From the IMG/VR virus record IMGVR_UViG_3300020558_000217, positions 41,600-105,599 of that record: 64,000 nucleotides of DNA; one strand, given 5' to 3'. The notes beneath the pieces are model-generated. The model was given only the letters and a program-made list of their open reading frames with translations, made no database searches and was not told the DNA's origin. The translations under genes were made by a program, and so were the position numbers. This document shows, one piece after another, positions 1 through 64,000 of this stretch. Source of the DNA: a virus. How positions within the stretch are numbered: position 1 is the stretch's first letter; each line of letters starts with the position of its first letter.

Positions 1-1
1 C

Positions 2-187
2 ATTACAAACTTTGACGAAGTTAATTCTATTACGAGATCTTTGGGGCGTAAAGACCCGAACGAAGTGGTCAAGCGCATACTTGAGGGTGGAAAACTTGTT
101 CTCCGAAAAGTCCTTGACGATTTCAAGACGGAAAAGCCTCTTGCGTATCGCATCAACGAAAACACTATCCTGTTGAGGATTATATAA
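2..187 (+). CDS. 3' end of an unknown protein (partial)
   Basis: An open frame enters from the left edge and ends at TAA 185-187, giving at least 61 residues. The end reads PLAYRINENTILLRII. It contains many charged residues and no motif I recognise. The stop overlaps the next start (TAATG), so the two genes look translationally coupled. Function unknown; only the C-terminus is visible. Confidence 0.6.
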   Translation: MTNFDEVNSITRSLGRKDPNEVVKRILEGGKLVLRKVLDDFKTEKPLAYRINENTILLRII

Positions 188-375
188 TGAGCGATCTTAA
201 CGAAGACAAAGTCTATGACTTGATTGTTGTAGCAAGATTCCTGCTATGGTATCAGAAGGAAAATCCTGATGCTGTGTGGGGAGGAGAAAAGATTGAAGAA
301 GTAATTGATTCTTTCTCCAGTTTAACTGGATTCGATATTGCTTTGTTACAGAATATCGCATCCTTTCAAAAGTAA
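187..375 (+). CDS. Small hypothetical protein, 62 aa
   Basis: The ATG overlaps the upstream stop by one base. The 62-residue acidic product is predicted to be mostly helical (DLNEDKVYDLIVVARFLLWY near the N-terminus, then an acidic stretch and a hydrophobic C-terminal helix). It has no signal peptide and no recognisable domain. It precedes a row of exported proteins. Function unknown. Confidence 0.55.
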   Translation: MSDLNEDKVYDLIVVARFLLWYQKENPDAVWGGEKIEEVIDSFSSLTGFDIALLQNIASFQK

Positions 376-386
376 AGGAAAATAAG

Positions 387-581
387 ATGAACAAGATTAT
401 CTTATCAACCGTTGCTGCCATGCTTATGGGTGGTAGTGCATTTGCTGGCGACGTTATTGCGCCTCCAGTTTCAAAGTATGTAGAAGAAACTCCTCTGCCT
501 CCAAAGCGTCCTACCAATTTTGGTAAGACTGACAATCAGAAGGTTGCACAGAAGGTTCAGGAAGTAACCACAAGGAAGTAA
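387..581 (+). CDS. Small exported protein, 64 aa
   Basis: A clear Sec signal peptide occupies residues 1-20: MNK, then a hydrophobic core, then a likely AFA/G cleavage site at about residue 20. The mature part is only about 44 residues, proline- and lysine-rich (PPVSKYVEETPLPPKRP), probably unstructured in the periplasm. A purine-rich RBS (AAAGGAAAATAAG) precedes the ATG. Function is not recognisable. It is the first of several exported small proteins here. Confidence 0.65.
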   Translation: MNKIILSTVAAMLMGGSAFAGDVIAPPVSKYVEETPLPPKRPTNFGKTDNQKVAQKVQEVTTRK

Positions 582-583
582 TT

Positions 584-934
584 ATGAAGAATATCATGTA
601 TAGCGTGATGGTTGCTTCAATGTTATCTGGCTCTGCTGCTAGAGCAGAGCCAGAATTGAAGTGCTATGAAAATAAAGATTTCATGAAGATGATCGACGAT
701 AAGAATCTTTCTACCATTTATAATGGTTTCAAGGATGATAACCGAGTTTCTGAGATCATGATGTCGAAGGAAAGATATATCTACGTTGTAGAATATGACA
801 AGGCGACTGATGGTAATGCTTTTGCTGCCAAGCAATATTGCGTTACAACAATACTAAAAAACGTAACATTCAATGAATCTGCTATTGAATATCTTTACCA
901 GCTTCTGGAAAAAGTGAGAGGACAAAAGACATGA
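584..934 (+). CDS. Exported hypothetical protein, 116 aa
   Basis: The signal peptide covers residues 1-21 (MKNIMYSVMVASMLSGSAARA, cut before EPEL). The mature part is about 95 residues with two cysteines (LKCYEN and KQYCVTT) that could form one disulphide in the periplasm. The RBS AAGGAAG is 5-6 bases before the ATG, overlapping the end of the previous gene. The stop overlaps the next ATG (ATGA at 931-934), so the two are coupled. No family recognised. Confidence 0.65.
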   Translation: MKNIMYSVMVASMLSGSAARAEPELKCYENKDFMKMIDDKNLSTIYNGFKDDNRVSEIMMSKERYIYVVEYDKATDGNAFAAKQYCVTTILKNVTFNESAIEYLYQLLEKVRGQKT

Positions 935-1215
935 GTATTCTTGGACCAGATGGTGGTTTAACTTTTAGTGTTACAGGTAAACAGAATAAAGATCCAATCA
1001 CTGACATTCGAATGGTAATGTTTCCTAAGATGATGGTTCATCCAGAAACTAAACAGATGGTAATGGTTCCTATGCAGGATCTTCAATATCAACGTCAGGG
1101 TTCTACAGAATGGTTTTCAGTGGCCATTCACGAAACTGATAAACACGATTTTAACCCGGAGTATAAAAATGAAGAAGTATCTACTAGTAATTCTAGCGGG
1201 GTTATCCTTTCTTAG
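931..1215 (+). CDS. Hypothetical protein, 94 aa
   Basis: Starts in an ATGA overlap with the previous gene. The middle is Met/Pro/Gln-rich (MMVHPETKQMVMVPMQDLQY). It has no signal peptide or membrane segment. Its last 16 codons are overlapped in another frame by the lipoprotein gene at 1169. Unknown function; it could be a small folded cytoplasmic or virion protein. Confidence 0.5.
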   Translation: MSILGPDGGLTFSVTGKQNKDPITDIRMVMFPKMMVHPETKQMVMVPMQDLQYQRQGSTEWFSVAIHETDKHDFNPEYKNEEVSTSNSSGVILS

Positions 1216-1291
1216 TTTGGTTGGCTGTTCAGTACTCGGAACAGTCGTCAAGTGCTCTGTACGGGATAGTAGTAATAGACCGTGCCAGTGA
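1169..1291 (+). CDS. Small lipoprotein, 40 aa, overlapping gene
   Basis: A 40-codon frame nested over the end of the preceding gene. It begins MKKYLLVILAGLSFLSLVGC, a textbook lipoprotein signal: Lys-Lys, hydrophobic core and lipobox LVGC with Cys20 as the lipidated residue. The mature peptide is only 21 residues, with two more cysteines. GGAG sits about 8 bases before the ATG. An overlapped tiny lipoprotein resembles an outer-membrane spanin (Rz1 type), but it lacks the usual proline richness and no inner-membrane partner lies beside it, so that role is a guess. Confidence 0.6.
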   Translation: MKKYLLVILAGLSFLSLVGCSVLGTVVKCSVRDSSNRPCQ

Positions 1292-1308
1292 AGGGCCAGA
1301 GGGAATAC

Positions 1309-1623
1309 ATGGACCGGAAATCGAAGATTTTGAAAATTCTGTTGACAAGTAGCGTTTTTACGCTATACTATATGAATATGGCAATGGCAGCGGATGATAT
1401 ATCATGTGATAAGAAGACTAGCGATAGCCATATCATCCACTGTAAAACAAAAAAGGTGATGGATGTTTCGTTGGTTTCTATTAACGGCGGTGAGTGTAAC
1501 TCTCCTGCATTCCACTGGCATGGTAGCGGTGAGTTTTCCATTCCAGGAACTAAAGAATGTGGCTACGTTGGAGCAGTCACATTATCAATCGACGGTCACA
1601 ATAAAACCTTCGCCCCATTATAA
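1309..1623 (+). CDS. Exported cysteine-containing protein, 104 aa
   Basis: I choose ATG 1309 because AGAGGG lies just upstream; an in-frame GTG at 1282 would add nine residues with no RBS. The signal peptide runs to about residue 27 (ending MNMAMA, cut before ADDISC). The mature part of about 77 residues has four cysteines (ISCDKK, IHCKTK, GECNSP, KECGYV), compatible with two disulphides, and is rich in beta-type residues. The stop codon lies inside the late promoter of the tmRNA. No family recognised. Confidence 0.65.
   Translation: MDRKSKILKILLTSSVFTLYYMNMAMAADDISCDKKTSDSHIIHCKTKKVMDVSLVSINGGECNSPAFHWHGSGEFSIPGTKECGYVGAVTLSIDGHNKTFAPL
1342..1369 (+). promoter_or_regulatory. Possible sigma-70-type promoter inside a gene
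   Basis: TTGACA at 1342-1347 and TATACT at 1364-1369 are 16 bases apart, close to the host vegetative consensus. It lies inside the signal-peptide codons of the 104-aa protein and points toward the tmRNA about 260 bases downstream. It could give an early or host-type transcript of the RNA genes, or be chance. Confidence 0.4.
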
Positions 1624-1626
1624 ATA
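1619..1626 (+). promoter_or_regulatory. T4-type late promoter for the tmRNA
   Basis: Exact T4 late consensus TATAAATA, overlapping the stop codon of the upstream gene. A start 6-7 bases downstream would put the transcript 5' end near 1632-1634, just where the acceptor piece of the permuted tmRNA begins. Confidence 0.7.
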
Positions 1627-1632
1627 GAATTG

Positions 1633-1698
1633 CCGAGGTCGTTGAGAGACGAAACATAGGTTTCTTGGACGTGGGTGCGATTCCCACCGCCTCCACCA
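1633..1698 (+). ncRNA. ssrA: tmRNA acceptor piece (alanine-accepting 3' half)
   Basis: T-arm: GTGGG (1671-1675), loop TGCGATT, CCCAC (1683-1687). The 3' acceptor strand CGCCTCC is at 1688-1694, then A1695 and encoded CCA 1696-1698. Upstream, GAAAC and GTTTC can form a short hairpin. No tRNA anticodon arm precedes it and no matching 5' strand lies upstream, so this is not an ordinary tRNA. The 5' end is inferred from the late promoter. Confidence 0.85.
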
Positions 1699-1808
1699 TA
1701 GATACATTAGGAAAGACAATGTTTTAGAAAAGTTCTAGCACCAAGTGAGTTCTAAAACATAAGAAGATCATTGCTTCAGCTTGCCGACTAGACTAGTGTA
1801 TCTATGAT
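1698..1808 (+). other. tmRNA intervening segment with two nested stems
   Basis: The spacer removed during maturation. Right after CCA, ATAGATACATTAG (1698-1710) pairs with CTAGTGTATCTAT (1793-1805): 13 bp with one G-U, stacking directly on the acceptor stem so that it would present a tRNA-like substrate. Inside it, ATGTTTTAGAA (1719-1729) pairs perfectly with TTCTAAAACAT (1750-1760). Processing by host RNase P and 3' tRNA nucleases is inferred. Confidence 0.75.
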
Positions 1809-1965
1809 GGGGGCGAACAGGTTCGACGGGATACAGTAAGGTCGTAAGGAGACCAAAGGCAAGTATAGGTGCTAACGATAACTTTGCACCATTTGACTTC
1901 GCTCTAGCAGCGTAAGTTCATTGGGTTCTGCAAGTCTTACCTCGAAACAGAAAAGACTTGCCTTT
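1809..1965 (+). ncRNA. ssrA: tmRNA coding piece with degradation tag ANDNFAPFDFALAA
   Basis: Begins GGGGGCG, followed by the tmRNA hallmark GGTTCGACGGG. GGTC/GACC around 1840-1854 is the likely PK1 region. The tag starts at the resume codon GCT 1871 and ends at TAA 1913-1915. It encodes ANDNFAPFDFALAA, so the full tag would be A-ANDNFAPFDFALAA, close to the Caulobacter tag from memory (AANDNFAEEFAVAA). It ends in the hydrophobic -ALAA read by ClpXP-type proteases. A 9-bp hairpin (GCAAGTCTT 1930-1938 with AAGACTTGC 1953-1961) closes the piece. Confidence 0.9.
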
Positions 1966-1986
1966 CTGATTATACCATAGTATAAT
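1958..1986 (+). promoter_or_regulatory. Possible promoter for tRNA-Arg
   Basis: A perfect -10 box TATAAT at 1981-1986 sits 17 bases after TTGCCT (1958-1963, three of six matches to -35). A start near 1993 would be just ahead of the tRNA at 1996. The tRNA could equally be cut from the tmRNA transcript. Confidence 0.4.
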
Positions 1987-1995
1987 ACTAATAAT

Positions 1996-2072
1996 GGCTC
2001 CGTAGCTCAGCAGGATAGAGCAACAGACTTCTAATCTGTGGGTCGAACGTTCGAATCGTTCCGGAGTCGCCA
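1996..2072 (+). tRNA. tRNA-Arg (anticodon UCU), CCA encoded
   Basis: Complete cloverleaf of 77 bases. Acceptor GGCTCCG pairs with CGGAGTC (one G-U); D-arm GCTC/GAGC; anticodon stem ACAGA/TCTGT with loop CTTCTAA, giving anticodon TCT; T-arm GAACG TTCGAAT CGTTC; discriminator G and genomic CCA. It reads AGA (and AGG). AGA is a very common arginine codon in the genes here but is rare in GC-rich alphaproteobacteria, so this tRNA probably compensates for the codon mismatch with the host. Confidence 0.95.
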
Positions 2073-2090
2073 TTTCTTAGGAGAACTAAA

Positions 2091-2201
2091 ATGTCAAGAC
2101 ACAATCATTGGTTTTGGAATAGTTCTTTCGTCAATGTTGTCCATCAAAAATTACTACACTTAACTTCATACATCTGGAAGAAGCAGAATCACAACCACTA
2201 A
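2091..2201 (+). CDS. Tiny hypothetical protein, 36 aa
   Basis: ATG 2091 follows AGGAGAACTAAA, a strong RBS at good spacing, 18 bases after the tRNA. The 36-residue product is rich in His, Trp and Asn (SRHNHWFWNSS at the start, KKQNHNH at the end). No domain is recognisable. The RBS is the main support that it is translated. Confidence 0.45.
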   Translation: MSRHNHWFWNSSFVNVVHQKLLHLTSYIWKKQNHNH

Positions 2202-2217
2202 AATCGGAGATTATATT

Positions 2218-2412
2218 ATGGCTTATAGAGACGAACCTGGAATTGTCTATTATGTGACATGTCTGTTGATCTTTGGTTTTGCACTATATGGTTGGATTTC
2301 GAATATCCTTATCCTTTGGAATTCGTTTGATTCTCCTCTGACAGCTAAGATGATTGTTCGTATTGCTGGTATTTTTGTAACTCCTCTAGGAATTATTCTA
2401 GGATATATCTAA
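2218..2412 (+). CDS. Small two-span membrane protein, 64 aa
   Basis: Two hydrophobic segments, about residues 9-31 (VYYVTCLLIFGFALYGW...) and 46-64 (IVRIAGIFVTPLGIILGYI), joined by a short loop. It probably sits in the host inner membrane. An RBS (CGGAG) lies ahead of the ATG. Small two-span phage proteins include superinfection-exclusion factors such as T4 Imm, but I see no specific similarity to them; function unknown. Confidence 0.55.
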   Translation: MAYRDEPGIVYYVTCLLIFGFALYGWISNILILWNSFDSPLTAKMIVRIAGIFVTPLGIILGYI

Positions 2413-2424
2413 AAGGAATGTGGC

Positions 2425-2622
2425 TTGAAAAACTCTCGTCCTTCTTCGCTTTCGCAGATTTATAATCTGAAACATGCATTTGAATATGAACTGAATAATG
2501 TGTTAGCCTTTGAAGATAGACAGGAGTTTTTTAGAGTCATAAATTACTTTGAACAGAGAATTTCAGAATTGAAAGAAGAAGAAAAGCAATGCTTAAGAAT
2601 TCAGTCTTCGTTGAAGAAGTAG
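2425..2622 (+). CDS. Hypothetical helical protein, 65 aa (TTG start)
   Basis: Starts at TTG 2425 with AAGGA seven bases upstream; the nearby ATG at 2418 opens only a 15-codon frame. The C-terminal half is charged and helical (EQRISELKEEEKQCLR). It overlaps the start of the gp33-like gene by 34 bases, suggesting coupled translation. No function recognised. Confidence 0.5.
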   Translation: MKNSRPSSLSQIYNLKHAFEYELNNVLAFEDRQEFFRVINYFEQRISELKEEEKQCLRIQSSLKK

Positions 2623-2807
2623 AAAAACTGTGTCGAGATAAGAATATCGAATATATTGATGCTGTTGTCTTTTGGTGCGAAAAAAATAATCTAGAAATAG
2701 AGACTGCTGCTTATTGGATAAAAAAAGATCCAGTTATGAGATCTAAAATTCAACTAGAAGCCGAAAACCTTAATGTGCTTAAACGAGGAGCAAGATTGCC
2801 CATATAA
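2589..2807 (+). CDS. 33: Late-transcription coactivator, gp33-like, 72 aa
   Basis: From memory of T4 gp33, the core aligns: YIDAVVFWCEKNNLE.E matches YLEATTAFLEENSIPE, and SKIQLEAENLNVLKR matches EKIQSEAIDENLLR. T4 gp33 bridges the RNA polymerase beta flap and the sliding clamp to activate late promoters. Synteny supports the call: the order gp33, gp59, gp32 is that of T4. The protein ends shortly after this core, so it lacks an equivalent of T4's C-terminal LDFLL clamp-binding tail. The stop overlaps a late promoter. Confidence 0.7.
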   Translation: MLKNSVFVEEVEKLCRDKNIEYIDAVVFWCEKNNLEIETAAYWIKKDPVMRSKIQLEAENLNVLKRGARLPI

Positions 2808-2810
2808 ATA
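2803..2810 (+). promoter_or_regulatory. T4-type late promoter
   Basis: Exact TATAAATA overlapping the stop of the gp33-like gene and 29 bases ahead of the peptidase ATG. It would drive late transcription of the peptidase, gp59 and possibly gp32. Confidence 0.65.
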
Positions 2811-2838
2811 TTAGGTTCAGCCATTGTTGGAGGCGTCT

Positions 2839-3342
2839 ATGCGTATAAAAACAATCGGTCGACCATCGCATGTATCCTTGGGGATAGTTAAAAAGGCAGC
2901 TTATTTTTATGGTAAATATCTAATCGGGGGTGGAAAGCTATTTAATAATATCCGTTTGACTGTTCAGTTTGAACACTTCAATAAAAATGACGGAGATTAT
3001 GCATACTGCGATTGGACAGACGACAATAACAGTTGCAGAGAGTTTTTAATAGGTATTGACCATGCTTTGAGCAAAAAAGAAACTTTGCTTGCTCTTGCTC
3101 ATGAAATGGTTCATCTTAAGCAATATGCGAGAGGTGAAATGAAAGATATCTGGCGTCCGGTTAGAATGGTAAAGTGGCAGGGCGAAAGATACTTGCATGA
3201 AGAAATGGATTACTGGGAGTGCCCCTGGGAAATTGAAGCGTATGGTCGTGAAAAGGGTCTATACTTCAAATTTCTAACATATTTACAGTATGGAGAGCCT
3301 GAAGAATTATGTCAGCGTTCGAAGCATATAAAGAGTACATAG
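2839..3342 (+). CDS. Zinc metallopeptidase-like protein (HExxH), 167 aa
   Basis: Start at ATG 2839: GGAGG lies five bases upstream, and the TTG at 2824 overlaps that RBS. Near residue 88 it has HEMVHLKQYARGE, a zincin HExxH motif, and about 50 residues later PWEIEAYGRE, whose glutamate is a likely third zinc ligand. Overall similar to SprT-like or minigluzincin proteins found in T4-like phages. The 3' end overlaps gp59 by 34 bases, so they are co-translated. The substrate is unknown; replication or DNA-protein crosslink repair would fit the neighbours. Confidence 0.65.
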   Translation: MRIKTIGRPSHVSLGIVKKAAYFYGKYLIGGGKLFNNIRLTVQFEHFNKNDGDYAYCDWTDDNNSCREFLIGIDHALSKKETLLALAHEMVHLKQYARGEMKDIWRPVRMVKWQGERYLHEEMDYWECPWEIEAYGREKGLYFKFLTYLQYGEPEELCQRSKHIKST

Positions 3343-3884
3343 CCCTTAAAAATCATTTCACCAAAGCTGATTATGACTACATTAAATACAACGGAAAGAC
3401 AGGAATAAAACATGCTTCCTTTGAGAAGCGAAAAGACAAGATTTTCTTTGAGAAACTTTCAAAGATTGAGAATTATCACGAGTTTCTTATTGCTAATCTT
3501 AGTAATAATCCTAAACTCTGGATTCGTGATCTAGCGTATTCAGAATCCGCTCAATTAACATATCAAAATTGGAAAAAGAGAAATCAGTCTCTTACATACA
3601 ATTTTAAAAACGATTTCAAAAAAATATTAGAAGAACCAGGAGGGCAGCAACATCCAGCCGCCCTTCGATTATATCTTGGTAACCAGATCAGTTTGGAGTC
3701 TCTTTGTATCTTTATTAAAATGACAAAGGCGATCGATCAATGGGACTCTAAACTTGAATATGACCCGATATGGGAAGATATCCGATTGAGGGTTGTAAAA
3801 TATACTTCATTCATCAAATTTGATTATGAGAAAGTTAAGCAGACAATGCTTGACATTATGAATGATATGGAGTATACTAAATAA
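3309..3884 (+). CDS. 59: gp59, loader of the replicative helicase
   Basis: 191 residues, close to T4 gp59 (217). The N-terminus FEAYKEYIALKNHFT, then YDYIKYNGK, SFEKRKDKIFFEKLS and a helical, basic remainder are the conserved features of this family. gp59 binds branched DNA and gp32 and loads the gp41 helicase at replication and recombination forks. It is followed directly by gp32, as in T4. Confidence 0.88.
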   Translation: MSAFEAYKEYIALKNHFTKADYDYIKYNGKTGIKHASFEKRKDKIFFEKLSKIENYHEFLIANLSNNPKLWIRDLAYSESAQLTYQNWKKRNQSLTYNFKNDFKKILEEPGGQQHPAALRLYLGNQISLESLCIFIKMTKAIDQWDSKLEYDPIWEDIRLRVVKYTSFIKFDYEKVKQTMLDIMNDMEYTK

Positions 3885-3945
3885 TGGCGGGCGATACAAA
3901 TGCCCAACATACAATTGTTATACACTGTAATACGGAGAAATATAC
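3885..3945 (+). promoter_or_regulatory. gp32 mRNA leader, possible autoregulatory site
   Basis: The leader contains a short stem GGGC (3889-3892) with GCCC (3902-3905), then an AT-rich single-stranded stretch including ACAATTGT, then RBS CGGAG. T4 gene 32 represses its own translation through an upstream pseudoknot followed by unstructured RNA; the layout is similar, but I could not confirm a second pseudoknot stem. Confidence 0.25.
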
Positions 3946-4851
3946 ATGGTAGATTTTAAGTCCCTCAAAGCAGCTTCAGGTAAGAAGTCTCTAGAATCCC
4001 TAACATCAGAGCTTAATAAGCTATCAGGCGGCGAAGGCAAGGGTGCCGATGATCGTTTCTGGGCGCCAACAGTCGATAAGGCTGGTAATGGTTATGCTGT
4101 TATTAGGTTTCTTCCTCCACCAGCTAACGAAGACGTTCCTTTCGTTCGTATCTTTGATCATGGTTTCCAGGGTCCAGGTGGATGGTATATTGAGAATTCT
4201 CTGACCACTCTTGGTAAGAATGACCCAGTTTCAGAATATAATTCTAAGTTGTGGAACTCCGGTATTGAGGCCAACAAGGAAATTGCTCGTAAGCAGAAGC
4301 GTCGCCTTCACTTCATCAGCAATATCTACGTTGTCAGCGATTCTGGCAATCCTGCTAATGAGGGTAAAGTTTTTCTTTACAAGTACGGTAAGAAGATCTT
4401 TGACAAGCTCAAGGAAGCGATGGAGCCACAGTTTGCGGATGAAGAGGCTGTAAATCCTTTTGATCTTTGGGCTGGTGCTAACTTCAAGTTGAAGATTCGT
4501 AATCTCGAGGGTTATCGCAATTACGATAAGTCTGAGTTTGATAAACCAAGTCCACTTCTTAAGGATGACGAAGAGCTAGAAAAGGTTTGGAAGAGCGAAC
4601 ATTCACTTCAGGAATTTCTTGCTCCATCTAACTTCAAATCTTATGAAGAACTTCAGACTCGTTTGTCTAAGGTTCTTGCTGAAGACTCTGCTCCTGCAAA
4701 GCGTAAGGCAGCGGAGAACACTGAAGTTCCATGGCAGGAAGAAGAGTCTGCTCCTACCTTTAAGGCGACTCATGCGCCAAAGTATTCATCTGATGATGAA
4801 GATGATGATGATGAGTCATTGGAGTTTTTTAAGAAACTTGCTAACGACTAA
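3946..4851 (+). CDS. 32: gp32, single-stranded DNA binding protein
   Basis: 301 residues, as in T4. The basic N-terminus (FKSLKAASGKKSLESL) carries the cooperativity/LAST-like region; the core has GWYIENSLTTLG, NEGKVFLYKYGKKIFDKL and GANFKLKIRNLEGYRNYD; the C-terminus is the acidic protein-interaction tail (SSDDEDDDDESLEFF). Unlike T4 gp32 it has no cysteine at all: the CPVC-type zinc motif is replaced by DPVSEYN. The subdomain should therefore fold without zinc. It coats single-stranded DNA in replication and recombination. Confidence 0.93.
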   Translation: MVDFKSLKAASGKKSLESLTSELNKLSGGEGKGADDRFWAPTVDKAGNGYAVIRFLPPPANEDVPFVRIFDHGFQGPGGWYIENSLTTLGKNDPVSEYNSKLWNSGIEANKEIARKQKRRLHFISNIYVVSDSGNPANEGKVFLYKYGKKIFDKLKEAMEPQFADEEAVNPFDLWAGANFKLKIRNLEGYRNYDKSEFDKPSPLLKDDEELEKVWKSEHSLQEFLAPSNFKSYEELQTRLSKVLAEDSAPAKRKAAENTEVPWQEEESAPTFKATHAPKYSSDDEDDDDESLEFFKKLAND

Positions 4852-4859
4852 AATGAAGA

Positions 4860-4884
4860 GGGAGCCAAATTGGCTCCCTTTTTT
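4860..4884 (+). terminator. Rho-independent terminator after gp32
   Basis: GGGAGCC (4860-4866), loop, GGCTCCC (4872-4878), then six T. Perfect 7-bp GC-rich stem with U-tract, eight bases after the gp32 stop and just before the end of the convergent minus-strand operon. Confidence 0.9.
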
Positions 4885-4885
4885 A

Positions 4886-6892
4886 TTAACCCCAAGACAT
4901 ATTCTTTTTATAATTTTTCATCTCTTCATAATGATTACCGCCAAGCATACTAGCCCAATCTGGCCATTCAATATCTCCTGGCATATTATAAGCAAACCCT
5001 GATTGATTTGTAGCAGTCATTCTATTTGGTTCTACATTAACTTGAGGATTAAAGAAAGAACCTTGAGCTTCTTGTATTGTTTGTTCTGTTGCTTGAGATG
5101 TTACTGCTGCTTGATTGAGCATTTGAGCGTTTAATGCAGGCATCGATGGCGTTGAAACTAATTCAGATTGAATAGCAGATGTAATCATTGGTAGAAGCAT
5201 ACCAACTATACCACCAATTCCTCCTCCCATCATTCCTGGCATCATACCCATCATTTGACCCATCATATTTGCGCCAGCTGGAGGAGCTGAGATACCCGAA
5301 GATATGGGTGCTTGTGCTACTGGTTCTGCAGCCGCCATAGGTGATGCTGCAGGAGGTGCCATAGATGTCGTAGTTCCTACTGCTGGTGTTGCACCTTGTA
5401 ATGCTCTTTGTTCTGGGGTTCCTGCTACTTGATACGTATCTGGAACCGATGGCGCACCACCTTTTGGTATTTCAGCATGTAAATGGTTATTATGACCAGC
5501 TGCTGCGTATGGTCCGCTTTCTCTCCAATAAACTTTATATCCAAGTCTAGTCAATTGTTCGGCTAATTGATCGAACTTGGCTCCCATAACAGGATCTCTC
5601 GCTTCAACATTACCTTCTCCGAAATTGATGTCAATTGCTCTACCTTCATAATGAGCTTTGCCTTTATGAACTGGTTTTACACCACCAAATTGTGGATGTT
5701 CAGAAATGCGCATTCCCATTTTTTCTAGAGCATGTCCAAGAGCTACTACGTCTCCTGCAGGCAAAGAAGCGCCAACTTGTTCGCCATGGCCATGACCTTC
5801 ATGAGCTACGCCGCTAATTGGCCCATGGCCGCCTTCTTTACCTATACGTTCTGTACGAGGATCGTTGGCAGAAGGAATGACTTCAGGCGTTGATACTGGG
5901 GTGGCTGTTGGAGTGGATGTTGGGGTGGTGCCACCAGAAGGCGTAGAAGTTGTTTTATTGTCTTGCGGCGAACTTTTAGCTAACGCTGCAGCATTAGCCA
6001 TCCTTTGGCCTAAATGTTGATGCGTTGATCTTTCGTAACCATAATCGATTGCTCTTGCTGCTTCTATTGCTGTAGAAGCAGATTTAAGCATTTGACCAGC
6101 ACGTTTTTCAGTATTCATTAATTCCCATTGAACGAACTCTAACTGTTGTTTAAAGTTAGATTGTCTAATAGGAATTCCCATTACTTGTTGGAACTTAGCT
6201 TGTCTATCTGGATGCCATTGAGCAATTCCGTATGCTTGACCGTTATCACCCACAGCATTAGTTCTTAAACTTTTTCCTGATTCTACTTGGAGATTGCCGA
6301 CAATGCCAGCTGCCTGTTCTTTTGACCAACCTTTTGATTGGAAGAAAGACATTGCTTCTGAAGAGCTTCCAGATTCACCAACCCCTGGACCTATTGCACC
6401 GCCACCACCAGCGGTTGAAAGCGCTGCCATTCCTCCACCAGCAACTGCAGCGCCAATACCTAATGTGGCTAATTGTTTTGCGAAATCCGAACTTAGATTA
6501 GTAATACTTCCTAGCAAACCACTGCTGCTAGTATTCATGATATTGCGATTTAGACTTTCAATATCACCACTAAGAGTACGAGTGTTTCTGGTTACATTAC
6601 TAATTTCAGTGCGCATAGAATTTTGAATTTCTAAAGACTCTCTGAATAGAGAATTTAGGCTATCAATTTTATTGCCTGTTTGCTGAGACTCTGAAACCAT
6701 CTCTTCAAGCACATTATGAAGATCCGCAATATCTTCTCTTTGTGATTTGAAGGTTGTAGAAATATCTTTGACAATTCTACTTAAATTGGCATTACTAGCA
6801 TTGGCTGCTTGACGAAACTCGCCTGCAGTCTCCATGCCGGCATTTCTAATGCCTCTAGTTATCGCCGATAATTCTTCTGCTTCTATGGCCAT
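4886..6892 (-). CDS. Tail protein with lysozyme and M15-type peptidase domains
   Basis: 668 residues. Residues 1-130 are coiled-coil; 137-165 a hydrophobic Gly/Ala segment; about 178-290 a phage tail lysozyme domain (FFQSKGWSKEQAAGIVGNLQ, likely catalytic E204, GIAQWHPDRQAKF); 310-345 a Thr/Pro linker; about 375-478 a zinc peptidase domain with H414, D421 and H470-L-H472 as in M15 D,D-carboxypeptidase or L-Ala-D-Glu peptidases; then a Pro/Ala/Met-rich tail. It should degrade peptidoglycan during infection. Coiled coil plus position after the gp26 frameshift gene suggests it may also be the tape measure or hub centre. It replaces the lysozyme missing from gp5. Confidence 0.8.
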   Translation of the reverse strand: MAIEAEELSAITRGIRNAGMETAGEFRQAANASNANLSRIVKDISTTFKSQREDIADLHNVLEEMVSESQQTGNKIDSLNSLFRESLEIQNSMRTEISNVTRNTRTLSGDIESLNRNIMNTSSSGLLGSITNLSSDFAKQLATLGIGAAVAGGGMAALSTAGGGGAIGPGVGESGSSSEAMSFFQSKGWSKEQAAGIVGNLQVESGKSLRTNAVGDNGQAYGIAQWHPDRQAKFQQVMGIPIRQSNFKQQLEFVQWELMNTEKRAGQMLKSASTAIEAARAIDYGYERSTHQHLGQRMANAAALAKSSPQDNKTTSTPSGGTTPTSTPTATPVSTPEVIPSANDPRTERIGKEGGHGPISGVAHEGHGHGEQVGASLPAGDVVALGHALEKMGMRISEHPQFGGVKPVHKGKAHYEGRAIDINFGEGNVEARDPVMGAKFDQLAEQLTRLGYKVYWRESGPYAAAGHNNHLHAEIPKGGAPSVPDTYQVAGTPEQRALQGATPAVGTTTSMAPPAASPMAAAEPVAQAPISSGISAPPAGANMMGQMMGMMPGMMGGGIGGIVGMLLPMITSAIQSELVSTPSMPALNAQMLNQAAVTSQATEQTIQEAQGSFFNPQVNVEPNRMTATNQSGFAYNMPGDIEWPDWASMLGGNHYEEMKNYKKNMSWG

Positions 6893-6895
6893 TTG

Positions 6896-7078
6896 TTATC
6901 CGTTAGTTTTCTTTTTAGCTTCTTCTACTTCTTTCAAGTAGTTGACTAGCATTTGAACATATATGTCTCTCTCAAAGGGCATCATAGATTCTATTTCACT
7001 AATTGAGTATTTATGGTGCTGAGCCAAAGAAAATACAGTCGCATAATAGTTAGATAGCGTATTATGACTCAGCGCCAC
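6896..7078 (-). CDS. 60-codon ORF, probable frameshift extension of gp26
   Basis: Opens with GTG overlapping the end of gp26 by 10 bases in the -1 frame. It continues SHNTLSNYYATVFSLAQHHKYSISEIESMMPFERDIYV and ends in a charged helix. The pattern of a short helical protein after an assembly protein resembles the T part of the lambda G-GT tail chaperones. It is more likely made as a C-terminal extension of gp26 by frameshifting at 7081-7087 than from its weak GTG alone. Function inferred from position. Confidence 0.6.
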   Translation of the reverse strand: MALSHNTLSNYYATVFSLAQHHKYSISEIESMMPFERDIYVQMLVNYLKEVEEAKKKTNG

Positions 7079-7087
7079 GTAAAAAAA
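7014..7087 (-). promoter_or_regulatory. Programmed -1 frameshift signal in gp26
   Basis: On the minus strand the gp26 frame reads GAT TTT TTT ACG TGG CGC TGA, so the seven T at 7087-7081 form a perfect T TTT TTT slippery heptamer in the correct phase four codons before the stop. A -1 slip continues TAC GTG GCG CTG into the 60-codon ORF, giving about 294 residues. Downstream, TGGCGCTGAG (7077-7068) can pair with CTCAGCACCA (7023-7014), one mismatch, enclosing an inner stem CATAATA/TATTATG: a plausible stimulator. Confidence 0.75.
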
Positions 7088-7779
7088 TCATTTAACGAAG
7101 ACAACACGATTTCCCGATCGTTCCCAAGTTCGTTTTGGTATAAAATCTTATATTCCATTCTGGGAACATTTAATAGAAAGTTTTGAACTTGTTCAAATGT
7201 CTTGATATTTAAATTTTCAAGAAACTCGTTCAATTCTTCTCTTTTATAATCTTTACATTCATAAATCTGATCTTCAAAATAGATAGATTCGATACATCTG
7301 ATAATTAGCTCAAACATATAATCTTTTTCTAGATTTAGAAAATCTTTGTCATCGTATAACGCAGCTGAAGGATATTTCATGATTATCCCTGACTGCGGAG
7401 TTATCTTAATCTTGTTTTCCATTTTTTTGGGATAGTTGACTTTAACTTCTTCTAAATTGATTTCGAAGTCATATACTTTTTTATCCTCTGAATCTCTATA
7501 TGATACCTTTACTATGTTATCAACTGATACTGATCTTAATTTTAAGAAAATGTATTCAAGATCAAATAATGCTAGTTTGCTAACATCTAATTTTGGGTCA
7601 ACGGAACAATTATTGACTACCTGTTTAATAGCAGAAAGGATGTCAGCTGAATTATCGCTTTCCTTTGCCATCAACAATAATTTTTCTTCTTTGACTAAAA
7701 AAGGTCTAAACTGAAAGTCTTTTTTCAGAGATGGTACATTTATTTTATATACAGGATAATCAATTTTCGGTAATGACAT
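7069..7779 (-). CDS. 26: gp26-like baseplate hub assembly protein
   Basis: 236 residues; the N-terminus (IDYPVYKINVPSLKKDFQFRPFLVKEEKLLLMA) and overall helical make-up are those of the T4 base-plate family (gp26/gp51), where gp26 is 208 residues. It takes part in building the central hub. The reading frame ends in a slippery heptamer that links it to the next ORF, which suggests it acts as a tail-assembly chaperone made in two forms. It belongs to the minus-strand operon that begins with gp4. Confidence 0.75.
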   Translation of the reverse strand: MSLPKIDYPVYKINVPSLKKDFQFRPFLVKEEKLLLMAKESDNSADILSAIKQVVNNCSVDPKLDVSKLALFDLEYIFLKLRSVSVDNIVKVSYRDSEDKKVYDFEINLEEVKVNYPKKMENKIKITPQSGIIMKYPSAALYDDKDFLNLEKDYMFELIIRCIESIYFEDQIYECKDYKREELNEFLENLNIKTFEQVQNFLLNVPRMEYKILYQNELGNDREIVLSSLNDFFTWR

Positions 7780-7794
7780 TAATATACTCCATTA

Positions 7795-8460
7795 TTAAAT
7801 TGTCACAGAGCTCCTTGCAGTCCCTGATGATAGATTAGTTCTTTGTTGTGAATTAGTTGGCTGTATTGAAGAGTTTTCTATTGTATATTCTGTGTAAGCA
7901 ATAGAGACATTGATTTTTAGAAGATTTGAATCGCCCCAAGAGAGAGGAAATTCTCTGATAGCTGTAGGAAAGGCGTCAAAAAGATTTATTTTTTGAACTA
8001 TGTTACCATAATGGTCGTAAATGAAAATAACCATAGTGGTGGCATAGTTTTCTTTATAATCTGCAGTATAATTTGGCGTAGAATTATTTGCAGTTGAACC
8101 GTTATATTGAAAAATAGCTCTAGTCCATTGATACCAATATTGCCAAAATTCGCAATAATGATCGCCAAGCATAGAAATAGATACTTCTTGAAATTGAGCG
8201 CTTATTGGCATTTTTTGAGTTGGACCTATACCAAATCGATTAATATCCGCTGTCATTATAGAAATACCAGGAGCTCTTACTTGATCTATTCTGAACTCCA
8301 TGTTTTTAGCAATTTTATAAATGGCTGTAGGAGTGCCCTGATTACTAAGAACAGCGTTTGACAAAACTCGAGGAGTTTGTATCAAAACTGAGAATGCATT
8401 ATTGTCTAGATAGCCAAAATCTCTTAAATTTGTTTGATAGGCGTTTATGTTAAATGGCAT
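7795..8460 (-). CDS. Tail-tube-like protein (gp19 paralogue, gp54-like role)
   Basis: 221 residues. Its start MPFNINAYQTN and the FSVLIQTPR strand resemble gp19 of this same phage (MAFNINSFKVN, FQVQITPP). It keeps the tube-type mid section (RAPGISIMTADINRFG, EFPLSWGDSNLLKINVSIAY). In T4, gp54 and gp48 have the tube fold and start tube polymerisation on the baseplate; a gp54-like initiator is the most economical reading. The C-terminal 25 residues are Ser/Asn-rich. Confidence 0.65.
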   Translation of the reverse strand: MPFNINAYQTNLRDFGYLDNNAFSVLIQTPRVLSNAVLSNQGTPTAIYKIAKNMEFRIDQVRAPGISIMTADINRFGIGPTQKMPISAQFQEVSISMLGDHYCEFWQYWYQWTRAIFQYNGSTANNSTPNYTADYKENYATTMVIFIYDHYGNIVQKINLFDAFPTAIREFPLSWGDSNLLKINVSIAYTEYTIENSSIQPTNSQQRTNLSSGTARSSVTI

Positions 8461-8468
8461 TTTTCTTC

Positions 8469-9044
8469 CTAGTAAGGTGGTGAACCAGCATATCTTCTAT
8501 TACTATTAATTTTCCATCTTTGAAGCGGTAACACAGCAGCCTTTTCCCAGTCAGAAGGGTCAACTTCATGAAAAGAACTTCTAACGTGCGAAAAAAGATA
8601 TCTTTTTATGCAACCTTCAACGCCTTTTAATTGATTAGAGTAACCTTTTAAAAACTCATAAGATATACTTAATCTCTTATTCTTATTATATTTATTTTCA
8701 TCGGTCAAATCTATCAGAGAATTTAATATTTTAATTCTGGCCAAAGGAGGTAGGTAATGAAGATTGATTCCTAAAAAACCATCTAGATACATTTCAACTG
8801 GTAGGGTCAGTGGAAACATATCGTAAAACGGTAAAGTGTTTTTGTATTTGGGATCATAAAGATAAAGAAACATTCCGCCTATAAAAGGCATAGATGATTT
8901 TCTAAAAATTTTATTAGGATCAGCTTTTGTTTTATTTGCCTTCAGATCTTCGACAGAGGAAGAAAACCAATCTTGGGCTGTAGTTGATTTGTCTGCTATA
9001 GCCCTGGAACTGGCTTTCAGAAGATCATTAAAAGTATTTGGCAT
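8469..9044 (-). CDS. Conserved T4-like phage protein, 191 aa, function unknown
   Basis: Begins MPNTFNDLLKASSRAIA and contains GGMFLYLYDPKYKNTLPFYDMFPL with a long aromatic-rich middle; this pattern recurs, from memory, in marine T4-like phages next to tail genes, usually without a function. It has no nuclease motif or signal peptide. The stop-start overlap with gp4 (both at 9044) suggests co-translation. Probably a virion or assembly protein; a gp2-type (DNA end protection) role is possible given gp4 beside it, but not shown. Confidence 0.55.
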   Translation of the reverse strand: MPNTFNDLLKASSRAIADKSTTAQDWFSSSVEDLKANKTKADPNKIFRKSSMPFIGGMFLYLYDPKYKNTLPFYDMFPLTLPVEMYLDGFLGINLHYLPPLARIKILNSLIDLTDENKYNKNKRLSISYEFLKGYSNQLKGVEGCIKRYLFSHVRSSFHEVDPSDWEKAAVLPLQRWKINSNRRYAGSPPY

Positions 9045-9490
9045 TAAAACATGAGTCCTAGCTCTTTTTCAGTTATGATTTCAAATTCATAACCTCTGTC
9101 TCTACAAAATTCTCTGGCAGCTTTCCATTTTGCTGAATTTACACCCCAAGTCATAACTTCATTAACATATTTCCGAGACTTTCTTTTACCTTCAGTAATA
9201 GTTGGAGGTAAAGTCTGGGCATAAGGTTTTATTTCAATTACTATAGTTTTGGTACCTTCTTTAGTTTTTTTCCTGACTACAAAATCAGGATAATACCTAT
9301 GGACTCTATTGTCCACTGGAGATCTATAAGGAATTATAGTCTCTTCGCTCTGCCACCAAATAACGTCTGGATCTTTATCCAGCCTAGCCATATACACAAA
9401 TTCCCATCTACTTCTGTAGACAATATTTGAAGAATCGCCTTTGTATTTATCAGGGTTTATGGGTTTAAAGTAACCTTTATATGTTGCCAT
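9044..9490 (-). CDS. 4: gp4, head completion protein
   Basis: 148 residues against 150 in T4. Conserved features: SNIVYRSRWEFVYMARLDKD, then IIPYRSPVDN, YYPDFVV and IEIKPYAQ, a PD-(D/E)xK/TnsA-type nuclease core, and the C-terminal KWKAAREFCRDRGYEFEIITE. gp4 acts on packaged heads before tail joining. It is the first gene of the minus-strand operon, 37 bases from a late-promoter match. Confidence 0.88.
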   Translation of the reverse strand: MATYKGYFKPINPDKYKGDSSNIVYRSRWEFVYMARLDKDPDVIWWQSEETIIPYRSPVDNRVHRYYPDFVVRKKTKEGTKTIVIEIKPYAQTLPPTITEGKRKSRKYVNEVMTWGVNSAKWKAAREFCRDRGYEFEIITEKELGLMF

Positions 9491-9504
9491 CTTGATACAG
9501 TTTA

Positions 9505-9512
9505 AATAAATA
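9505..9512 (+). promoter_or_regulatory. Late promoter, one mismatch, toward gp48
   Basis: AATAAATA on the plus strand, 41 bases before the gp48-like ATG. One mismatch from TATAAATA. It overlaps the region transcribed from the opposing promoter at 9527-9534. Confidence 0.5.
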
Positions 9513-9526
9513 AAGTAAAGTAGTAA

Positions 9527-9534
9527 TATTTATT
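9527..9534 (-). promoter_or_regulatory. Late promoter, one mismatch, toward gp4
   Basis: Minus-strand AATAAATA, 37 bases before the gp4 ATG. It would read leftward across the plus-strand promoter. Confidence 0.5.
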
Positions 9535-9552
9535 ACAAGATTAAGGGATACT

Positions 9553-10314
9553 ATGGCTCTAACACAGAACTTTCCGCAGCCGCCCGGAAGATTTAACAGA
9601 CAATCAAGAACATTTCCTGAAGACTTAATTCAGTCTAATAGAGGATTTTACACGAATATCAGTCTTGTTAATTATGAATACAGTCTAGTATCAAACGGTT
9701 TAGGAGCTATCTCTTATGGTGGCGGATTCAAACTACCAATCCCTAGAAGATTAAATGATAATGAAGTTATTTTATGGGAAGAATGGAGCGGCATTAATGC
9801 AATTCAACAAGGATTAACTACACTTGGTTCTTATCTACCTGGAGCTAATCAATTAAATACTCTTGCTAATGCTGGTCTTGCTGGCATAGAAATAGGTGGA
9901 ATGTTTGGCACCGGCGTGCCAGGTATTTCTCAAGGAGGAGAAACTGTTAGTCCATTTATGTATATGATGTATAAAAGGCCCGGATTCAAAGAATTCACGT
10001 TAAGCTGGACTTTGGCGCCAAATACCGAAAGCGAATCTGATACATTATTGAGTATAATAAAAGAATGTAAAAAGGCTGCATTACCTAGTATTGGTAGTGC
10101 TTGGGGGTTACAAAAGTATCCTAAAATCGCTCTGGTCTCATTTAAGCCAGAAAAGTATCTGTTTAAACTGAAGCCATGTGCGATCATTTCAGTGCAAGTA
10201 GATTATAATGGTTCTGGTACTCCATCTTTCTTTAAAAGCGGCGCACCAACAATAATAAATCTAACATTACAATTGAAAGAAATCCAACTTTGGACTTCTG
10301 AAGAAATTACATAA
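9553..10314 (+). CDS. 48: Baseplate tail-tube cap, gp48-like
   Basis: 253 residues, shorter than T4 gp48 (364). N-terminal FKLPIPRRLNDNEVILWEEW, then PFMYMMYKRPGFKEFTLSW, with conserved late strands NLTLQLKEIQLWTSEEI. This pattern is that of gp48-type proteins that cap the baseplate hub and seed the tail tube with gp54. It starts the long plus-strand baseplate operon and is followed by gp53, as expected. Assignment between gp48 and gp54 rests on motif memory and order. Confidence 0.65.
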   Translation: MALTQNFPQPPGRFNRQSRTFPEDLIQSNRGFYTNISLVNYEYSLVSNGLGAISYGGGFKLPIPRRLNDNEVILWEEWSGINAIQQGLTTLGSYLPGANQLNTLANAGLAGIEIGGMFGTGVPGISQGGETVSPFMYMMYKRPGFKEFTLSWTLAPNTESESDTLLSIIKECKKAALPSIGSAWGLQKYPKIALVSFKPEKYLFKLKPCAIISVQVDYNGSGTPSFFKSGAPTIINLTLQLKEIQLWTSEEIT

Positions 10315-10325
10315 AAGAGCAAGAA

Positions 10326-11201
10326 ATGCCACAAAGATATTTCGACAAATTTCCTGTAATCACCTATGCCAATAATCAGGCTATAGATATTACTAGACGT
10401 GTCACAGTTTTAGATAAAATTGAAAACATACCATTTGTGTATTATCCTTATGAGATTACTGATAACGAGAGACCAGATCAACTAAGTGCTAGATATTACG
10501 AAGATCAGTATAAAAGCTGGATCATTTACATTGTTAATAAAATAGTAGATCCATATTATGAGTGGTATTTACACGAAAGAGAAATGGTTGATTTTCTAGA
10601 TAAGAAATATGGTTCGTATTATAACGCTCAAACTAAAGTCAAACATTATATGAACAATTGGGCGGACAGCGATCAAATAACAATTGGTGGATACAATGCG
10701 TTGACCGTTGGACAACAAAGGTATTGGGAGCCTGTAATCGGTACCAATGGCAAAACTATGTCATATAAAAGAAAACAAATAGACTGGAAAACTAATACAA
10801 ATAAAATTGTACAATATAATGTTAGTAATACCTCATTTATCAAAGACGAAATTTGTTATATCAATTTTGATACTGAAAACTATGGTAGAGGTCAGGTATT
10901 ATCAGTATCTAATAATTTAGTTTCTATATGTCATGTCAGTGGAGTCTATAAAAATAGCGCAGAAGTTTCTATAACTTCAAACAGCTATATCTATGGTTCT
11001 GAAAGTTCAGTGAATACAGTCTTTACTACTTCAACTGTAGTTTCTTCAAATATACCTGTGGATGAAGAAATATATTGGAAGCCAATTACTTATTTGCAAT
11101 ATGAAGAGGATAAAAATGAATTTAATAAAACTATCAGAATTTTGGATAGTAGATTGAAACAAGTAGCAGTTGACAACTTAACAGATTTATTGAGCGAATA
11201 A
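10326..11201 (+). CDS. 53: gp53, baseplate wedge protein
   Basis: 291 residues, longer than T4 gp53 (196). The N-terminal half is typical: YFDKFPVITYANN, ERPDQLSARYYEDQYKSWII, NKIVDPYYEWYLHE. The C-terminal part carries an extra beta-rich, Ser/Val segment (CHVSGVYKNSAEVSITS) before a conserved EIYWKPITYLQYEEDKNE. gp53 links wedge heterotrimers around the hub. It has an RBS (AAGAGCAAGAA) and follows gp48 by 11 bases. Confidence 0.85.
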   Translation: MPQRYFDKFPVITYANNQAIDITRRVTVLDKIENIPFVYYPYEITDNERPDQLSARYYEDQYKSWIIYIVNKIVDPYYEWYLHEREMVDFLDKKYGSYYNAQTKVKHYMNNWADSDQITIGGYNALTVGQQRYWEPVIGTNGKTMSYKRKQIDWKTNTNKIVQYNVSNTSFIKDEICYINFDTENYGRGQVLSVSNNLVSICHVSGVYKNSAEVSITSNSYIYGSESSVNTVFTTSTVVSSNIPVDEEIYWKPITYLQYEEDKNEFNKTIRILDSRLKQVAVDNLTDLLSE

Positions 11202-11202
11202 C

Positions 11203-12459
11203 ATGGCTGCTGGCGATATTAAGATATCCAATGTTAAAATAGGAAATATGGAACTAACCAAGGACAAAAAGGTCTCATTGGTTGGATTCAACGTATATGA
11301 AGATATATTGAACCCATATGGTCCTGTTGGAGAGGTCAGAGTTATGGACCCATCCGATTCATTGGGCCAAAACAGAATCAACGGTTCTTATGATCAGGAC
11401 GTTGAAATAAGATTTTCAGGAGATGATAGTATTTTTAGTGCCGGTGGCGGTGGCAATTTCAAATTCAAAATGTTCCAAAATAAAAATCTTAACGACCAAT
11501 CACAAAACAATTTCGGTTCAGGTCACCACAAACAATATGATATTAGGTGTGTTTCTCCAGAATTTTTAAATGCTCAGGGTAATCATATTGAAAAAAGTTT
11601 CAAAGGCAAAACAAGCGAAGTTGTTGAACATATCCTTAAAGAAGGATTTAAGACCAAAAGAAAAATAGAAAAAGCTGACACTAAAGGAAATCGTAGAATT
11701 GTTATTCCTAAAATGCATCCTTTAGATGCATTGAAAAAAATGAACACGGAACATGTTTCAGAGAAATATGAATCTTCTACATTTGCTCTTTTTCAACAGG
11801 GAGACAGTAATGGTGAACACAAATATGTATTCAAAACATTTGAAGAATTATTCGAGAAGTCTCCAGTAGTCAAATTAAGACAAACTACAAATCTAAATTT
11901 TTCTAAGGCAAATCAACAAGACAGACAAAATTCTATAATGTGGTTTAAACCATCAAAGAACTTTGATGCTGGCCCAAGAGCATTGGATAAAACCGAAGAG
12001 TATGCTGTAGATTTAACAACTCATAAGGTTGTTGCAACAAACACACAAAAACGAAATAAATTTAAGTTTGCTGACAATCAAGGAGTTTATGACAGTTCTC
12101 CTTCTTATGCTAAATCTGCTCCTGTAAGATATATACATGATAAAGCGAATAACAAAGATAAACATACAACTTCTGAGGCCAAAACAAAAAGAGCAGCATT
12201 TTTGGCTCATTTAGCGCAGAACTCAGCAGAATTAGAAGTTTACTATAACCCTAAAATTACTTTAGGATCTATGGTTGAACTGGACATACCTAAGAAATCT
12301 AATAGCAATTGGGAAGAAGGTGAATCTCAGTTTAATGGAAAATGTCTAGTGGTTGCTATAAGAACAAAGTATAGGGTTGCGGCAGAACCACCAAACTGCA
12401 CAATGATATTAAGAGTTGTTAAGGCGTCGTTCAAACGTGGCGGTGGAGGTCAGGGATAA
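11203..12459 (+). CDS. 27: Baseplate hub protein, gp27-like
   Basis: 418 residues, near T4 gp27 (391). N-terminal strands (KVSLVGFNVYEDILNPYGPVGEVRVMD), YDIRCVSPEFLNAQGN, a segment KTSEVVEHILKEGF and AEPPNCTMILRVVKASF near the end resemble gp27/gpD-type tail hub proteins. It would form the trimeric adapter between tube and spike. The one-base stop-start overlap with the OB-fold protein downstream places it in the gp27-gp5 position. Confidence 0.75.
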   Translation: MAAGDIKISNVKIGNMELTKDKKVSLVGFNVYEDILNPYGPVGEVRVMDPSDSLGQNRINGSYDQDVEIRFSGDDSIFSAGGGGNFKFKMFQNKNLNDQSQNNFGSGHHKQYDIRCVSPEFLNAQGNHIEKSFKGKTSEVVEHILKEGFKTKRKIEKADTKGNRRIVIPKMHPLDALKKMNTEHVSEKYESSTFALFQQGDSNGEHKYVFKTFEELFEKSPVVKLRQTTNLNFSKANQQDRQNSIMWFKPSKNFDAGPRALDKTEEYAVDLTTHKVVATNTQKRNKFKFADNQGVYDSSPSYAKSAPVRYIHDKANNKDKHTTSEAKTKRAAFLAHLAQNSAELEVYYNPKITLGSMVELDIPKKSNSNWEEGESQFNGKCLVVAIRTKYRVAAEPPNCTMILRVVKASFKRGGGGQG

Positions 12460-12866
12460 TGTTTTATATTGCAGAAGTTAGAAATTTTGAAGATGATCCT
12501 ACTAAATCAGGTCGTGTTAAAGTCAGAATTTATAACGAACATAATGATGAACAAGCAATCAAAGACGAAGAACTTCCATGGGCTATGGTAGTACAACCTA
12601 TAACATCAGCTGCAACGTCAAGAATTGGAGTTTCGCCTTCAGGATTAAAAGTGGGCTCTAGAGTATTAGTTACATATTTACCTCATGATACTGCTATGCA
12701 ATATCCTATTGTTCTTGGTTCTTTGGCTCGTGGTGATATGCCAGAGGGTCACGAAGATAGTAATGGCGGCGTAGGTCAACAATCACAAGAAGCTCAAAGA
12801 AATTCTGGAGGTAAAATTAAGAAACCTGGTATTGATAATCCTGCTTGGACAAGGAAAAGTAATTAA
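12459..12866 (+). CDS. 5: gp5 N-terminal OB-fold protein
   Basis: 135 residues. FYIAEVRNFEDDPTKSGRVKVRIYNEHN, ELPWAMVVQPITSA, GLKVGSRVLVTYLP and YPIVLGSLARG are the gp5/VgrG OB-fold that sits on the hub trimer. T4 gp5 is one 575-residue protein with OB-fold, lysozyme and beta-helix; here the OB-fold stands alone, without lysozyme or helix, ending in a Gly/Gln-rich tail. The other parts are encoded in genes after it and in the minus-strand lysozyme gene. Confidence 0.85.
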   Translation: MFYIAEVRNFEDDPTKSGRVKVRIYNEHNDEQAIKDEELPWAMVVQPITSAATSRIGVSPSGLKVGSRVLVTYLPHDTAMQYPIVLGSLARGDMPEGHEDSNGGVGQQSQEAQRNSGGKIKKPGIDNPAWTRKSN

Positions 12867-14341
12867 TGGCAGAAAAGGCTTTTGAGAACAATAACAAAAC
12901 AGTTAGTCCGAATCATCAGACATTAGGTGGTAAAAAACCTAAGATTAATGCTGAAGTAAAATATGCTGACGCTCCTGCAGTAAAGCCAGATGATTCTAAA
13001 ACATTATCTGACGCTCGAGATAAATTTGCTCCAAATGCGGATAAGCCAACTTCTGCTTCGGCTGATAAAGGTCAAACTGATCTACCTCAATTGATGAAAA
13101 AGGTTGATCCGCAAGGAAAAGCGCAAGTTTTGCCTCAAATGTATCAGCAATTAATGCAGATGTCAAATATTTTAGGCATGGGCAGCGGCATGATGGGCGG
13201 CATGGGCGCTGGTGGTTCAGGACAAAATACACCACAAGGTATTCTACAAAATAGTGACCCAATACCTGCAGGTATAGTTACTGTAATTAACGATTCGTTT
13301 ACTGGCGCTCTTGCAATTTTGTCTCTCAGATATGGGTTTGAGAGAGTCATTTTGGTATTTACTACTTTATTAGATAAAGGCGGTATAGATAGAATTGATG
13401 ATAGGTTTCAGGATATCGTTAAGAATGGTATAGCAAATTTAATTAAAGTTGCTTTGTATTATGGGCCATTGAATATTCCTGTTTCAGTTTATGATGAAAC
13501 AATTTATGGCGACATTGTACCAGAACCTTTAGTTTCTTTAAGTAATGTGCCAGATGGATACAATAAACAATATTATGAAATTGCTGACGATCCATATCCC
13601 GGATACATAGAATGGTTATCACCAGACAAAACTGAAAAAGTTTATACCAGGAGACCGCCTGGTTCGTTTGTTTACACAACGCCAAATGAAGAGACATATT
13701 CAGTTTCTGAATTAGAAATCGCTGCCGATCTTAAGCCATACATTCAGATACAAATACCACAGCCATTATTGACGACTGATATATTAAATGAGATATTGGC
13801 CAAACAAGTTGTCAATGTAGAGGAAAATATTACCAACAATAATATTGGTAACAACTCAAGTCAAAATAATAATAGCAGTGGTGGTGGGAATATGGGAGGT
13901 CAATTGCAATCTCTTATGCAAATGTTGCTCTCACAACAGCTACCAAAATCTGTATTGAATCAAGGCGATGTACAAAAAACAATGAATCAATTTACTAAAG
14001 ATATGTCATTCAATAATCAGTTGTTTGAATTAGGTAACCAAGCTATGGGCGGAGGAATGGGCGGCGGTCTCGGTTCTCTAGGTAACATGGGTGGTATTTC
14101 AAATATCATGAGCGGTTTCAATTCCGGTGGCGGTGGTATTTCAGGAGTGCTCGGTAATCTTGGTGGTGGTAATTTATTAGGAAGTTTTGGTGGTTTTGGT
14201 GGTGGATCAGGCGGAGGTGGCGGAGGTGCTGGTAGTGGATTCCCTGGCGCTTCTGGTGGCGGATTTTATACTGGTGGAGATGTTACTGATACTGGTAAGA
14301 AAAATATTGCTCAGATGTTAACATTATTAGGTATAAGTTAA
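12866..14341 (+). CDS. Unknown hub-operon protein, 491 aa, Gly/Asn-rich
   Basis: No family recognised. Layout: residues 1-80 charged, low complexity; 80-120 Met/Gly/Gln-rich (MGSGMMGGMGAGG); about 130-310 a folded region with YGFERVILVFTTLLDKGG, IVKNGIANLIKVALYYGP and DDPYPGYIEW; about 325-345 Asn-rich; 350-491 Met/Gln and then Gly-rich with a C-terminal helix. Stops and starts abut both gp5 pieces, so it is probably part of, or an assembly aid for, the hub and spike. The Met/Gly-rich stretches resemble those near the end of the lysozyme-peptidase protein. Confidence 0.6.
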   Translation: MAEKAFENNNKTVSPNHQTLGGKKPKINAEVKYADAPAVKPDDSKTLSDARDKFAPNADKPTSASADKGQTDLPQLMKKVDPQGKAQVLPQMYQQLMQMSNILGMGSGMMGGMGAGGSGQNTPQGILQNSDPIPAGIVTVINDSFTGALAILSLRYGFERVILVFTTLLDKGGIDRIDDRFQDIVKNGIANLIKVALYYGPLNIPVSVYDETIYGDIVPEPLVSLSNVPDGYNKQYYEIADDPYPGYIEWLSPDKTEKVYTRRPPGSFVYTTPNEETYSVSELEIAADLKPYIQIQIPQPLLTTDILNEILAKQVVNVEENITNNNIGNNSSQNNNSSGGGNMGGQLQSLMQMLLSQQLPKSVLNQGDVQKTMNQFTKDMSFNNQLFELGNQAMGGGMGGGLGSLGNMGGISNIMSGFNSGGGGISGVLGNLGGGNLLGSFGGFGGGSGGGGGGAGSGFPGASGGGFYTGGDVTDTGKKNIAQMLTLLGIS

Positions 14342-15159
14342 TGGTAGATCATAATAAAAAAGTTCCAAAATCAGCACTAGACGAAAACGAGATTGAACCA
14401 AAATATGGTTATGTTCATGGAGAATGGGACGCACTTGGCGGACACCATTTAGTATATCGTAATCCAGAAGAACACGAAAAATCATATTCAGAGTCATTAA
14501 CTCCCAGTGGAAGTTACCAGATAACTCATCATGATCAAAAGAAAAAAGAGATACACACAGCAGTAAATCCTGGAGAACATAGAGCTTATGTTGGTGGTGG
14601 TAAATCAATTCAAGTAGACGGTCATTTCGATCACAATGGTGAAAAAACTGGTAGAATGGAACACGGTGATGATTTTGGTCAAACTACTGGTAAAAATTAC
14701 TATAGAGGAACTGGCAAAAAAGAATTCAAAATGTCTGGAGATTCCAGATATAATGGTGTTCAAAAAGGTTCGGCTCCTGTTCATTGTAATGTTGATGCAG
14801 GAACAAATAGAAATAGAGTGAAAGGCGATAGGTTTCACGCCACAGAAGGCGATTATGTTTCTATGGGCGAGAAGAAAAAAATTGAAGTCTTTCAAAAAGA
14901 CGTTTCAATGTATGCAGGTGCCAATCATGATGTATTCGTTAAAGAAAAAGGTAAAATAGAAACAGGTAGCACGATGTTAGTGCAGACCGGATCTACAGCT
15001 ACTGTAAATTCTGCCTCTGACGCTCTTGTTAAAGCAGCAACAGAAATTACAGTGGATGCTGGTTCTAAGATAACTTTAAAAGTCGGTGGTTCTAGTATTG
15101 TCATTGAAAGCGGTTCTATTACTATCAAGTCCGCAAGTATTAAGTTTGAACAAGGTTAA
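14341..15159 (+). CDS. Tail spike beta-helix, gp5 C-terminal / VgrG-like
   Basis: 272 residues. N-terminal half Gly/His/Lys-rich; residues about 180-272 form regular beta-helix repeats (KGKIETGSTMLVQTGSTATV, then VDAGSKITLKVGGSSIVIE). This is the prism of the membrane-piercing spike, trimeric in T4 gp5 and VgrG. It is followed directly by the PAAR tip. No lysozyme domain is present. Confidence 0.8.
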   Translation: MVDHNKKVPKSALDENEIEPKYGYVHGEWDALGGHHLVYRNPEEHEKSYSESLTPSGSYQITHHDQKKKEIHTAVNPGEHRAYVGGGKSIQVDGHFDHNGEKTGRMEHGDDFGQTTGKNYYRGTGKKEFKMSGDSRYNGVQKGSAPVHCNVDAGTNRNRVKGDRFHATEGDYVSMGEKKKIEVFQKDVSMYAGANHDVFVKEKGKIETGSTMLVQTGSTATVNSASDALVKAATEITVDAGSKITLKVGGSSIVIESGSITIKSASIKFEQG

Positions 15160-15167
15160 ATAGTTAG

Positions 15168-15455
15168 ATGGCTCAAGCACATAGACAAGACGATCAGAGA
15201 TCTTGTGGGGCTACTACAATAGTTAGTGGTCAAAGTTTTGTTACTATTGACGGTAAATTATGGGCTGTAGAGAATGATCAAAATACTCATGGCGCTGGCG
15301 GTTTGATTGCTAGTAAATCGTATATTACGATTGGTGGTAAAAAGATTATAGTTGTGAATGATAGTGCTAATCAAGATAATTTATGTCCAACGGCTGGAGG
15401 AGAACATTGTAATCCAAAGGCTTCATCCGGAAGTAGCTTAGTAGACGTAGGATAA
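15168..15455 (+). CDS. 5.4: PAAR-domain spike tip, gp5.4-like
   Basis: 95 residues, as in T4 gp5.4 (97). The PAAR pattern is clear: repeated short beta turns with GGLIASKSYITIGGKKIIV and conserved Cys/His near ends (RSCGATT, TAGGEHCNP) likely to bind the tip metal. It sharpens the trimeric spike. It lies between the beta-helix gene and gp25. Confidence 0.85.
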   Translation: MAQAHRQDDQRSCGATTIVSGQSFVTIDGKLWAVENDQNTHGAGGLIASKSYITIGGKKIIVVNDSANQDNLCPTAGGEHCNPKASSGSSLVDVG

Positions 15456-15457
15456 AA

Positions 15458-15886
15458 ATGGCATTAACAAGAGCAGATACCTTCACAGGTTCTAAAAAAC
15501 AAATTGAATATTTTTCAGACTTTTTGACTAGTTTTGCAAAAACACCAATTGGAAATCAATTGGCTAGAGTAACAAACGAACAAGCTGTCGTGCAGTCTTT
15601 GAAAAATCTTATAAGAACAAATTTGGGCGAAAGATTGTTTCAGCCTACAGTTGGTTCTGACGTTATGGCAACTTTATTTGAGTTGAACACAGACGAGGCT
15701 AGGGATTCATTAGAATTATTCATCAATAACACTGTTGAGAACAATGAACCTAGAGTCAATCTAGTACAAACCATAGTGAATACCGATAATATTAATGAAA
15801 ATCAAATTGAGATAACTTTGATTTATAACTTAATAAATAATCCAACAGAGTTAACTCTTAATTTAGTACTAAAAAGAGTCCGATAA
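15458..15886 (+). CDS. 25: gp25, baseplate wedge lysozyme-like protein
   Basis: 142 residues (T4: 132). SLKNLIRTNLGERLFQPTVGSDV is the gp25/GPW signature, including the EPR-type neighbourhood (NNEPRVNLV) that binds the gp6 core bundle. It forms part of the sheath-initiating wedge. The stop is followed immediately by the gp6 ATG. Confidence 0.92.
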   Translation: MALTRADTFTGSKKQIEYFSDFLTSFAKTPIGNQLARVTNEQAVVQSLKNLIRTNLGERLFQPTVGSDVMATLFELNTDEARDSLELFINNTVENNEPRVNLVQTIVNTDNINENQIEITLIYNLINNPTELTLNLVLKRVR

Positions 15887-17701
15887 ATGGCAAATAGTTC
15901 ACTCAATCTTTCGTCTCTAGATTTTGACACCCTTAAAGATAATTTTAAGGAATTTCTAAAAACACAATCAGCATTCAAAGATTATAATTTTGATGGTTCG
16001 AATATTAACGTTCTCCTAGACGTTATGTCTTATAATTCATATTTAAATTCGTTTTATTTAAATATGATTGCATCAGAGATGTTCTTAGATTCAGCTCAAA
16101 AAATAGACTCTGTTATTTCTCATGCAAAAGAATTAAATTACACGCCCAGAAGTTCTCATTCTGCTGTTGCTAATATCACTTTTACTGTGGAAACTAGCGG
16201 ATTTACATCAAATAAATTAACGATTCCCAAAGGGACCAGATTCACTGGTTTTAATTCTAACGGAACATATACCTTCGTTACAGATCTTTCACAGACTTTT
16301 GTTTCTTCTAATAATACTTATTTGGTAGAAAACATCCAAATAAATGAAGGCACATATTTTACTGATTCTTTTGTTTTAGATTACGAAATTGAAAATCAAA
16401 GATTTATACTTTCTAACGAAAACATTGATATTGAAAGTATTACAGTAAATGTCTCGGAAAATGGAGTTAATACTGATTACACTTTTGCAACCACTTTGTT
16501 TGGTTTAAGTGACGCCTCTACCGTTTATTTTATTCAGGCAGTCGAAGGCGGTAGATATGAAATTAGATTTGGTGATGGATTATTTGGAAAAAAACCAATA
16601 AACGGAGCTACGGTTGTTGTTGAATATATTGTAACAAATGGTTCAGATGGTAATGGTGTTGAAAATTTTGCATTAACAGATAATCTTGGTCCTGGTAATG
16701 GCGGCGAAGCTACTGCTTCGGAAATCACAGTTATTACTAGTTCTATACAAGGCGCAAATCAAGAAACTATAGAAGACATAAAATTTAATGCTCCTAGATA
16801 TTTTGCCGCTCAACAAAGAGCAGTTTCTATAGATGATTATTACTCACTAGTGCGTGCCAAATTTGGTGGAGCTGTTGACGATGTTATTATCTATGGTGGG
16901 CAAGATTTAGAACCAAAACTATACGGAAGAGTTATTGTTTCAGTAAAACCAACCGCATCTGTTACTGCATCTTCATTATTAAAAAATGATATCGTAAATT
17001 ATTTACAAGATTTTATCGCTCTACCAAATAGAGTCATAGTAACTGATCCTGATTATTTTTATATTGATGTATCTTCTACAGTTCAATTTAATTCTAAACT
17101 GACAACAAAATATTCTACTGAAATTAAAAGTATGATATTGGATGGTATTATTAATTTTAGTAGAGATCATTTAGAAAAATTTGGCAACGATTTTAGATAT
17201 AGCAGATTCGTTACTCGTATCGATTCATTAGATCAGAGTATAACAAGTAATGATACACGAGTAAAAATAATCAAAAGATTGACCCCTAAATTATTATTTG
17301 CTACTTCTTTTGATGTCCGTTTCAATAATGGAGCTGAACAAGAAGGTTTATATGATGGTGTAGCATATCCAGATCAAAGAGTTTTAACTAGCACAGGATT
17401 TTCATACGTTGACGAAGAAGATAATATCTATCCTAACTGTTATTTAGAAGACGACGCTCTTGGTAATGTATTAGTATATACGTTTTTGAAAGGTATCAAA
17501 ACTATCTTAAAAACAAATATTGGAATCATAAATTATGAAACTGGTGCAGTATCGATAACCAATCTTAAAACTTCTTATTATAATAGTTACATAGAGTTAT
17601 CTTTAACTACTAAAAATAAAGATATCATTGCATCTAAAAACATGGTTCTTTTAATTGACCCTGTTGACGTTAACATAGACATCATAGAAACAATAAGATA
17701 A
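15887..17701 (+). CDS. 6: gp6, baseplate wedge (baseplate J-like)
   Basis: 604 residues (T4: 660). N-terminus with FKDYNFDGSNINVLLDVMSY and NSFYLNMIASEMFLDSA is conserved; VVEYIVTNGSDGNGV and APRYFAAQQRAVSIDDYYSL are the baseplate-J type motifs. gp6 forms the iris ring that holds the wedge together. Followed after one base by gp7. Confidence 0.92.
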   Translation: MANSSLNLSSLDFDTLKDNFKEFLKTQSAFKDYNFDGSNINVLLDVMSYNSYLNSFYLNMIASEMFLDSAQKIDSVISHAKELNYTPRSSHSAVANITFTVETSGFTSNKLTIPKGTRFTGFNSNGTYTFVTDLSQTFVSSNNTYLVENIQINEGTYFTDSFVLDYEIENQRFILSNENIDIESITVNVSENGVNTDYTFATTLFGLSDASTVYFIQAVEGGRYEIRFGDGLFGKKPINGATVVVEYIVTNGSDGNGVENFALTDNLGPGNGGEATASEITVITSSIQGANQETIEDIKFNAPRYFAAQQRAVSIDDYYSLVRAKFGGAVDDVIIYGGQDLEPKLYGRVIVSVKPTASVTASSLLKNDIVNYLQDFIALPNRVIVTDPDYFYIDVSSTVQFNSKLTTKYSTEIKSMILDGIINFSRDHLEKFGNDFRYSRFVTRIDSLDQSITSNDTRVKIIKRLTPKLLFATSFDVRFNNGAEQEGLYDGVAYPDQRVLTSTGFSYVDEEDNIYPNCYLEDDALGNVLVYTFLKGIKTILKTNIGIINYETGAVSITNLKTSYYNSYIELSLTTKNKDIIASKNMVLLIDPVDVNIDIIETIR

Positions 17702-17702
17702 A

Positions 17703-20700
17703 ATGGATCCAAAAATAGAAAAAACGATATCTAATTTCGTTCAGAATCAGTTTCCGCAATTCTATCAAGAGGAAGGCGAAAATTTTATTCTGTTTGTCAA
17801 AACATATTTTGAATGGATGGAAACTGAAGGTCAGCCTATCAGAGAGGCTAGACAATTATTTGAATATAGAGATATTGATACAACTATTGAAAGATTTTTA
17901 GAATATTTTCAGAAAAAATATTTATACGGAATACCATTCAACATTATTGCCAATAAAAGATTTTTGTTAAAACATATACTTAATGTATATCGTTCTAAAG
18001 GTACAATACAAGGTTATAAACTATTATTCAGATTGATATATAATGAAGACGTAGACGTTTATCTGCCCGGTAAAGATGTTCTTAGGGTATCTGATGGTAA
18101 ATGGGTGGAACCAAAATATTTGGAATTATCTTGGAGTCCAATTTTAGATTCGTTAATTGGTAAAACAATATATGGAGTATCTTCTGGAACTTCGGCTGTA
18201 GTTGAACGAATTGTAAAAGAACGTTTTAACAAAGACGAAATATATGTAATGTATATTAATGATGTTGGTCCCAAAGGCGGAGATTTCATCGTTTCTGAAA
18301 AAATTGTTGATAACCAATTCAAATCTAATTCTGAATTGGTTAGTTTATCGCCTACAGTTTTGGGTTCTTTGGACAGACTTGATGTTTTCAATAGTGGTAA
18401 CTCGTTTAATGTTGGCGACGTTCTTAAAATTGCATACAAAGATTTAGATACAAATGAAATAGATTCATTTGGCGATCAAGGTTTGATTGTAGTTACTTCA
18501 CTATTTCGTGGATTCGGATCGCTCAACTTTAACATCAGAAATGGTGGTTTCGGGTTTACTGCTAATGCTGCTATTTTCTTATATAAAAACATACTAGATC
18601 AAACTGGTCAGGGCGCAAGTTTTAATATTAAAATAGCCGACGTTAGAAGATTAACATATAATACAGATCTATTTTTAGATTTTATGGATCTTCAATTAGA
18701 CGAAATATACGGTTTCAGTAAATATCAAAACGCAAATTCGGCTTCTACACTGGACGAATGTTTTTCCTACGATACAAATGATTTTGGTAGAATAGCGGCG
18801 CTAACAAACGTTTTAACTGGTAATGGTTATATTGCTCCTGCTAATGTTTTTATTCGTTCTACTTATAGATCTAAAAATATTCCGGGAAGATTGACTTGGT
18901 ACAACAGTAACGATTTTATTAACGCTTACTCCACGGACGTCTATGTTAATACCTCATTTATCAGTAATAACGTTATTCTTATAGCAAACGCTGTTAAACA
19001 TTATGATACAAACGCATACGTAGATTATATTGTACCAGCAGGAAATACTGCTATTAATGGTTTGACTGCTAATACAAGATATTATGTGAAAACTACTAAT
19101 ACGTTAGGTATTACATTAAGCGCCACTCAAGGCGGAACGACTTTAAATATTAATACAGCTGTCACTAGTAATACCACTGAAAGACATTCTTTCATAACAA
19201 AGGCTCTTACAAAAAGTTTTTTTGCTAACACTACCTCTGTAAATAATGCAAGCTATTCTATCCTAGTAACAGATGCTAATACTTATTTTTACCCAGACGA
19301 TTATGTATATTATCTTGTCCCTGCAGGCAATACTGGGTTACTTGGTATTACACCAAATAGTTTTTATTATGTAGAAAGCTCGAACTCTACAGCTATAACA
19401 TTGAGCGATACATTCACAGGCAATTCAGATCCAATTGAAATTGCAACAGATGTTATATTGGCTGGAGAAACGCATTATCTATTAAATGACACTACTAGAA
19501 ATATTTACCCATACGTAAACGGTTATTCTACACAAGTTTATGCTAATACATTTTCAATTAATAATACTAGTTATGCAATCAAAATAGCAAACGCTGATAT
19601 ATATTTTTCTGTTAATGATAGAGTTTATTATGACGTTCCTGTTGGTAATACCGCCATAGCTAATTTAAGAGCAAATTCTGTTGTTTACATCAAAACTTCT
19701 AATTCGTCAGCAATTACTCTGAGTAACACTGCTGGCGGTCCAGTAATGCAAATTTACACCAGTTCTTCTGGAGCAGCAGAAACACATACTATTAAAACTG
19801 CTAAATTTAGTAAATATTTCGCAAATGATGACGTTATATATCTACAATCAGACAGCACAAATGCTAATACTTTGGAATTGGCAGTTATTAGAAATATAAT
19901 AAGCGATGTATCGATACAGCTGTACGGGTTCACTAACAGCAGCTCTACGAGTAATTCTCTTTATGGAAGAGCTGTTGTTATTATGCCTTCTCAGTTTGAT
20001 GTTTCAGAGTTTACAGGCAGAAATAAAATTACAGGTAATTCTGATATTTTCAGTATTCTTTCTTATACATATAGTACCTTAGATTATACCAATTTAGCTA
20101 ATATTATGAAAAGGCTAGATGGTACCATAAATGGTATAAATGATAATATCGAAGCTCTAAATTCTAGTGGTAATAATATTGTAGAAAATGTTTCAGCGAT
20201 CAATTCTGGTAAGGCTTATGTTGAAGGCGAATCAGTACGAGCTTATCGTTATGGTATTTTGCAAGTACCCACTGTTGCAAAAGGTGGAACAGGTTATGTC
20301 AATGGTGACACAATCATATTCAGCGGCGGTGTTACTGAAACACCTGCCAGAGGCTCAATTCTGACAAATTCTCAAGGCAATGTAGTTTCTGTTAATACAG
20401 CAGAAGGAGCTTGGTATGGCGGTGTAGGTTATAATTCACTACCAGAAATAAGTATTAGATCAGCGAATAATTTAGCAAATGGCGCCGTTTTAACCACAAA
20501 TTATATCCCATTTGATACAGCCAATGAAATCAGAGGATTAGTGAGAAAAAGCGGAATAGGTAGAGGATTGGGTTATTGGGCGACTACTGATGGACTTTTG
20601 AATTCGGATAAGGTCATTCAAGATAGTTATTATTATCAGGATTATTCTTATGAATTGAGAACTGCACTTAGTCTAGAAACATACAAAGACGTATTTTACT

Positions 20701-21023
20701 CTACTTTTCACACAGCAGGTTCGGCTCTGTTTGGTAAATATGAATTACAACCTTTTGTGATGGCAAGTAACATAGAGTTAAATATCGATACTCTCGCTAA
20801 TACGGCTTGGCCGCTTTGGCTAACTTGTGATATCGCAGACCCAAGAATTAGAGCGGACGTGTATCTTGAAGAACTCGCCAACGGGTATCCGCTCCCTGGC
20901 GTTATACTTACTGTAGACCAATTCACATTTTCTAATAATTATTTTGGATGTGATATAAATACAGTATACGCTGACAGCACAGAAATAACTTCTGACAGAT
21001 TCTCAGAAGATTTACCAACATAA
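17703..21023 (+). CDS. 7: gp7, baseplate wedge
   Basis: 1106 residues (T4: 1032). N-terminus FVQNQFPQFYQEEGENFILF, then YFEWMETEG, and KHILNVYRSKGTIQGYKLLFRL (residues about 88-110) is characteristic. About residues 410-700 hold three tandem copies of a module with GNTxIxGLxxNxxYYVKT followed by an ITLSxT strand, absent from T4 gp7; the C-terminus resumes conserved wedge features (YNSLPEISIRSA). Probably these modules decorate the wedge exterior. Confidence 0.88.
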   Translation: MDPKIEKTISNFVQNQFPQFYQEEGENFILFVKTYFEWMETEGQPIREARQLFEYRDIDTTIERFLEYFQKKYLYGIPFNIIANKRFLLKHILNVYRSKGTIQGYKLLFRLIYNEDVDVYLPGKDVLRVSDGKWVEPKYLELSWSPILDSLIGKTIYGVSSGTSAVVERIVKERFNKDEIYVMYINDVGPKGGDFIVSEKIVDNQFKSNSELVSLSPTVLGSLDRLDVFNSGNSFNVGDVLKIAYKDLDTNEIDSFGDQGLIVVTSLFRGFGSLNFNIRNGGFGFTANAAIFLYKNILDQTGQGASFNIKIADVRRLTYNTDLFLDFMDLQLDEIYGFSKYQNANSASTLDECFSYDTNDFGRIAALTNVLTGNGYIAPANVFIRSTYRSKNIPGRLTWYNSNDFINAYSTDVYVNTSFISNNVILIANAVKHYDTNAYVDYIVPAGNTAINGLTANTRYYVKTTNTLGITLSATQGGTTLNINTAVTSNTTERHSFITKALTKSFFANTTSVNNASYSILVTDANTYFYPDDYVYYLVPAGNTGLLGITPNSFYYVESSNSTAITLSDTFTGNSDPIEIATDVILAGETHYLLNDTTRNIYPYVNGYSTQVYANTFSINNTSYAIKIANADIYFSVNDRVYYDVPVGNTAIANLRANSVVYIKTSNSSAITLSNTAGGPVMQIYTSSSGAAETHTIKTAKFSKYFANDDVIYLQSDSTNANTLELAVIRNIISDVSIQLYGFTNSSSTSNSLYGRAVVIMPSQFDVSEFTGRNKITGNSDIFSILSYTYSTLDYTNLANIMKRLDGTINGINDNIEALNSSGNNIVENVSAINSGKAYVEGESVRAYRYGILQVPTVAKGGTGYVNGDTIIFSGGVTETPARGSILTNSQGNVVSVNTAEGAWYGGVGYNSLPEISIRSANNLANGAVLTTNYIPFDTANEIRGLVRKSGIGRGLGYWATTDGLLNSDKVIQDSYYYQDYSYELRTALSLETYKDVFYSTFHTAGSALFGKYELQPFVMASNIELNIDTLANTAWPLWLTCDIADPRIRADVYLEELANGYPLPGVILTVDQFTFSNNYFGCDINTVYADSTEITSDRFSEDLPT

Positions 21024-21044
21024 TTTAGTCATAGGGGATTTAAA

Positions 21045-21629
21045 TTGGCAAGACAAGTAGTAAACGTCGGAAACGACCCAAATGATGGAACTGGAACTCC
21101 TCTTAGAGATGCCATGGTTATCATTAATGATAATTTTTTGGAGCTTTATACTAATCCGGTTGTGAATACTTCAATAACAGTCGGCAATTCTTCAGTAAAC
21201 ACTGTTGTGAACTCTACATCTATAGTTTTCGGTAATAACTCTTCTGTCATTAGGATTGGAAACACTTCAATCAATGCTATCGCCAACAGTTCAGGATTCT
21301 TTACAGGGAATGGAACTGTCACAGCAAATTCTATCAGTGTTTCCTCTAATACTATAAATGTTGGATCGTTCACAGCTGCAGCTAATGGGTACACATTTTT
21401 ACCAAACGGTTTCAAATTAAATTATGGTTATGTATTTTGTAATTCTAGCGTAGGCAATGCTACTTTTTCGTCAGCGTTTGCGACAGCGTGTTATGTAGTT
21501 ACGGCCACTTCTAATACAGCAGCAGTTACATATGAACCTGCTGTAGTCGGAACTAATACTACCGTGGCTATTATCAGAACATCAAATACAACAGCCGTAA
21601 ACGTTTATTATATGGCTATAGGAAGATAA
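21045..21629 (+). CDS. Small structural/fibre protein, 194 aa (TTG start)
   Basis: TTG start with AGGGG about eight bases upstream. The N-terminus RQVVNVGNDPNDGTGTPLRD, followed by DNFLELY, is a recurrent anchoring motif in T4-like virion proteins. Then come repeats of the VGNSSVNTVVNSTS kind and a compact C-terminal beta domain (AACYVVTATSN, VAIIRTSNTTAVNVYYMAIGR). Lies between gp7 and gp8, so likely a baseplate-attached short fibre (gp9/gp10/gp12 zone of T4). Confidence 0.6.
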   Translation: MARQVVNVGNDPNDGTGTPLRDAMVIINDNFLELYTNPVVNTSITVGNSSVNTVVNSTSIVFGNNSSVIRIGNTSINAIANSSGFFTGNGTVTANSISVSSNTINVGSFTAAANGYTFLPNGFKLNYGYVFCNSSVGNATFSSAFATACYVVTATSNTAAVTYEPAVVGTNTTVAIIRTSNTTAVNVYYMAIGR

Positions 21630-21638
21630 GGCGAATAA

Positions 21639-23174
21639 ATGACAGGAGTATTACAACCTTCTTATAGAAAGGCTCTAATTGATGAAATGTTTGATAACAT
21701 AAGATCAAACACTTCATATTATTATGCAGTCGCCTCTAATCCTATATTAAGAGTTGGGCCCCTTCCTAATACTACCCCAGACGACTATAATACTAAATTT
21801 GAAACTGATTGGTTAATGTTATTTGGTAAAAAATTATCAATAACCAATTTTGCTCCATTAGTTGATAATAATCTATGGGCGAATGGTTTTGTCTACAAAA
21901 TGTATGATAATAACGATGTAGATTTATATTCAAACAATAAATTTTATGTTATAAGTCCTCCAGAATTTGATGGTGGAACTTATAACATCTTTAAATGTAT
22001 GGACAATGCCAATAATTCTCCTTCTACAGTAAAACCAGCAATAGTACAAGTAACTTCTTTTCAAACTGATGATGGTTATGTTTGGAGATATGTAACTTCT
22101 ATTCCATATAGACTTTATAAAATGTTTGCTACAGACACATATGCACCAGTTTATGCAAACAGTGTTACTACTTTATATGCTAATCAATACTGCGGCGTCG
22201 AAAAGGTAGTCATTACTAATACTGGCTCTGGATACGTAGGATACCATGATGGAACTATCTTATCAGCTAACAGCACAGTTATTCAGGTAGGCAATACAGC
22301 AAGTAATGCTTCGGGTATCTATAACAACAGCGCAATTTATATCTATAATGTCACTTTAACAACTTCTCAAATATTTCAAATATCAGATTATGTATCTAAC
22401 AGCGTTGGAAAGTGGGTGCTTTTGAATGGAGAGGCTAATACTACAAATATTATCCCAGAAGCTACTCAATATAAAATTTCACCAAGAGTTGTTTTTACTA
22501 CAGATGGCGGTACACAGCCAGTAGCATATAGCGTTGTTAATACTACTACTAATTCTATTAGTAATATAGTTATGCTTGATATCGGCGCTGATATATCATG
22601 GGCAAACGTTTCTATAGTATCCGCTGTTGGTTCTGGTGCGAATGTATATGCTATAGTTCCGCCACCAGGCGGTCACGGTTCTGACCCAGTCTCAGAATTG
22701 AATGTAAAGGCATTGGGCGTTAATTTTCATTTTGCCAACAGCGAAGGTAATACAGTATCTGACGATTTATTATATAACAAAATTGGTATAATTAAAAACC
22801 CTTACGGTCTACATGCTAATGGCGCTAAAAGTAATACCGCTTACATATCTACAACGTTTAGTCAAACATTAGACGCTAATTTATTGAATCCAGTATTATT
22901 TACTGTTGGTGATAGAATCTATGGAAATACTAGCAATGCTTATGGTATAGTGGCCTTTGCTAATACATCTAGGATAAAAGTAGTAGGCGATAAAACTTTT
23001 GTTAATGGAGAATTTGTATTTTCTAGCGATTCAGTTTTGAGTTCAGAAATTGATATTATTGATAACGGTAGTATTTACGTTAAAGACGTAAAACCATTAT
23101 ATGTCCAAGATATAAATAACGTAAATAGGTCTAATTCTCAAACAGAATCTTTTAAGCTGATCATTGAGATTTAA
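21639..23174 (+). CDS. 8: gp8, baseplate wedge, extended
   Basis: 511 residues (T4: 334). The N-terminal region is gp8-like: YRKALIDEMFDNIRSNTSYYYAV, TKFETDWLMLFGKKLS, NNKFYVISPPEFDGGTYNIF and VWRYVTSIPYRLYKMFATD. The C-terminal 170 residues add beta-rich material (ANSEGNTVSDDLLYNKIGII) with strand-turn repeats. It connects wedge arms around gp6/gp7. Confidence 0.85.
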   Translation: MTGVLQPSYRKALIDEMFDNIRSNTSYYYAVASNPILRVGPLPNTTPDDYNTKFETDWLMLFGKKLSITNFAPLVDNNLWANGFVYKMYDNNDVDLYSNNKFYVISPPEFDGGTYNIFKCMDNANNSPSTVKPAIVQVTSFQTDDGYVWRYVTSIPYRLYKMFATDTYAPVYANSVTTLYANQYCGVEKVVITNTGSGYVGYHDGTILSANSTVIQVGNTASNASGIYNNSAIYIYNVTLTTSQIFQISDYVSNSVGKWVLLNGEANTTNIIPEATQYKISPRVVFTTDGGTQPVAYSVVNTTTNSISNIVMLDIGADISWANVSIVSAVGSGANVYAIVPPPGGHGSDPVSELNVKALGVNFHFANSEGNTVSDDLLYNKIGIIKNPYGLHANGAKSNTAYISTTFSQTLDANLLNPVLFTVGDRIYGNTSNAYGIVAFANTSRIKVVGDKTFVNGEFVFSSDSVLSSEIDIIDNGSIYVKDVKPLYVQDINNVNRSNSQTESFKLIIEI

Positions 23175-23189
23175 TAACGGGAACTCATA

Positions 23190-26100
23190 ATGTCATTAGA
23201 TATAGATTTAAACGTTGCTCCTTACTACGATGACTATAACGAAAATAAAAATTATCATAGAATTCTTTTTAGACCATCAGTAGCGGTGCAAGCAAGAGAA
23301 TTAACTCAGCTTCAAACAATTCTTCAAAAACAGATAGAGCGTTTTGGAAATTGGGCATTTAGGAGCGGAGATATAGTATCTGGTTGTAATATCTCTGATA
23401 TTCCATCTCTTTCATATGTAAGACTTATGGATTTCGCTTCTAATGGATCAGCTAATACTGCAACATTAGATGTCACAGAATATATTAATGCAGTCGCTAC
23501 TAGCGTAACTAGTAATCTAAGAGCAAAAGTTTTATATGCTAATGCAGGTTTTAGTACCAATTATCCTGATACAAATATTTTATATTTAAGATATCTTAAT
23601 ACTGGAACTGGAGGGGAAAAAGTATTCTCTAATGGTGAACTCCTTACCTTTGTTCAAGTTTCAGAAGCAGGAAATACAGATTTAGCTAATGTATATTCTT
23701 GGGCTAATACTCTAGCTAATACTGTAACAACTGGAAATGCTCATGGTGTTACTGTTTCTGAAGGTATCATTTTTATCAATGGCAATTTCGTAAGAGTAGA
23801 GAACGAAACTTTCGGATTAGTTAATAATTTTGGAACTTATGCCGGCAATAACGTCATAGGGTTCGAATTAGTTGAACAAATTATTACTGAAACACAAGAC
23901 AACACTTTGTTGGATAATGCTCTAGGTTATTCTAACGAAAATGCGCCAGGAGCTCATCGTCTAAAAGTTTCGCCAATCATACTTTCTTTGACCGAAGAAC
24001 AAGCGGCGCTAACCGAGAAATTCAATCCGATTGCTTCATACAATTATGGCACTCTGGTAATCAAATACTCAGAATCTTCTAATTTGTATTCTATAGTAGG
24101 CGATGTTATTGCTAAAAGAACTTATGAAGAATCTGGGAATTATGTAGTAAATCCTTTTGCTGTTGATACAGTAACAAATGTTTTGGACAACAACGTTGAT
24201 ATAGCGCCTTCTTCTGCTAATAATGTTCTTGCTAGAGTAAGCGCAGGAATTGGTTATTCTCAGGGTAAAAGAGTTGAGCTTCTTAAAACAGCATATATCG
24301 ATATGCGTCGTGGCGTAGATACACAGACATTAAGTTCTCAACAGATCAGTTTCAATTATGGCAGTTATTTTATTTTAAATGAAGTATCAGGAACTTTTGA
24401 ATTTAATAAATCACAAACTGTTACTTTGTATGACAAACCACAACAGTCAGTAACTAATAGAACTTATGCTGGCACATCGCCTACGGGTAATAATATCGGA
24501 ACAGCAACAGTAAAATGTTATAGTTTTAATTCTGGTGTACCAGGAAGCGCATCTGCAACTTATTTGCTTCATATATTCAACATATCTCTAAATGCAGGGT
24601 ATAACAGTACTCAAATAAAATCTGTTTATTATAATGGTTCTAAAAAAGGAGTTGCTGATGTTTATTCTGTAGGATTGTTAGAAGATCAGTTCAAAAGACA
24701 ACTTTATTCTTTTGGTTTTTCTGGAATAAAAAACATTAGAGATCAAAGTAATAACGTCCAGACTAATTATATTTACAGAAATAAAGCCTCTGGAACTATG
24801 ACTACCACAGGTAATGCGACTATAACATTAACTTATTCTGCGCCTGGAGGCACAGATATACTTCCTTATGGTATAGGTATACTATCAGATGCTACTGCTT
24901 CTGAGTTTACTGTGGTTGCTACTGCTAATGTTGATTCTGCGGTATTAACAGGCACAGTCAGCGTAAATACAACATCAGTTAACGTTGTAGGAACTTCAAC
25001 AACGTTCACCAATAGATTTTATGTTGGAGACAACATAAAGGTAGGCACTGATATAAGAACAGTTATTTCAGTGTCAAATGCTACGTTTTTGACTGTCGAT
25101 GCTCCATTTGGTGCGACTAACGCTTCTGCGAATTATTACAAATCTTACATTAGTGGTAAAAACATTCCAATTTCTAGAACCTTCAGTTCTGGTCCTTCAA
25201 GTTTTATACAGGTAACAAACAGTACATCATTTACTATAAGTTCAGGTCAAATTCCTAGTTCATCTTTGAGTGTTGACATATTTTATAATACCCAAAGAAA
25301 TGTTGCATTACCCGCTAAAAAGGTAATCAAGAGAGATGTGTTTGTTAAAATTAACACAGCTTCTAATCCAAAAGGACCATGGTGTTTAGGATTTAGCGAT
25401 ATTTTTAAAGTAAATAAAATTTACGGATCTTCAAATGGAACTTATACAACAAACGGTGTAGATTTAACTACTAGCTTTACTTATGATACAGGTCAAAGAG
25501 ACACTCATTACGATTTGGGTTATTTGTATTCTAAGGGCTCATATAGTTCATCATCCTTCCCTAATATTTTAGTTCAACTTGACTATTTTGCTGTAAATAC
25601 TGCACCAGGAGTAGGCTTCTTTTCAGTAGAATCTTATCCCGTCGATGATGCAAATACTGCAAACACTAATGCGATACAGACCAAAGATATTCCACTTTAT
25701 GTTGACGAAAATGGCGCTAAGTTACCTCTTAGAGATTTCATAGATTTCAGAACTCCTTGTGCAATCACAGCTAACGACACAGGTACAGTTGATACATCTA
25801 ATTCTACTCAAGTTACTACAGCTATAAGTTATGCATCAGTCAATCCTGCTTCGACTTTGACTTTAAGCACCGGCGATGCTACATCAGGTTTGAACGTCCC
25901 TGCTTATGGTAAAAATCTAGAAGCGGATTATACTAGATACCTACCTAGAAAAGATTTAATCCTAATAACTCCAGATAATGTTCTTAAAGTTAAAGAAGGC
26001 GTTTCTAGCCAGAGTCCACAAACTCCTCTATGGCCAGATAATGCTATGGTTCTTTCTGTATTGAATATACCACCATATCCTTCTCTTTCTTCAGATCAAC

Positions 26101-27029
26101 TTGATTCGTTTTATCCTATAAATCAAAACTCTAAAAATTTGATTAGAGATACATCAACAGCAATATCTGGAAGTATAGTTAGTAACCGTAGATATACTAT
26201 GAAAGATATTGGTACTCTAGACCAAAGAATTACTAATTTAGAATATTATACGCAATTAACTCTGTTAGAAAAAGCTGCTAAGGATTTGTCAGTAACAGAC
26301 GCAAATGGTCTTGATAGATTCAAAAACGGAATTTTCGTAGATCCTTTTTCTGATTTTTCTCTTGGGGATGTTTCCAGCACAGAGTATTCTATAGCTATTG
26401 ATTCAGCCAAAGGAGTGGCAAGGCCAAGAATCATAAGAGAAGTTTTTAATATTAATTTTAATAGTTCTAGTTCTATAAACACAAGAAAAACAGGCAGATT
26501 AATTACCATCGATTATGTCGAAGTACCATTTATTCAACAATATTATGCTACTAAGTATCGTAGTTCTGCTCTTGTTGCATACGCTTGGAATGGAACTCTA
26601 TTATTAATTCCACCATTCGATAATAATAGCGATATTCATAATACTGGTTCTATAAATATTACTATAGATAACACCAAACCTTGGAAAGATTTCGCAGCTA
26701 GTCCTTTTGGCTCTTCTTATGGAGAATGGAGAACAACTACTACTACAACCTCTGATACAGTTATAACTGGAACGCAGAATATAATTAATAGAGATATAGG
26801 ATCATTGGGCGTTGCAGGAGCTGGTAGAGAAATTGCTGGCCCTAGAAGATTTAATGTCGGTTCAGGATCTTGGAATGGCACCGTTGATCTGTTGACAGAA
26901 TCTGGTAGAGAATTAGCTTTGTCATTGGCGGCACAAGAATTGGGTGTTAACGTAGACGTCATCAGAGGTCATCTAACTGTGGTGTACGATGAGGGTATAC
27001 CAGGCTATGAAAGAACATTCAATTTTTAA
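23190..27029 (+). CDS. Large virion structural protein (DUF4815-like)
   Basis: 1279 residues. N-terminus YDDYNENKNYHRILFRPSVA and QARELTQLQTILQKQIERFG recall large phage structural proteins of the DUF4815 type found near baseplate genes in marine T4-like phages. A small beta module near residues 590-650 (VVGTSTTFTNRFYVGDNI) recurs in the next gene. C-terminal third has a Tyr-Pro-rich folded segment and ends QELGVNVDVIRGHLTVVYDE. Probably the upper baseplate or a fibre connector (gp10 position). Confidence 0.65.
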   Translation: MSLDIDLNVAPYYDDYNENKNYHRILFRPSVAVQARELTQLQTILQKQIERFGNWAFRSGDIVSGCNISDIPSLSYVRLMDFASNGSANTATLDVTEYINAVATSVTSNLRAKVLYANAGFSTNYPDTNILYLRYLNTGTGGEKVFSNGELLTFVQVSEAGNTDLANVYSWANTLANTVTTGNAHGVTVSEGIIFINGNFVRVENETFGLVNNFGTYAGNNVIGFELVEQIITETQDNTLLDNALGYSNENAPGAHRLKVSPIILSLTEEQAALTEKFNPIASYNYGTLVIKYSESSNLYSIVGDVIAKRTYEESGNYVVNPFAVDTVTNVLDNNVDIAPSSANNVLARVSAGIGYSQGKRVELLKTAYIDMRRGVDTQTLSSQQISFNYGSYFILNEVSGTFEFNKSQTVTLYDKPQQSVTNRTYAGTSPTGNNIGTATVKCYSFNSGVPGSASATYLLHIFNISLNAGYNSTQIKSVYYNGSKKGVADVYSVGLLEDQFKRQLYSFGFSGIKNIRDQSNNVQTNYIYRNKASGTMTTTGNATITLTYSAPGGTDILPYGIGILSDATASEFTVVATANVDSAVLTGTVSVNTTSVNVVGTSTTFTNRFYVGDNIKVGTDIRTVISVSNATFLTVDAPFGATNASANYYKSYISGKNIPISRTFSSGPSSFIQVTNSTSFTISSGQIPSSSLSVDIFYNTQRNVALPAKKVIKRDVFVKINTASNPKGPWCLGFSDIFKVNKIYGSSNGTYTTNGVDLTTSFTYDTGQRDTHYDLGYLYSKGSYSSSSFPNILVQLDYFAVNTAPGVGFFSVESYPVDDANTANTNAIQTKDIPLYVDENGAKLPLRDFIDFRTPCAITANDTGTVDTSNSTQVTTAISYASVNPASTLTLSTGDATSGLNVPAYGKNLEADYTRYLPRKDLILITPDNVLKVKEGVSSQSPQTPLWPDNAMVLSVLNIPPYPSLSSDQLDSFYPINQNSKNLIRDTSTAISGSIVSNRRYTMKDIGTLDQRITNLEYYTQLTLLEKAAKDLSVTDANGLDRFKNGIFVDPFSDFSLGDVSSTEYSIAIDSAKGVARPRIIREVFNINFNSSSSINTRKTGRLITIDYVEVPFIQQYYATKYRSSALVAYAWNGTLLLIPPFDNNSDIHNTGSINITIDNTKPWKDFAASPFGSSYGEWRTTTTTTSDTVITGTQNIINRDIGSLGVAGAGREIAGPRRFNVGSGSWNGTVDLLTESGRELALSLAAQELGVNVDVIRGHLTVVYDEGIPGYERTFNF

Positions 27030-27051
27030 TGAATTGATCTAGGAGATAAAA

Positions 27052-29757
27052 TTGGCAGCAACTAGTACAACCACTACCACTTCAATAAATAATTCTGTAA
27101 GATCAGGCACGCAACTAGTAGTAGATTCTATTTCTAGTACTCAAACGGTTGGTTCTTTTGCCACTGATATTTCATTACAACCATATATAAACAGCCGAAT
27201 TATTTCTTTCTTAGCGTTTAATATGAGACCTAATGAAAGAATGCATATATTTTTCGATAGTATTAACGTTGATGAATATTGCGCTCCAGCAGTGATTGAC
27301 GCCAATAACAAATACGTATTACCTGCATCACTAGATAGTTCAGATTCAACTCAAATTGCTAAAAATGGTGATTGGGGTACACCAATATTTTCTGATTCTT
27401 TAGGTGTAGTAGCAGGGCAATTTTATATTCCTGCTGGTAAATTTAAAACTGGAGACAGGCTTGTTCAAATTACAGATGTAGACAGTTTAGTACTAGGAGG
27501 CTCTGCCTTTACTACTATGTCTTCTGCATATTTTACAGCGTCAAATCTTAATGTTACTAAACAAGCAATAACTTTGACTACTGTAAACCCTGAATTGAGA
27601 TCTATTCCTATTGAAGAATCAGTAGTAACCACGTCTACAAATGTTGTTATCAGAGAATTACCAGACATAATTAATGTAAGAGCTAATGCTTGGGAACCTA
27701 TAGCACAAGCGTTGACCATAAACACACCTCAAAACGAATCTGGCATTTTTGCAACTTCTTTAGAACTTTATTTTAAACAGAAAGCGCAAACCTCTGAACA
27801 CGGCGTGACAGTTTACCTGTGCGAGATAGATAACGGTTATCCTAATGGTAACGCTGTTCTTCCTTTTTCTAGAGTGCATTTACCATATAGTAATATCAAC
27901 ATAAGCAACACTTCTACAGTTTCTACCAAGTTCACTTTTGAAGCTCCTGTGTTTTTGGCTAATAAAACAACTTATGCATTTGTTGTAAAGCCAGACGCAA
28001 ATGATCCAGATTATTTTGTCTGGAGCGCAAATCTAGGCGACATCGACGTATCAACTGGATTTCAAGTTTCCAGCCAGCCAGCCATAGGAACAGCTTTTTA
28101 TGGAGCTACTGAAACACAATGGACAGCTCTTCAGACAGAATATATTAAGTTCAAACTTAACAGAGCAAGTTTTCAGTATAATTCTGCTAATGCGGTTTTT
28201 AATAATTCTAATACTGAATATTTGACTGTTTTCAATTTAGGTTATAGTAATACTTCTGTAGGTATAGTACCAGGAGATATAGTTTTTAACTCGACCAATT
28301 CTTTGTCTAACTCTTCTGGAGGAACAGTTAATACTTCCATTAGAGCAACAGTTAATTATTATGATAGCGTTAGAGGAATTTTGTATTGCGAATCATCTAC
28401 TGGTAATTTCGTTTCCAACACTTTTGTGCAAGTTCACAGATTCGCTAACAATTCATTATCTTCTTCGCCGAACAATGTCACTTTAATAGCGTATGCTAAT
28501 ACTTCTTCTCTTTATAATCCTGGCGTTAATGCTCTTGTTCCTCAATTTGCTACTATTTCGCCTCCAGGAACAACTTTGAATTTCACATATACAGGAACTA
28601 ATAACACATATTCTATAGATTCCGAAGAGTATAAAGTTAATCCTGGTTATGAAACTGAATTTTACGATTATGAAAGAATTGTTGTTTCTAAATCAAATGA
28701 AATGGCCTCTATGAGCGGTAACAAATCTGTTACCATAAAAGGGAATATGACTACAGATACTGAATATTTGTCTCCTGTGATCGATACGGCCAGGCAACAA
28801 GAACTAGTAATTAAAAATGATATTGATCCTGTAGAAATCAAATATAATGAATTTTTCAATTCAGGTAACACGAAGTCAAAATATGTATCTCAAATAGTCA
28901 CATTGGCTGACGGTCAAGATGCAGAAGATTTACAAGTTCTATTAACTGCATTCAAGCCTGTGGGTTCATCTATTCAAGTATGGGCTAAATTTCTAAACAA
29001 AGAAGATCCTCGACCTATGAGTCAGCAAACATGGACTCCTTTGTTAAACGATTCAATTGATGTTTATTCTGACCCTAGTAATCCAAACGATTTCAGAGAA
29101 TTGAAGTATTCACTAGGAAGTTATTACAGTAAAATTATAAGAACAGGAACTATTACATGTTCTAATACTAGCAACACTATTGCCGGTAATGGTACTTTGT
29201 TTACAACAGAACTAGAACCTGGATGGTATATTAATACTAAAACTTCTAAGGATATTCTTTTACAAGAAAGAACTAGAAAAATAGTATCTATTACTAATAG
29301 TACTAGTGTTGTATTAGATAGCCCATTTTTTGGTAATTATACCAATGAACCTTATTATCTAGTTGCGCCTCCAACTACTGCTTGGTTGTCTACAGAGGCC
29401 TCTGTTCAATTAACAGGAAACGTTAGCACATATACTACAAACAACAGCATAGTTGGTAACGGAACTTTGTTCGCAACTGAGTTACTGCCAGGTAATATAA
29501 TTAATGTTGCTGGTGATTCTCAAACAATACTTTCTATCACTAATTCAACATTTTTGACAGTAGGCACGCCATGGTCGTCAAACAATTCAGGAGCTAATGC
29601 TTATGTTATAAGTGCTCCAGGCGTAACTTATCTTAATGAAAATTTGAATCTATATTCTTCGTTCAATAGATTTCAATTAAAAATTATACTTCAATCTAAT
29701 GACACTTCTAAGGTTCCGATTATGGATGATCTTAGAGTTCTAGCTTTGCAGATGTGA
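27052..29757 (+). CDS. Virion structural protein, baseplate/fibre connector
   Basis: 901 residues from TTG 27052 (RBS TAGGAG). Features: Thr-rich start (TSTTTTTS), NMRPNERMHIFFDSINVDEY, a jelly-roll-like region, then two copies of a beta module (GNGTLFTTELEPGWYIN and GNGTLFATELLPGNIIN) near residues 710-870, and a final LKIILQSNDTSKVPIMDDLR segment. Similar proteins follow the DUF4815 type protein in T4-like phages of marine bacteria. Exact role unknown. Confidence 0.6.
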   Translation: MAATSTTTTTSINNSVRSGTQLVVDSISSTQTVGSFATDISLQPYINSRIISFLAFNMRPNERMHIFFDSINVDEYCAPAVIDANNKYVLPASLDSSDSTQIAKNGDWGTPIFSDSLGVVAGQFYIPAGKFKTGDRLVQITDVDSLVLGGSAFTTMSSAYFTASNLNVTKQAITLTTVNPELRSIPIEESVVTTSTNVVIRELPDIINVRANAWEPIAQALTINTPQNESGIFATSLELYFKQKAQTSEHGVTVYLCEIDNGYPNGNAVLPFSRVHLPYSNINISNTSTVSTKFTFEAPVFLANKTTYAFVVKPDANDPDYFVWSANLGDIDVSTGFQVSSQPAIGTAFYGATETQWTALQTEYIKFKLNRASFQYNSANAVFNNSNTEYLTVFNLGYSNTSVGIVPGDIVFNSTNSLSNSSGGTVNTSIRATVNYYDSVRGILYCESSTGNFVSNTFVQVHRFANNSLSSSPNNVTLIAYANTSSLYNPGVNALVPQFATISPPGTTLNFTYTGTNNTYSIDSEEYKVNPGYETEFYDYERIVVSKSNEMASMSGNKSVTIKGNMTTDTEYLSPVIDTARQQELVIKNDIDPVEIKYNEFFNSGNTKSKYVSQIVTLADGQDAEDLQVLLTAFKPVGSSIQVWAKFLNKEDPRPMSQQTWTPLLNDSIDVYSDPSNPNDFRELKYSLGSYYSKIIRTGTITCSNTSNTIAGNGTLFTTELEPGWYINTKTSKDILLQERTRKIVSITNSTSVVLDSPFFGNYTNEPYYLVAPPTTAWLSTEASVQLTGNVSTYTTNNSIVGNGTLFATELLPGNIINVAGDSQTILSITNSTFLTVGTPWSSNNSGANAYVISAPGVTYLNENLNLYSSFNRFQLKIILQSNDTSKVPIMDDLRVLALQM

Positions 29758-29761
29758 TAAA

Positions 29762-29977
29762 ATGAATAATAAATATTACAGAACAGATTTTGAAGGTTTA
29801 GTAAAAGATCCGCATAGCGGAGCAGTTTTGAACGTGGATAATAATAAATTGGAAGCATATAAAAAACAGAAAGCTGCTTTCATGTTAAATGTTGAAAATA
29901 ATGAAAGAATCAATAAAGTCGAAAAAGATCTTAACGAAATTAAAGAAATGTTAAATCAACTCTTAAAAAGAAGTTAA
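29762..29977 (+). CDS. Small coiled-coil protein, 71 aa
   Basis: Begins NNKYYRTDFEGLVKDPHSGAV and ends with a coiled coil (NNERINKVEKDLNEIKEMLN). Similar small proteins sit between connector and fibre genes in related phages; they may be fibre-assembly chaperones or a minor virion piece. Four bases separate it from the genes on either side. Confidence 0.6.
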   Translation: MNNKYYRTDFEGLVKDPHSGAVLNVDNNKLEAYKKQKAAFMLNVENNERINKVEKDLNEIKEMLNQLLKRS

Positions 29978-29980
29978 TAA

Positions 29981-32900
29981 ATGACAGTAAATGTTTCCAA
30001 CGTAGGCACAAATAATACTTTTGATTTTTGGCGCAATAGAACCAATGAAATGGCTTACACTTTTTCAGTGTTGGCTGTCACTGCCAATGGTTCTAATGCA
30101 GCTGTAGGTAATGCTGCGATTACTGGTAAATTTACTGCCGATTCTTTAGTTATTAATACAACTGCTCAAGTTAATAACGCTCTATTGGTTGGTAATAATA
30201 CTGTAGATGCTTTTAATTTCACGTTAGTTAATACGTCAGCAATATCTGTAGGTAACTCTACAGTAAATTCTTTCTTGGATTTCAACTCTCTCAATACATA
30301 TGCTGTTTATGTTGGTTCTAACGTTGTTGTTAATACCAATCAGTTGTTTATTACCAGTTCCACAGGTGGAAATACTACGAACGTAATAGCCAACAGCTCA
30401 ACTCTACTTTTCAGATCTAACACAACAGTAAATACAATAGCCAATTCTACATTAGTTCAGATTACTAATGGCGCTGCATTAGCTGTATTGAATTTCAATT
30501 CTTTATCTATTGGAAATTCTTTAGTAAATAGTACATCTATTTCTATGGTTGGTTCCAACAGCCTTTTTGCTAACACTGAAGCAGTGACTGTTGGATCTAA
30601 TGTGTTCATGAACACATCAACAATTGTAATCGGTAATACTTTTACAAATGTATTATCTAACTCTAGTTCAATTCTTGTTGGTAACACAACAATAAACACT
30701 TTCGCTAATTCTTCATTAGTAAAAGTTGCTAACTCTACAATTTCGGCTAATATTGAACCGCATAGATTAATTGTAGGAACTTCAATAGTCAATAGCACAA
30801 TTATTACAACTGGCGCTGGTGGTTTAGTTGCAAATACCACAGCCATTACAGTCGGTTCTAATGTTGTAGCTAACACCTCACAATTTATTATTAGTGTATC
30901 TACTTCTAACGTTTTGGTCAATGCCATAGCTGTGGATATTGGTAATACTACTGTAAATTCTCTGGCTAATGCTACTTTAATTAGAATAGCTAATTCTACA
31001 GGTTCTGCTAATCTTAATCCTATAAGTCTAACTATTGGAACTTCGCTAGTTAATAGCACCATTATTACAACTGGATCCAACAGTCTTATAGCTAATACTA
31101 GTACTGTAAGAGTTGCTGCTAATATTCAGATTAATACTTCTTCTTATTTCGTAGGCAATAGCACTTTATATTCAGATCAAAGTATTAATAGATTCATTAT
31201 TGCTAATAATTCAGGATCGGCAAATCTAGATCCAATAAGTCTGACCGTTGGAACTTCTTTAGTAAACAGCACAGTTATCACAACTGGAGCTAGTGGGTTT
31301 ACTGCCAATACTACTGCTATGCAGGTTACAACTGCAACAATTGGCAACTCTTCAGGTTTTTGGACAACGGGAACAGTTAATGCAGCGATTCATTCAGTAG
31401 GAACATCAACTATCGCTAATAGTTCTGGTGTTTATACTACAGTAGTTAATGCAGCGATTCATTCAGTTGGAACTTCTACGATTGCTAATGCTACTGGTGT
31501 TTATACTGGTATTGTTAATGCGGCAGTTCATTCTGTTGGAACTTCCACAATCGCTAATGCTACTGGCGTTTACGCTACAATTGTAAACGCCGCAACATTA
31601 AGTGTTGGAACTTCTACGATTGCTAATGCTACTGGCGTATATACTGGCATTGTTAATGGTTCTAGTATTACAGTAGGAACATCAACAATTGCTAATGCTA
31701 CTGGTGTATATACTGGCATTGTTAATGGTTCTAGTATCACTGTTGGAACCTCTACAATTGCAAATTCTACTGGTGTTTATACTCCTATCATTAACGCAGC
31801 AGTTCATTCTGTTGGAACTTCCACAATCGCCAATAGTTCTGGCGTTTACGCTCCTGTTGTTAACGCATCTACAATTAGCGTCGGAACTTCTTTTGTATCT
31901 AACTCTTCAGTGCTGAATCATACCGGAACGGCGAACATTTCAGGTAATGTTCAATTTAGTGGAACATATGCCAACGTGTCTGGTAATATGTTCGTCAGAG
32001 GCGATCTAGCAGTTTCTGGTAATATTAGTTATACTGGTATTTCTACAGCTGACCTTGTACCAGCAGTTGGTGACATTTATAGTCTAGGTAATACAACATT
32101 CAAATGGTCAACTCTTTGGTCTCAGTTTGCAAACGTAGCTCAAAGCATTACAGTAGGTAATACTTCTTTTATTAACGCTTCTGGCGCTTATGTTACTACA
32201 ATTAATGCAGCAGTACATTCTGTAGGAACATCAACTATCGCTAATTCTACTGGCGTTTATACTCCTATTATTAATGCAGCCTCTCATACAGTTGGAACTT
32301 CTACTATAGCCAACTCCACTGGCGTTTACACTGGCGTTGTTAATGGTTCTAGTATTACTGTCGGAACATCAACTATAGCCAACTCCACTGGTGTTTACAC
32401 TGGCGTTGTCAATGGATCCAGCGTTACAGTTGGTACTTCTACAATCGCTAATTCTACTGGAGTTTACACTGGCGTTGTTAATGCTTCTACTCTCAGCGTT
32501 GGATCTATTTTTACTGCAAATGCTCTTGGTATTAATACTACAGCAGTTGATGCTTCGGTTGAAGTTGTAGTTGGTAATTCAACAGTTAATGTTATCGTAA
32601 GTAACACTTCTGTTAGAATATCGAATTCTACTACAAATGTTTCTATAACTAATCCTAATACTACTGCTATTTCATCAGGCCAATATTTCTTGAATGCTAA
32701 TGGACAATGGAGTCTAGTAGTTACTGGACCTGTAACCAATGGCACTATTATTACTACCGGAACAAGCGCTCAAGAAATTGATGCCTATTCTATGGTTTCA
32801 TTCCCAGCTGCTGAATATATAATCAGCGTTGTTGATAATGTAGCCAACAATCGTTATATGTCAAAAATATTAACAACCCACGACAGAGCAACTGGATATA

Positions 32901-33043
32901 TGACAGAATTTGCTACTATAACAACAAACACAAACGTAGGAACATTTAGTTTCATAGCACCAAATGTATCACACGTTTCACTAAGATTTACTCCAGTATC
33001 TACTAACACTACAGTCAAATATGTCAGGACAATAGTAACGTAA
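29981..33043 (+). CDS. Long repetitive tail fibre, 1020 aa
   Basis: Unique N-terminus (NVSNVGTNNTFDFWRNRTNEM) for attachment, then about 400 residues of loosely repeated VGNSTVNxxxNSTxxxxxN beta segments, then 23-residue repeats VNAAVHSVGTSTIANATGVY.. (about eight copies, then about four to five after a unique spacer) and a C-terminal folded head (EYIISVVDNVANNRYMSKIL). Extremely rich in Ser, Thr, Asn, Val and Gly, few charges: a fibrous beta-solenoid. The repeats are probably the shaft, the C-terminus the tip or joint. Confidence 0.75.
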   Translation: MTVNVSNVGTNNTFDFWRNRTNEMAYTFSVLAVTANGSNAAVGNAAITGKFTADSLVINTTAQVNNALLVGNNTVDAFNFTLVNTSAISVGNSTVNSFLDFNSLNTYAVYVGSNVVVNTNQLFITSSTGGNTTNVIANSSTLLFRSNTTVNTIANSTLVQITNGAALAVLNFNSLSIGNSLVNSTSISMVGSNSLFANTEAVTVGSNVFMNTSTIVIGNTFTNVLSNSSSILVGNTTINTFANSSLVKVANSTISANIEPHRLIVGTSIVNSTIITTGAGGLVANTTAITVGSNVVANTSQFIISVSTSNVLVNAIAVDIGNTTVNSLANATLIRIANSTGSANLNPISLTIGTSLVNSTIITTGSNSLIANTSTVRVAANIQINTSSYFVGNSTLYSDQSINRFIIANNSGSANLDPISLTVGTSLVNSTVITTGASGFTANTTAMQVTTATIGNSSGFWTTGTVNAAIHSVGTSTIANSSGVYTTVVNAAIHSVGTSTIANATGVYTGIVNAAVHSVGTSTIANATGVYATIVNAATLSVGTSTIANATGVYTGIVNGSSITVGTSTIANATGVYTGIVNGSSITVGTSTIANSTGVYTPIINAAVHSVGTSTIANSSGVYAPVVNASTISVGTSFVSNSSVLNHTGTANISGNVQFSGTYANVSGNMFVRGDLAVSGNISYTGISTADLVPAVGDIYSLGNTTFKWSTLWSQFANVAQSITVGNTSFINASGAYVTTINAAVHSVGTSTIANSTGVYTPIINAASHTVGTSTIANSTGVYTGVVNGSSITVGTSTIANSTGVYTGVVNGSSVTVGTSTIANSTGVYTGVVNASTLSVGSIFTANALGINTTAVDASVEVVVGNSTVNVIVSNTSVRISNSTTNVSITNPNTTAISSGQYFLNANGQWSLVVTGPVTNGTIITTGTSAQEIDAYSMVSFPAAEYIISVVDNVANNRYMSKILTTHDRATGYMTEFATITTNTNVGTFSFIAPNVSHVSLRFTPVSTNTTVKYVRTIVT
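31376..31892 (+). repeat. 69-bp tandem repeats in fibre gene, array 1
   Basis: Seven full and one partial copies of a 69-base unit encoding 23 residues (VNAAxHSVGTSTIANxxGVY plus two to three variable residues). Synonymous and conservative changes show the array is protein-selected. Confidence 0.85.
32201..32510 (+). repeat. 69-bp tandem repeats in fibre gene, array 2
   Basis: Four full copies and one partial copy of the same 69-base unit as array 1, after a unique 300-base spacer that encodes a joint-like segment. Confidence 0.85.
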
Positions 33044-33372
33044 TGGCCACTAAAGCTAACTTAGTAATAGATCAAGGAACAACCTTTTCGACCGATTTAA
33101 CATTGACGGACGAAAACGGAGACGCTTTGAATCTGAATGGCTATTCAGCAAACTCTCAAGTTAGAAAATGGTACTCATCTTCTAATGCTGCTGCAGTTTT
33201 CTCAACTTCTATAAATGTAGTTTCTAGCATTGTTACAATATCATTAACAGCCAACCAAACTAGTAATCTAGTTGCTGGTAGATATGTCTACGATGTAGAA
33301 CTTAATGATGGTTCTACAACTTCTAGAATTGTTGAGGGTATTATTACAGTCACACCTCAAGTCACGAGATAA
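33043..33372 (+). CDS. Small Ig-like fibre-associated protein, 109 aa
   Basis: A single beta-sandwich: DQGTTFSTDLTLTDENGDAL, then SQVRKWYSSSNAA, VTISLTANQTSNLVAGRYVYDVEL and a final VEGIITVTP strand. This is the BppU-like/Ig fold of small phage receptor-device proteins found in T4-like phages. The stop-start overlap (TAATGG) with the long fibre suggests it binds that fibre. Confidence 0.65.
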   Translation: MATKANLVIDQGTTFSTDLTLTDENGDALNLNGYSANSQVRKWYSSSNAAAVFSTSINVVSSIVTISLTANQTSNLVAGRYVYDVELNDGSTTSRIVEGIITVTPQVTR

Positions 33373-33374
33373 AA

Positions 33375-33650
33375 ATGGTAAACGTCGTAGTAGGTAGAAG
33401 AAGGGATATTCGCGTTTCCGCTAATGCAACAAGCGGAATCATAGACACAACAGTGCCTGTTACTATTAAAAATACGCCTACTTTATCAAGCATGGAATCT
33501 ACACAAAGATTAGATAGTTTGCTGGATGTCATTTCTAGCGGAGAAACTAATGGGGCGGTTCCTGTTTATGATTCTTCTATTGACAAATATGTAGTTCAAA
33601 AATTGAATTTAACTGATGTAGATGGCGGGTTAGATGGCGGGACGTTTTAA
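33375..33650 (+). CDS. Small virion protein with DGGTF end, 91 aa
   Basis: N-terminus VVVGRRRDIRVSAN is basic and beta-rich; the middle ESTQRLDSLLDVISSGETNGAV could be a helix pair; it ends TDVDGGLDGGTF. The same DGGxF terminus occurs on the 657-aa fibre next door, pointing to a shared binding or trimming signal. Function unknown. Confidence 0.6.
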   Translation: MVNVVVGRRRDIRVSANATSGIIDTTVPVTIKNTPTLSSMESTQRLDSLLDVISSGETNGAVPVYDSSIDKYVVQKLNLTDVDGGLDGGTF

Positions 33651-33653
33651 AAA

Positions 33654-33661
33654 TATAAATA
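33654..33661 (+). promoter_or_regulatory. T4-type late promoter
   Basis: Exact TATAAATA, 25 bases before the fibre ATG at 33686, in the short gap after the DGGTF protein. Confidence 0.7.
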
Positions 33662-33685
33662 TATAAAACAGGAGCAGTATTTTAA

Positions 33686-35659
33686 ATGTCCAATAAGATC
33701 CAAATTAAGAGATCTGTTTCTAATTCTACCGTTACAGGGTTATCCAACGGCGAACTAGCCTTTACTCAGGCCTCTAATACACTACACATAGGTCTTCCAG
33801 ACGGTTCTGGCGTTCTTCGTATTGGGGGCGCTCAATATCCAGGAACTCTTACTAATAGTCATGCTCTAGTAGCAAATTCTACTGGCGGTATTGATAAAGC
33901 AATAGTAGCAAATTTAGTCCCTACTGGCATTTGGGCTAATGGTGCGGCTGGTTCCGCAGGGGATGTTCTTACCTCCAATGGTAGCGTAGTTTATTGGAAA
34001 GCTCCTTCCGCTGGAGTTGCAGGTTCAGACACTCAAGTGCAATTCAACGACGGCGGAAATCTTGCTGGCGATTCAGGTCTTACCTTTAATAAGACATCAG
34101 ACACTTTAACAGTTTCAAATAATATTATTATTTCTGGCGTAACGGTAAGTTCTAATACTACTACAGGGGCTTTGACTGTTGCCGGAGGCCTTGGTGTTGC
34201 GGGAAGAATTAATACTGGCGATTTAGCAGCTGGTAATGATTCGGTTTATTCTTCTCTTACAGGAACAACATTAGCCACAATTAACGTTTTTGCAACTTCA
34301 ACTGTTAACGCTGCAGTTCTCAGTGTTGGCGGTTGGGTTATTGCTAACAATGGCGGTGTTTATACTAGTGGTATAGTCAATGCTGATATTCTAGCTGTCG
34401 GAACTAATTTTAGAGCAAATACTACTCGTGTTACTGTTGGTTCTGGCGTAGGGTTTTCTGCTAACGGTTCTTTGGGTTCGGCAAATCAGGTTCTTCGATC
34501 AAACGGTACTAGCATTTATTGGGATGATGATGTTGGCGATATTTCGGCCATTACAGCTGGCAACGGTTTATCTGGCGGCGGAACCACAGGTGATATTACT
34601 GTTAGTTTACTAGCTAACAATGGTCTGATAGCCAATTCTTCAGGTTCGTTCGTAGATCCAGCAAATGGTGTTTATGTAGACGCTTCTGGTGTTGGCGTTC
34701 TTGCTAATAATGGTATTGTTTCTAACTCCTCTGGAACATTTGCTAAATCTGCAAATGGTACTAATGTCGATTCAGCAGGCATTAACGTTGTTGGTGGTAC
34801 AGGCGTTACTGTTAACGCCAGTGGTGTGCATATCGGTCAGGCAGTAGGCACAACTTCTAGTGTAACATTTGCAAACGTAGTTACAACAGATCTTACTACT
34901 AGTGGAAATACAGTTCTAGGCGATTCTACTGCTGATACTCTTACAGTCGCAGCGCAAGTCAGTAGTAACGTTACTCCTTCAACTAATAACACATATCATT
35001 TAGGTAATAACACCCTTCGTTGGGCGCAAGTTCATGTCGCCAACGTTCATGGTGTTACTGGTACATTTGATGGCGACGTTCAAATTGCAGGCAGTCTCAC
35101 CGTTTCAGGTAATGTTACCACCGTCAACGTAAGCTCTTTTGTTGTATCAGATCCTATGATCTATCTCGCTGGAAACAATTATGCCAGTGACGTCTTAGAT
35201 ATTGGTTTTGCAGCCAATTATCATGATATTTCAACAAATACAAATCTACACACTGGTCTATTCCGTGATGCTTCTGATGGGGGCATCTATAAACTGTTTA
35301 CCGGTTCTGAGCAAGAACTATCTGGAAACAATACTGTAAATACTGCAGCTAATGGGTTTACATTAGCAATTCTACAGACTTATCTCCAATCTGGAGGATT
35401 GTATACCAATTCAACTTCAGCAAATTTAATTGCTAATTCATCATATACGGTTGGTATTGTTGCTAACACTCTGTCTCTATCTACTGCACTAGCTGGCACA
35501 TCAGGTGGTACAGGGTTGAATAACTATACAGCTGAAGATATCCTGGTTGCTAACTCGTCTAATGGATTCCGTAAACTAGCATTAGGAACTAGTGGTTATG
35601 TTCTTCAGTCCAACGGTAGTGCTATCGTATACGACGTGTTAGACGGAGGCAGTTTTTAA
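33686..35659 (+). CDS. Tail fibre protein, 657 aa
   Basis: N-terminus KIQIKRSVSNSTVTGLSNGE, then LAFTQASNTLHIG: the IKRS...GELAF motif is a frequent start of T4-like fibre proteins. Middle has many NGIVSNSSGTF-type repeats and a variable FxANTTRVTVG segment. A TVNVSSFVVSDPMIYLAGNN and GLFRDASDGGIYKLFTG block is the conserved head-joint region of phage fibres. Ends YDVLDGGSF. Has its own late promoter and a good RBS (AGGAGC). Confidence 0.75.
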   Translation: MSNKIQIKRSVSNSTVTGLSNGELAFTQASNTLHIGLPDGSGVLRIGGAQYPGTLTNSHALVANSTGGIDKAIVANLVPTGIWANGAAGSAGDVLTSNGSVVYWKAPSAGVAGSDTQVQFNDGGNLAGDSGLTFNKTSDTLTVSNNIIISGVTVSSNTTTGALTVAGGLGVAGRINTGDLAAGNDSVYSSLTGTTLATINVFATSTVNAAVLSVGGWVIANNGGVYTSGIVNADILAVGTNFRANTTRVTVGSGVGFSANGSLGSANQVLRSNGTSIYWDDDVGDISAITAGNGLSGGGTTGDITVSLLANNGLIANSSGSFVDPANGVYVDASGVGVLANNGIVSNSSGTFAKSANGTNVDSAGINVVGGTGVTVNASGVHIGQAVGTTSSVTFANVVTTDLTTSGNTVLGDSTADTLTVAAQVSSNVTPSTNNTYHLGNNTLRWAQVHVANVHGVTGTFDGDVQIAGSLTVSGNVTTVNVSSFVVSDPMIYLAGNNYASDVLDIGFAANYHDISTNTNLHTGLFRDASDGGIYKLFTGSEQELSGNNTVNTAANGFTLAILQTYLQSGGLYTNSTSANLIANSSYTVGIVANTLSLSTALAGTSGGTGLNNYTAEDILVANSSNGFRKLALGTSGYVLQSNGSAIVYDVLDGGSF

Positions 35660-35684
35660 TTTTCTTTGACAAAGGAATTATACT

Positions 35685-36185
35685 ATGGAAACTAATGAAG
35701 GTCAAGAAATTTATTTCAAACAATACATCCAGAGGCAGGAAAATCTGCTTCTGGATTTTATTCGTAAAAATACCGATTTAGAAATTAGAGTTTCTGCTCT
35801 ATCTTTCTCGTTAAAAGATATAACTTCCAAATACGAAGAATCTCAAAAACAAGTTTCAATACAAAACGATTTGATGCAACAAGCAGCAAACAGTGTAGAA
35901 AAACTTACTATTGAGAAAATGAATCTAGAGAAAAAAGAAACAGATAATAATAAAATAATAGAAGATTTGAAAAAGAATCTTCATGATTGTAAAGAAGAAA
36001 GAAAAAAGATTTTAAAAGATTTTGATGAATTTAAAAAATCTAATAAAAATTACGAAGATCTGAGTAAAGAATATGCTCGTCAAAACGAAGAAATGAATAA
36101 AGTATATTCTGAAAATAAACAATTAAAAGATAAAACTATAAATAAAACTAAACCTCAGGCAATATTGCCTCCGGATGAATTTTAA
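35685..36185 (+). CDS. Coiled-coil protein, 166 aa
   Basis: Nearly all heptad coiled coil from residue 25 to 155 (long runs of Lys, Glu, Asn, Leu; LEKKETDNNKIIEDLKKNLH). Ends TKPQAILPPDEF. Lies between two fibre genes. It could be a trimerising rod, a fibre chaperone or a hinge. The promoter of the next gene lies in its last codons. Confidence 0.65.
   Translation: METNEGQEIYFKQYIQRQENLLLDFIRKNTDLEIRVSALSFSLKDITSKYEESQKQVSIQNDLMQQAANSVEKLTIEKMNLEKKETDNNKIIEDLKKNLHDCKEERKKILKDFDEFKKSNKNYEDLSKEYARQNEEMNKVYSENKQLKDKTINKTKPQAILPPDEF
36137..36144 (+). promoter_or_regulatory. T4-type late promoter inside coiled-coil gene
   Basis: Exact TATAAATA, 79 bases before the ATG at 36223. Transcription from here would include the palindrome at 36190-36205 in the leader. 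Confidence 0.55.
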
Positions 36186-36189
36186 ATTT

Positions 36190-36205
36190 CTCAGTATATA
36201 CTGAG
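36190..36205 (+). promoter_or_regulatory. Perfect 16-bp palindrome in fibre leader
   Basis: CTCAGTATATACTGAG, four bases after the preceding stop, eight bases before the AGAGGAG RBS region. It could be an operator, an RNA hairpin protecting or processing the mRNA, or an attenuator; no U-tract follows. Confidence 0.45.
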
Positions 36206-36222
36206 TTTCAGAGGAGCCTAGA

Positions 36223-37362
36223 ATGGCCAACACAGTTTTCAAACTGCGACGTTCATCAGTCGCAGGTAAAGTTCCTACCACAACAGATATTGCTATTGGC
36301 GAATTGGCAATAAATCTTACTGATAGAAAACTGTATTCTTCTGATGGTTCTAATACTTGGGAAATTGGAGCTAATCTTACATCTATAAGCGTTTCCGCTA
36401 ATTCTACAGTAAACAATATTATCATTTCTGGTGGAATATTTGCCAATGGTGGATTTGGTAATTCTGGGCAAGTTTTAACTTCTAATGGTTCAGCAACTTA
36501 TTGGACTAGTTCTAGCGGCGCAGGAACAGTAACACAAGTTAATACTGGAATTGGACTTACTGGAGGTCCAATCACATCTTCAGGAACTATAGAAGTTGTA
36601 GCCAATAGTGGCATAGTTGCTAACTCTTCAGGGGTGTTTGTTAAAGCTGGTAATAATGTTACTGTAAATTCAACTGGCGTTCATGTTATTGGCTCTGGTT
36701 ATGTCAGACAATCGTTTACCGGTAATGGTTCTAATACGATATTCACAATATCTGGAGGTTATACATCTAATAATCTTGATGTATATGTTAATGGTATTAG
36801 ATATAATAGTTCAGAAGTAGATGTGTCGTCGGGCACAACAATTACTTTTACAACAGCTCCTTTATCTGGCGCTTTGATTGAAGTTGTTGGTATAACTGCT
36901 GGCGTTCTGAATTATACAACCGTTAATACTGATTTAGCCTATACTTGGACAAATACGCACACTTTTAGTAATACAGTAACATTAAACGCTGTTTCAGCAA
37001 ACGGTTCTCTAGGCACCGCCAATCAGGTATTAACGACAAACGGTTCAGTTGTGTATTGGGCAAATGCTTCTGGTGGTAGCGGTGGCGGTTCTTGGATTCA
37101 AAAAACTTCTGGGTATACCGCCGTCAAAGGCGAATGGATCATGTGTGATACGAGCTCCGGAGCATTTACAGTTACATTACCAGCCTCTCCTAATACTAAT
37201 GATTATGTAAAAATAAACGTTGGGCCAGTGGCTTCAACAAATAATATAACAATTGGAAGAAATGGCTCTACAATTATGTCATTGAGCGAAAATATGACTA
37301 TAAATGACAATAATATTACAGTAGAGTTTGTTTATAATGGTTCAACTTGGAGAATAGCATAA
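36223..37362 (+). CDS. Tail fibre protein, 379 aa
   Basis: N-terminus NTVFKLRRSSVAGKVPTTTD, then IAIGELAINLTDRKLYSSDG, is the standard attachment motif of T4-like fibre proteins. Then repeated GFGNSGQVLTSNGSATYW and NGLGTANQ-type segments, a YVRQSFTGNGSNTIFTISGG block and a C-terminal globular domain (SYTAVKGEWIMCDTSSGAFT, VEFVYNGSTWRIA). Probably a short side fibre whose C-terminal domain binds the receptor. Starts with an AGAGGAG RBS. Confidence 0.75.
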   Translation: MANTVFKLRRSSVAGKVPTTTDIAIGELAINLTDRKLYSSDGSNTWEIGANLTSISVSANSTVNNIIISGGIFANGGFGNSGQVLTSNGSATYWTSSSGAGTVTQVNTGIGLTGGPITSSGTIEVVANSGIVANSSGVFVKAGNNVTVNSTGVHVIGSGYVRQSFTGNGSNTIFTISGGYTSNNLDVYVNGIRYNSSEVDVSSGTTITFTTAPLSGALIEVVGITAGVLNYTTVNTDLAYTWTNTHTFSNTVTLNAVSANGSLGTANQVLTTNGSVVYWANASGGSGGGSWIQKTSGYTAVKGEWIMCDTSSGAFTVTLPASPNTNDYVKINVGPVASTNNITIGRNGSTIMSLSENMTINDNNITVEFVYNGSTWRIA

Positions 37363-38589
37363 ATGAGTAATTTTTCACAATTTATAGGTAAAGCATTCCC
37401 AATAGGCGGAATACTTAATATGCCATATAGTTCAGATTTATATACTGCTGCTGATGGTACCCAATGGTACGCTTTAGTATCTACTGCTCCTTTTGATTAT
37501 ACTTCAGATTATTCTTATTTACCAGATCACTTGACTTCGCCGCATCCTATATTTTATGGCCCGGAAAGCGGAGGACTTTGGTATGGACCTGTAGTTTCAC
37601 AATCTATTTCTATAGCATATAATCCTTCCGGACCTCTTTATGTTACTGCAACTTTTAATGGTAATGCTACTAATGGATTCAAATATTATACATCAACAAA
37701 TGGTTCAACATGGACAGAAAGAACATTTCCTAATTCTAAAACGTATCCTATTATACAGTATACAGCAGGAAAATTTATAGCAGTTTCGCCAAGTTCAACA
37801 ACAGATGGTATTATAACTTCTACTGATGGTATTAATTGGACTTCAGTTACAGGTGTGAGCATAGCAAATATCACAGATATTATATCTGATGGTACAGATG
37901 TAATTGTATTTCCATATAATAGTACAACGGCAGCATATTCTTCAGACGGTGGTTCTACTTGGGCTTCATCGACAATGGCTGCTAGTTCTGGCACTAGTAA
38001 TGCAATCAATACTAATGGTATAGGAAGTATTACATGGAACGCTGGCGCTGGATTATTTATAGCAATAACTTCTACAACAGGGCAATATCAAACATCAGCA
38101 ACAGGGGCTAATGGATCATGGACAGCCAGAACGCCAGCAACCTATAATGGTTACGCACAATTTACAAATTCAACAAGGTTTGCTTCAAACTCAACAACAA
38201 CAGTTGCAGTAGGTATAACTGGTTTTTTTGCAACTACAACTGATGGTTTAACTTGGAGTAATCATGGATTGATTTCGACCTCATTGGCTACTACTTCCGC
38301 TCCTCTTGCAGTGTATCATGATGGAACTAGATTTGTTGTTAGATTTTCTCAAAGAGTTTTTTATTCGACAGATGGTGTAACATGGACAGAAGGTAAACCA
38401 ATTGGAGGAGTATCAATTAATAGCCCAGTTTCAAGCGGTGTGATGTTTAGCTTTCTTACAAACAATTTTACATTGATTAATAAAATGTTAAAAATATCCG
38501 ATGTCACATTAACTACTCCACAAACAATTATTCCTGCTGCTGGACATTCTTTTTTTGCTGCCACCGTAAATTACGTAAGAATCAGATAA
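37363..38589 (+). CDS. Fibre-tip protein with Asp-box repeats, 408 aa
   Basis: Short anchor (FSQFIGKAFPIGGILNMP) then repeats of the S-x-DGxTW kind (STNGSTWTERTF, STDGINWTSV, SSDGGSTWAS, TTDGLTWSNH, STDGVTWTEG), i.e. BNR/Asp-box blades of a beta-propeller as in sialidases and phage adhesins. Catalytic residues of a sialidase are not evident. Likely a receptor-binding or carbohydrate-binding tip; start codon directly follows the previous stop. Confidence 0.7.
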   Translation: MSNFSQFIGKAFPIGGILNMPYSSDLYTAADGTQWYALVSTAPFDYTSDYSYLPDHLTSPHPIFYGPESGGLWYGPVVSQSISIAYNPSGPLYVTATFNGNATNGFKYYTSTNGSTWTERTFPNSKTYPIIQYTAGKFIAVSPSSTTDGIITSTDGINWTSVTGVSIANITDIISDGTDVIVFPYNSTTAAYSSDGGSTWASSTMAASSGTSNAINTNGIGSITWNAGAGLFIAITSTTGQYQTSATGANGSWTARTPATYNGYAQFTNSTRFASNSTTTVAVGITGFFATTTDGLTWSNHGLISTSLATTSAPLAVYHDGTRFVVRFSQRVFYSTDGVTWTEGKPIGGVSINSPVSSGVMFSFLTNNFTLINKMLKISDVTLTTPQTIIPAAGHSFFAATVNYVRIR

Positions 38590-38592
38590 ATA
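38585..38592 (+). promoter_or_regulatory. Late promoter, one mismatch
   Basis: GATAAATA, 22 bases before the ATG at 38614, overlapping the preceding stop. Confidence 0.4.
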
Positions 38593-38613
38593 TATAAAAA
38601 GAGAGAGATTTAA

Positions 38614-40041
38614 ATGGCTCAAAGTCAAGAATTAGCAGAATTAGGGCAATATTTATCTGTAAATAGTACTTCTAATACCATTATTTTTAATGGTATTATT
38701 TCTGTTGCTAATGTATCTATGACTTCTGCCGGATTTACAGTTAATGGTTCAACAGTTGTTGTAAACTCTTCTGGTGTTACAACAACAGGATTTGTTAATG
38801 CTACTTCAAGTGTTAACTCTGCTTCGTATACGACTGGCGGAACAGGAACGAGTACTGGCGGATTTGTTGCTAATACCACTCGAATTTTTATTGGCAATAA
38901 TACTGTTAATGCAGCTGTTAATACTACTGTTTTATATATTAGTGGTAATGTTATTGCTAATTCTACTGGCGCTAACAATGCATTCAATTTAGGCGGAACT
39001 GCTGCTTCTTCCTATCAGCTTAATTCTACTTTAAACGCTAATATTGCCAGTTACCTTCCAACATATACTGGTGTTGTTAATGGTTCTAGTCATACTGTAG
39101 GTTCTTCATTTATTGCTAATGCTACTGGTGTTTATCATACTGGCACAATGAACGCTGCCAGTCTTACAGTGGGAACTTCTACAATCGCTAATTCCACTGG
39201 CGTTTACACTGGTATTGTTAATGGTTCTAGTATTACAGTTGGAACTTCTTTCACTGCTAACTCTACTGTGGTTAACGCTGTCAGTTTAAGAGTAGCTAGT
39301 AGTTTCTTAGCCAATACTACAGGCGCTTATCATACTGGAACTATGAACGCTGCTAGTTTTACAGTAGGCACCTCAACAATTGCTAATGCTACTGGTGTTT
39401 ACACTGGAATAGTTAATGCTACAACGATCTCAACTGGTTCAGTAAACGTAATAAATGCTTCTGGTTTGACAACCTCGGCCAACGTTAATATATCAGCAAC
39501 AGGCGAACTTATTATCACTGCTGGCGCTGGTATATCTGCTAATGGCGGATTTGGTACCGCTGGTCAAGTTTTAACTTCTAATGCATCTTCAATATATTGG
39601 TCAACAGTTGGCGGTGGTGCTACGCTAACTGCAAATAATACTGACACAGTTACATATTACTTACCTATGGCCAATACTACATCAGGCACTTGGTCTAATG
39701 CTGTAGTTTCAACCACCAAACTATACTTTGTTCCTTCAACTGGAACTTTGTCCGCTACGATATTCAATTCACTATCAGACGCTAATCAAAAGACAAATGT
39801 TCAGATTATTACCAGTGCTGTTAATACAGTCAGTAAAATGGAAGGTGTTTCGTTCAACTGGAAAGATTCTGGAGCAAAATCATATGGTGTTATTGCTCAA
39901 GAAATTGAAAAGATACTTCCGGATATTGTCAATGAAAACAATGGAACTAAGTCTGTCAATTATGATGCTATCATAGCGTTCCTTATTCAATCAGTCAAAG
40001 AACTTTCTGAAAGGGTTGAGAGATTAGAGAATGACAAGTAA
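38614..40041 (+). CDS. Tail fibre with C-terminal S74 chaperone, 475 aa
   Basis: Shaft with units like VGTSTIANSTGVYTGIV, shared with the 1020-aa fibre. The last 90 residues are an intramolecular chaperone of peptidase S74 type: LSDANQKTNVQIITSAVNTV, FNWKDSGAKSYGVIAQEIEK, then a C-terminal coiled coil (IQSVKELSERVERLEN). The domain trimerises the fibre and is normally removed by self-cleavage at the Ser-Asp near its start. Confidence 0.85.
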   Translation: MAQSQELAELGQYLSVNSTSNTIIFNGIISVANVSMTSAGFTVNGSTVVVNSSGVTTTGFVNATSSVNSASYTTGGTGTSTGGFVANTTRIFIGNNTVNAAVNTTVLYISGNVIANSTGANNAFNLGGTAASSYQLNSTLNANIASYLPTYTGVVNGSSHTVGSSFIANATGVYHTGTMNAASLTVGTSTIANSTGVYTGIVNGSSITVGTSFTANSTVVNAVSLRVASSFLANTTGAYHTGTMNAASFTVGTSTIANATGVYTGIVNATTISTGSVNVINASGLTTSANVNISATGELIITAGAGISANGGFGTAGQVLTSNASSIYWSTVGGGATLTANNTDTVTYYLPMANTTSGTWSNAVVSTTKLYFVPSTGTLSATIFNSLSDANQKTNVQIITSAVNTVSKMEGVSFNWKDSGAKSYGVIAQEIEKILPDIVNENNGTKSVNYDAIIAFLIQSVKELSERVERLENDK

Positions 40042-41194
40042 TTATCTTGCCGATGATCCAATTTTAGGTAGCGTAGATTTAGACGATCTATTTGTCACTG
40101 ACGCTTGGTTAGTTGATCAGTTTGTTGGTAATCAGATGTGGGCGTTTGGGCAAAACAATTTTGGTCAATTAGGAGACAGAACAATAGTTCATCGTTCTTC
40201 ACCAGTTCAAGTAGGATCGCTAGTAAATTGGAGTCGTGTTGCTGCTGGTAGTGATCATATAGTATCAATAAAAACAGATGGCACTTTATGGGCATGGGGT
40301 TACGGCGCTCAAGGTCAATTGGGTCTTGGTAATACTACTAGTCGTTCATCTCCAGTTCAAGTAGGTTCATTAACTAATTGGAAACAAGTGTCAGGCGGTT
40401 ATTATGAAACATTAGCAATTAAAACAGACGGCACTTTATGGGGATGGGGTTATAATTTTTATGGTCAATTAGGAGATGGAACGAGAGTTGATAAGTCTTC
40501 GCCTATTCAAGTTGGAACTTTGACTAATTGGAAACAAGTTGAAACCTCATTTGGATTTACAATAGCAATTAAAACAGATGGTACGTTATGGGCATGGGGA
40601 TTAAACGATTATGGTCAATTAGGTTTAGGAGATATAGTTCATCGATCATCGCCTATTCAAGTTGGATCATTAACCAACTGGAAACAAGTTTCAGTGGGTT
40701 ATTATAGCACATTTGCGATTAAGACTGACGGAACATTATGGGCATGGGGCAGAAATAATTTTGGGTTTCTAGGAATAGGTAATACCGCCCATCGTTCTTC
40801 TCCTACTCAAGTTGGATCATTGACTAATTGGAAACAGGTTTCTTCTGGACAATTTCATGTAGCAGCTATTAAAACTGATGGAACTTTGTGGAGTTGGGGA
40901 AATAATGATTATGGTCAATTAGGCTCAGGGAATTCTACTGGTCGTTCTTCTCCTATACAAATAGGAACATTGACTAATTGGAAACAAGTTTCCTTAGCTA
41001 AATTCAATTATCACACAACAGCAATCAAAACTGATGGTACATTATGGTCTTGGGGGCTTAATATTGAGGGTTACTTGGGTCATAATGATCTAGTTTGGAA
41101 GTCTTCTCCTGTGCAACTTGGTTCATTAACTAATTGGAAGGAAGTTGCTACTGCATTTAGATCAACTGTAGCAATAACTTACACTGAAATATAA
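40031..41194 (+). CDS. RCC1-like seven-bladed propeller protein, 387 aa
   Basis: Overlaps the previous gene by 11 bases. After a short anchor (LADDPILGSVDLDDLFVTDA) there are seven repeats of about 50 residues, each with AIKTDGTLWAWG, an YGQLG-type turn and RSSPVQVGSLTNWKQVS. RCC1 propellers bind proteins or DNA; here it probably forms a globular receptor-binding head on the fibre. Three such genes follow one another with very similar blades. Confidence 0.8.
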   Translation: MTSNYLADDPILGSVDLDDLFVTDAWLVDQFVGNQMWAFGQNNFGQLGDRTIVHRSSPVQVGSLVNWSRVAAGSDHIVSIKTDGTLWAWGYGAQGQLGLGNTTSRSSPVQVGSLTNWKQVSGGYYETLAIKTDGTLWGWGYNFYGQLGDGTRVDKSSPIQVGTLTNWKQVETSFGFTIAIKTDGTLWAWGLNDYGQLGLGDIVHRSSPIQVGSLTNWKQVSVGYYSTFAIKTDGTLWAWGRNNFGFLGIGNTAHRSSPTQVGSLTNWKQVSSGQFHVAAIKTDGTLWSWGNNDYGQLGSGNSTGRSSPIQIGTLTNWKQVSLAKFNYHTTAIKTDGTLWSWGLNIEGYLGHNDLVWKSSPVQLGSLTNWKEVATAFRSTVAITYTEI

Positions 41195-41206
41195 TAGAGG
41201 AATAAA

Positions 41207-41860
41207 ATGACTGATTACGTTCTTGTAGAAAACAAACAAATAATTCATCTTGGTCCTATGGGTTGGAAGCCAAGAATGTTTCAATCTGAATTGAACGATC
41301 TTGAAGTAGATTTTACTGTTCCTACAGCAGAACCCGGATACATTCAGATCAATGAAAACTTTGAGATTATGCCTGTGAGTTTAGATACTCCAACGCATAA
41401 TCCATTGTTTGAAGAACTGGCAGGTCCATTTTGGACGTATGAAAATAATACTGCTATTGGTCATTACACTGTGCATGACGGTAATATAGATTCTATCAAA
41501 GGCAATTTAAAAAACATCGTCGCTGCTCTAAGATATAATAAAGAACAAACTCCGTTCAAATACACCATTCAAGGAACAGAAATTACTGTTGATGCGTCAA
41601 GAGAAAACAGAAATATCTTTGTTCAGAAATATCAATTTATGACTGACGCTGAAACTGTTGATTGGAAGTTTCCAGAAACATGGCTCACACTAACTAAGGC
41701 AGAACTCGGCGAATTAGTTGTGGCTGGTGCTACTCACATTCAGACACAATTTGATTGGGAAAAAGGATATGTTGATAGTATTGAAAGTTCTACAACTATT
41801 GACAATCTAAGAAACATTTATAATGAATTGATACCTCCGCCTAATTACTCAGGGGTGTAG
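41207..41860 (+). CDS. Fibre-associated protein, DUF4376-like, 217 aa
   Basis: Starts TDYVLVENKQIIHLGPMGWK and has a mid domain FWTYENNTAIGHYTVHDGNI, then ALRYNKEQTPFKYTIQGTEI, with a C-terminal helical part (KAELGELVVAGATHIQTQFD), a pattern seen in small phage tail-fibre assembly proteins (DUF4376). Sits between two RCC1-propeller genes; likely a chaperone or attachment protein for them. Confidence 0.55.
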   Translation: MTDYVLVENKQIIHLGPMGWKPRMFQSELNDLEVDFTVPTAEPGYIQINENFEIMPVSLDTPTHNPLFEELAGPFWTYENNTAIGHYTVHDGNIDSIKGNLKNIVAALRYNKEQTPFKYTIQGTEITVDASRENRNIFVQKYQFMTDAETVDWKFPETWLTLTKAELGELVVAGATHIQTQFDWEKGYVDSIESSTTIDNLRNIYNELIPPPNYSGV

Positions 41861-41862
41861 TA

Positions 41863-43098
41863 ATGGCTGTTACTGGTCCTAACACAGGATTTACACTCAC
41901 TGAATCAGGAGTAACGAGTGATCTTGGTAATAGGTATGTTTCTAAAGACTATCTACTTGATGTTTATCCCAATTTAGTTTCTCCAACAGGAAACAGAACT
42001 TCTCCTGGATTGTATGTTTGGGGATTTCAAACCAGTCCTAGTGGCGAGTATTTTTTGGGTCTAGGAGACAGTAATCATCGTTCTTCGCCAGTTCAACTTG
42101 GATCGTTGAGTAATTGGAACATGGCTAGTTATGGCGATACTCATGTCATAGCTTTAAAAACAGATGGCACTTTATGGGGGTGGGGCGGTGATAGTGGATC
42201 AAGAGGAGCATTTGGTGTAGTTACTAATTTAGGTGGTACTTATTCAACGCCAATACAGTTAGGCGCTGATACAAACTGGAAATTTGTAAAAGCAGGAAGA
42301 TTATTGTCAGTAGGATTGAAAAATGATGGATCGATGTGGGCGACAGGTTATAACTTAGATGGTCAGTTAGGTTTCGGAACAGGAGGTGTAAATGTTTCTA
42401 GTTGGACTCAAATAGGCTCTGATACTAACTGGAAACAATTAGTGTATGGCGAGTATAGTGGTTACGCTTTAAAAAATAATGGTACATTATGGAGTTGGGG
42501 ATTTAATGGTAGTGGTCAATTAGGCCATGGTAATATAGTCCATCGTTCTTCTCCTACTCAAGTTGGTTCATTAACTAACTGGAAACAAGTTTCTGCTGGT
42601 CTTAGATATGGAATGGCAGTCAAAACAGATGGCACATTATGGGCATGGGGTCACAATAATGTAGGCCAATTAGGTTTAGGTGATCTTGTTCATCGTTCGT
42701 CTCCTGTTCAGGTTGGTTCATTGACCAATTGGAAAGAAGTTTCTTGCGGAGGATGGGCATGTTTTGCGATTAAAACAGATGGAACATTATGGGCTTGGGG
42801 TCATAATCCAGCGGGCGACTTAGGTTTAAACGATACTAATAGTCGTTCTTCCCCTGTTCAGGTTGGTTCATTGACCAATTGGAAACGTGTTTTTGGTGCC
42901 TGTGGTAAAGCAATTAAGACTGACGGAACATTGTGGGGATGGGGACGAAATTCCGAAGGAAATGTAGGAGTTGGTACTGCAACAGATAGATCATCACCTA
43001 TTCAAATAGGCACAGAAACAACTTGGAAATCTTGTAATTACGATGGTTATAACACTACTAGAATGACAACATTCGCAATCAAAGACGGATATTTTTAA
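41863..43098 (+). CDS. RCC1-like seven-bladed propeller protein, 411 aa
   Basis: N-terminus VTGPNTGFTLTESGVTSDLG and a YVSKDYLLDVYPN anchor, then seven RCC1 blades; the first three are divergent (LKNDGSMWATGYNLDGQLG) and the last four close to those of the other two propellers. Two to three bases separate it from its neighbours. Likely a receptor-binding head. Confidence 0.8.
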   Translation: MAVTGPNTGFTLTESGVTSDLGNRYVSKDYLLDVYPNLVSPTGNRTSPGLYVWGFQTSPSGEYFLGLGDSNHRSSPVQLGSLSNWNMASYGDTHVIALKTDGTLWGWGGDSGSRGAFGVVTNLGGTYSTPIQLGADTNWKFVKAGRLLSVGLKNDGSMWATGYNLDGQLGFGTGGVNVSSWTQIGSDTNWKQLVYGEYSGYALKNNGTLWSWGFNGSGQLGHGNIVHRSSPTQVGSLTNWKQVSAGLRYGMAVKTDGTLWAWGHNNVGQLGLGDLVHRSSPVQVGSLTNWKEVSCGGWACFAIKTDGTLWAWGHNPAGDLGLNDTNSRSSPVQVGSLTNWKRVFGACGKAIKTDGTLWGWGRNSEGNVGVGTATDRSSPIQIGTETTWKSCNYDGYNTTRMTTFAIKDGYF

Positions 43099-44289
43099 AT
43101 GCCAGCAATAGGATATAAATTTCCAATCTATAATTCTGATGGTAATGTATCAACTACAAGCGTTGATATGGGCGATATGTTTGTTTTTAAAGATCAGTTT
43201 TTGAATGCCGGATTATATGGGTGGGGAGACGATACTTATGGTCAAATAGGTGCAAATGTGGCAAATGATAGGCGTTCTTCGCCCGTTCAAATAGGCTCAT
43301 TGACCAATTGGAAAGATATTACCAATGGGATTCAACATAATCATGCTATTAAAACTGATGGAACTTTGTGGAGTTGGGGTGCAAACTTTGCAGCACAATT
43401 AGGTGATGGAACAACTACTAATCGTTCATCTCCTGTTCAAATAGGAACAGGTACAAATTGGAAACAAATTTCTGCCGGTGGAAATTTTGTATTAGTTATC
43501 AAAACCGATGGCACTTTATGGGGATGGGGGGCCGCATCTTTTGGAAGATTAGGAGACGGAACAACCGTTACTAAGTCTTCGCCCGTTCAGATAGGAACAG
43601 ACACAAATTGGAAACAAGTTTCTGCTGGTTTTTTACATGGCGGAGCAATTAAAACCGACGGTACATTATGGACGTGGGGTTATAATGTTTTTGGCGCAGT
43701 AGGCGACGGAACAACTACTGATCGTTCATCTCCTGTTCAAATAGGAACAGGTACAAATTGGAAACAAGTTTCTGCCGGTTACACACACACTGGCGCTATT
43801 AAAACTGATGGTACTTTATGGGTGTGGGGAAACGGAGTTAATGGTAGATTAGGCAACGGAACAACTACTGATCGTTCATCTCCTGTTCAAGTAGGAACAT
43901 TATCAAATTGGAAACAAATTTCTAGTGGAGCAGCTCATACTGGCGCTATAAAAACTGATGGTACTTTATGGATGTGGGGTCTGAATAATGATGGACAATT
44001 AGGTGATGGCACTGTTGTTTCAAAATCCTCGCCAATACAAATAGGAACAGGCACAAATTGGAAACAAATTTGCTTATCTAAAACTGGATATTATACATTA
44101 GCAATCAAAACAGATGGCACATTGTGGGCGTGGGGAATAAACGCCAATATTTCTCCACATGGTAATCTAGGTTTAGGAGATATAGTTCATCGATCATCGC
44201 CTGTTCAGATAGGATCACTAACTAACTGGAAACAAGTTTCAGCAGGAGAAGTTAGCGCACACGCTATATCTGCACCAGAACTACCCTAA
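43099..44289 (+). CDS. RCC1-like seven-bladed propeller protein, 396 aa
   Basis: Anchor PAIGYKFPIYNSDGNVSTTS with a DMGDMFVFKDQFLN segment, then seven RCC1 blades with the most regular repeats (RSSPVQIGTGTNWKQ, AIKTDGTLWSWG). The last blade has an insert (WGINANISPHGNLGLG). Ends the fibre cluster just before the glycosyltransferase genes. Confidence 0.8.
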   Translation: MPAIGYKFPIYNSDGNVSTTSVDMGDMFVFKDQFLNAGLYGWGDDTYGQIGANVANDRRSSPVQIGSLTNWKDITNGIQHNHAIKTDGTLWSWGANFAAQLGDGTTTNRSSPVQIGTGTNWKQISAGGNFVLVIKTDGTLWGWGAASFGRLGDGTTVTKSSPVQIGTDTNWKQVSAGFLHGGAIKTDGTLWTWGYNVFGAVGDGTTTDRSSPVQIGTGTNWKQVSAGYTHTGAIKTDGTLWVWGNGVNGRLGNGTTTDRSSPVQVGTLSNWKQISSGAAHTGAIKTDGTLWMWGLNNDGQLGDGTVVSKSSPIQIGTGTNWKQICLSKTGYYTLAIKTDGTLWAWGINANISPHGNLGLGDIVHRSSPVQIGSLTNWKQVSAGEVSAHAISAPELP

Positions 44290-44317
44290 ATAGTCTATAT
44301 TAGATTATGAGGTCGTT

Positions 44318-45745
44318 ATGAAATCAGATGAAATTTGGCAGTCAATCACTGCTGGTCTTCCAAAAACACCATCACCATCAGAAACTATTCCGTTACCTGA
44401 AATTTTAAGGGTTATGGAATATTGCTTAGACAATCGTGTAGAAAAATTTAACGCTGCTATTGACCTATTAGATTGTATTGCACCGCTAAGAAATGATATT
44501 GAGTTTCTTAACTTTAAAGCAATGGTCGAGTTCGTTGCAAAAAAGTATAATCGTTGCTTACAAACTTCTGAACAAATTTTAAATCACTATAAAGACACCA
44601 ACACATACTTTAACGCCGGGCGTGCAGCGTATAAAGCCAATCAACTAGAGAAATCATTAGAATATCTCACCAAATCATTAGAACTTGATCCAGAAAATGT
44701 TTCTGTTCTTCTTGATTACGCTGTCACCATTTGTACCATGGGAGACTTTGATGGTTCATTGGATATTATCAACAACATAGATAAATCAAAATATTCCGAA
44801 AGAGACCAGAAAGTAACTGACTTCAATAAAGGTTGGCATACTATTCGGAAAGGCGACTTCAAGAAAGGTATGGCTCTACTTAATATTGGTCGTGATCTTA
44901 AACTATTAGGAACACATTCTGATAAGTATGATCAACCAGAATGGGATGGCACTACATATGAAGGTAAAACTATTCTTATTGTCGGCGAAGGTGGTATTGG
45001 TGACGAAGTAATCAATGCTCGTTTCTCTAAGATCATCAAAGAACGTGGTATGAAATGTATCATGTCTACGGTACATAACAATCAGTCTATGTTATCTTCC
45101 GTTAGAATGATTGACAAGGTGATTGACAATAAAGACATTCGTAAAGAAAAGTGGGACTACTGGGTTCCTTGTATGTCTCTGCCATATAAGTTAGGCATAG
45201 ACTCTAACGAAATACCAAATGAACCATATCTATTTGCTAAACCAGGATATGTTGTTAAGTGGAAGAACAGAATCAAATCTGATAAGAAACTTAACATTGG
45301 TATTCGTTGGATGGGTAATCCATTATACGAACTAGAATTAGCCAGAACAATTCCTGTAGAATACTTTGACGAACTATCTAAGTATGACGTTCAACTTTGG
45401 TCGTTACAAAAAGATGACGGTGTTCCGTTTAGATTGCCAACTAATACTATAGACTTGGCATCAGGTTTTGAGAATTGGGATGATACGATGGGAGCCATTA
45501 TGAATATGGATCTTGTCATTACATCCTGCACCTCTGTTGCTCATGTTGCCGCTGCTCTTGGAAAACCTACATGGGTTGTAATGCCCTTACTTCCATATTA
45601 TACTTGGGCAGACATGAAAAAAGAATCCTACTGGTATAAGAATGTATCTTGTTACCGTCAAAGAGTATGGCAAGATTGGTCTGCTCCATTTGATGAATTG
45701 AAGAAAGATTTAGAACATGAAATTAAACTTAGCAATTCCAATTAG
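44318..45745 (+). CDS. TPR-glycosyltransferase (GT9/heptosyltransferase-like)
   Basis: 475 residues. Residues 20-190 contain TPR-type helices (FNAGRAAYKANQLEKSLEYL, LELDPENVSVLLDYA). From about 215 the enzyme domain: ILIVGEGGIGDEVINARF, LNIGIRWMGNPLYE, DTMGAIMNMDLVITSCTSVA, HVAAALGKPTWVVMPLLPYY. These are marks of the ADP-heptose:LPS heptosyltransferase superfamily and its TPR-linked protein-modifying members. It could transfer heptose to phage fibres or host glycan. Overlaps the next gene by 29 bases. Confidence 0.75.
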   Translation: MKSDEIWQSITAGLPKTPSPSETIPLPEILRVMEYCLDNRVEKFNAAIDLLDCIAPLRNDIEFLNFKAMVEFVAKKYNRCLQTSEQILNHYKDTNTYFNAGRAAYKANQLEKSLEYLTKSLELDPENVSVLLDYAVTICTMGDFDGSLDIINNIDKSKYSERDQKVTDFNKGWHTIRKGDFKKGMALLNIGRDLKLLGTHSDKYDQPEWDGTTYEGKTILIVGEGGIGDEVINARFSKIIKERGMKCIMSTVHNNQSMLSSVRMIDKVIDNKDIRKEKWDYWVPCMSLPYKLGIDSNEIPNEPYLFAKPGYVVKWKNRIKSDKKLNIGIRWMGNPLYELELARTIPVEYFDELSKYDVQLWSLQKDDGVPFRLPTNTIDLASGFENWDDTMGAIMNMDLVITSCTSVAHVAAALGKPTWVVMPLLPYYTWADMKKESYWYKNVSCYRQRVWQDWSAPFDELKKDLEHEIKLSNSN

Positions 45746-46475
45746 AACTTCTGGTGTATATAACTTTTGGAACTCTGAAAGATATATCAGTAAAGATAAG
45801 GGTCTAATCACTAGAACCTGTATTAAAAGTCTTGCCGCTTCTATCGCTGCATCTCAAGTAAGGCCAATCATATCCATTCACGATGATAACTCTGACGATT
45901 ATACTCTTAACTCTATACACGAATCATTTCATGAATATGGATTAAAGTATGAGTTATATCACACAGAACCACAACAGAACTTTATATCGCAGTATGAATG
46001 GACTATAGAACAAGATTTTGATTTTGTTTATAACATAGAAGATGATTACCTACATTATCCTGCTGCCATACATGATATGGTTGATATGATTGATTGTATG
46101 AATCGGCTAAAACCTTATGACTATGCCATGTATCCATTCAACAATCCACACAGATACCAAAGTTTCGCTGCTTTGTATCCCTCATATATTGTAAAAGGAA
46201 CCTACCAGTATTGGCGTTCGCTATTGCATTCAACTCATACCTTTATGTGTTCTAAGAAGTGTTTTGTGGATAATATAGATATAATGAAAGACCAAGCATA
46301 CACTTGGCATGTTGATGCTGCCGTTGAGGATGAAAGCATCAATAAAGTTTGGAGAAACCAGGAAACAATATTATTCTGTCCAATGAACTCTCTGGCGTTT
46401 CATATGACAGACGTTACACAAAAGCCTGACTTTGATGATTGGCAGACATTATGGAGTTACTATGAAACACGGTAA
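45717..46475 (+). CDS. GT-A-type glycosyltransferase-like protein, 252 aa
   Basis: LNLAIPIRTSGVYNFWNSER at the start, ISIHDDNSDDYT (acidic nucleotide-sugar region), FDFVYNIEDDYLHYP (DxD-like), and a C-terminal VEDESINKVWRNQ segment. The layout is that of a small GT-A glycosyltransferase; no family number can be given safely. It is coupled to the genes on both sides by overlaps. Confidence 0.6.
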   Translation: MKLNLAIPIRTSGVYNFWNSERYISKDKGLITRTCIKSLAASIAASQVRPIISIHDDNSDDYTLNSIHESFHEYGLKYELYHTEPQQNFISQYEWTIEQDFDFVYNIEDDYLHYPAAIHDMVDMIDCMNRLKPYDYAMYPFNNPHRYQSFAALYPSYIVKGTYQYWRSLLHSTHTFMCSKKCFVDNIDIMKDQAYTWHVDAAVEDESINKVWRNQETILFCPMNSLAFHMTDVTQKPDFDDWQTLWSYYETR

Positions 46476-47301
46476 GACAGCGGTATATACTATTCTCAAG
46501 AATGAAAAGCAGTATATCGAAAAGTGGTTATATTACGCCGATCCTTTTGATTACAAGGTTTTACTTGACACCGGATCAGCTGATGGTTCATGGGAAATGT
46601 TGCAAGAGGCAGCAACAAAAGATCCAAAACTAATCATTGAACAAAAAACATTTACGCCTTGGCATTTCTCTAATGCTCGCAATCATAACATGACAATGAT
46701 TCCGAATGATGTTATTTGGTGTCTTTCGCCAGACTTAGACGAATACTATTCTATCAATACACATGATCAAATCGAAAAGGTTATTGATCAGAATCCTAAT
46801 GCGACTTCTATTACTTCTGATAGGTTGGATATCTACTCACATCATGTAAAGGTCGGACCACCATTTCTACTACCTACTAACAAAATTCATCTCAAGGATT
46901 ATTACAACTGGAAACAGCCGGTGTATGAATACATCAACTATATTGGGCCAGAAGGTTATGATGTTGAAGTTTATGATCCCTTGATTTGCCTTATTCACGA
47001 TCAGGATTTTCGTAAGAAAGAACGATCAGAATTATACATCAAACTTATGGAAGACGAATACGCTGTCAATCCCACAAACACTTGGGTTCTATGGTTTCTA
47101 ACATATCACTACTATAAGTCAAGGCAAATAGACAAATACATTCCCGCTGCTTGCGATTATATTACTTATCATGACAACATGTATGATAATAACTATAAGG
47201 GACTTTTGAAGGATCTAACCAACTTATATTTCTTTGATAAAGATGTTACACCAGAGCAGAAAGAACAGATCAAATCAGTAATCAAGGGCAAGTCAATATG
47301 A
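46462..47301 (+). CDS. Family 2-type glycosyltransferase, 279 aa
   Basis: I start at ATG 46462 (GGAG five bases upstream), inside the end of the previous gene. KTAVYTILKNEKQYIEKWLY, VLLDTGSADGSWEML and WCLSPDLDEYYS are typical of GT2 enzymes (nucleotide-sugar fold, DxD-like D-L-D). The C-terminal half is helical. It may extend a sugar on phage or host surface. The stop overlaps the FkbM start (ATGA). Confidence 0.75.
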   Translation: MKHGKTAVYTILKNEKQYIEKWLYYADPFDYKVLLDTGSADGSWEMLQEAATKDPKLIIEQKTFTPWHFSNARNHNMTMIPNDVIWCLSPDLDEYYSINTHDQIEKVIDQNPNATSITSDRLDIYSHHVKVGPPFLLPTNKIHLKDYYNWKQPVYEYINYIGPEGYDVEVYDPLICLIHDQDFRKKERSELYIKLMEDEYAVNPTNTWVLWFLTYHYYKSRQIDKYIPAACDYITYHDNMYDNNYKGLLKDLTNLYFFDKDVTPEQKEQIKSVIKGKSI

Positions 47302-47966
47302 ATAATTTTAGATGGATAATTGAAAACCCTAACGATACTATTCAAAGTTCTTTAAAAGCAGGTCATTTTCACGAACAACGTGAAATGGAGATTATGAAAG
47401 AGTATTGTCCAAAGGGAGCGCATATACTGGACATTGGCGCTAATGTTGGTAATCATTCAGTGTATTTTAGTAAGTTCTTTGATGCTGAAATAATCTATGC
47501 TATCGAACCATTGCCAGTGGCATACAAGATGTTGTTAGCCAATCTGTGTTTAAACTACTGTCATAATGTTAATGTTGATTATGTCGGCGTAGCATTAGGT
47601 CATATGGAAACTCAAGGATTTCCGATGGAGATTTATCCTGACAATCTAGGATCAACCAGATTGTTTCATGAAGATAAAACCGATTTACCATTTCAGAAGT
47701 TTGATCCAGTCAATATCATTCCAGGTGATGTTCTATTTGCTGATAAAAGAGTTGATTTTATCAAGATGGATATTGAAGGAATGGAGATGGTTGCTCTTAT
47801 GGGATTAAAAGAAACCATCGCCAGAAATAGACCTAATATGTTTGTTGAAGTCAGTATTGAAAACGTAGAAGATTTTCACCAGTGGATGGACGAAAATAAC
47901 TATAAAGTTGTTTGGAATGAGATAGAACCTAGAATTTTTGCTTCATATATTATCATTCCTCAGTAA
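47298..47966 (+). CDS. FkbM-family methyltransferase, 222 aa
   Basis: SAM-binding fold: GAHILDIGANVGNHSVYFSK (motif I), IYAIEPLPVAYKML, then DFIKMDIEGMEMVALMG and NRPNMFVEVS, all hallmarks of FkbM methyltransferases that methylate sugar hydroxyls. Being after three glycosyltransferase-type genes, it probably methylates the added glycan. Ends in a 24-base convergent overlap with hldD. Confidence 0.85.
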   Translation: MNNFRWIIENPNDTIQSSLKAGHFHEQREMEIMKEYCPKGAHILDIGANVGNHSVYFSKFFDAEIIYAIEPLPVAYKMLLANLCLNYCHNVNVDYVGVALGHMETQGFPMEIYPDNLGSTRLFHEDKTDLPFQKFDPVNIIPGDVLFADKRVDFIKMDIEGMEMVALMGLKETIARNRPNMFVEVSIENVEDFHQWMDENNYKVVWNEIEPRIFASYIIIPQ

Positions 47967-48743
47967 ATATTCTTCTATGGAAAGAAACTTATGATCTATA
48001 AAATGATTCAATGAGCATGTGAAGTATTGATACTTATTCTCCAGATGTTTTGGAAAGGGAATGCACTCAATTGTAGCGCATTCTTTTTCAGCAACTAATT
48101 GAGCCACCCTTTCAAACGACCTAGCAACTCCTGTGCCGAGATCGTAAATACCAGAAGGTTTATCATAAAACATACAATCAATAACATCTTCTACCCAAAT
48201 AAAGTCTCGCATACATGCGTTAGATTTTTCGAATAGTTTAATTGTTCCTGTTTCTCTTGCTTGTTTGGTGAATTTATAAACTGGACTTGCTTGGTCGCCT
48301 TTGTGGCTTTCGTGTTTGCCAAAAACATTAAAGAATCTATAACCTTGAATTTTAGAAAACTTATCTATATTATCTTCTACAAACCTATCAATAGTTGCTT
48401 TTGATAGAGCGTAATAATTCAAAGGGTTTATTTCTCTTCTATAATTTGTATTACCATACACTGCAGCAGACGAAGCGTATTTTACAGGAATTTGATAGTC
48501 TATTGCATTATTAAGTAGTTTGATAGTATAGTCTATGTTATACTTGTGTATTTTATTAATATCAGTTTCAGTAGTGTCTGTAATAGCTCCAAGATGCCAA
48601 ATTTGCTTTATTTCTTCCCAATTTATACCCTCGTATAAATCGTCAAAACAATATTGTTTTTCTGAATAATAGATTCCTCCTTGTGGAAATCTTTGAAGTA
48701 AATGTTGACCAATAAATCCGTCAGTCCCTGTTATTAAGATCAT
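47943..48743 (-). CDS. hldD: HldD-like ADP-heptose 6-epimerase, 266 aa
   Basis: Short-chain Rossmann protein: MILITGTDGFIGQHLL (NAD site GxxGxxG), SSAAVYGN (catalytic Ser), YYALSK (Tyr-x3-Lys), GYRFFNVFGKHESHKGDQAS, GIYDLGTG and KYQYFTCSL. The last blocks are specific to ADP-L-glycero-D-manno-heptose epimerases. Shorter than E. coli HldD (310). It is last of the minus-strand heptose operon, after HldE, a cupin and a HAD phosphatase. Confidence 0.85.
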   Translation of the reverse strand: MILITGTDGFIGQHLLQRFPQGGIYYSEKQYCFDDLYEGINWEEIKQIWHLGAITDTTETDINKIHKYNIDYTIKLLNNAIDYQIPVKYASSAAVYGNTNYRREINPLNYYALSKATIDRFVEDNIDKFSKIQGYRFFNVFGKHESHKGDQASPVYKFTKQARETGTIKLFEKSNACMRDFIWVEDVIDCMFYDKPSGIYDLGTGVARSFERVAQLVAEKECATIECIPFPKHLENKYQYFTCSLNHFIDHKFLSIEEYLLRNDNI

Positions 48744-49032
48744 TGAAAAAATCCTCTGAATTTATCGCCTTGTCGTCAATCCAAACATCATATGATGGTT
48801 TATTGAAATTAAGGGAAGTATATTTAACGCCCCATTTTTTAAACTGTTCAATAGTCAAATCGCGCCAATCTTTGCCCGAACTCATTCCTCTTGCAGTCCA
48901 GTAATGTATTTCATAACCAACATCATACAAACTGTTAAGAGTCTCAATTCTTTTTTTGATAGGCAATGAATTAGCGTAATCGCTATTTTTTGAAATACAA
49001 ATAGTATTATCAATATCTACCAAATATTTCAT
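48721..49032 (-). CDS. Small HAD phosphatase, GmhB-role candidate, 103 aa
   Basis: HAD motifs: LVDIDNTIC (D-x-D nucleophile pair), YWTARG (motif II), GVKYTSLNFNKPSYDVWIDD (lysine and final Asp pair). Very short, cap-less. Between HldE and HldD the missing step is dephosphorylation of heptose-1,7-bisphosphate, so a GmhB-like function is inferred although it is not a typical 190-residue GmhB. Overlaps hldD by 23 bases and the cupin gene by 4. Confidence 0.7.
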   Translation of the reverse strand: MKYLVDIDNTICISKNSDYANSLPIKKRIETLNSLYDVGYEIHYWTARGMSSGKDWRDLTIEQFKKWGVKYTSLNFNKPSYDVWIDDKAINSEDFFNDLNNRD

Positions 49033-49382
49033 TTTTGACTGTCTCCTGGCATTATTCTGAAATCATCGTTATCATAATGTGTAGTTGAGATTTCGAATAC
49101 AACAGAATCATCTTCAAGAGCTTCTAATTGATGTGGTTCTCCAGGTTCGTTTGTCCAAGTATCGCCTTCTTTTAAAATATTGTGTTGAATCGAAGCATCT
49201 TTAGTTTCTATCCAATGTATTTTAAATTTTCCTTTTTGAACATAAAACGTTTCATGTTTTTTTAAATGAAAATGCATAGATCCTTTAGAGCCAGCTTTAT
49301 CATATACTAATAACTTACCACAATATTTGTCGTTGTTTTCAATTATGAGTTCTCTACCCCATCCTTTATTGACAATCTGCAT
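49029..49382 (-). CDS. Cupin, sugar-isomerase-like, 117 aa
   Basis: GWGRELIIENNDKYCGKLLV, then HFHLKKHETFYVQKGKF and PGEPHQLEAL form a single cupin barrel with the metal-binding H-x-H...E and a final His. Resembles mannose-6-phosphate isomerase-type cupins in sugar operons. No GmhA isomerase is seen here, so it may have an isomerase or epimerase role, but that is only suggested by position. Confidence 0.65.
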   Translation of the reverse strand: MQIVNKGWGRELIIENNDKYCGKLLVYDKAGSKGSMHFHLKKHETFYVQKGKFKIHWIETKDASIQHNILKEGDTWTNEPGEPHQLEALEDDSVVFEISTTHYDNDDFRIMPGDSQK

Positions 49383-50520
49383 TTAAATGCTCCAAAGTTT
49401 TTGTAGTAGAGTAGCCCTTAACAAATGGTATTATTACGACCTTTGTTAAATCGTTACCTACAACTTCTTCAGGTTTATAGTCTCCGCCCTTTGTAATTAT
49501 ATCTGGCTTCAATTTTTTTATTAATTCATAAGGAGTATCTTCGTTAAAAATAATAACTTCATCGACACAATCTAGAGCTTCTAGAACTGCTTTTCTGTCT
49601 TTCTGATTGTTTATAGGTCGTTGTTCGCCTTTTAATCTTTTGATTGATTCGTCTGAATTCAAACCCACTATCAATTTATATCCAAGTTTTCTAGACTCTT
49701 TTAGATATTCTATGTGGCCTCTATGTAGAATATCAAAACAACCATTAGTGAATACTACAGAGTTTTTAGCAATATTTTCTTTTGATAAAACATATGTTCC
49801 GAATTTAGTAACTGAAATACTGGCCAATCTCACAGCCTTTGAACAAGCATCATAAAGGTTGTTTCCGATACTAAGATAGTGAGTCATAGCTGCGATGAAT
49901 ACATCTCCTGCGCCAGTAACATCAGAAACTGGATGTTTGTCTGTTGATATTTCTCCTTCGAAATCGTCAGAGGAAATATATACTCCATTCTCTCCCTTTG
50001 TGACTACAATAGATCCTATGTTGAATAATTTTCGAAGCTGAAAAGGCGTATTACCGAATCCATATTCTTCAAGTTCTTTTTGGTTCAATTTTATTATACT
50101 TGAATTTTTATAATTGTCAATAGGTTTTTTGGGATCTACTATAACTTTAGAACCTTTTTTAATAAAATTATCAACTATCAATTGGCTGTGATGTAAGAAT
50201 CCTTTGTTATAATCAGAAAGAATCACATAATCCGGATTAACTGGAAAATCTATATCTTGATTTGGGATATATTCTTCTTCGTCAGAACGAAACATTATAT
50301 GATTATCGCATACGAATCTGGTCTTTTTGGAATTAAAAGAAGCAAAAATCTCAGTATCCGAACCAAGAGCTTGGAGATTCTCGTAGACATTTCCTGCACC
50401 GCCTGAACGAAATTCAGTAGTTTTAGATTTGAAAACAGGTATGGGAGACTCAGGCGATATACGGTCTACGGTGCCATATATATAAATATCTTCTATGTAA
50501 TCACCAATCACTGCGATCAT
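49366..50520 (-). CDS. hldE: HldE-like heptose-7-phosphate kinase / adenylyltransferase
   Basis: Start at the ATG 50520 (MIAVIGDYIEDIYIYG) rather than the upstream in-frame ATG; AAAGAGAG lies upstream. Residues 1-235 are a PfkB-type kinase (SPIPVFKS, RSGGAGNVYENLQALGSD, VVTKGENG, DVTGAGDVF). From about 255 comes a nucleotidyltransferase domain (FTNGCFDILHRGHIEYL, VGLNSDESIKRLKG, ITKGGDY). 384 residues against 477 in E. coli HldE: the kinase part is compact. First gene of the minus-strand heptose operon. Confidence 0.88.
   Translation of the reverse strand: MIAVIGDYIEDIYIYGTVDRISPESPIPVFKSKTTEFRSGGAGNVYENLQALGSDTEIFASFNSKKTRFVCDNHIMFRSDEEEYIPNQDIDFPVNPDYVILSDYNKGFLHHSQLIVDNFIKKGSKVIVDPKKPIDNYKNSSIIKLNQKELEEYGFGNTPFQLRKLFNIGSIVVTKGENGVYISSDDFEGEISTDKHPVSDVTGAGDVFIAAMTHYLSIGNNLYDACSKAVRLASISVTKFGTYVLSKENIAKNSVVFTNGCFDILHRGHIEYLKESRKLGYKLIVGLNSDESIKRLKGEQRPINNQKDRKAVLEALDCVDEVIIFNEDTPYELIKKLKPDIITKGGDYKPEEVVGNDLTKVVIIPFVKGYSTTKTLEHLNADCQ
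50481..50488 (+). promoter_or_regulatory. T4-type late promoter antisense inside hldE start
   Basis: Exact TATAAATA on the plus strand, within the first codons of hldE on the other strand, 95 bases before the ATG of the 1045-aa fibre. It would drive that fibre late. Confidence 0.55.
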
Positions 50521-50582
50521 ATTAACTCTCTTTGTTATGCCTAAATATATTAAAAACAAAGCCAACAAGGGGATAGGGAACC

Positions 50583-53500
50583 ATGGCAGATAAAGATTTC
50601 GTCGTAAAAAATGGTCTAGTTACCGGAACTAATAACGTCACAATAGGTAACTCAGTATATATAGTTGCCAATGGCAACGTCGGCGTTGGCACTGATACCC
50701 CTAATGCTCTGGTGACTATTGTAGGTCCAACCACTAACGCAACTAATTTAAATATTAATGGTTTGACAGTAACTTATAATAGTAACACGTTTAATAATTC
50801 TTCCAATGTAGGCGGAGCTGCTATTGGTGGATATAATGCTAACGGTTTTGGCGTTTTAGGTAGATCTGGTCCTGGTATAGGCGTTATTGGTGTTGCTAAT
50901 GTTGGTGGTGGATATGGCGTTGGAGGTTACGCCCATTCAACGGCAGATTCTTTTTCGGTCGCAGGCTATTTTCTCAACCAAAGTAATGGTATTGGCGTTA
51001 GAGCAGCATCAGTTTCTGGTAGACCGTTCGTTGTTGCTAATGCCACAGTAGATATTATGACTGTGATTTCTAATGGTAATATTGGTATAGGAGATTCTTC
51101 TCCTGCAGTTAGATTAGTTGTTAATGGATCAATCAATGCTACTAGTATAAACGCTGCTTCTTATACAGTTGGAACATCATTCACTGCTAATTCTACTCTA
51201 GTAAACGTTGTTTCTTTATCAGTTTCTACTAACACATCTACCTTCGGTACAGCAGCCCGAATAGTTGCTAACGGCAACATCGGTATAGGAACTGCTACCC
51301 CTAATTCTCTAGTAACTATTGTAGGTCCGGCTGCTAATGCAACCAATTTAGATATTAATGGTTTGACAGTAACTTATAATAGTAACACATTCACTAATTC
51401 GGTAAATACTGGTGCTGCAGCTATTGGTGGATATAATGCTAACGGTTTTGGTGTTCTTGGTAAATCAGGGGCTGGTATAGGCGTTATTGGTGTTGCTAAT
51501 GTTGGTGGCGGTCAAGGAGTTGCAGGTTACGCCCATTCAACGGCAGATTCTTCTTCAATTGCAGGATATTTCTTTAATCAAAGTAATGGTACTGGAGTCT
51601 ATGCTAGATCTTTTGGCGGTAGACCATTCGTTGCTGCTAGTAATACTGCAGAATATATGAGCATTTCAGCTAACGGTAATATTGGTATAGGAGATTCAAC
51701 CCCTGCAGTTAGATTAGTTGTTAATGGATCAATCAATGCTACTAGTATAAACGCAGTTTCTCATACAGTTGGAACATCATTCACTGCCAATTCTACTCTA
51801 GTAAACGCTGTTTCGCTAGTAGTGTCAACTAACACTTCTACTTTTGGCACAGCAGCCCGAATAGTTGCCAATGGTAACATTGGCGTTGGTACTGCTACTC
51901 CTGGTGAAAAAATTACTGTCATTAGTACCGATAGTACAGGGGCTGCGGGATTTCAAACTTTATCTGGAACTGCGACAGCTCTGGGAGCTGCAGCTAATGC
52001 TGGCGTTGGAGCTTATATCCAATCTAGAACTGGTAGGCCATTAGTTGTTGCTAATAATACTACAGAATTTTTCCAAGTTGTTGCTAATGGCAACGTCGGC
52101 GTTGGCACTGCTACCCCTAATTCTCTAGTAACTATTGTAGGCCCAACCGCTAATGCTACTAACCTAGATATTAATGGTCTAACAGTTACCTATAATAGTA
52201 ACACATTCACCAGTTCTTCTAATGTAGGCGGAGCTGCTATTGGTGGGTATAACGCCAATGGTTTTGCTGTTCTTGGTAGATCTAGCGCTGGTATAGGTAT
52301 TGTTGGAGTTGCTAACTCTGGTAGCGGTATTGCTATTGCAGGTTATGCTCATGCAACAACTAATTCTTCTGCGCATGCAGGTTTTTTCTTGAATTCAAGT
52401 AATGGAATTGGCGTTAGAGCGGCGGTCTCAACAGGTGGTAGACCTTTCGTTGCTTCTAATGCTACTGTAGAATTTATGTCTGTTGAAGCTAATGGCAACA
52501 TTGGTTTCGGCAATTCATCGCCTAGATCTAAATTACATATAACCAGAAGTTCGGGCGCCAGCGCCGCTGGCGAAATATATTTGGATGAAGGTTTATATTG
52601 GTCCATGTTGAACAGTCGGTCGACCGTTGGCGCTTGGAATCCATTAGTACAAACTAATGATCATACTTTAATATATTCTGATGGTTCGGCTGATACTGGC
52701 GCTTTGGTCATTGGACCATGGTCTTCTGATAACAAAGGTATGCGTATCGCTAGTAATGGTAGCATTGGTATTGGTACTGCTACTCCTGGCGAAAGAATTA
52801 CTGTAATTAGCGCCGATGGTAGAGGAGCTGGATTTTTTCTATCCAATACAGGTAATGGTTTGAGTAGCAAAACTGAAAATGGTTTTGCTGGAATTATTGG
52901 TGTATCTAACTCTAGTTCATCATCTGTCGCTATTGCTGGTTACGCTAATACTGGATATGGTGGTTATTTTCAAACTTTCTTTGGGACGCAGACAGCTCTA
53001 GCAGCTGTAGCTAATGCTGGAGTTGCAGTTTACGCTCAATCCGGAACTGGTAGACCATTAGTTGTTGCTAATAATACTGTAGAATTTATGTCTGTTCAAG
53101 CTAATGGCGCTGTTTTATTTGCTGGCACTCATCATAATATATCCAGTCTCGGTGGAGTTTTTAGGACTGGCGCTGGCGATTATGGTGTTAGAATTTATCC
53201 AGGTGGCGGTAGTGATTCGAATACTGCTATATTACAATTCACAAACGCTGCTCAAAATACACAAACAGCCCAAATCGCAGTAAATTCTGCAGGTCTTTTT
53301 GTGGGTACTTCTGTTAGCACCTCTGTTTATTTTGTAGCCGGTGGTTCAGTAAAGGCCACATTAGATCCAAGTGGTAATTTCGTCGCCAATGGTAATATTA
53401 CTGCATTTGGCGCGACTTCCGACGAAAGATTGAAAGAAAATATTACACCATTTTCAAACACACTAGATAAAGTAAAAAGACTTCAAGGCGTTACTTATAA

Positions 53501-53720
53501 TTGGAAAAAAGGAACCGCTGAACGTGATTTTGCTGGTATCAATAATGATATTGGTTTGATTGCACAGAACGTCCAAGAAGTATTTCCAGATCTAGTTCGT
53601 GAAAGCGAAGACGGTTATCTTTCTTTGCGCGATAGAGGTTTGTTTGCAATTCTAATCGAAGCAATCAAAGAACAACAAAATCAAATTGATGAACTTAAAA
53701 AAATGTTGGAGAATAAATAA
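50583..53720 (+). CDS. Long tail fibre with S74 chaperone, 1045 aa
   Basis: Attachment start ADKDFVVKNGLVTGTNNVTI, followed by three large repeats: NGNIGIGTATPNSLVTIVG, NATNLDINGLTVTYNSNTF, AAIGGYNANGFGVLGKSGAG, IGVIGVANVGGGQG, VAGYAHSTADSSSIAGYF and GRPFV. The C-terminal 115 residues are a peptidase S74 chaperone (SDERLKENITPFSNTLDKVK, then VTYNWKKGTAERDFAG, GLIAQNVQEVFPDLV, coiled-coil end). A tail fibre that folds with a self-cleaving chaperone. RBS AGGGAACC before ATG. Confidence 0.88.
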   Translation: MADKDFVVKNGLVTGTNNVTIGNSVYIVANGNVGVGTDTPNALVTIVGPTTNATNLNINGLTVTYNSNTFNNSSNVGGAAIGGYNANGFGVLGRSGPGIGVIGVANVGGGYGVGGYAHSTADSFSVAGYFLNQSNGIGVRAASVSGRPFVVANATVDIMTVISNGNIGIGDSSPAVRLVVNGSINATSINAASYTVGTSFTANSTLVNVVSLSVSTNTSTFGTAARIVANGNIGIGTATPNSLVTIVGPAANATNLDINGLTVTYNSNTFTNSVNTGAAAIGGYNANGFGVLGKSGAGIGVIGVANVGGGQGVAGYAHSTADSSSIAGYFFNQSNGTGVYARSFGGRPFVAASNTAEYMSISANGNIGIGDSTPAVRLVVNGSINATSINAVSHTVGTSFTANSTLVNAVSLVVSTNTSTFGTAARIVANGNIGVGTATPGEKITVISTDSTGAAGFQTLSGTATALGAAANAGVGAYIQSRTGRPLVVANNTTEFFQVVANGNVGVGTATPNSLVTIVGPTANATNLDINGLTVTYNSNTFTSSSNVGGAAIGGYNANGFAVLGRSSAGIGIVGVANSGSGIAIAGYAHATTNSSAHAGFFLNSSNGIGVRAAVSTGGRPFVASNATVEFMSVEANGNIGFGNSSPRSKLHITRSSGASAAGEIYLDEGLYWSMLNSRSTVGAWNPLVQTNDHTLIYSDGSADTGALVIGPWSSDNKGMRIASNGSIGIGTATPGERITVISADGRGAGFFLSNTGNGLSSKTENGFAGIIGVSNSSSSSVAIAGYANTGYGGYFQTFFGTQTALAAVANAGVAVYAQSGTGRPLVVANNTVEFMSVQANGAVLFAGTHHNISSLGGVFRTGAGDYGVRIYPGGGSDSNTAILQFTNAAQNTQTAQIAVNSAGLFVGTSVSTSVYFVAGGSVKATLDPSGNFVANGNITAFGATSDERLKENITPFSNTLDKVKRLQGVTYNWKKGTAERDFAGINNDIGLIAQNVQEVFPDLVRESEDGYLSLRDRGLFAILIEAIKEQQNQIDELKKMLENK
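50665..52500 (+). repeat. Three long direct repeats in fibre gene
   Basis: Three related units of about 400 bases start near 50665, 51265 and 52080, each coding the NGNIG, LDINGLTVTYN, GGYNANGFG and YAHSTAD blocks. Many stretches are nearly identical in DNA, so recombination could change copy number. A fourth, partial copy of the NGxIGIGTATPGE block lies at about 52755-52830. Confidence 0.75.
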
Positions 53721-54436
53721 TGCCAACACCGAGTACTGGCGCTATATCATTTTCTGACATTGCAAGTATTGTTTATAACAATGCAACAGCTCAAATAAGT
53801 TTAAATGATACTAATGTTAGAATTTTATTAGATGTTCCTACTAGTGCAGCGCAGATAAGTATGACAAATGCACGAGGCAAACCTGTAGCAGGAAGTAATA
53901 GTTACAGCACTCCTGGAACGTATACATTTCTAACTCTTCCATATCAAACATTAAATGTTGATGTCAGAGGTGCTGGTGGCGGCGGTGGAGGTGGCGGAAC
54001 ATTTTTTTACCCATGCGGGTTTTTAGGCGATTGCCCTGGTTTGCCTGGCACAAATGGCGGAGAATCAAGATTTGTTTCTTCAACTCCAGTAATTGGAGGA
54101 GGCGGGTTTGGTGGAAATAGTGCACCGGGGTGCGGCGGAAGTGGTCCTGGGGGAGGAAACGGAACTGGTTCTGGTGGCACTAATCAAGGCGCAGGCGGCG
54201 GCGCTGGTGGCGCTGGAGGAGATCCAAATGGTGGATGCGGCGGCCTATCGGGTGGTACAGGAAATAGACAGACTAAATCTTGGACTTTCAATTCTACAGC
54301 GGGTCATCCTACTTGGTCAACAAGTTATCAGGTAGTAGTAGGTCAAGGCGGCGCTGGTGGTGGCGGAAATCCTACATGGGGCGGCGGCACCGGTGGAACA
54401 GGTGCCAATGGTTCTGTTTTGATATCTTGGAGTTAA
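53720..54436 (+). CDS. Glycine-rich adhesin-like protein, 238 aa
   Basis: N-terminal anchor STGAISFSDIASIVYN, AQISLNDTNVRILLD, ISMTNARGK (residues 5-55), then a beta domain, and from residue 85 long Gly runs (GAGGGGGGGGTF, GGGGFGGN, GGSGPGGG, GGAGGAGG) broken by short variable words, ending GTGANGSVLISWS. Gly-rich motifs around variable loops recall the polyglycine sandwich of T2 gp38-type adhesins. Probably a receptor-binding tip protein; starts right at the fibre's stop. Confidence 0.65.
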   Translation: MPTPSTGAISFSDIASIVYNNATAQISLNDTNVRILLDVPTSAAQISMTNARGKPVAGSNSYSTPGTYTFLTLPYQTLNVDVRGAGGGGGGGGTFFYPCGFLGDCPGLPGTNGGESRFVSSTPVIGGGGFGGNSAPGCGGSGPGGGNGTGSGGTNQGAGGGAGGAGGDPNGGCGGLSGGTGNRQTKSWTFNSTAGHPTWSTSYQVVVGQGGAGGGGNPTWGGGTGGTGANGSVLISWS

Positions 54437-54438
54437 AC

Positions 54439-54996
54439 ATGACAGAAAAATTTTTTATTCAAATTAAAAACAATAAACCATATGAGCACCCGATTGCAGA
54501 ATGGAACATGAGATTACTTTTTTCAGATTTTGATCCTGACAATCCACCAGAAGGTTATGCTAGATTTATAAGAAAGCCATTACCAGACGTCGCAATTCAT
54601 CAAAAACTTTCTTCTGTTCATTATATTAGTGACGAGGAGTTATCTAAAGAATACAATACTGAAATATGGACAGATCATTACGAAATAACATCGCTTTCTG
54701 AAGAAGAAATAATACAATTAGCTATTCAATCTGTAAAAGATTATAATGAGAACATGAGAAAAATTATGAATGCGCCGTATTCTGCGCCTGACGATGGCAA
54801 TTATTATATTTGGTCTGTTTCTTCTAACAATTGGATTAAAAAACCTGAGAATTTTGATGAATTGTTATCAAAATATTATAAAAAAATAAAAGAATACGGA
54901 TTATTAGAAACTAGACCCGAAGACTTAGATAAAATAGACAAAACACAATTATTAGAATTGCAGAATTTATTTAACGAACTTGTGATTGATAAATAG
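54439..54996 (+). CDS. Putative fibre-assembly-type protein, 185 aa
   Basis: Start at ATG 54439 (RBS GGAG). Sequence EKFFIQIKNNKPYEHPIAEW and DPDNPPEGYARFIRKPLPDV, then YNTEIWTDHYEITSLSEEEI, is a pattern of small proteins beside phage fibre genes. The remainder is helical with SAPDDGNYYIWSVSSNNW. It could be a chaperone for the fibre and adhesin upstream. Function not shown. Confidence 0.55.
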   Translation: MTEKFFIQIKNNKPYEHPIAEWNMRLLFSDFDPDNPPEGYARFIRKPLPDVAIHQKLSSVHYISDEELSKEYNTEIWTDHYEITSLSEEEIIQLAIQSVKDYNENMRKIMNAPYSAPDDGNYYIWSVSSNNWIKKPENFDELLSKYYKKIKEYGLLETRPEDLDKIDKTQLLELQNLFNELVIDK

Positions 54997-54998
54997 TC

Positions 54999-55202
54999 AT
55001 GAAAGACGTTAAAGAAGTTTGGAAAGAAAGAAGTAAAAAATCTAAAGAAAGATTAGAAGTTTGCAATCAATGCGAAAAATTCGATAAGACATTTTTTACA
55101 TGTAAAGAATGTGGATGTTTTATGAAATTTAAAACTCTATTCCCCGAATCTAGATGTCCGCTCGCTAAGTGGAATAGTTACTCAGAAAATCAGGAACAAT
55201 AA
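54999..55202 (+). CDS. Small zinc-ribbon protein, 67 aa
   Basis: VCNQCEKFDKTFFTCKECGCFM with RCPLAKW at the end: the C-x2-C...C-x2-C-G-C...CP..KW pattern of small phage zinc proteins (DUF6171-like). Binds one zinc, role unknown. Immediately precedes the neck gene; the ATG lies just after a possible GATAAATA promoter-like string. Confidence 0.65.
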   Translation: MKDVKEVWKERSKKSKERLEVCNQCEKFDKTFFTCKECGCFMKFKTLFPESRCPLAKWNSYSENQEQ

Positions 55203-55943
55203 ATGGCAATCCCAACAACAAGAGCAGAATTTGTTGAAAATTGTTTACGAAGATTGGGTAAACCAGTCATCGAAATAAACGTTGACGATGACCAAGTTTC
55301 CGATCGTATTGACGAAGCTCTACGATATTTTTGGGATTATCACTTTGATGGTTCTGAAAAAACATATTACAAAAGACAAATTGATCAAACTGATATAGAT
55401 AACAAGTATATTACGCTTCCAGAAAATATTATTGGCGCTGTAAACATTTTTCCTCTTGGTTCAGCTCTTGGTTTGAACAACTTATTCAATATTCGTTATC
55501 AAATTGCGCTTAATGATCTTTATACTCTAACATCTGTTTCAATGGTTCCATATTATATGGCCATGAATCATGTTCAGTTTCTTGAACAGATGCTAGTCGG
55601 TCAACAACCATTGAGATACAATCGTCATATTAATAAACTATATATTGATATGTCTTGGGATCAAATTGCTGTTGGTAATTATTTAATCGTTGAAGCATAT
55701 CAAGTCGTAGATCCTGATGTTTATACTGATGCATGGGCTGATAGATGGTTAGGTAGATATGCAGCTTGTTTAATCAAACAGCAATGGGGTCAAAACCTTA
55801 AGAAGTTTGAAGGTATGAAAATGCCAGGTGGACTGACTTTTAATGGTCAAAAAATATACGATGAAGCCACTCAGGAAAGAGCAGATCTAGAGCGTGAAAT
55901 GATTTACAGCTATAGTTTACCAGCAACCGATATGATCGGATAA
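55203..55943 (+). CDS. 13: gp13, neck protein
   Basis: 246 residues (T4: 309). RRLGKPVIEINVDDDQVSDR, IDEALRYFWDYHFDGSE, NKYITLPENIIGAVNIFPLG and WADRWLGRYAACLIKQQWG are conserved gp13 features. With gp14 it forms the neck that closes the filled head. Followed by gp14, gp15, gp16, gp17 as in T4. Confidence 0.88.
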   Translation: MAIPTTRAEFVENCLRRLGKPVIEINVDDDQVSDRIDEALRYFWDYHFDGSEKTYYKRQIDQTDIDNKYITLPENIIGAVNIFPLGSALGLNNLFNIRYQIALNDLYTLTSVSMVPYYMAMNHVQFLEQMLVGQQPLRYNRHINKLYIDMSWDQIAVGNYLIVEAYQVVDPDVYTDAWADRWLGRYAACLIKQQWGQNLKKFEGMKMPGGLTFNGQKIYDEATQERADLEREMIYSYSLPATDMIG

Positions 55944-55945
55944 TC

Positions 55946-56674
55946 ATGGCCACCAATTTTTTCTTCAATAATTTTCAAGCATCTCAGGAGCAGCTGCTTC
56001 TTGAGAATTTGATTGTTGAATCAATAAAAATATACGGCCACGATATATACTACGTTCCACGTAAATTAAATAATTACGATGACGTTTATGGAGCAGACGA
56101 TCAATCTTCATATGAAGTAGCATATCCAATAGAAATGTATATTAAATCTATTGATGGATTCAGCGGCGATCAAGAATTCCTTTCTAAGTTTGGCGTTGAA
56201 ATCCGTAATCAAGTTGTGTTCTCGGTCGCTCGTAGAATTTTTAACGATGAAGTCGGAGAGTTTACTACTCAGGTAAGACCAAACGAAGGAGACTTAATTT
56301 GGTTTCCATTAAATCAAAGAGCCTTTCAAATAAAATATGTAAACAAGTATGAAATGTTCTATCAGCTTGGAGCTTTGCAGACATGGGAAATGACCTGTGA
56401 AGTATTCGAGTATTCAGGCGAACTTATTAATACTGGTATTCCTGAAATAGATGCTATTCAGAAAAAGTATGATACTAATATTCTTGATTGGGTCATTAAA
56501 CAAGAAAGTTCAATCAAAACTCCTATCTTAACTGAAGACGGAGATTACATAGTTCTGGAAAATTCTTCAATGAACGATCTTATACCTGCTTCTGATAATG
56601 ATGAAATACAACAAGAGTCAGATTTATTTGTAGACTTTAGTTCAATAGATCCATTTAGCGAAGGTAAAATTTAA
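55946..56674 (+). CDS. 14: gp14, neck protein
   Basis: 242 residues (T4: 256). LIVESIKIYGHDIYYVPRKL, QSSYEVAYPIEMYIKSIDG, FLSKFGVEIRNQVVFSVARR and GALQTWEMTCEVFEYSGE are hallmarks. Its stop overlaps the start of gp15 by one base (TAATG), showing coupling. Confidence 0.9.
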   Translation: MATNFFFNNFQASQEQLLLENLIVESIKIYGHDIYYVPRKLNNYDDVYGADDQSSYEVAYPIEMYIKSIDGFSGDQEFLSKFGVEIRNQVVFSVARRIFNDEVGEFTTQVRPNEGDLIWFPLNQRAFQIKYVNKYEMFYQLGALQTWEMTCEVFEYSGELINTGIPEIDAIQKKYDTNILDWVIKQESSIKTPILTEDGDYIVLENSSMNDLIPASDNDEIQQESDLFVDFSSIDPFSEGKI

Positions 56675-57531
56675 TGTTTGGTTCACCGTTTTATTTTGGT
56701 CTTATAAGAAAATATGTAATTCTCATGGGAACTTTGCTAAATCAGATTCGTATTACTAGAACAAACACAGCCGGGGATGTTACTGCTCTTTTAAGAGTGC
56801 CAATTACATATGCTCCTAAAGATAAAATGCTGGCTCGTATTACACAAGATCCAGGTTTAGACGCCCAAACAGCAGTAGCGCCATTGCCTATGATCTCTTT
56901 CGAGATGGGCAAAATGGTTTACGATGGCTCTAGAAAATTAAACACTATTGGTAAGGTTTCTGTCAAAGACGCTACTGACGCTGATAAGTTCAAATATCAA
57001 TATAATCCTGTTCCTTACAATATAGATTTTAAGGTTTTTATCTACGCTAAAAACGCTGAAGATGGAACTAAAATTATTGAACAGATACTTCCATATTTTA
57101 CTCCAGATTGGACTACCACTTGTAATTTAATTCCTGAAGTTAATGTTACAATGGACATACCAATCATTCTAAATAACATTAGTTATTCTGATAATTACGA
57201 TGGAGCTTATACTGAAAGAAGAGCTATAATTTGGCAGTTGGACTTTGTTTTGAAGGGGTATCTTTACGGACCTGTTAAATCTTCTGGTATCATTAAGTTC
57301 GTCAGAACACAGTTTTATATACCCTCTACAAATACTGCCGCTCAGGGTAGAGGTATAACTCAAATGGCAGAGAAGGTAACAGTTCAGCCAGGTTTAGACG
57401 CTAATGGCAATCCTATAAATTACTATGGTGGCCCAAACGCCAACACAGGAACTGTGCCTTATATTGAAATAAATTCTGATGATGATTATGGTTTCATAAC
57501 TCAAATCTATAACACTGATGAGATTGAATGA
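56674..57531 (+). CDS. 15: gp15, tail sheath stabiliser / terminator
   Basis: 285 residues (T4: 272). SPFYFGLIRKYVILMGTLLN, QIRITR, VPITYAPKDKMLAR, PMISFEMGKMVYDGSRKLN match T4 gp15, the hexameric ring that caps the sheath and joins the head. ATGA overlap with gp16. Confidence 0.92.
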   Translation: MFGSPFYFGLIRKYVILMGTLLNQIRITRTNTAGDVTALLRVPITYAPKDKMLARITQDPGLDAQTAVAPLPMISFEMGKMVYDGSRKLNTIGKVSVKDATDADKFKYQYNPVPYNIDFKVFIYAKNAEDGTKIIEQILPYFTPDWTTTCNLIPEVNVTMDIPIILNNISYSDNYDGAYTERRAIIWQLDFVLKGYLYGPVKSSGIIKFVRTQFYIPSTNTAAQGRGITQMAEKVTVQPGLDANGNPINYYGGPNANTGTVPYIEINSDDDYGFITQIYNTDEIE

Positions 57532-57935
57532 CAGAAAAAAATGATGAAACGGATAAGAATCTTACTCCGTTACAATATGAAAAACAAATTGACAATTTGA
57601 TAGCAAAAGCTCATGATGATTCTGCTAGAAGTGATTTCGAAGCAGCTCGAGCTAATCTTTACGAAGTTATTCAAACAGGTCAAGAAGCAATTGATAAGCT
57701 ATCTGAAATAGCTGGTCAATCGCAGCATCCACGTGCGTTCGAAGTTCTTGCTAAGTTGATGGATACAGTTGTCAACACCAATAAAGAACTGTTAGAATTA
57801 CAAACAAAAATAAGAGACATTGACGCTAAGGATTCTCCTATAAGCGAAAAAGCTCAGACTATCAATAACAATCTATTTGTAGGATCGACAGCAGAGTTAC
57901 AAAAAGTTCTTAAGGATATGAAGAACAATGAATGA
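57528..57935 (+). CDS. 16: gp16, small terminase subunit
   Basis: 135 residues (T4: 164). Helical, charged, with DDSARSDFEAARANLYEVIQ, HPRAFEVLAKLMDTVVNTNK ELLELQ and a C-terminal NNLFVGSTAELQKVLK, as in T4-like small terminases. Forms the ring that recognises DNA and stimulates gp17. It overlaps gp17 by eight bases, as in T4. Confidence 0.9.
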   Translation: MTEKNDETDKNLTPLQYEKQIDNLIAKAHDDSARSDFEAARANLYEVIQTGQEAIDKLSEIAGQSQHPRAFEVLAKLMDTVVNTNKELLELQTKIRDIDAKDSPISEKAQTINNNLFVGSTAELQKVLKDMKNNE

Positions 57936-59568
57936 ATTGACTGGCGGTTATAAGGGTAATGTTCTATTAAAGAAAACTAATCAGAACATTGAATGGACTC
58001 CGGAATTAGTCCAGGAGTATGTTAAGTGTCAACAAGATCCTATCTATTTTACTGAAAATTATATGAAGATCATCTCAATTAACGAGGGTCTTACAAGTTT
58101 TAAAATGTATGATTATCAGAAGGATATGGTTAGATCTTTCAAAGATAATCGTTATTCTATAGTCACAACTGCTCGTCAGGCTGGTAAATCAACAACAACT
58201 TGCGCATTCATCCTTTGGTATATCATTTTCCATCCTGATAAAACTGTCGCTCTTTTGGCGAATAAAGGCGATACGGCTCGAGAAATTCTAGGTCGAGTTC
58301 AGCTCGCCTATCAACATCTACCTAAATGGCTACAGCAGGGTGTGGTTGAATGGAACAAAGGTTCGTTTGTTCTAGAAAACAATTCTCGTGTTTTGGCAGC
58401 GGCAACTTCAGCCAGCGCCATCCGTGGTTATACTATCAACCTTCTATTCATCGACGAAGCAGCGTTCATTGAAAATTGGGACGAATTTTTCACATCGGTT
58501 TATCCTACTATCTCATCAGGTTCAGAATCAAAGATTATTCTAGTTTCTACCCCTAATGGTCTAAATCATTTCCACGCTACTTGGGCTAATGCTCAAAAAG
58601 GTCAAAATGGTTATCATCCTATTCTTGTTCACTGGACTAGTGTTCCAGGTAGAGATGAAAAATGGAAATCTGAAACCATAGCAGGTATGAACTTCGACCT
58701 AGAGAAGTTTGATCAGGAATACAATTGTGAGTTCTTGGGGTCATCAGGAACACTTATTGCTGGTTGGAAACTCAAAGAACTGGTTTCTAGTAACCCTATC
58801 TTACAAAAAGATGGTTTGACTCAATTCAAGCCAGTAGAACCGAATCATGTATATATGATGGTATGCGACGTTTCTAGAGGCAAAGGATTAGACTATTCAG
58901 CGTTTCAGCTTATAGATGTTACAAATATGCCTTACCAACAGGTCGGAGTTTATAGAAATAATGCTATCACTCCTTTAGATTATGCTGATATTATTCATAG
59001 AACTGCTAAGGCATATAATAACGCCTCTGTGTTGGTTGAAGTAAATGATATTGGCGAACAAGTTTCAACTTCATTAAACTATGATTTTGGTTATGAGAAT
59101 GTTCTTTTTACTGAGAATGCAGGAAGATCTGGTAAAAGGATCACAACTGGATTTGGTGGAGGGAGCGTTGATAAAGGTATCCGTACCACTAAAATCGTCA
59201 AATCTATAGGTTGTTCTATATTAAAGCTACTTATAGAACAGAATCAATTAATCGTTAACGATATAAACACGATTAGCGAGTTAGGAACCTTTTCTAAAAA
59301 AGGAACTTCGTATGAAGCCGAGCCAGGGAAACACGACGATTTGGTAATGTGTTTGGTTCTATTTGCTTGGCTTTCAGACCAACAATATTTTAAAGATTAT
59401 ACTAATATTAATACTCTTATGTCACTGAGAGACAAAACTGAAGATGATATGGAGCAAGATTTGGCCCCATTCGGCTTTGTAGATTCTGGGAGAGATGATT
59501 TCGTTGAGGAAGAATATGAAAGATTTGTAGGCGACTCTTGGATGTGGAATCATCCGCAAGACTTCTAA
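57928..59568 (+). CDS. 17: gp17, large terminase subunit
   Basis: 546 residues (T4: 610). ATPase: Walker A ARQAGKST at 82-89, Walker B LLFIDEAA at 172-179, coupling motif VSTPNG. Nuclease domain (RNase H fold) from about residue 305: MVCDVSRGKGLDYSAF, and KHDDLVMCLVL near the end with acidic catalytic residues. Packages and cuts the DNA concatemer with gp16 and the gp20 portal. Confidence 0.96.
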   Translation: MNELTGGYKGNVLLKKTNQNIEWTPELVQEYVKCQQDPIYFTENYMKIISINEGLTSFKMYDYQKDMVRSFKDNRYSIVTTARQAGKSTTTCAFILWYIIFHPDKTVALLANKGDTAREILGRVQLAYQHLPKWLQQGVVEWNKGSFVLENNSRVLAAATSASAIRGYTINLLFIDEAAFIENWDEFFTSVYPTISSGSESKIILVSTPNGLNHFHATWANAQKGQNGYHPILVHWTSVPGRDEKWKSETIAGMNFDLEKFDQEYNCEFLGSSGTLIAGWKLKELVSSNPILQKDGLTQFKPVEPNHVYMMVCDVSRGKGLDYSAFQLIDVTNMPYQQVGVYRNNAITPLDYADIIHRTAKAYNNASVLVEVNDIGEQVSTSLNYDFGYENVLFTENAGRSGKRITTGFGGGSVDKGIRTTKIVKSIGCSILKLLIEQNQLIVNDINTISELGTFSKKGTSYEAEPGKHDDLVMCLVLFAWLSDQQYFKDYTNINTLMSLRDKTEDDMEQDLAPFGFVDSGRDDFVEEEYERFVGDSWMWNHPQDF

Positions 59569-59580
59569 AAAAGCCCTTTT

Positions 59581-59588
59581 TATAAATA
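59581..59588 (+). promoter_or_regulatory. T4-type late promoter for tail sheath
   Basis: Exact TATAAATA, 46 bases before the sheath ATG at 59635, in the gap after gp17. Confidence 0.75.
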
Positions 59589-59634
59589 CAAAAAACAAAT
59601 ATACGAATGTTCTCGTAATAGGGAGAAAATAAAA

Positions 59635-62241
59635 ATGGCTTTTCAACTATCACCTGGTGTTAATGTATCTGAGATCGACCTTACAACAGTGGTTCCTTCA
59701 GTTGCCACAACTGATGGCGCCTTTGCTGGCGTTTTTCGTTGGGGTCCAATCGGAGAAAGAGTTTTAATCGACTCTGAAAATGCGCTAGTTACTCGATTTG
59801 GTAAACCAACCAATTTTAACGGCGAAACATTTTTCACAGCGGCGAACTTTCTATCATATACTAATCGCCTTTGGGTTTCACGTGCTGCTGATGTAACCGG
59901 AGCCACTCCTGTAGTTTCTGGTAACACTGATGGCGCTAATAATGTTGTTTTGATTGCCGATACATCTAACATTTTAGTAGGAATGTATCTTACTCAATGT
60001 TCAAATGCTAGCATTACTTTTGGTAATAGCTCAGTAAACACTGCAGTGCTTTCAACAATTTCAGTACTTTCTAAGAACTCATCTTCAGTAACCCTTTCAA
60101 GCAATGTAACTGCTACACAGAATGGCGTAAGTTTCTACTTTGCTCATCCAGCTTCAGCTTATACTGCTGTAGCTCTAGAGCCAGGTTCTTCAGCAATGGG
60201 CGCTAATGGGTTTGTTGCTAACCTAGTAAATCAGGTAGTCAAAAACGACAATGATTATGCTGATAAAGATGGCAACTTTGATCCAGACGTTATTTACGTT
60301 GCAAGATTCCCAGGCGACATGGGTAATTCTCTAAGAGTTGGAATTTGCGACACAGCAGAGAGCTTCAATTCAACAATCGCTCTAACTGGCGCTAATGTTG
60401 CTGGTAGTGGCGTAACTGCTAATGCTCGTATTGAATTCCGCCTTGGTTCAAACGTAGCAACTATTAAGTTTGCTGGCACTACAAATGCTGCAGCAAACAG
60501 TGTTGCAACTAAGTTGGCAAACGGCGATCAAGTTCTTGCTGGTAATAGTTCAATCAATCAGCAATATTTGATGGTTCAGTCAGTATCAGTAGGAAGTAAT
60601 GCAAGTTTCATTAATACTTCAACTATTGGTTTCAGTGGCTTGGATGTATCAAATACTTCTAACTTCATTACTATTGAAAGTAATCCATACTCAAACGGCG
60701 ATATTGTTAACTATTCTAACACAGCTGGAAACAGTCAAATTACCGGTCTAACACAGGGTATTAACTACCATGTAATTCAGGCTAATTCTTCTGGATTAAA
60801 ACTATCGCTAACACCATTTGGCGATGAAATTGATCTAACTACTACTTCTGGTGCAAATTCAACTCTAGTGGCAAACACCACTGTAGTCAGAATTAATCTT
60901 GAAGATTCTTACAGACTAAGAACTGATTTTGTCAGCAATACTATTGATCGTTATTGGGAATTCTTCAATGTCGTAGACGTTGCACCAGGTCAGTCTGATT
61001 TCGTACTAGCCAATGGTAACACTTCTGCACAAGACGAACTTCACGTCGTAGTTGTTGATGATGGTGGAAAATTCTCAGGAACACCAGGAACAATTCTTGA
61101 GGTTTATAGAGGTCTATCACGTGCTACTGATGGCAAGAATAATGATGGAACTGGTAATTACTACAAAGACGTAATTAATCAGAATTCTAATTATATTCGT
61201 TGGGCTAATGACCGTAGTATTGCTCCTTCTGCATCAGCACTAAATGTAGTTTCTTCATCAGCTACTGCTCCTGCTAATATAACCCTTGCTCATGGAGCTG
61301 ACGGTCTTAATGAATCATCAGCAACAATTGCTATCCTAGGTTCAGCTTATGATCTATTCCAGTCAGCCGAGGATATCGATATTTCTCTAGTTATCCAAGG
61401 AAAGCCTATTGGCGGAACTACTGCAGTAGGTGGAAGAACAGTCAATAATTTCCAGTTGGCTAATTATCTAATCGATAACATAGTCAATTCTAGAAGAGAT
61501 TGTGTGGTTCTAGTATCTCCTGATCGTTCAACAGTCCTTAATAACGTCGGCGACGAAGCTGTGGATCTTAAAGCATGGAGAGGATCTCTTAATAGTTCTT
61601 CATACGCTATCATGGATTCAGGTTATAAGTATCAATATGATCGTTATAATGACGTTTATCGTTGGGTTCCACTAAACGGTGACATTGCTGGTATCTGCGC
61701 AAGAACAGATACTACTAATGACGCTTGGTGGTCGCCAGCTGGTTTCAACCGTGGTCAAATTAAGAATCTAGTAAAACTAGCATTCAATCCACGCAAAGCA
61801 GAGCGCGACATTCTTTATAGTAACGGTATCAATCCTGTTGTAACATTCCCAGGTCAGGGAACTGTTCTATATGGAGATAAAACCCTACAGGACAAGCCAT
61901 CTGCCTTTGATCGTATCAATGTTCGCAGATTGTTTATTGTTCTTGAAAAGGCAATTGCTACTGCAGCTAAGTATCAGTTGTTCGAATTCAACGATGCTTT
62001 CACAAGAGCACAGTTTAGAAACCTTGTAACACCATATCTACGCACTATTAAAGGTCGTCGTGGTATTACTGATTTCTATGTTGTATGTGATGATACAAAC
62101 AACACTCCACAAATTATTGACAGCAATCAGTTTGTTGGAGACATCTATATTAAACCTGCTAGAAGCATTAACTTTATCCAGCTTAACTTCGTTGCTGTTC
62201 CAACTGGTGTTCAGTTCTCTGAAGTTATCGGTAAGTTTTAA
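59635..62241 (+). CDS. 18: gp18, contractile tail sheath, enlarged
   Basis: 868 residues (T4: 659). N-terminus FQLSPGVNVSEIDLTTVVPS, then GAFAGVFRWGPIGERVLI and SYTNRLWVSRAAD are typical, and the C-terminal third (APRS-type core, AWWSPAGFNRGQIKNLVKLA, INVRRLFIVLEKAIATAAKY, FSEVIGKF) is the conserved sheath core. Residues about 100-440 hold an inserted beta-rich domain resembling the modules in gp7. RBS AGGGAG. Confidence 0.9.
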   Translation: MAFQLSPGVNVSEIDLTTVVPSVATTDGAFAGVFRWGPIGERVLIDSENALVTRFGKPTNFNGETFFTAANFLSYTNRLWVSRAADVTGATPVVSGNTDGANNVVLIADTSNILVGMYLTQCSNASITFGNSSVNTAVLSTISVLSKNSSSVTLSSNVTATQNGVSFYFAHPASAYTAVALEPGSSAMGANGFVANLVNQVVKNDNDYADKDGNFDPDVIYVARFPGDMGNSLRVGICDTAESFNSTIALTGANVAGSGVTANARIEFRLGSNVATIKFAGTTNAAANSVATKLANGDQVLAGNSSINQQYLMVQSVSVGSNASFINTSTIGFSGLDVSNTSNFITIESNPYSNGDIVNYSNTAGNSQITGLTQGINYHVIQANSSGLKLSLTPFGDEIDLTTTSGANSTLVANTTVVRINLEDSYRLRTDFVSNTIDRYWEFFNVVDVAPGQSDFVLANGNTSAQDELHVVVVDDGGKFSGTPGTILEVYRGLSRATDGKNNDGTGNYYKDVINQNSNYIRWANDRSIAPSASALNVVSSSATAPANITLAHGADGLNESSATIAILGSAYDLFQSAEDIDISLVIQGKPIGGTTAVGGRTVNNFQLANYLIDNIVNSRRDCVVLVSPDRSTVLNNVGDEAVDLKAWRGSLNSSSYAIMDSGYKYQYDRYNDVYRWVPLNGDIAGICARTDTTNDAWWSPAGFNRGQIKNLVKLAFNPRKAERDILYSNGINPVVTFPGQGTVLYGDKTLQDKPSAFDRINVRRLFIVLEKAIATAAKYQLFEFNDAFTRAQFRNLVTPYLRTIKGRRGITDFYVVCDDTNNTPQIIDSNQFVGDIYIKPARSINFIQLNFVAVPTGVQFSEVIGKF

Positions 62242-62247
62242 TAAATA
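62240..62247 (+). promoter_or_regulatory. Late promoter, one mismatch, for tail tube
   Basis: AATAAATA, 27 bases before the tube ATG, overlapping the sheath stop codon. Confidence 0.45.
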
Positions 62248-62273
62248 GATAAAATATTCTAGGAGTAAAATAG

Positions 62274-62885
62274 ATGGCTTTTAATATTAACTCTTTTAAA
62301 GTAAATGGACTACCATGGGGGGGCGCTCGCCCCTCCCTCTTCCAAGTCCAAATAACACCGCCTCCTACTCTACCATTGAATCCTGAAGCATTTAAAAAGC
62401 TAGTTTTCACTTGTAGAGCAGCAGAGCTACCAGAGTCAACAATTTCTCAGATTGAAGTTCCATATTTCGGTCGTAGAATTAAGTTGGCTGGCGAAAGATC
62501 TTTTGCTGATTGGTCAATTACAGTAATGAACGATGAAGATTTCTCTGTACGTTCAATGTTTGAAGCATGGCAGAATGCTATCAATACGATGCAGACAAAT
62601 ATTCGTCTACCAGAAGCTGCTTTTGAACAATATAAAGCATTCGCTGTTGACGTTACACAGTTTGCTAAGGATGGCGAAGTACTTCGTGTTTATCAGCTAA
62701 TTGGTGCATTCCCAACTCAGCTTAGTGGCATTACACTAGGATGGGATTCGCAGAACGCTGTTGAAGAGTTTACTGTAAACTTTGCTTACGATTACTGGCT
62801 ACCAGTAATTGAAGACACTTCAGTCAAGACAGCTGGTAAAGTCACACCATATCTCGCTCAAACTGATATCGGACCAATAGTCTAA
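62274..62885 (+). CDS. 19: gp19, tail tube protein
   Basis: 203 residues (T4: 163). INSFKVNGLPWGGARPSLFQ, ELPESTISQIEVPYFGRRIK, FADWSITVMNDEDFSVRSMF and AFPTQLSGITLGWDSQN are gp19-like. The tube runs inside the sheath as stacked hexamers. RBS AGGAG. A paralogue (gp54-like) is on the minus strand at 7795. Confidence 0.92.
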   Translation: MAFNINSFKVNGLPWGGARPSLFQVQITPPPTLPLNPEAFKKLVFTCRAAELPESTISQIEVPYFGRRIKLAGERSFADWSITVMNDEDFSVRSMFEAWQNAINTMQTNIRLPEAAFEQYKAFAVDVTQFAKDGEVLRVYQLIGAFPTQLSGITLGWDSQNAVEEFTVNFAYDYWLPVIEDTSVKTAGKVTPYLAQTDIGPIV

Positions 62886-62904
62886 ATAAACTAAACTATG
62901 TGAA

Positions 62905-62926
62905 TGGAGGGAGTTAACTCCCTCCA
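62905..62926 (+). terminator. Perfect 22-base palindrome, likely terminator
   Basis: The arms TGGAGGGAGTT/AACTCCCTCCA pair over 11 bases, GC-rich, between tube and portal. Downstream only four T in a row (CTTTT), so termination may be partial. It could also be a processing site that separates the very abundant tube mRNA from the portal mRNA. Confidence 0.6.
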
Positions 62927-62942
62927 ACTTTTGGAGAAATAA

Positions 62943-64000
62943 ATGGCAGAATTATTCGGTTTCGAATTCAGAAAAAAAAGACCAGACCCAGAGCTACCGT
63001 CGTTCGCTCCACCAAAGGACTCGGACGATGGTGCTGTTGTCGTATCAGCAGGTGGTGCTTTTGGCACTTATGTTGATCTTGATGGTACAGTAAGATCTGA
63101 AGCAGAACTAGTTACAAAATATCGTGAGATGTCATTACAACCAGAATGTGATGCAGCTGTTGATGAAATTGTCAATGAGTCTATTTCAATTGATGAAGAA
63201 CATATTGTTCAAATTAATCTAGAACAATTAAACGTCAAAGACAATATTAAAAAAATCATTAGAGACGAGTTTCAGCATTGTTTGAACCTTTTAGGTTTCA
63301 ACAAATATGCATATGAAATTTATAGACGCTGGTATATTGATGGTCGTTTATATTATCATGTTATTATTGATGACAATAATCCATCAGCTGGTATCAAAGA
63401 AGTTCGTTACGTTGATCCAAGAAAGATCCGTAAAGTCCGCGAAGTTCAAAAGAAAAAAATTCAAGCCAACAATCCAGGCGATGCAATTGTTACCAAAACA
63501 GTTAATGAATATTTTATCTTTAACGACAAAGGTTTCAATTTCGGTAATAAAGCAGTCGGTCCATCAACTACTGGTTTAAAGATTGCTAAAGATTCTATTC
63601 TACATGTTGTGTCAGGTCTAACAGACAATCAAGGCACAATGGTTCTTTCCTATCTGCATAAAGCTATTAAACCGCTAAACCAGTTGCGCACCCTGGAAGA
63701 CGCCTTAGTGATTTATCGCCTTGCTCGTGCGCCCGAAAGACGTATTTGGTATATCGATGTTGGTAATCTGCCTAAGATGAAGGCAGAGCAGTACGTTCGT
63801 GATATTATGGTTAAGCATAAAAACAGATTAATCTATGACGCCCAGACAGGCGACATTAGAGATGACCGCAAATTCATGACGATGCTAGAGGATTACTGGC
63901 TACCTCGTCGTGAAGGTGGTAGAGGTACGGAGGTTACTACCCTACCAGGCGGTCAGACATTGGGACAGATGGACGACGTTTTATACTTTCAAAAGAAGTT
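62943..64000 (+). CDS. 20: gp20, portal protein (N-terminal part, runs off the window)
   Basis: 352 codons visible (T4 gp20: 524). ELVTKYREMSLQPECDAAVD, EIVNESI, FQHCLNLLGFNKYAYEIYRR, WYIDGRLYYHVIIDD, VRYVDPRKIRKVREV, then LEDALVIYRLARAPERRIWY and NRLIYDAQTGDIRDDRKFMT are conserved portal blocks. The dodecameric portal is the DNA channel for packaging and the head-tail vertex. GGAG eight bases before ATG. Confidence 0.95.
   Translation, partial: MAELFGFEFRKKRPDPELPSFAPPKDSDDGAVVVSAGGAFGTYVDLDGTVRSEAELVTKYREMSLQPECDAAVDEIVNESISIDEEHIVQINLEQLNVKDNIKKIIRDEFQHCLNLLGFNKYAYEIYRRWYIDGRLYYHVIIDDNNPSAGIKEVRYVDPRKIRKVREVQKKKIQANNPGDAIVTKTVNEYFIFNDKGFNFGNKAVGPSTTGLKIAKDSILHVVSGLTDNQGTMVLSYLHKAIKPLNQLRTLEDALVIYRLARAPERRIWYIDVGNLPKMKAEQYVRDIMVKHKNRLIYDAQTGDIRDDRKFMTMLEDYWLPRREGGRGTEVTTLPGGQTLGQMDDVLYFQKK

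Follow-up and report, generated by a model that had tools for sequence, protein, structure and literature searches.

In a 64,000-nucleotide stretch of T4-like phage DNA (the window), gp26 and the 60-codon open reading frame (ORF) that overlaps its 3′ end appear to form a single recoded gene, whose short and long products would serve as chaperones of the tape measure protein; judging from sequence comparisons, the probability of this reading is about 0.88. Most ribosomes would terminate at the gp26 stop codon to give a short protein (TAC-N, like gpG of phage lambda), and a minority, meeting U_UUU_UUU and the stem 7 nt beyond it, would slip back by one base to give a 294-residue fusion (TAC-NC, like gpGT). 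Both forms would act jointly as tape measure chaperones in hub and tail assembly. Such slippage presumably takes place at some rate. The sequence comparisons show the signal, its phase, the coding nature of the -1 ORF, the conserved stem, and the identity of T4 gp51 as the in-frame form of this fusion, derived from a gp26 paralog.

Organization of the gp26 gene and its -1 extension

The features of the gene and its neighbors are listed in Table 1. The 3′ end of gp26 reads TTA AAT GAT TTT TTT ACG TGG CGC TGA, and the initial annotation was right in its coordinates and main elements, among them the perfect in-phase T TTT TTT near the gp26 stop. In the -1 frame, no stop interrupts the stretch that starts just upstream of this heptamer and runs to the stop codon at 6898..6896, so that a slip would yield a product of the length initially proposed. 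In searches with the fusion as a single chain, phrog_150 is matched over residues 1 to 280 (E = 1.4e-64) and phrog_634 over residues 223 to 292 (E = 1.3e-25). The latter family, labeled "baseplate hub assembly catalyst," is the gp51 domain. Thus, gp26 has the N-terminal PF12322 domain and the gp51 domain is confined to the long form, as in T4-like chaperones. The predicted tryptic peptides of the window are EIVLSSLNDFFYVALSHNTLSNYYATVFSLAQHHK, which spans the shift, and EIVLSSLNDFFTWR, which comes from the short form.

Table 1. Coordinates of the putative recoded gene, its signals, and the adjacent genes in the window
Feature	Coordinates	Strand	Details
Preceding gene, tail tube/gp54-like	7795..8460	minus	221 aa; PF23849 (E = 5.9e-10), phrog_45 (E = 1.4e-22)
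gp26, putative tail assembly chaperone, short form (TAC-N, "G")	7779..7069	minus	236 aa; PF12322 (E = 5.8e-53), phrog_150 (E = 3.3e-56)
Slippery heptamer T_TTT_TTT	7087..7081	minus	In phase with gp26 (GAT TTT TTT)
gp26 stop codon TGA	7069..7071	minus	Codon 4 past the heptamer; three sense codons between
-1 frame extension (gp51/"T" domain)	6896..7084	minus	60 residues past a tyrosine codon; stop 6898..6896; phrog_634 (E = 5.7e-26)
Predicted frameshift fusion (TAC-NC, "GT")	6896..7779	minus	294 aa (233 + 61)
Conserved stem, 5′ arm	7073..7065	minus	9 bp; starts 7 nt past the heptamer
Conserved stem, 3′ arm	7026..7018	minus	Pairs with 7073..7065 (columns 8-16 with 55-63)
Inner 7-bp inverted repeat	7042..7066	minus	7066..7060 with 7048..7042; not conserved; overlaps the outer stem
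Next gene, tape measure candidate with tail lysozyme domain	4886..6892	minus	668 aa; PF18013 (E = 2.4e-27)

Genomic context and predicted chaperone function

The position, size, and lysozyme domain of the 668-aa gene that follows gp26 suggest that it encodes the tape measure protein. Its match to the tape measure family phrog_9570 (E = 8.8e-35) runs through the lysozyme region, and a profile comparison with T4 gp29 found no similarity. Farther on than its Phage_lysozyme2 domain, this protein contains a stretch that, by eye, looks like a D-Ala-D-Ala carboxypeptidase type. The gp4-like head completion protein (phrog_218), encoded on the minus strand at 9044 to 9490, matches the TnsA-like endonuclease domain PF08722 (E = 3e-21).

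In phage lambda, gpG and gpGT, which Xu, Hendrix, and Duda are said to have described in 2004, are reportedly the short and long forms made by a -1 frameshift near the 3′ end of one gene, which directly precedes the gene for the tape measure protein. The gp26 gene has the same short/long -1 architecture, and the matching gene order in the window depends on the predicted tape measure gene. The resemblance to lambda is one of architecture, and the heptamer and stimulators differ.

In a review of T4, gp26 and gp51 are named as hub assembly chaperones; against the chaperone reading, it also cites genetic evidence that places gp26 in the hub (PMC3004832). Searches of the PDB matched no chain to T4 gp26 or gp51; T4 gp48 and gp29 are present in the T4 tail structures. 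The architecture of the gp26/fusion pair, its place before the tape measure candidate, the listing in that review, and the absence from the PDB favor its assignment as a tail assembly chaperone. Structures were folded for gp26 and for a T-even gp51. In Foldseek comparisons, the HK97 tail assembly chaperone (2ob9) was found at rank 8 to 10, with E = 1.6 to 2.0 and a probability of 0.35 to 0.38, which is not significant, and neither protein had a significant relative among solved structures by sequence or by fold.

It is unlikely, though less so than the other alternatives considered below, that the frameshift is real but its products serve the baseplate hub, in the assembly of gp27 and gp5, and not the tape measure protein. 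T4 gp26 and gp51 have historically been regarded as hub assembly factors, in a hub pathway that is contested (PMC3004832). However, the short/long pair architecture argues against a role confined to the hub, as does the location of the gene, which in this phage directly precedes the tape measure candidate and in phage Cr30 lies near such a candidate. The two possibilities also overlap, since the T4 tape measure protein gp29 is itself a hub component (PMC3004832). At the level of sequence, the initial proposals of a G/GT-type pair and of gp26 as an assembly chaperone, not just a hub subunit, are both supported.

Relation to gp26 and gp51 of other T4-like phages

T4 gp51 consists of PF12322 (residues 1 to 201; E = 3.9e-52) followed by phrog_634 (residues 147 to 246; E = 1.2e-23); T4 gp26 has PF12322 only. 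When the profile of the frameshift fusion was compared with T4 gp51 in hhalign, residues 7 to 243 aligned (E = 6e-10); the reversed sequence produced no match. On their domain content, T4 gp26 and gp51 are paralogs, with gp51 combining the gp26 domain and the same C-terminal domain in frame. The same short/long pair is found in phages 44RR, G5211, and EC-F2, and the end of gp26 lacks the slippery heptamer in T4, 44RR, G5211, and ZZ1, in all of which the fused gp51 is a gene of its own. The presence of both domains in T4 gp51, together with the loss of the heptamer from T4-type gp26, suggests that gp51 is a frameshift product that became fixed as a gene following duplication. The separate gp51 and the loss of the gp26 heptamer also indicate that gp26 and the fusion are, by all appearances, the T4-like counterpart of lambda G/GT.

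The gp51 domain of Aeromonas phage Aeh1 follows gp26 in the -1 frame, past the sequence GAT TTT TTC. This -1 frame gp51, at 3776 to 3956 of the Aeh1 stretch, is unannotated, and Sullivan et al. 2010 list Aeh1 as a phage without gp51 (PMC3037559). The same paper, in which frameshifting is not mentioned, describes a "short gp51" of cyanophages and vibriophages without the ~200 residues that begin T4 gp51. This protein is the same 60-residue domain; gp26 provides the remainder, which is why the cyanophage gp51 is ~200 residues short.

Several other arrangements are found. In Acinetobacter phage ZZ1 (approximately 4000 to 4755 of its stretch), the gp51 frame is broken at a T-rich stretch, with the protein encoded in one frame up to ...QHYFFFKP and in another from ...ALFFFQAFTG; this break may reflect an indel introduced during sequencing, or else a second site of slippage. 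In Enterobacter phage EC-F2 (4001 to 5294 of its stretch), the fused gp51 adjoins, on the same strand, a shortened gp26 (185 aa, PF12322), which is not annotated as such, whereas the T4 arrangement is divergent. The adjacency in EC-F2 is possibly a trace of tandem duplication. A scan of IMG/VR with a Vibrio gp26 as the query found no relatives, and gp26 of phage P1, considered as a relative, is a different protein that resembles T4 gp53.

Conservation of the heptamer and coding signature of the -1 frame

Loci were gathered by gp26 similarity with search patterns that exclude the junction; a few annotated phages were picked by either part. The 170 loci with both parts include many near-duplicates, and the number of distinct sequences is approximately 108 to 121, depending on the stretch compared. 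The gp51 domain lies in the -1 frame, which is open through the heptamer, in 170 of 170 loci, each of which has an in-phase T_TTT_TT(C/T/G): T_TTT_TTC in 89, T_TTT_TTT in 80, and T_TTT_TTG in 1. The initial annotation had named relatives with a broken heptamer but a kept ORF as a refutation of its proposal; none of the 170 loci combines a broken heptamer with an ORF kept in place. The T_TTT_TTT clade, to which the window belongs, is presumably a freshwater group, an impression drawn from the metagenome sources. Pseudoalteromonas phage vB_Psh_XG4 has a fourth type of heptamer, T_TTT_TTA, deduced from the translated sequences of the two frames, and its -1 frame contains a phrog_634 domain (E = 8e-13).

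Judging from base frequencies, the heptamer is not conserved by chance, since all 121 distinct sequences have TTT as the first (P-site) Phe codon, compared with ~64% among the other Phe codons of the gene, and the base preceding it is T in 110 of 110, versus 64 to 80% at comparable third positions. Single differences in the -1 ORF show a two-fold synonymous excess (11294 synonymous versus 5630 non-synonymous), which is reversed in the other frames; the differences are distributed over the three codon positions as 11495/6298/21076, with no stops in 42 distinct sequences.

Most annotations assume that re-initiation near the gp26 stop produces the 60-residue protein as a gp51 of its own; this is very improbable. 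An in-frame GTG is present at 7078 within the -1 ORF of the window, and an ATG stands at the gp26 stop in Vibrio D490, phiM9, and Cr30, whose annotations follow this assumption. However, 51 of the 108 distinct loci lack ATG, GTG, and TTG both in the first dozen codons of the gp51 domain and in the open stretch that leads up to it, so that the domain cannot be an ordinary separate gene there. Further, the residues encoded ahead of such starts are conserved (FF[YR]..[AS]L), T4-type gp51 is a fused protein, and re-initiation would leave the invariant heptamer and the stem unexplained.

Stimulatory signals

Stimulators of frameshifting are located 5 to 9 nt downstream of the slippery site or are Shine-Dalgarno-like sequences upstream of it; the window has a stem at +7. 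The 75 nt past the heptamer fold with -20.5 kcal/mol (z = -3.4; equaled by 1 of 200 shuffles), and the mean z of the downstream fold across the clade of the window is -4.1. In the window, the 9-bp stem is extended by 4 extra pairs beyond a one-base mismatch. Among 41 sequences of the clade, 93% of the cells of the 9-bp stem are paired, and 5 pairs have changed on both sides, with 27 compensatory cells, which 0 of 500 shuffles match. Because the stem lies inside a coding sequence, codon constraint was tested: it is fully paired in 32 of the 41 sequences, compared with a mean of 17.8 after permuting synonymous codons among the sequences and 0.02 with random synonymous codons, figures that are not strict probabilities because the sequences share kinship.

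The initial annotation had described a second perfect 7-bp stem within the outer one. The outer stem is real, conserved, and covarying; the inner one is present as letters and is not conserved. It is absent from the minimum-energy fold, only 63% of its cells are paired, and its covariation is not above that of shuffles, so it was rejected as a part of the signal and is probably not functional. With the in-phase heptamer, the coding -1 ORF, and the conserved outer stem, the proposed programmed -1 frameshift holds as far as sequences can tell.

The T_TTT_TTC clade is of the cyanophage type and is sister to that of the window. In 92% of its loci, a Shine-Dalgarno-like motif is found 8 to 11 nt upstream (control stretches, 11%; clade of the window, 2%). 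This motif is partly due to a conserved Gly codon, but codon choice there is biased toward forming it: the codon is GGA or GGG in 45 of 66 cases, compared with 165 of 428 among other Gly codons. One cyanophage subclade has an additional 11-bp hairpin, with weaker support (12 distinct sequences).

Slippage of RNA polymerase, and not of the ribosome, on the seven consecutive Ts present in the window and its clade is likewise a very improbable source of the fusion, since in the other half of the relatives the run is only six Ts long and ends at a C, G, or A, and the conserved stem at +7 nt and the Shine-Dalgarno-like motif 8 to 11 nt upstream are classic stimulators of ribosomal frameshifting.

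With ribosomal frameshifting as the preferred reading, we lean toward the view that the stimulator was swapped at one orthologous frameshift site and that the T-even site was abandoned after duplication and fixation as gp51. In the lineage of the window, T_TTT_TTT would then be driven by the covarying 9-bp stem with its ~38-nt loop, without a Shine-Dalgarno-like sequence; in the cyanophage-type relatives, short hairpins and a Shine-Dalgarno-like sequence located upstream would drive T_TTT_TTC.

Comparison with known systems and implications

Tail assembly chaperone genes of T4-like phages were identified by Vladimirov, Gautam, and Davidson (Virology 2022, 566:9-15), as cited in PMC10885494 and PMC12846349. 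From these citations, the genes in question appear to be 26 and 51, in which case they belong to the same families, PF12322 and phrog_634. According to these citing papers, some T4-like phages have short and fused copies in place of frameshifting, and poly-T frameshift signals are known from T4-like TAC-N genes. Thus, the core idea of a frameshifted T4-like tail chaperone is, according to these citing papers, already known, since it was published by Vladimirov et al. 2022. What goes beyond that study as cited is the T_TTT_TTT clade, the stem that covaries downstream of the heptamer, and its contrast with signals of the Shine-Dalgarno-like type upstream. In the papers covered here, with Vladimirov et al. 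2022 represented by its citations, no statement was found of the T_TTT_TTT clade, the covarying stem, the stimulator exchange, or the resolution of Aeh1. The chaperone frameshift of Vandenendeviridae and Andersonviridae (phage Adele; PMC12846349) likewise has a poly-T -1 signal that is conserved, and ahead of its tape measure gene lies an extension open in the -1 frame; it differs in being from other phage families and in its invariant GTTTTT motif.

The family phrog_150 ("baseplate hub") mixes T4 gp26 and gp51, and phrog_634 ("hub assembly catalyst") is largely the detached frameshift extension; this split is copied by annotation pipelines. The reading proposed here would correct the annotation of hundreds of marine and freshwater T4-like phages, in which a "baseplate hub subunit" gp26 and a "short" or "missing" gp51 would be one frameshifted gene, and would account for the cyanophage gp51 seeming 200 residues short and for Aeh1 seeming to have no gp51. 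If the stimulators were indeed exchanged, these phages would provide a natural series showing the gain, swap, and loss of recoding signals, in which the stimulators at a single recoding site could be tested.
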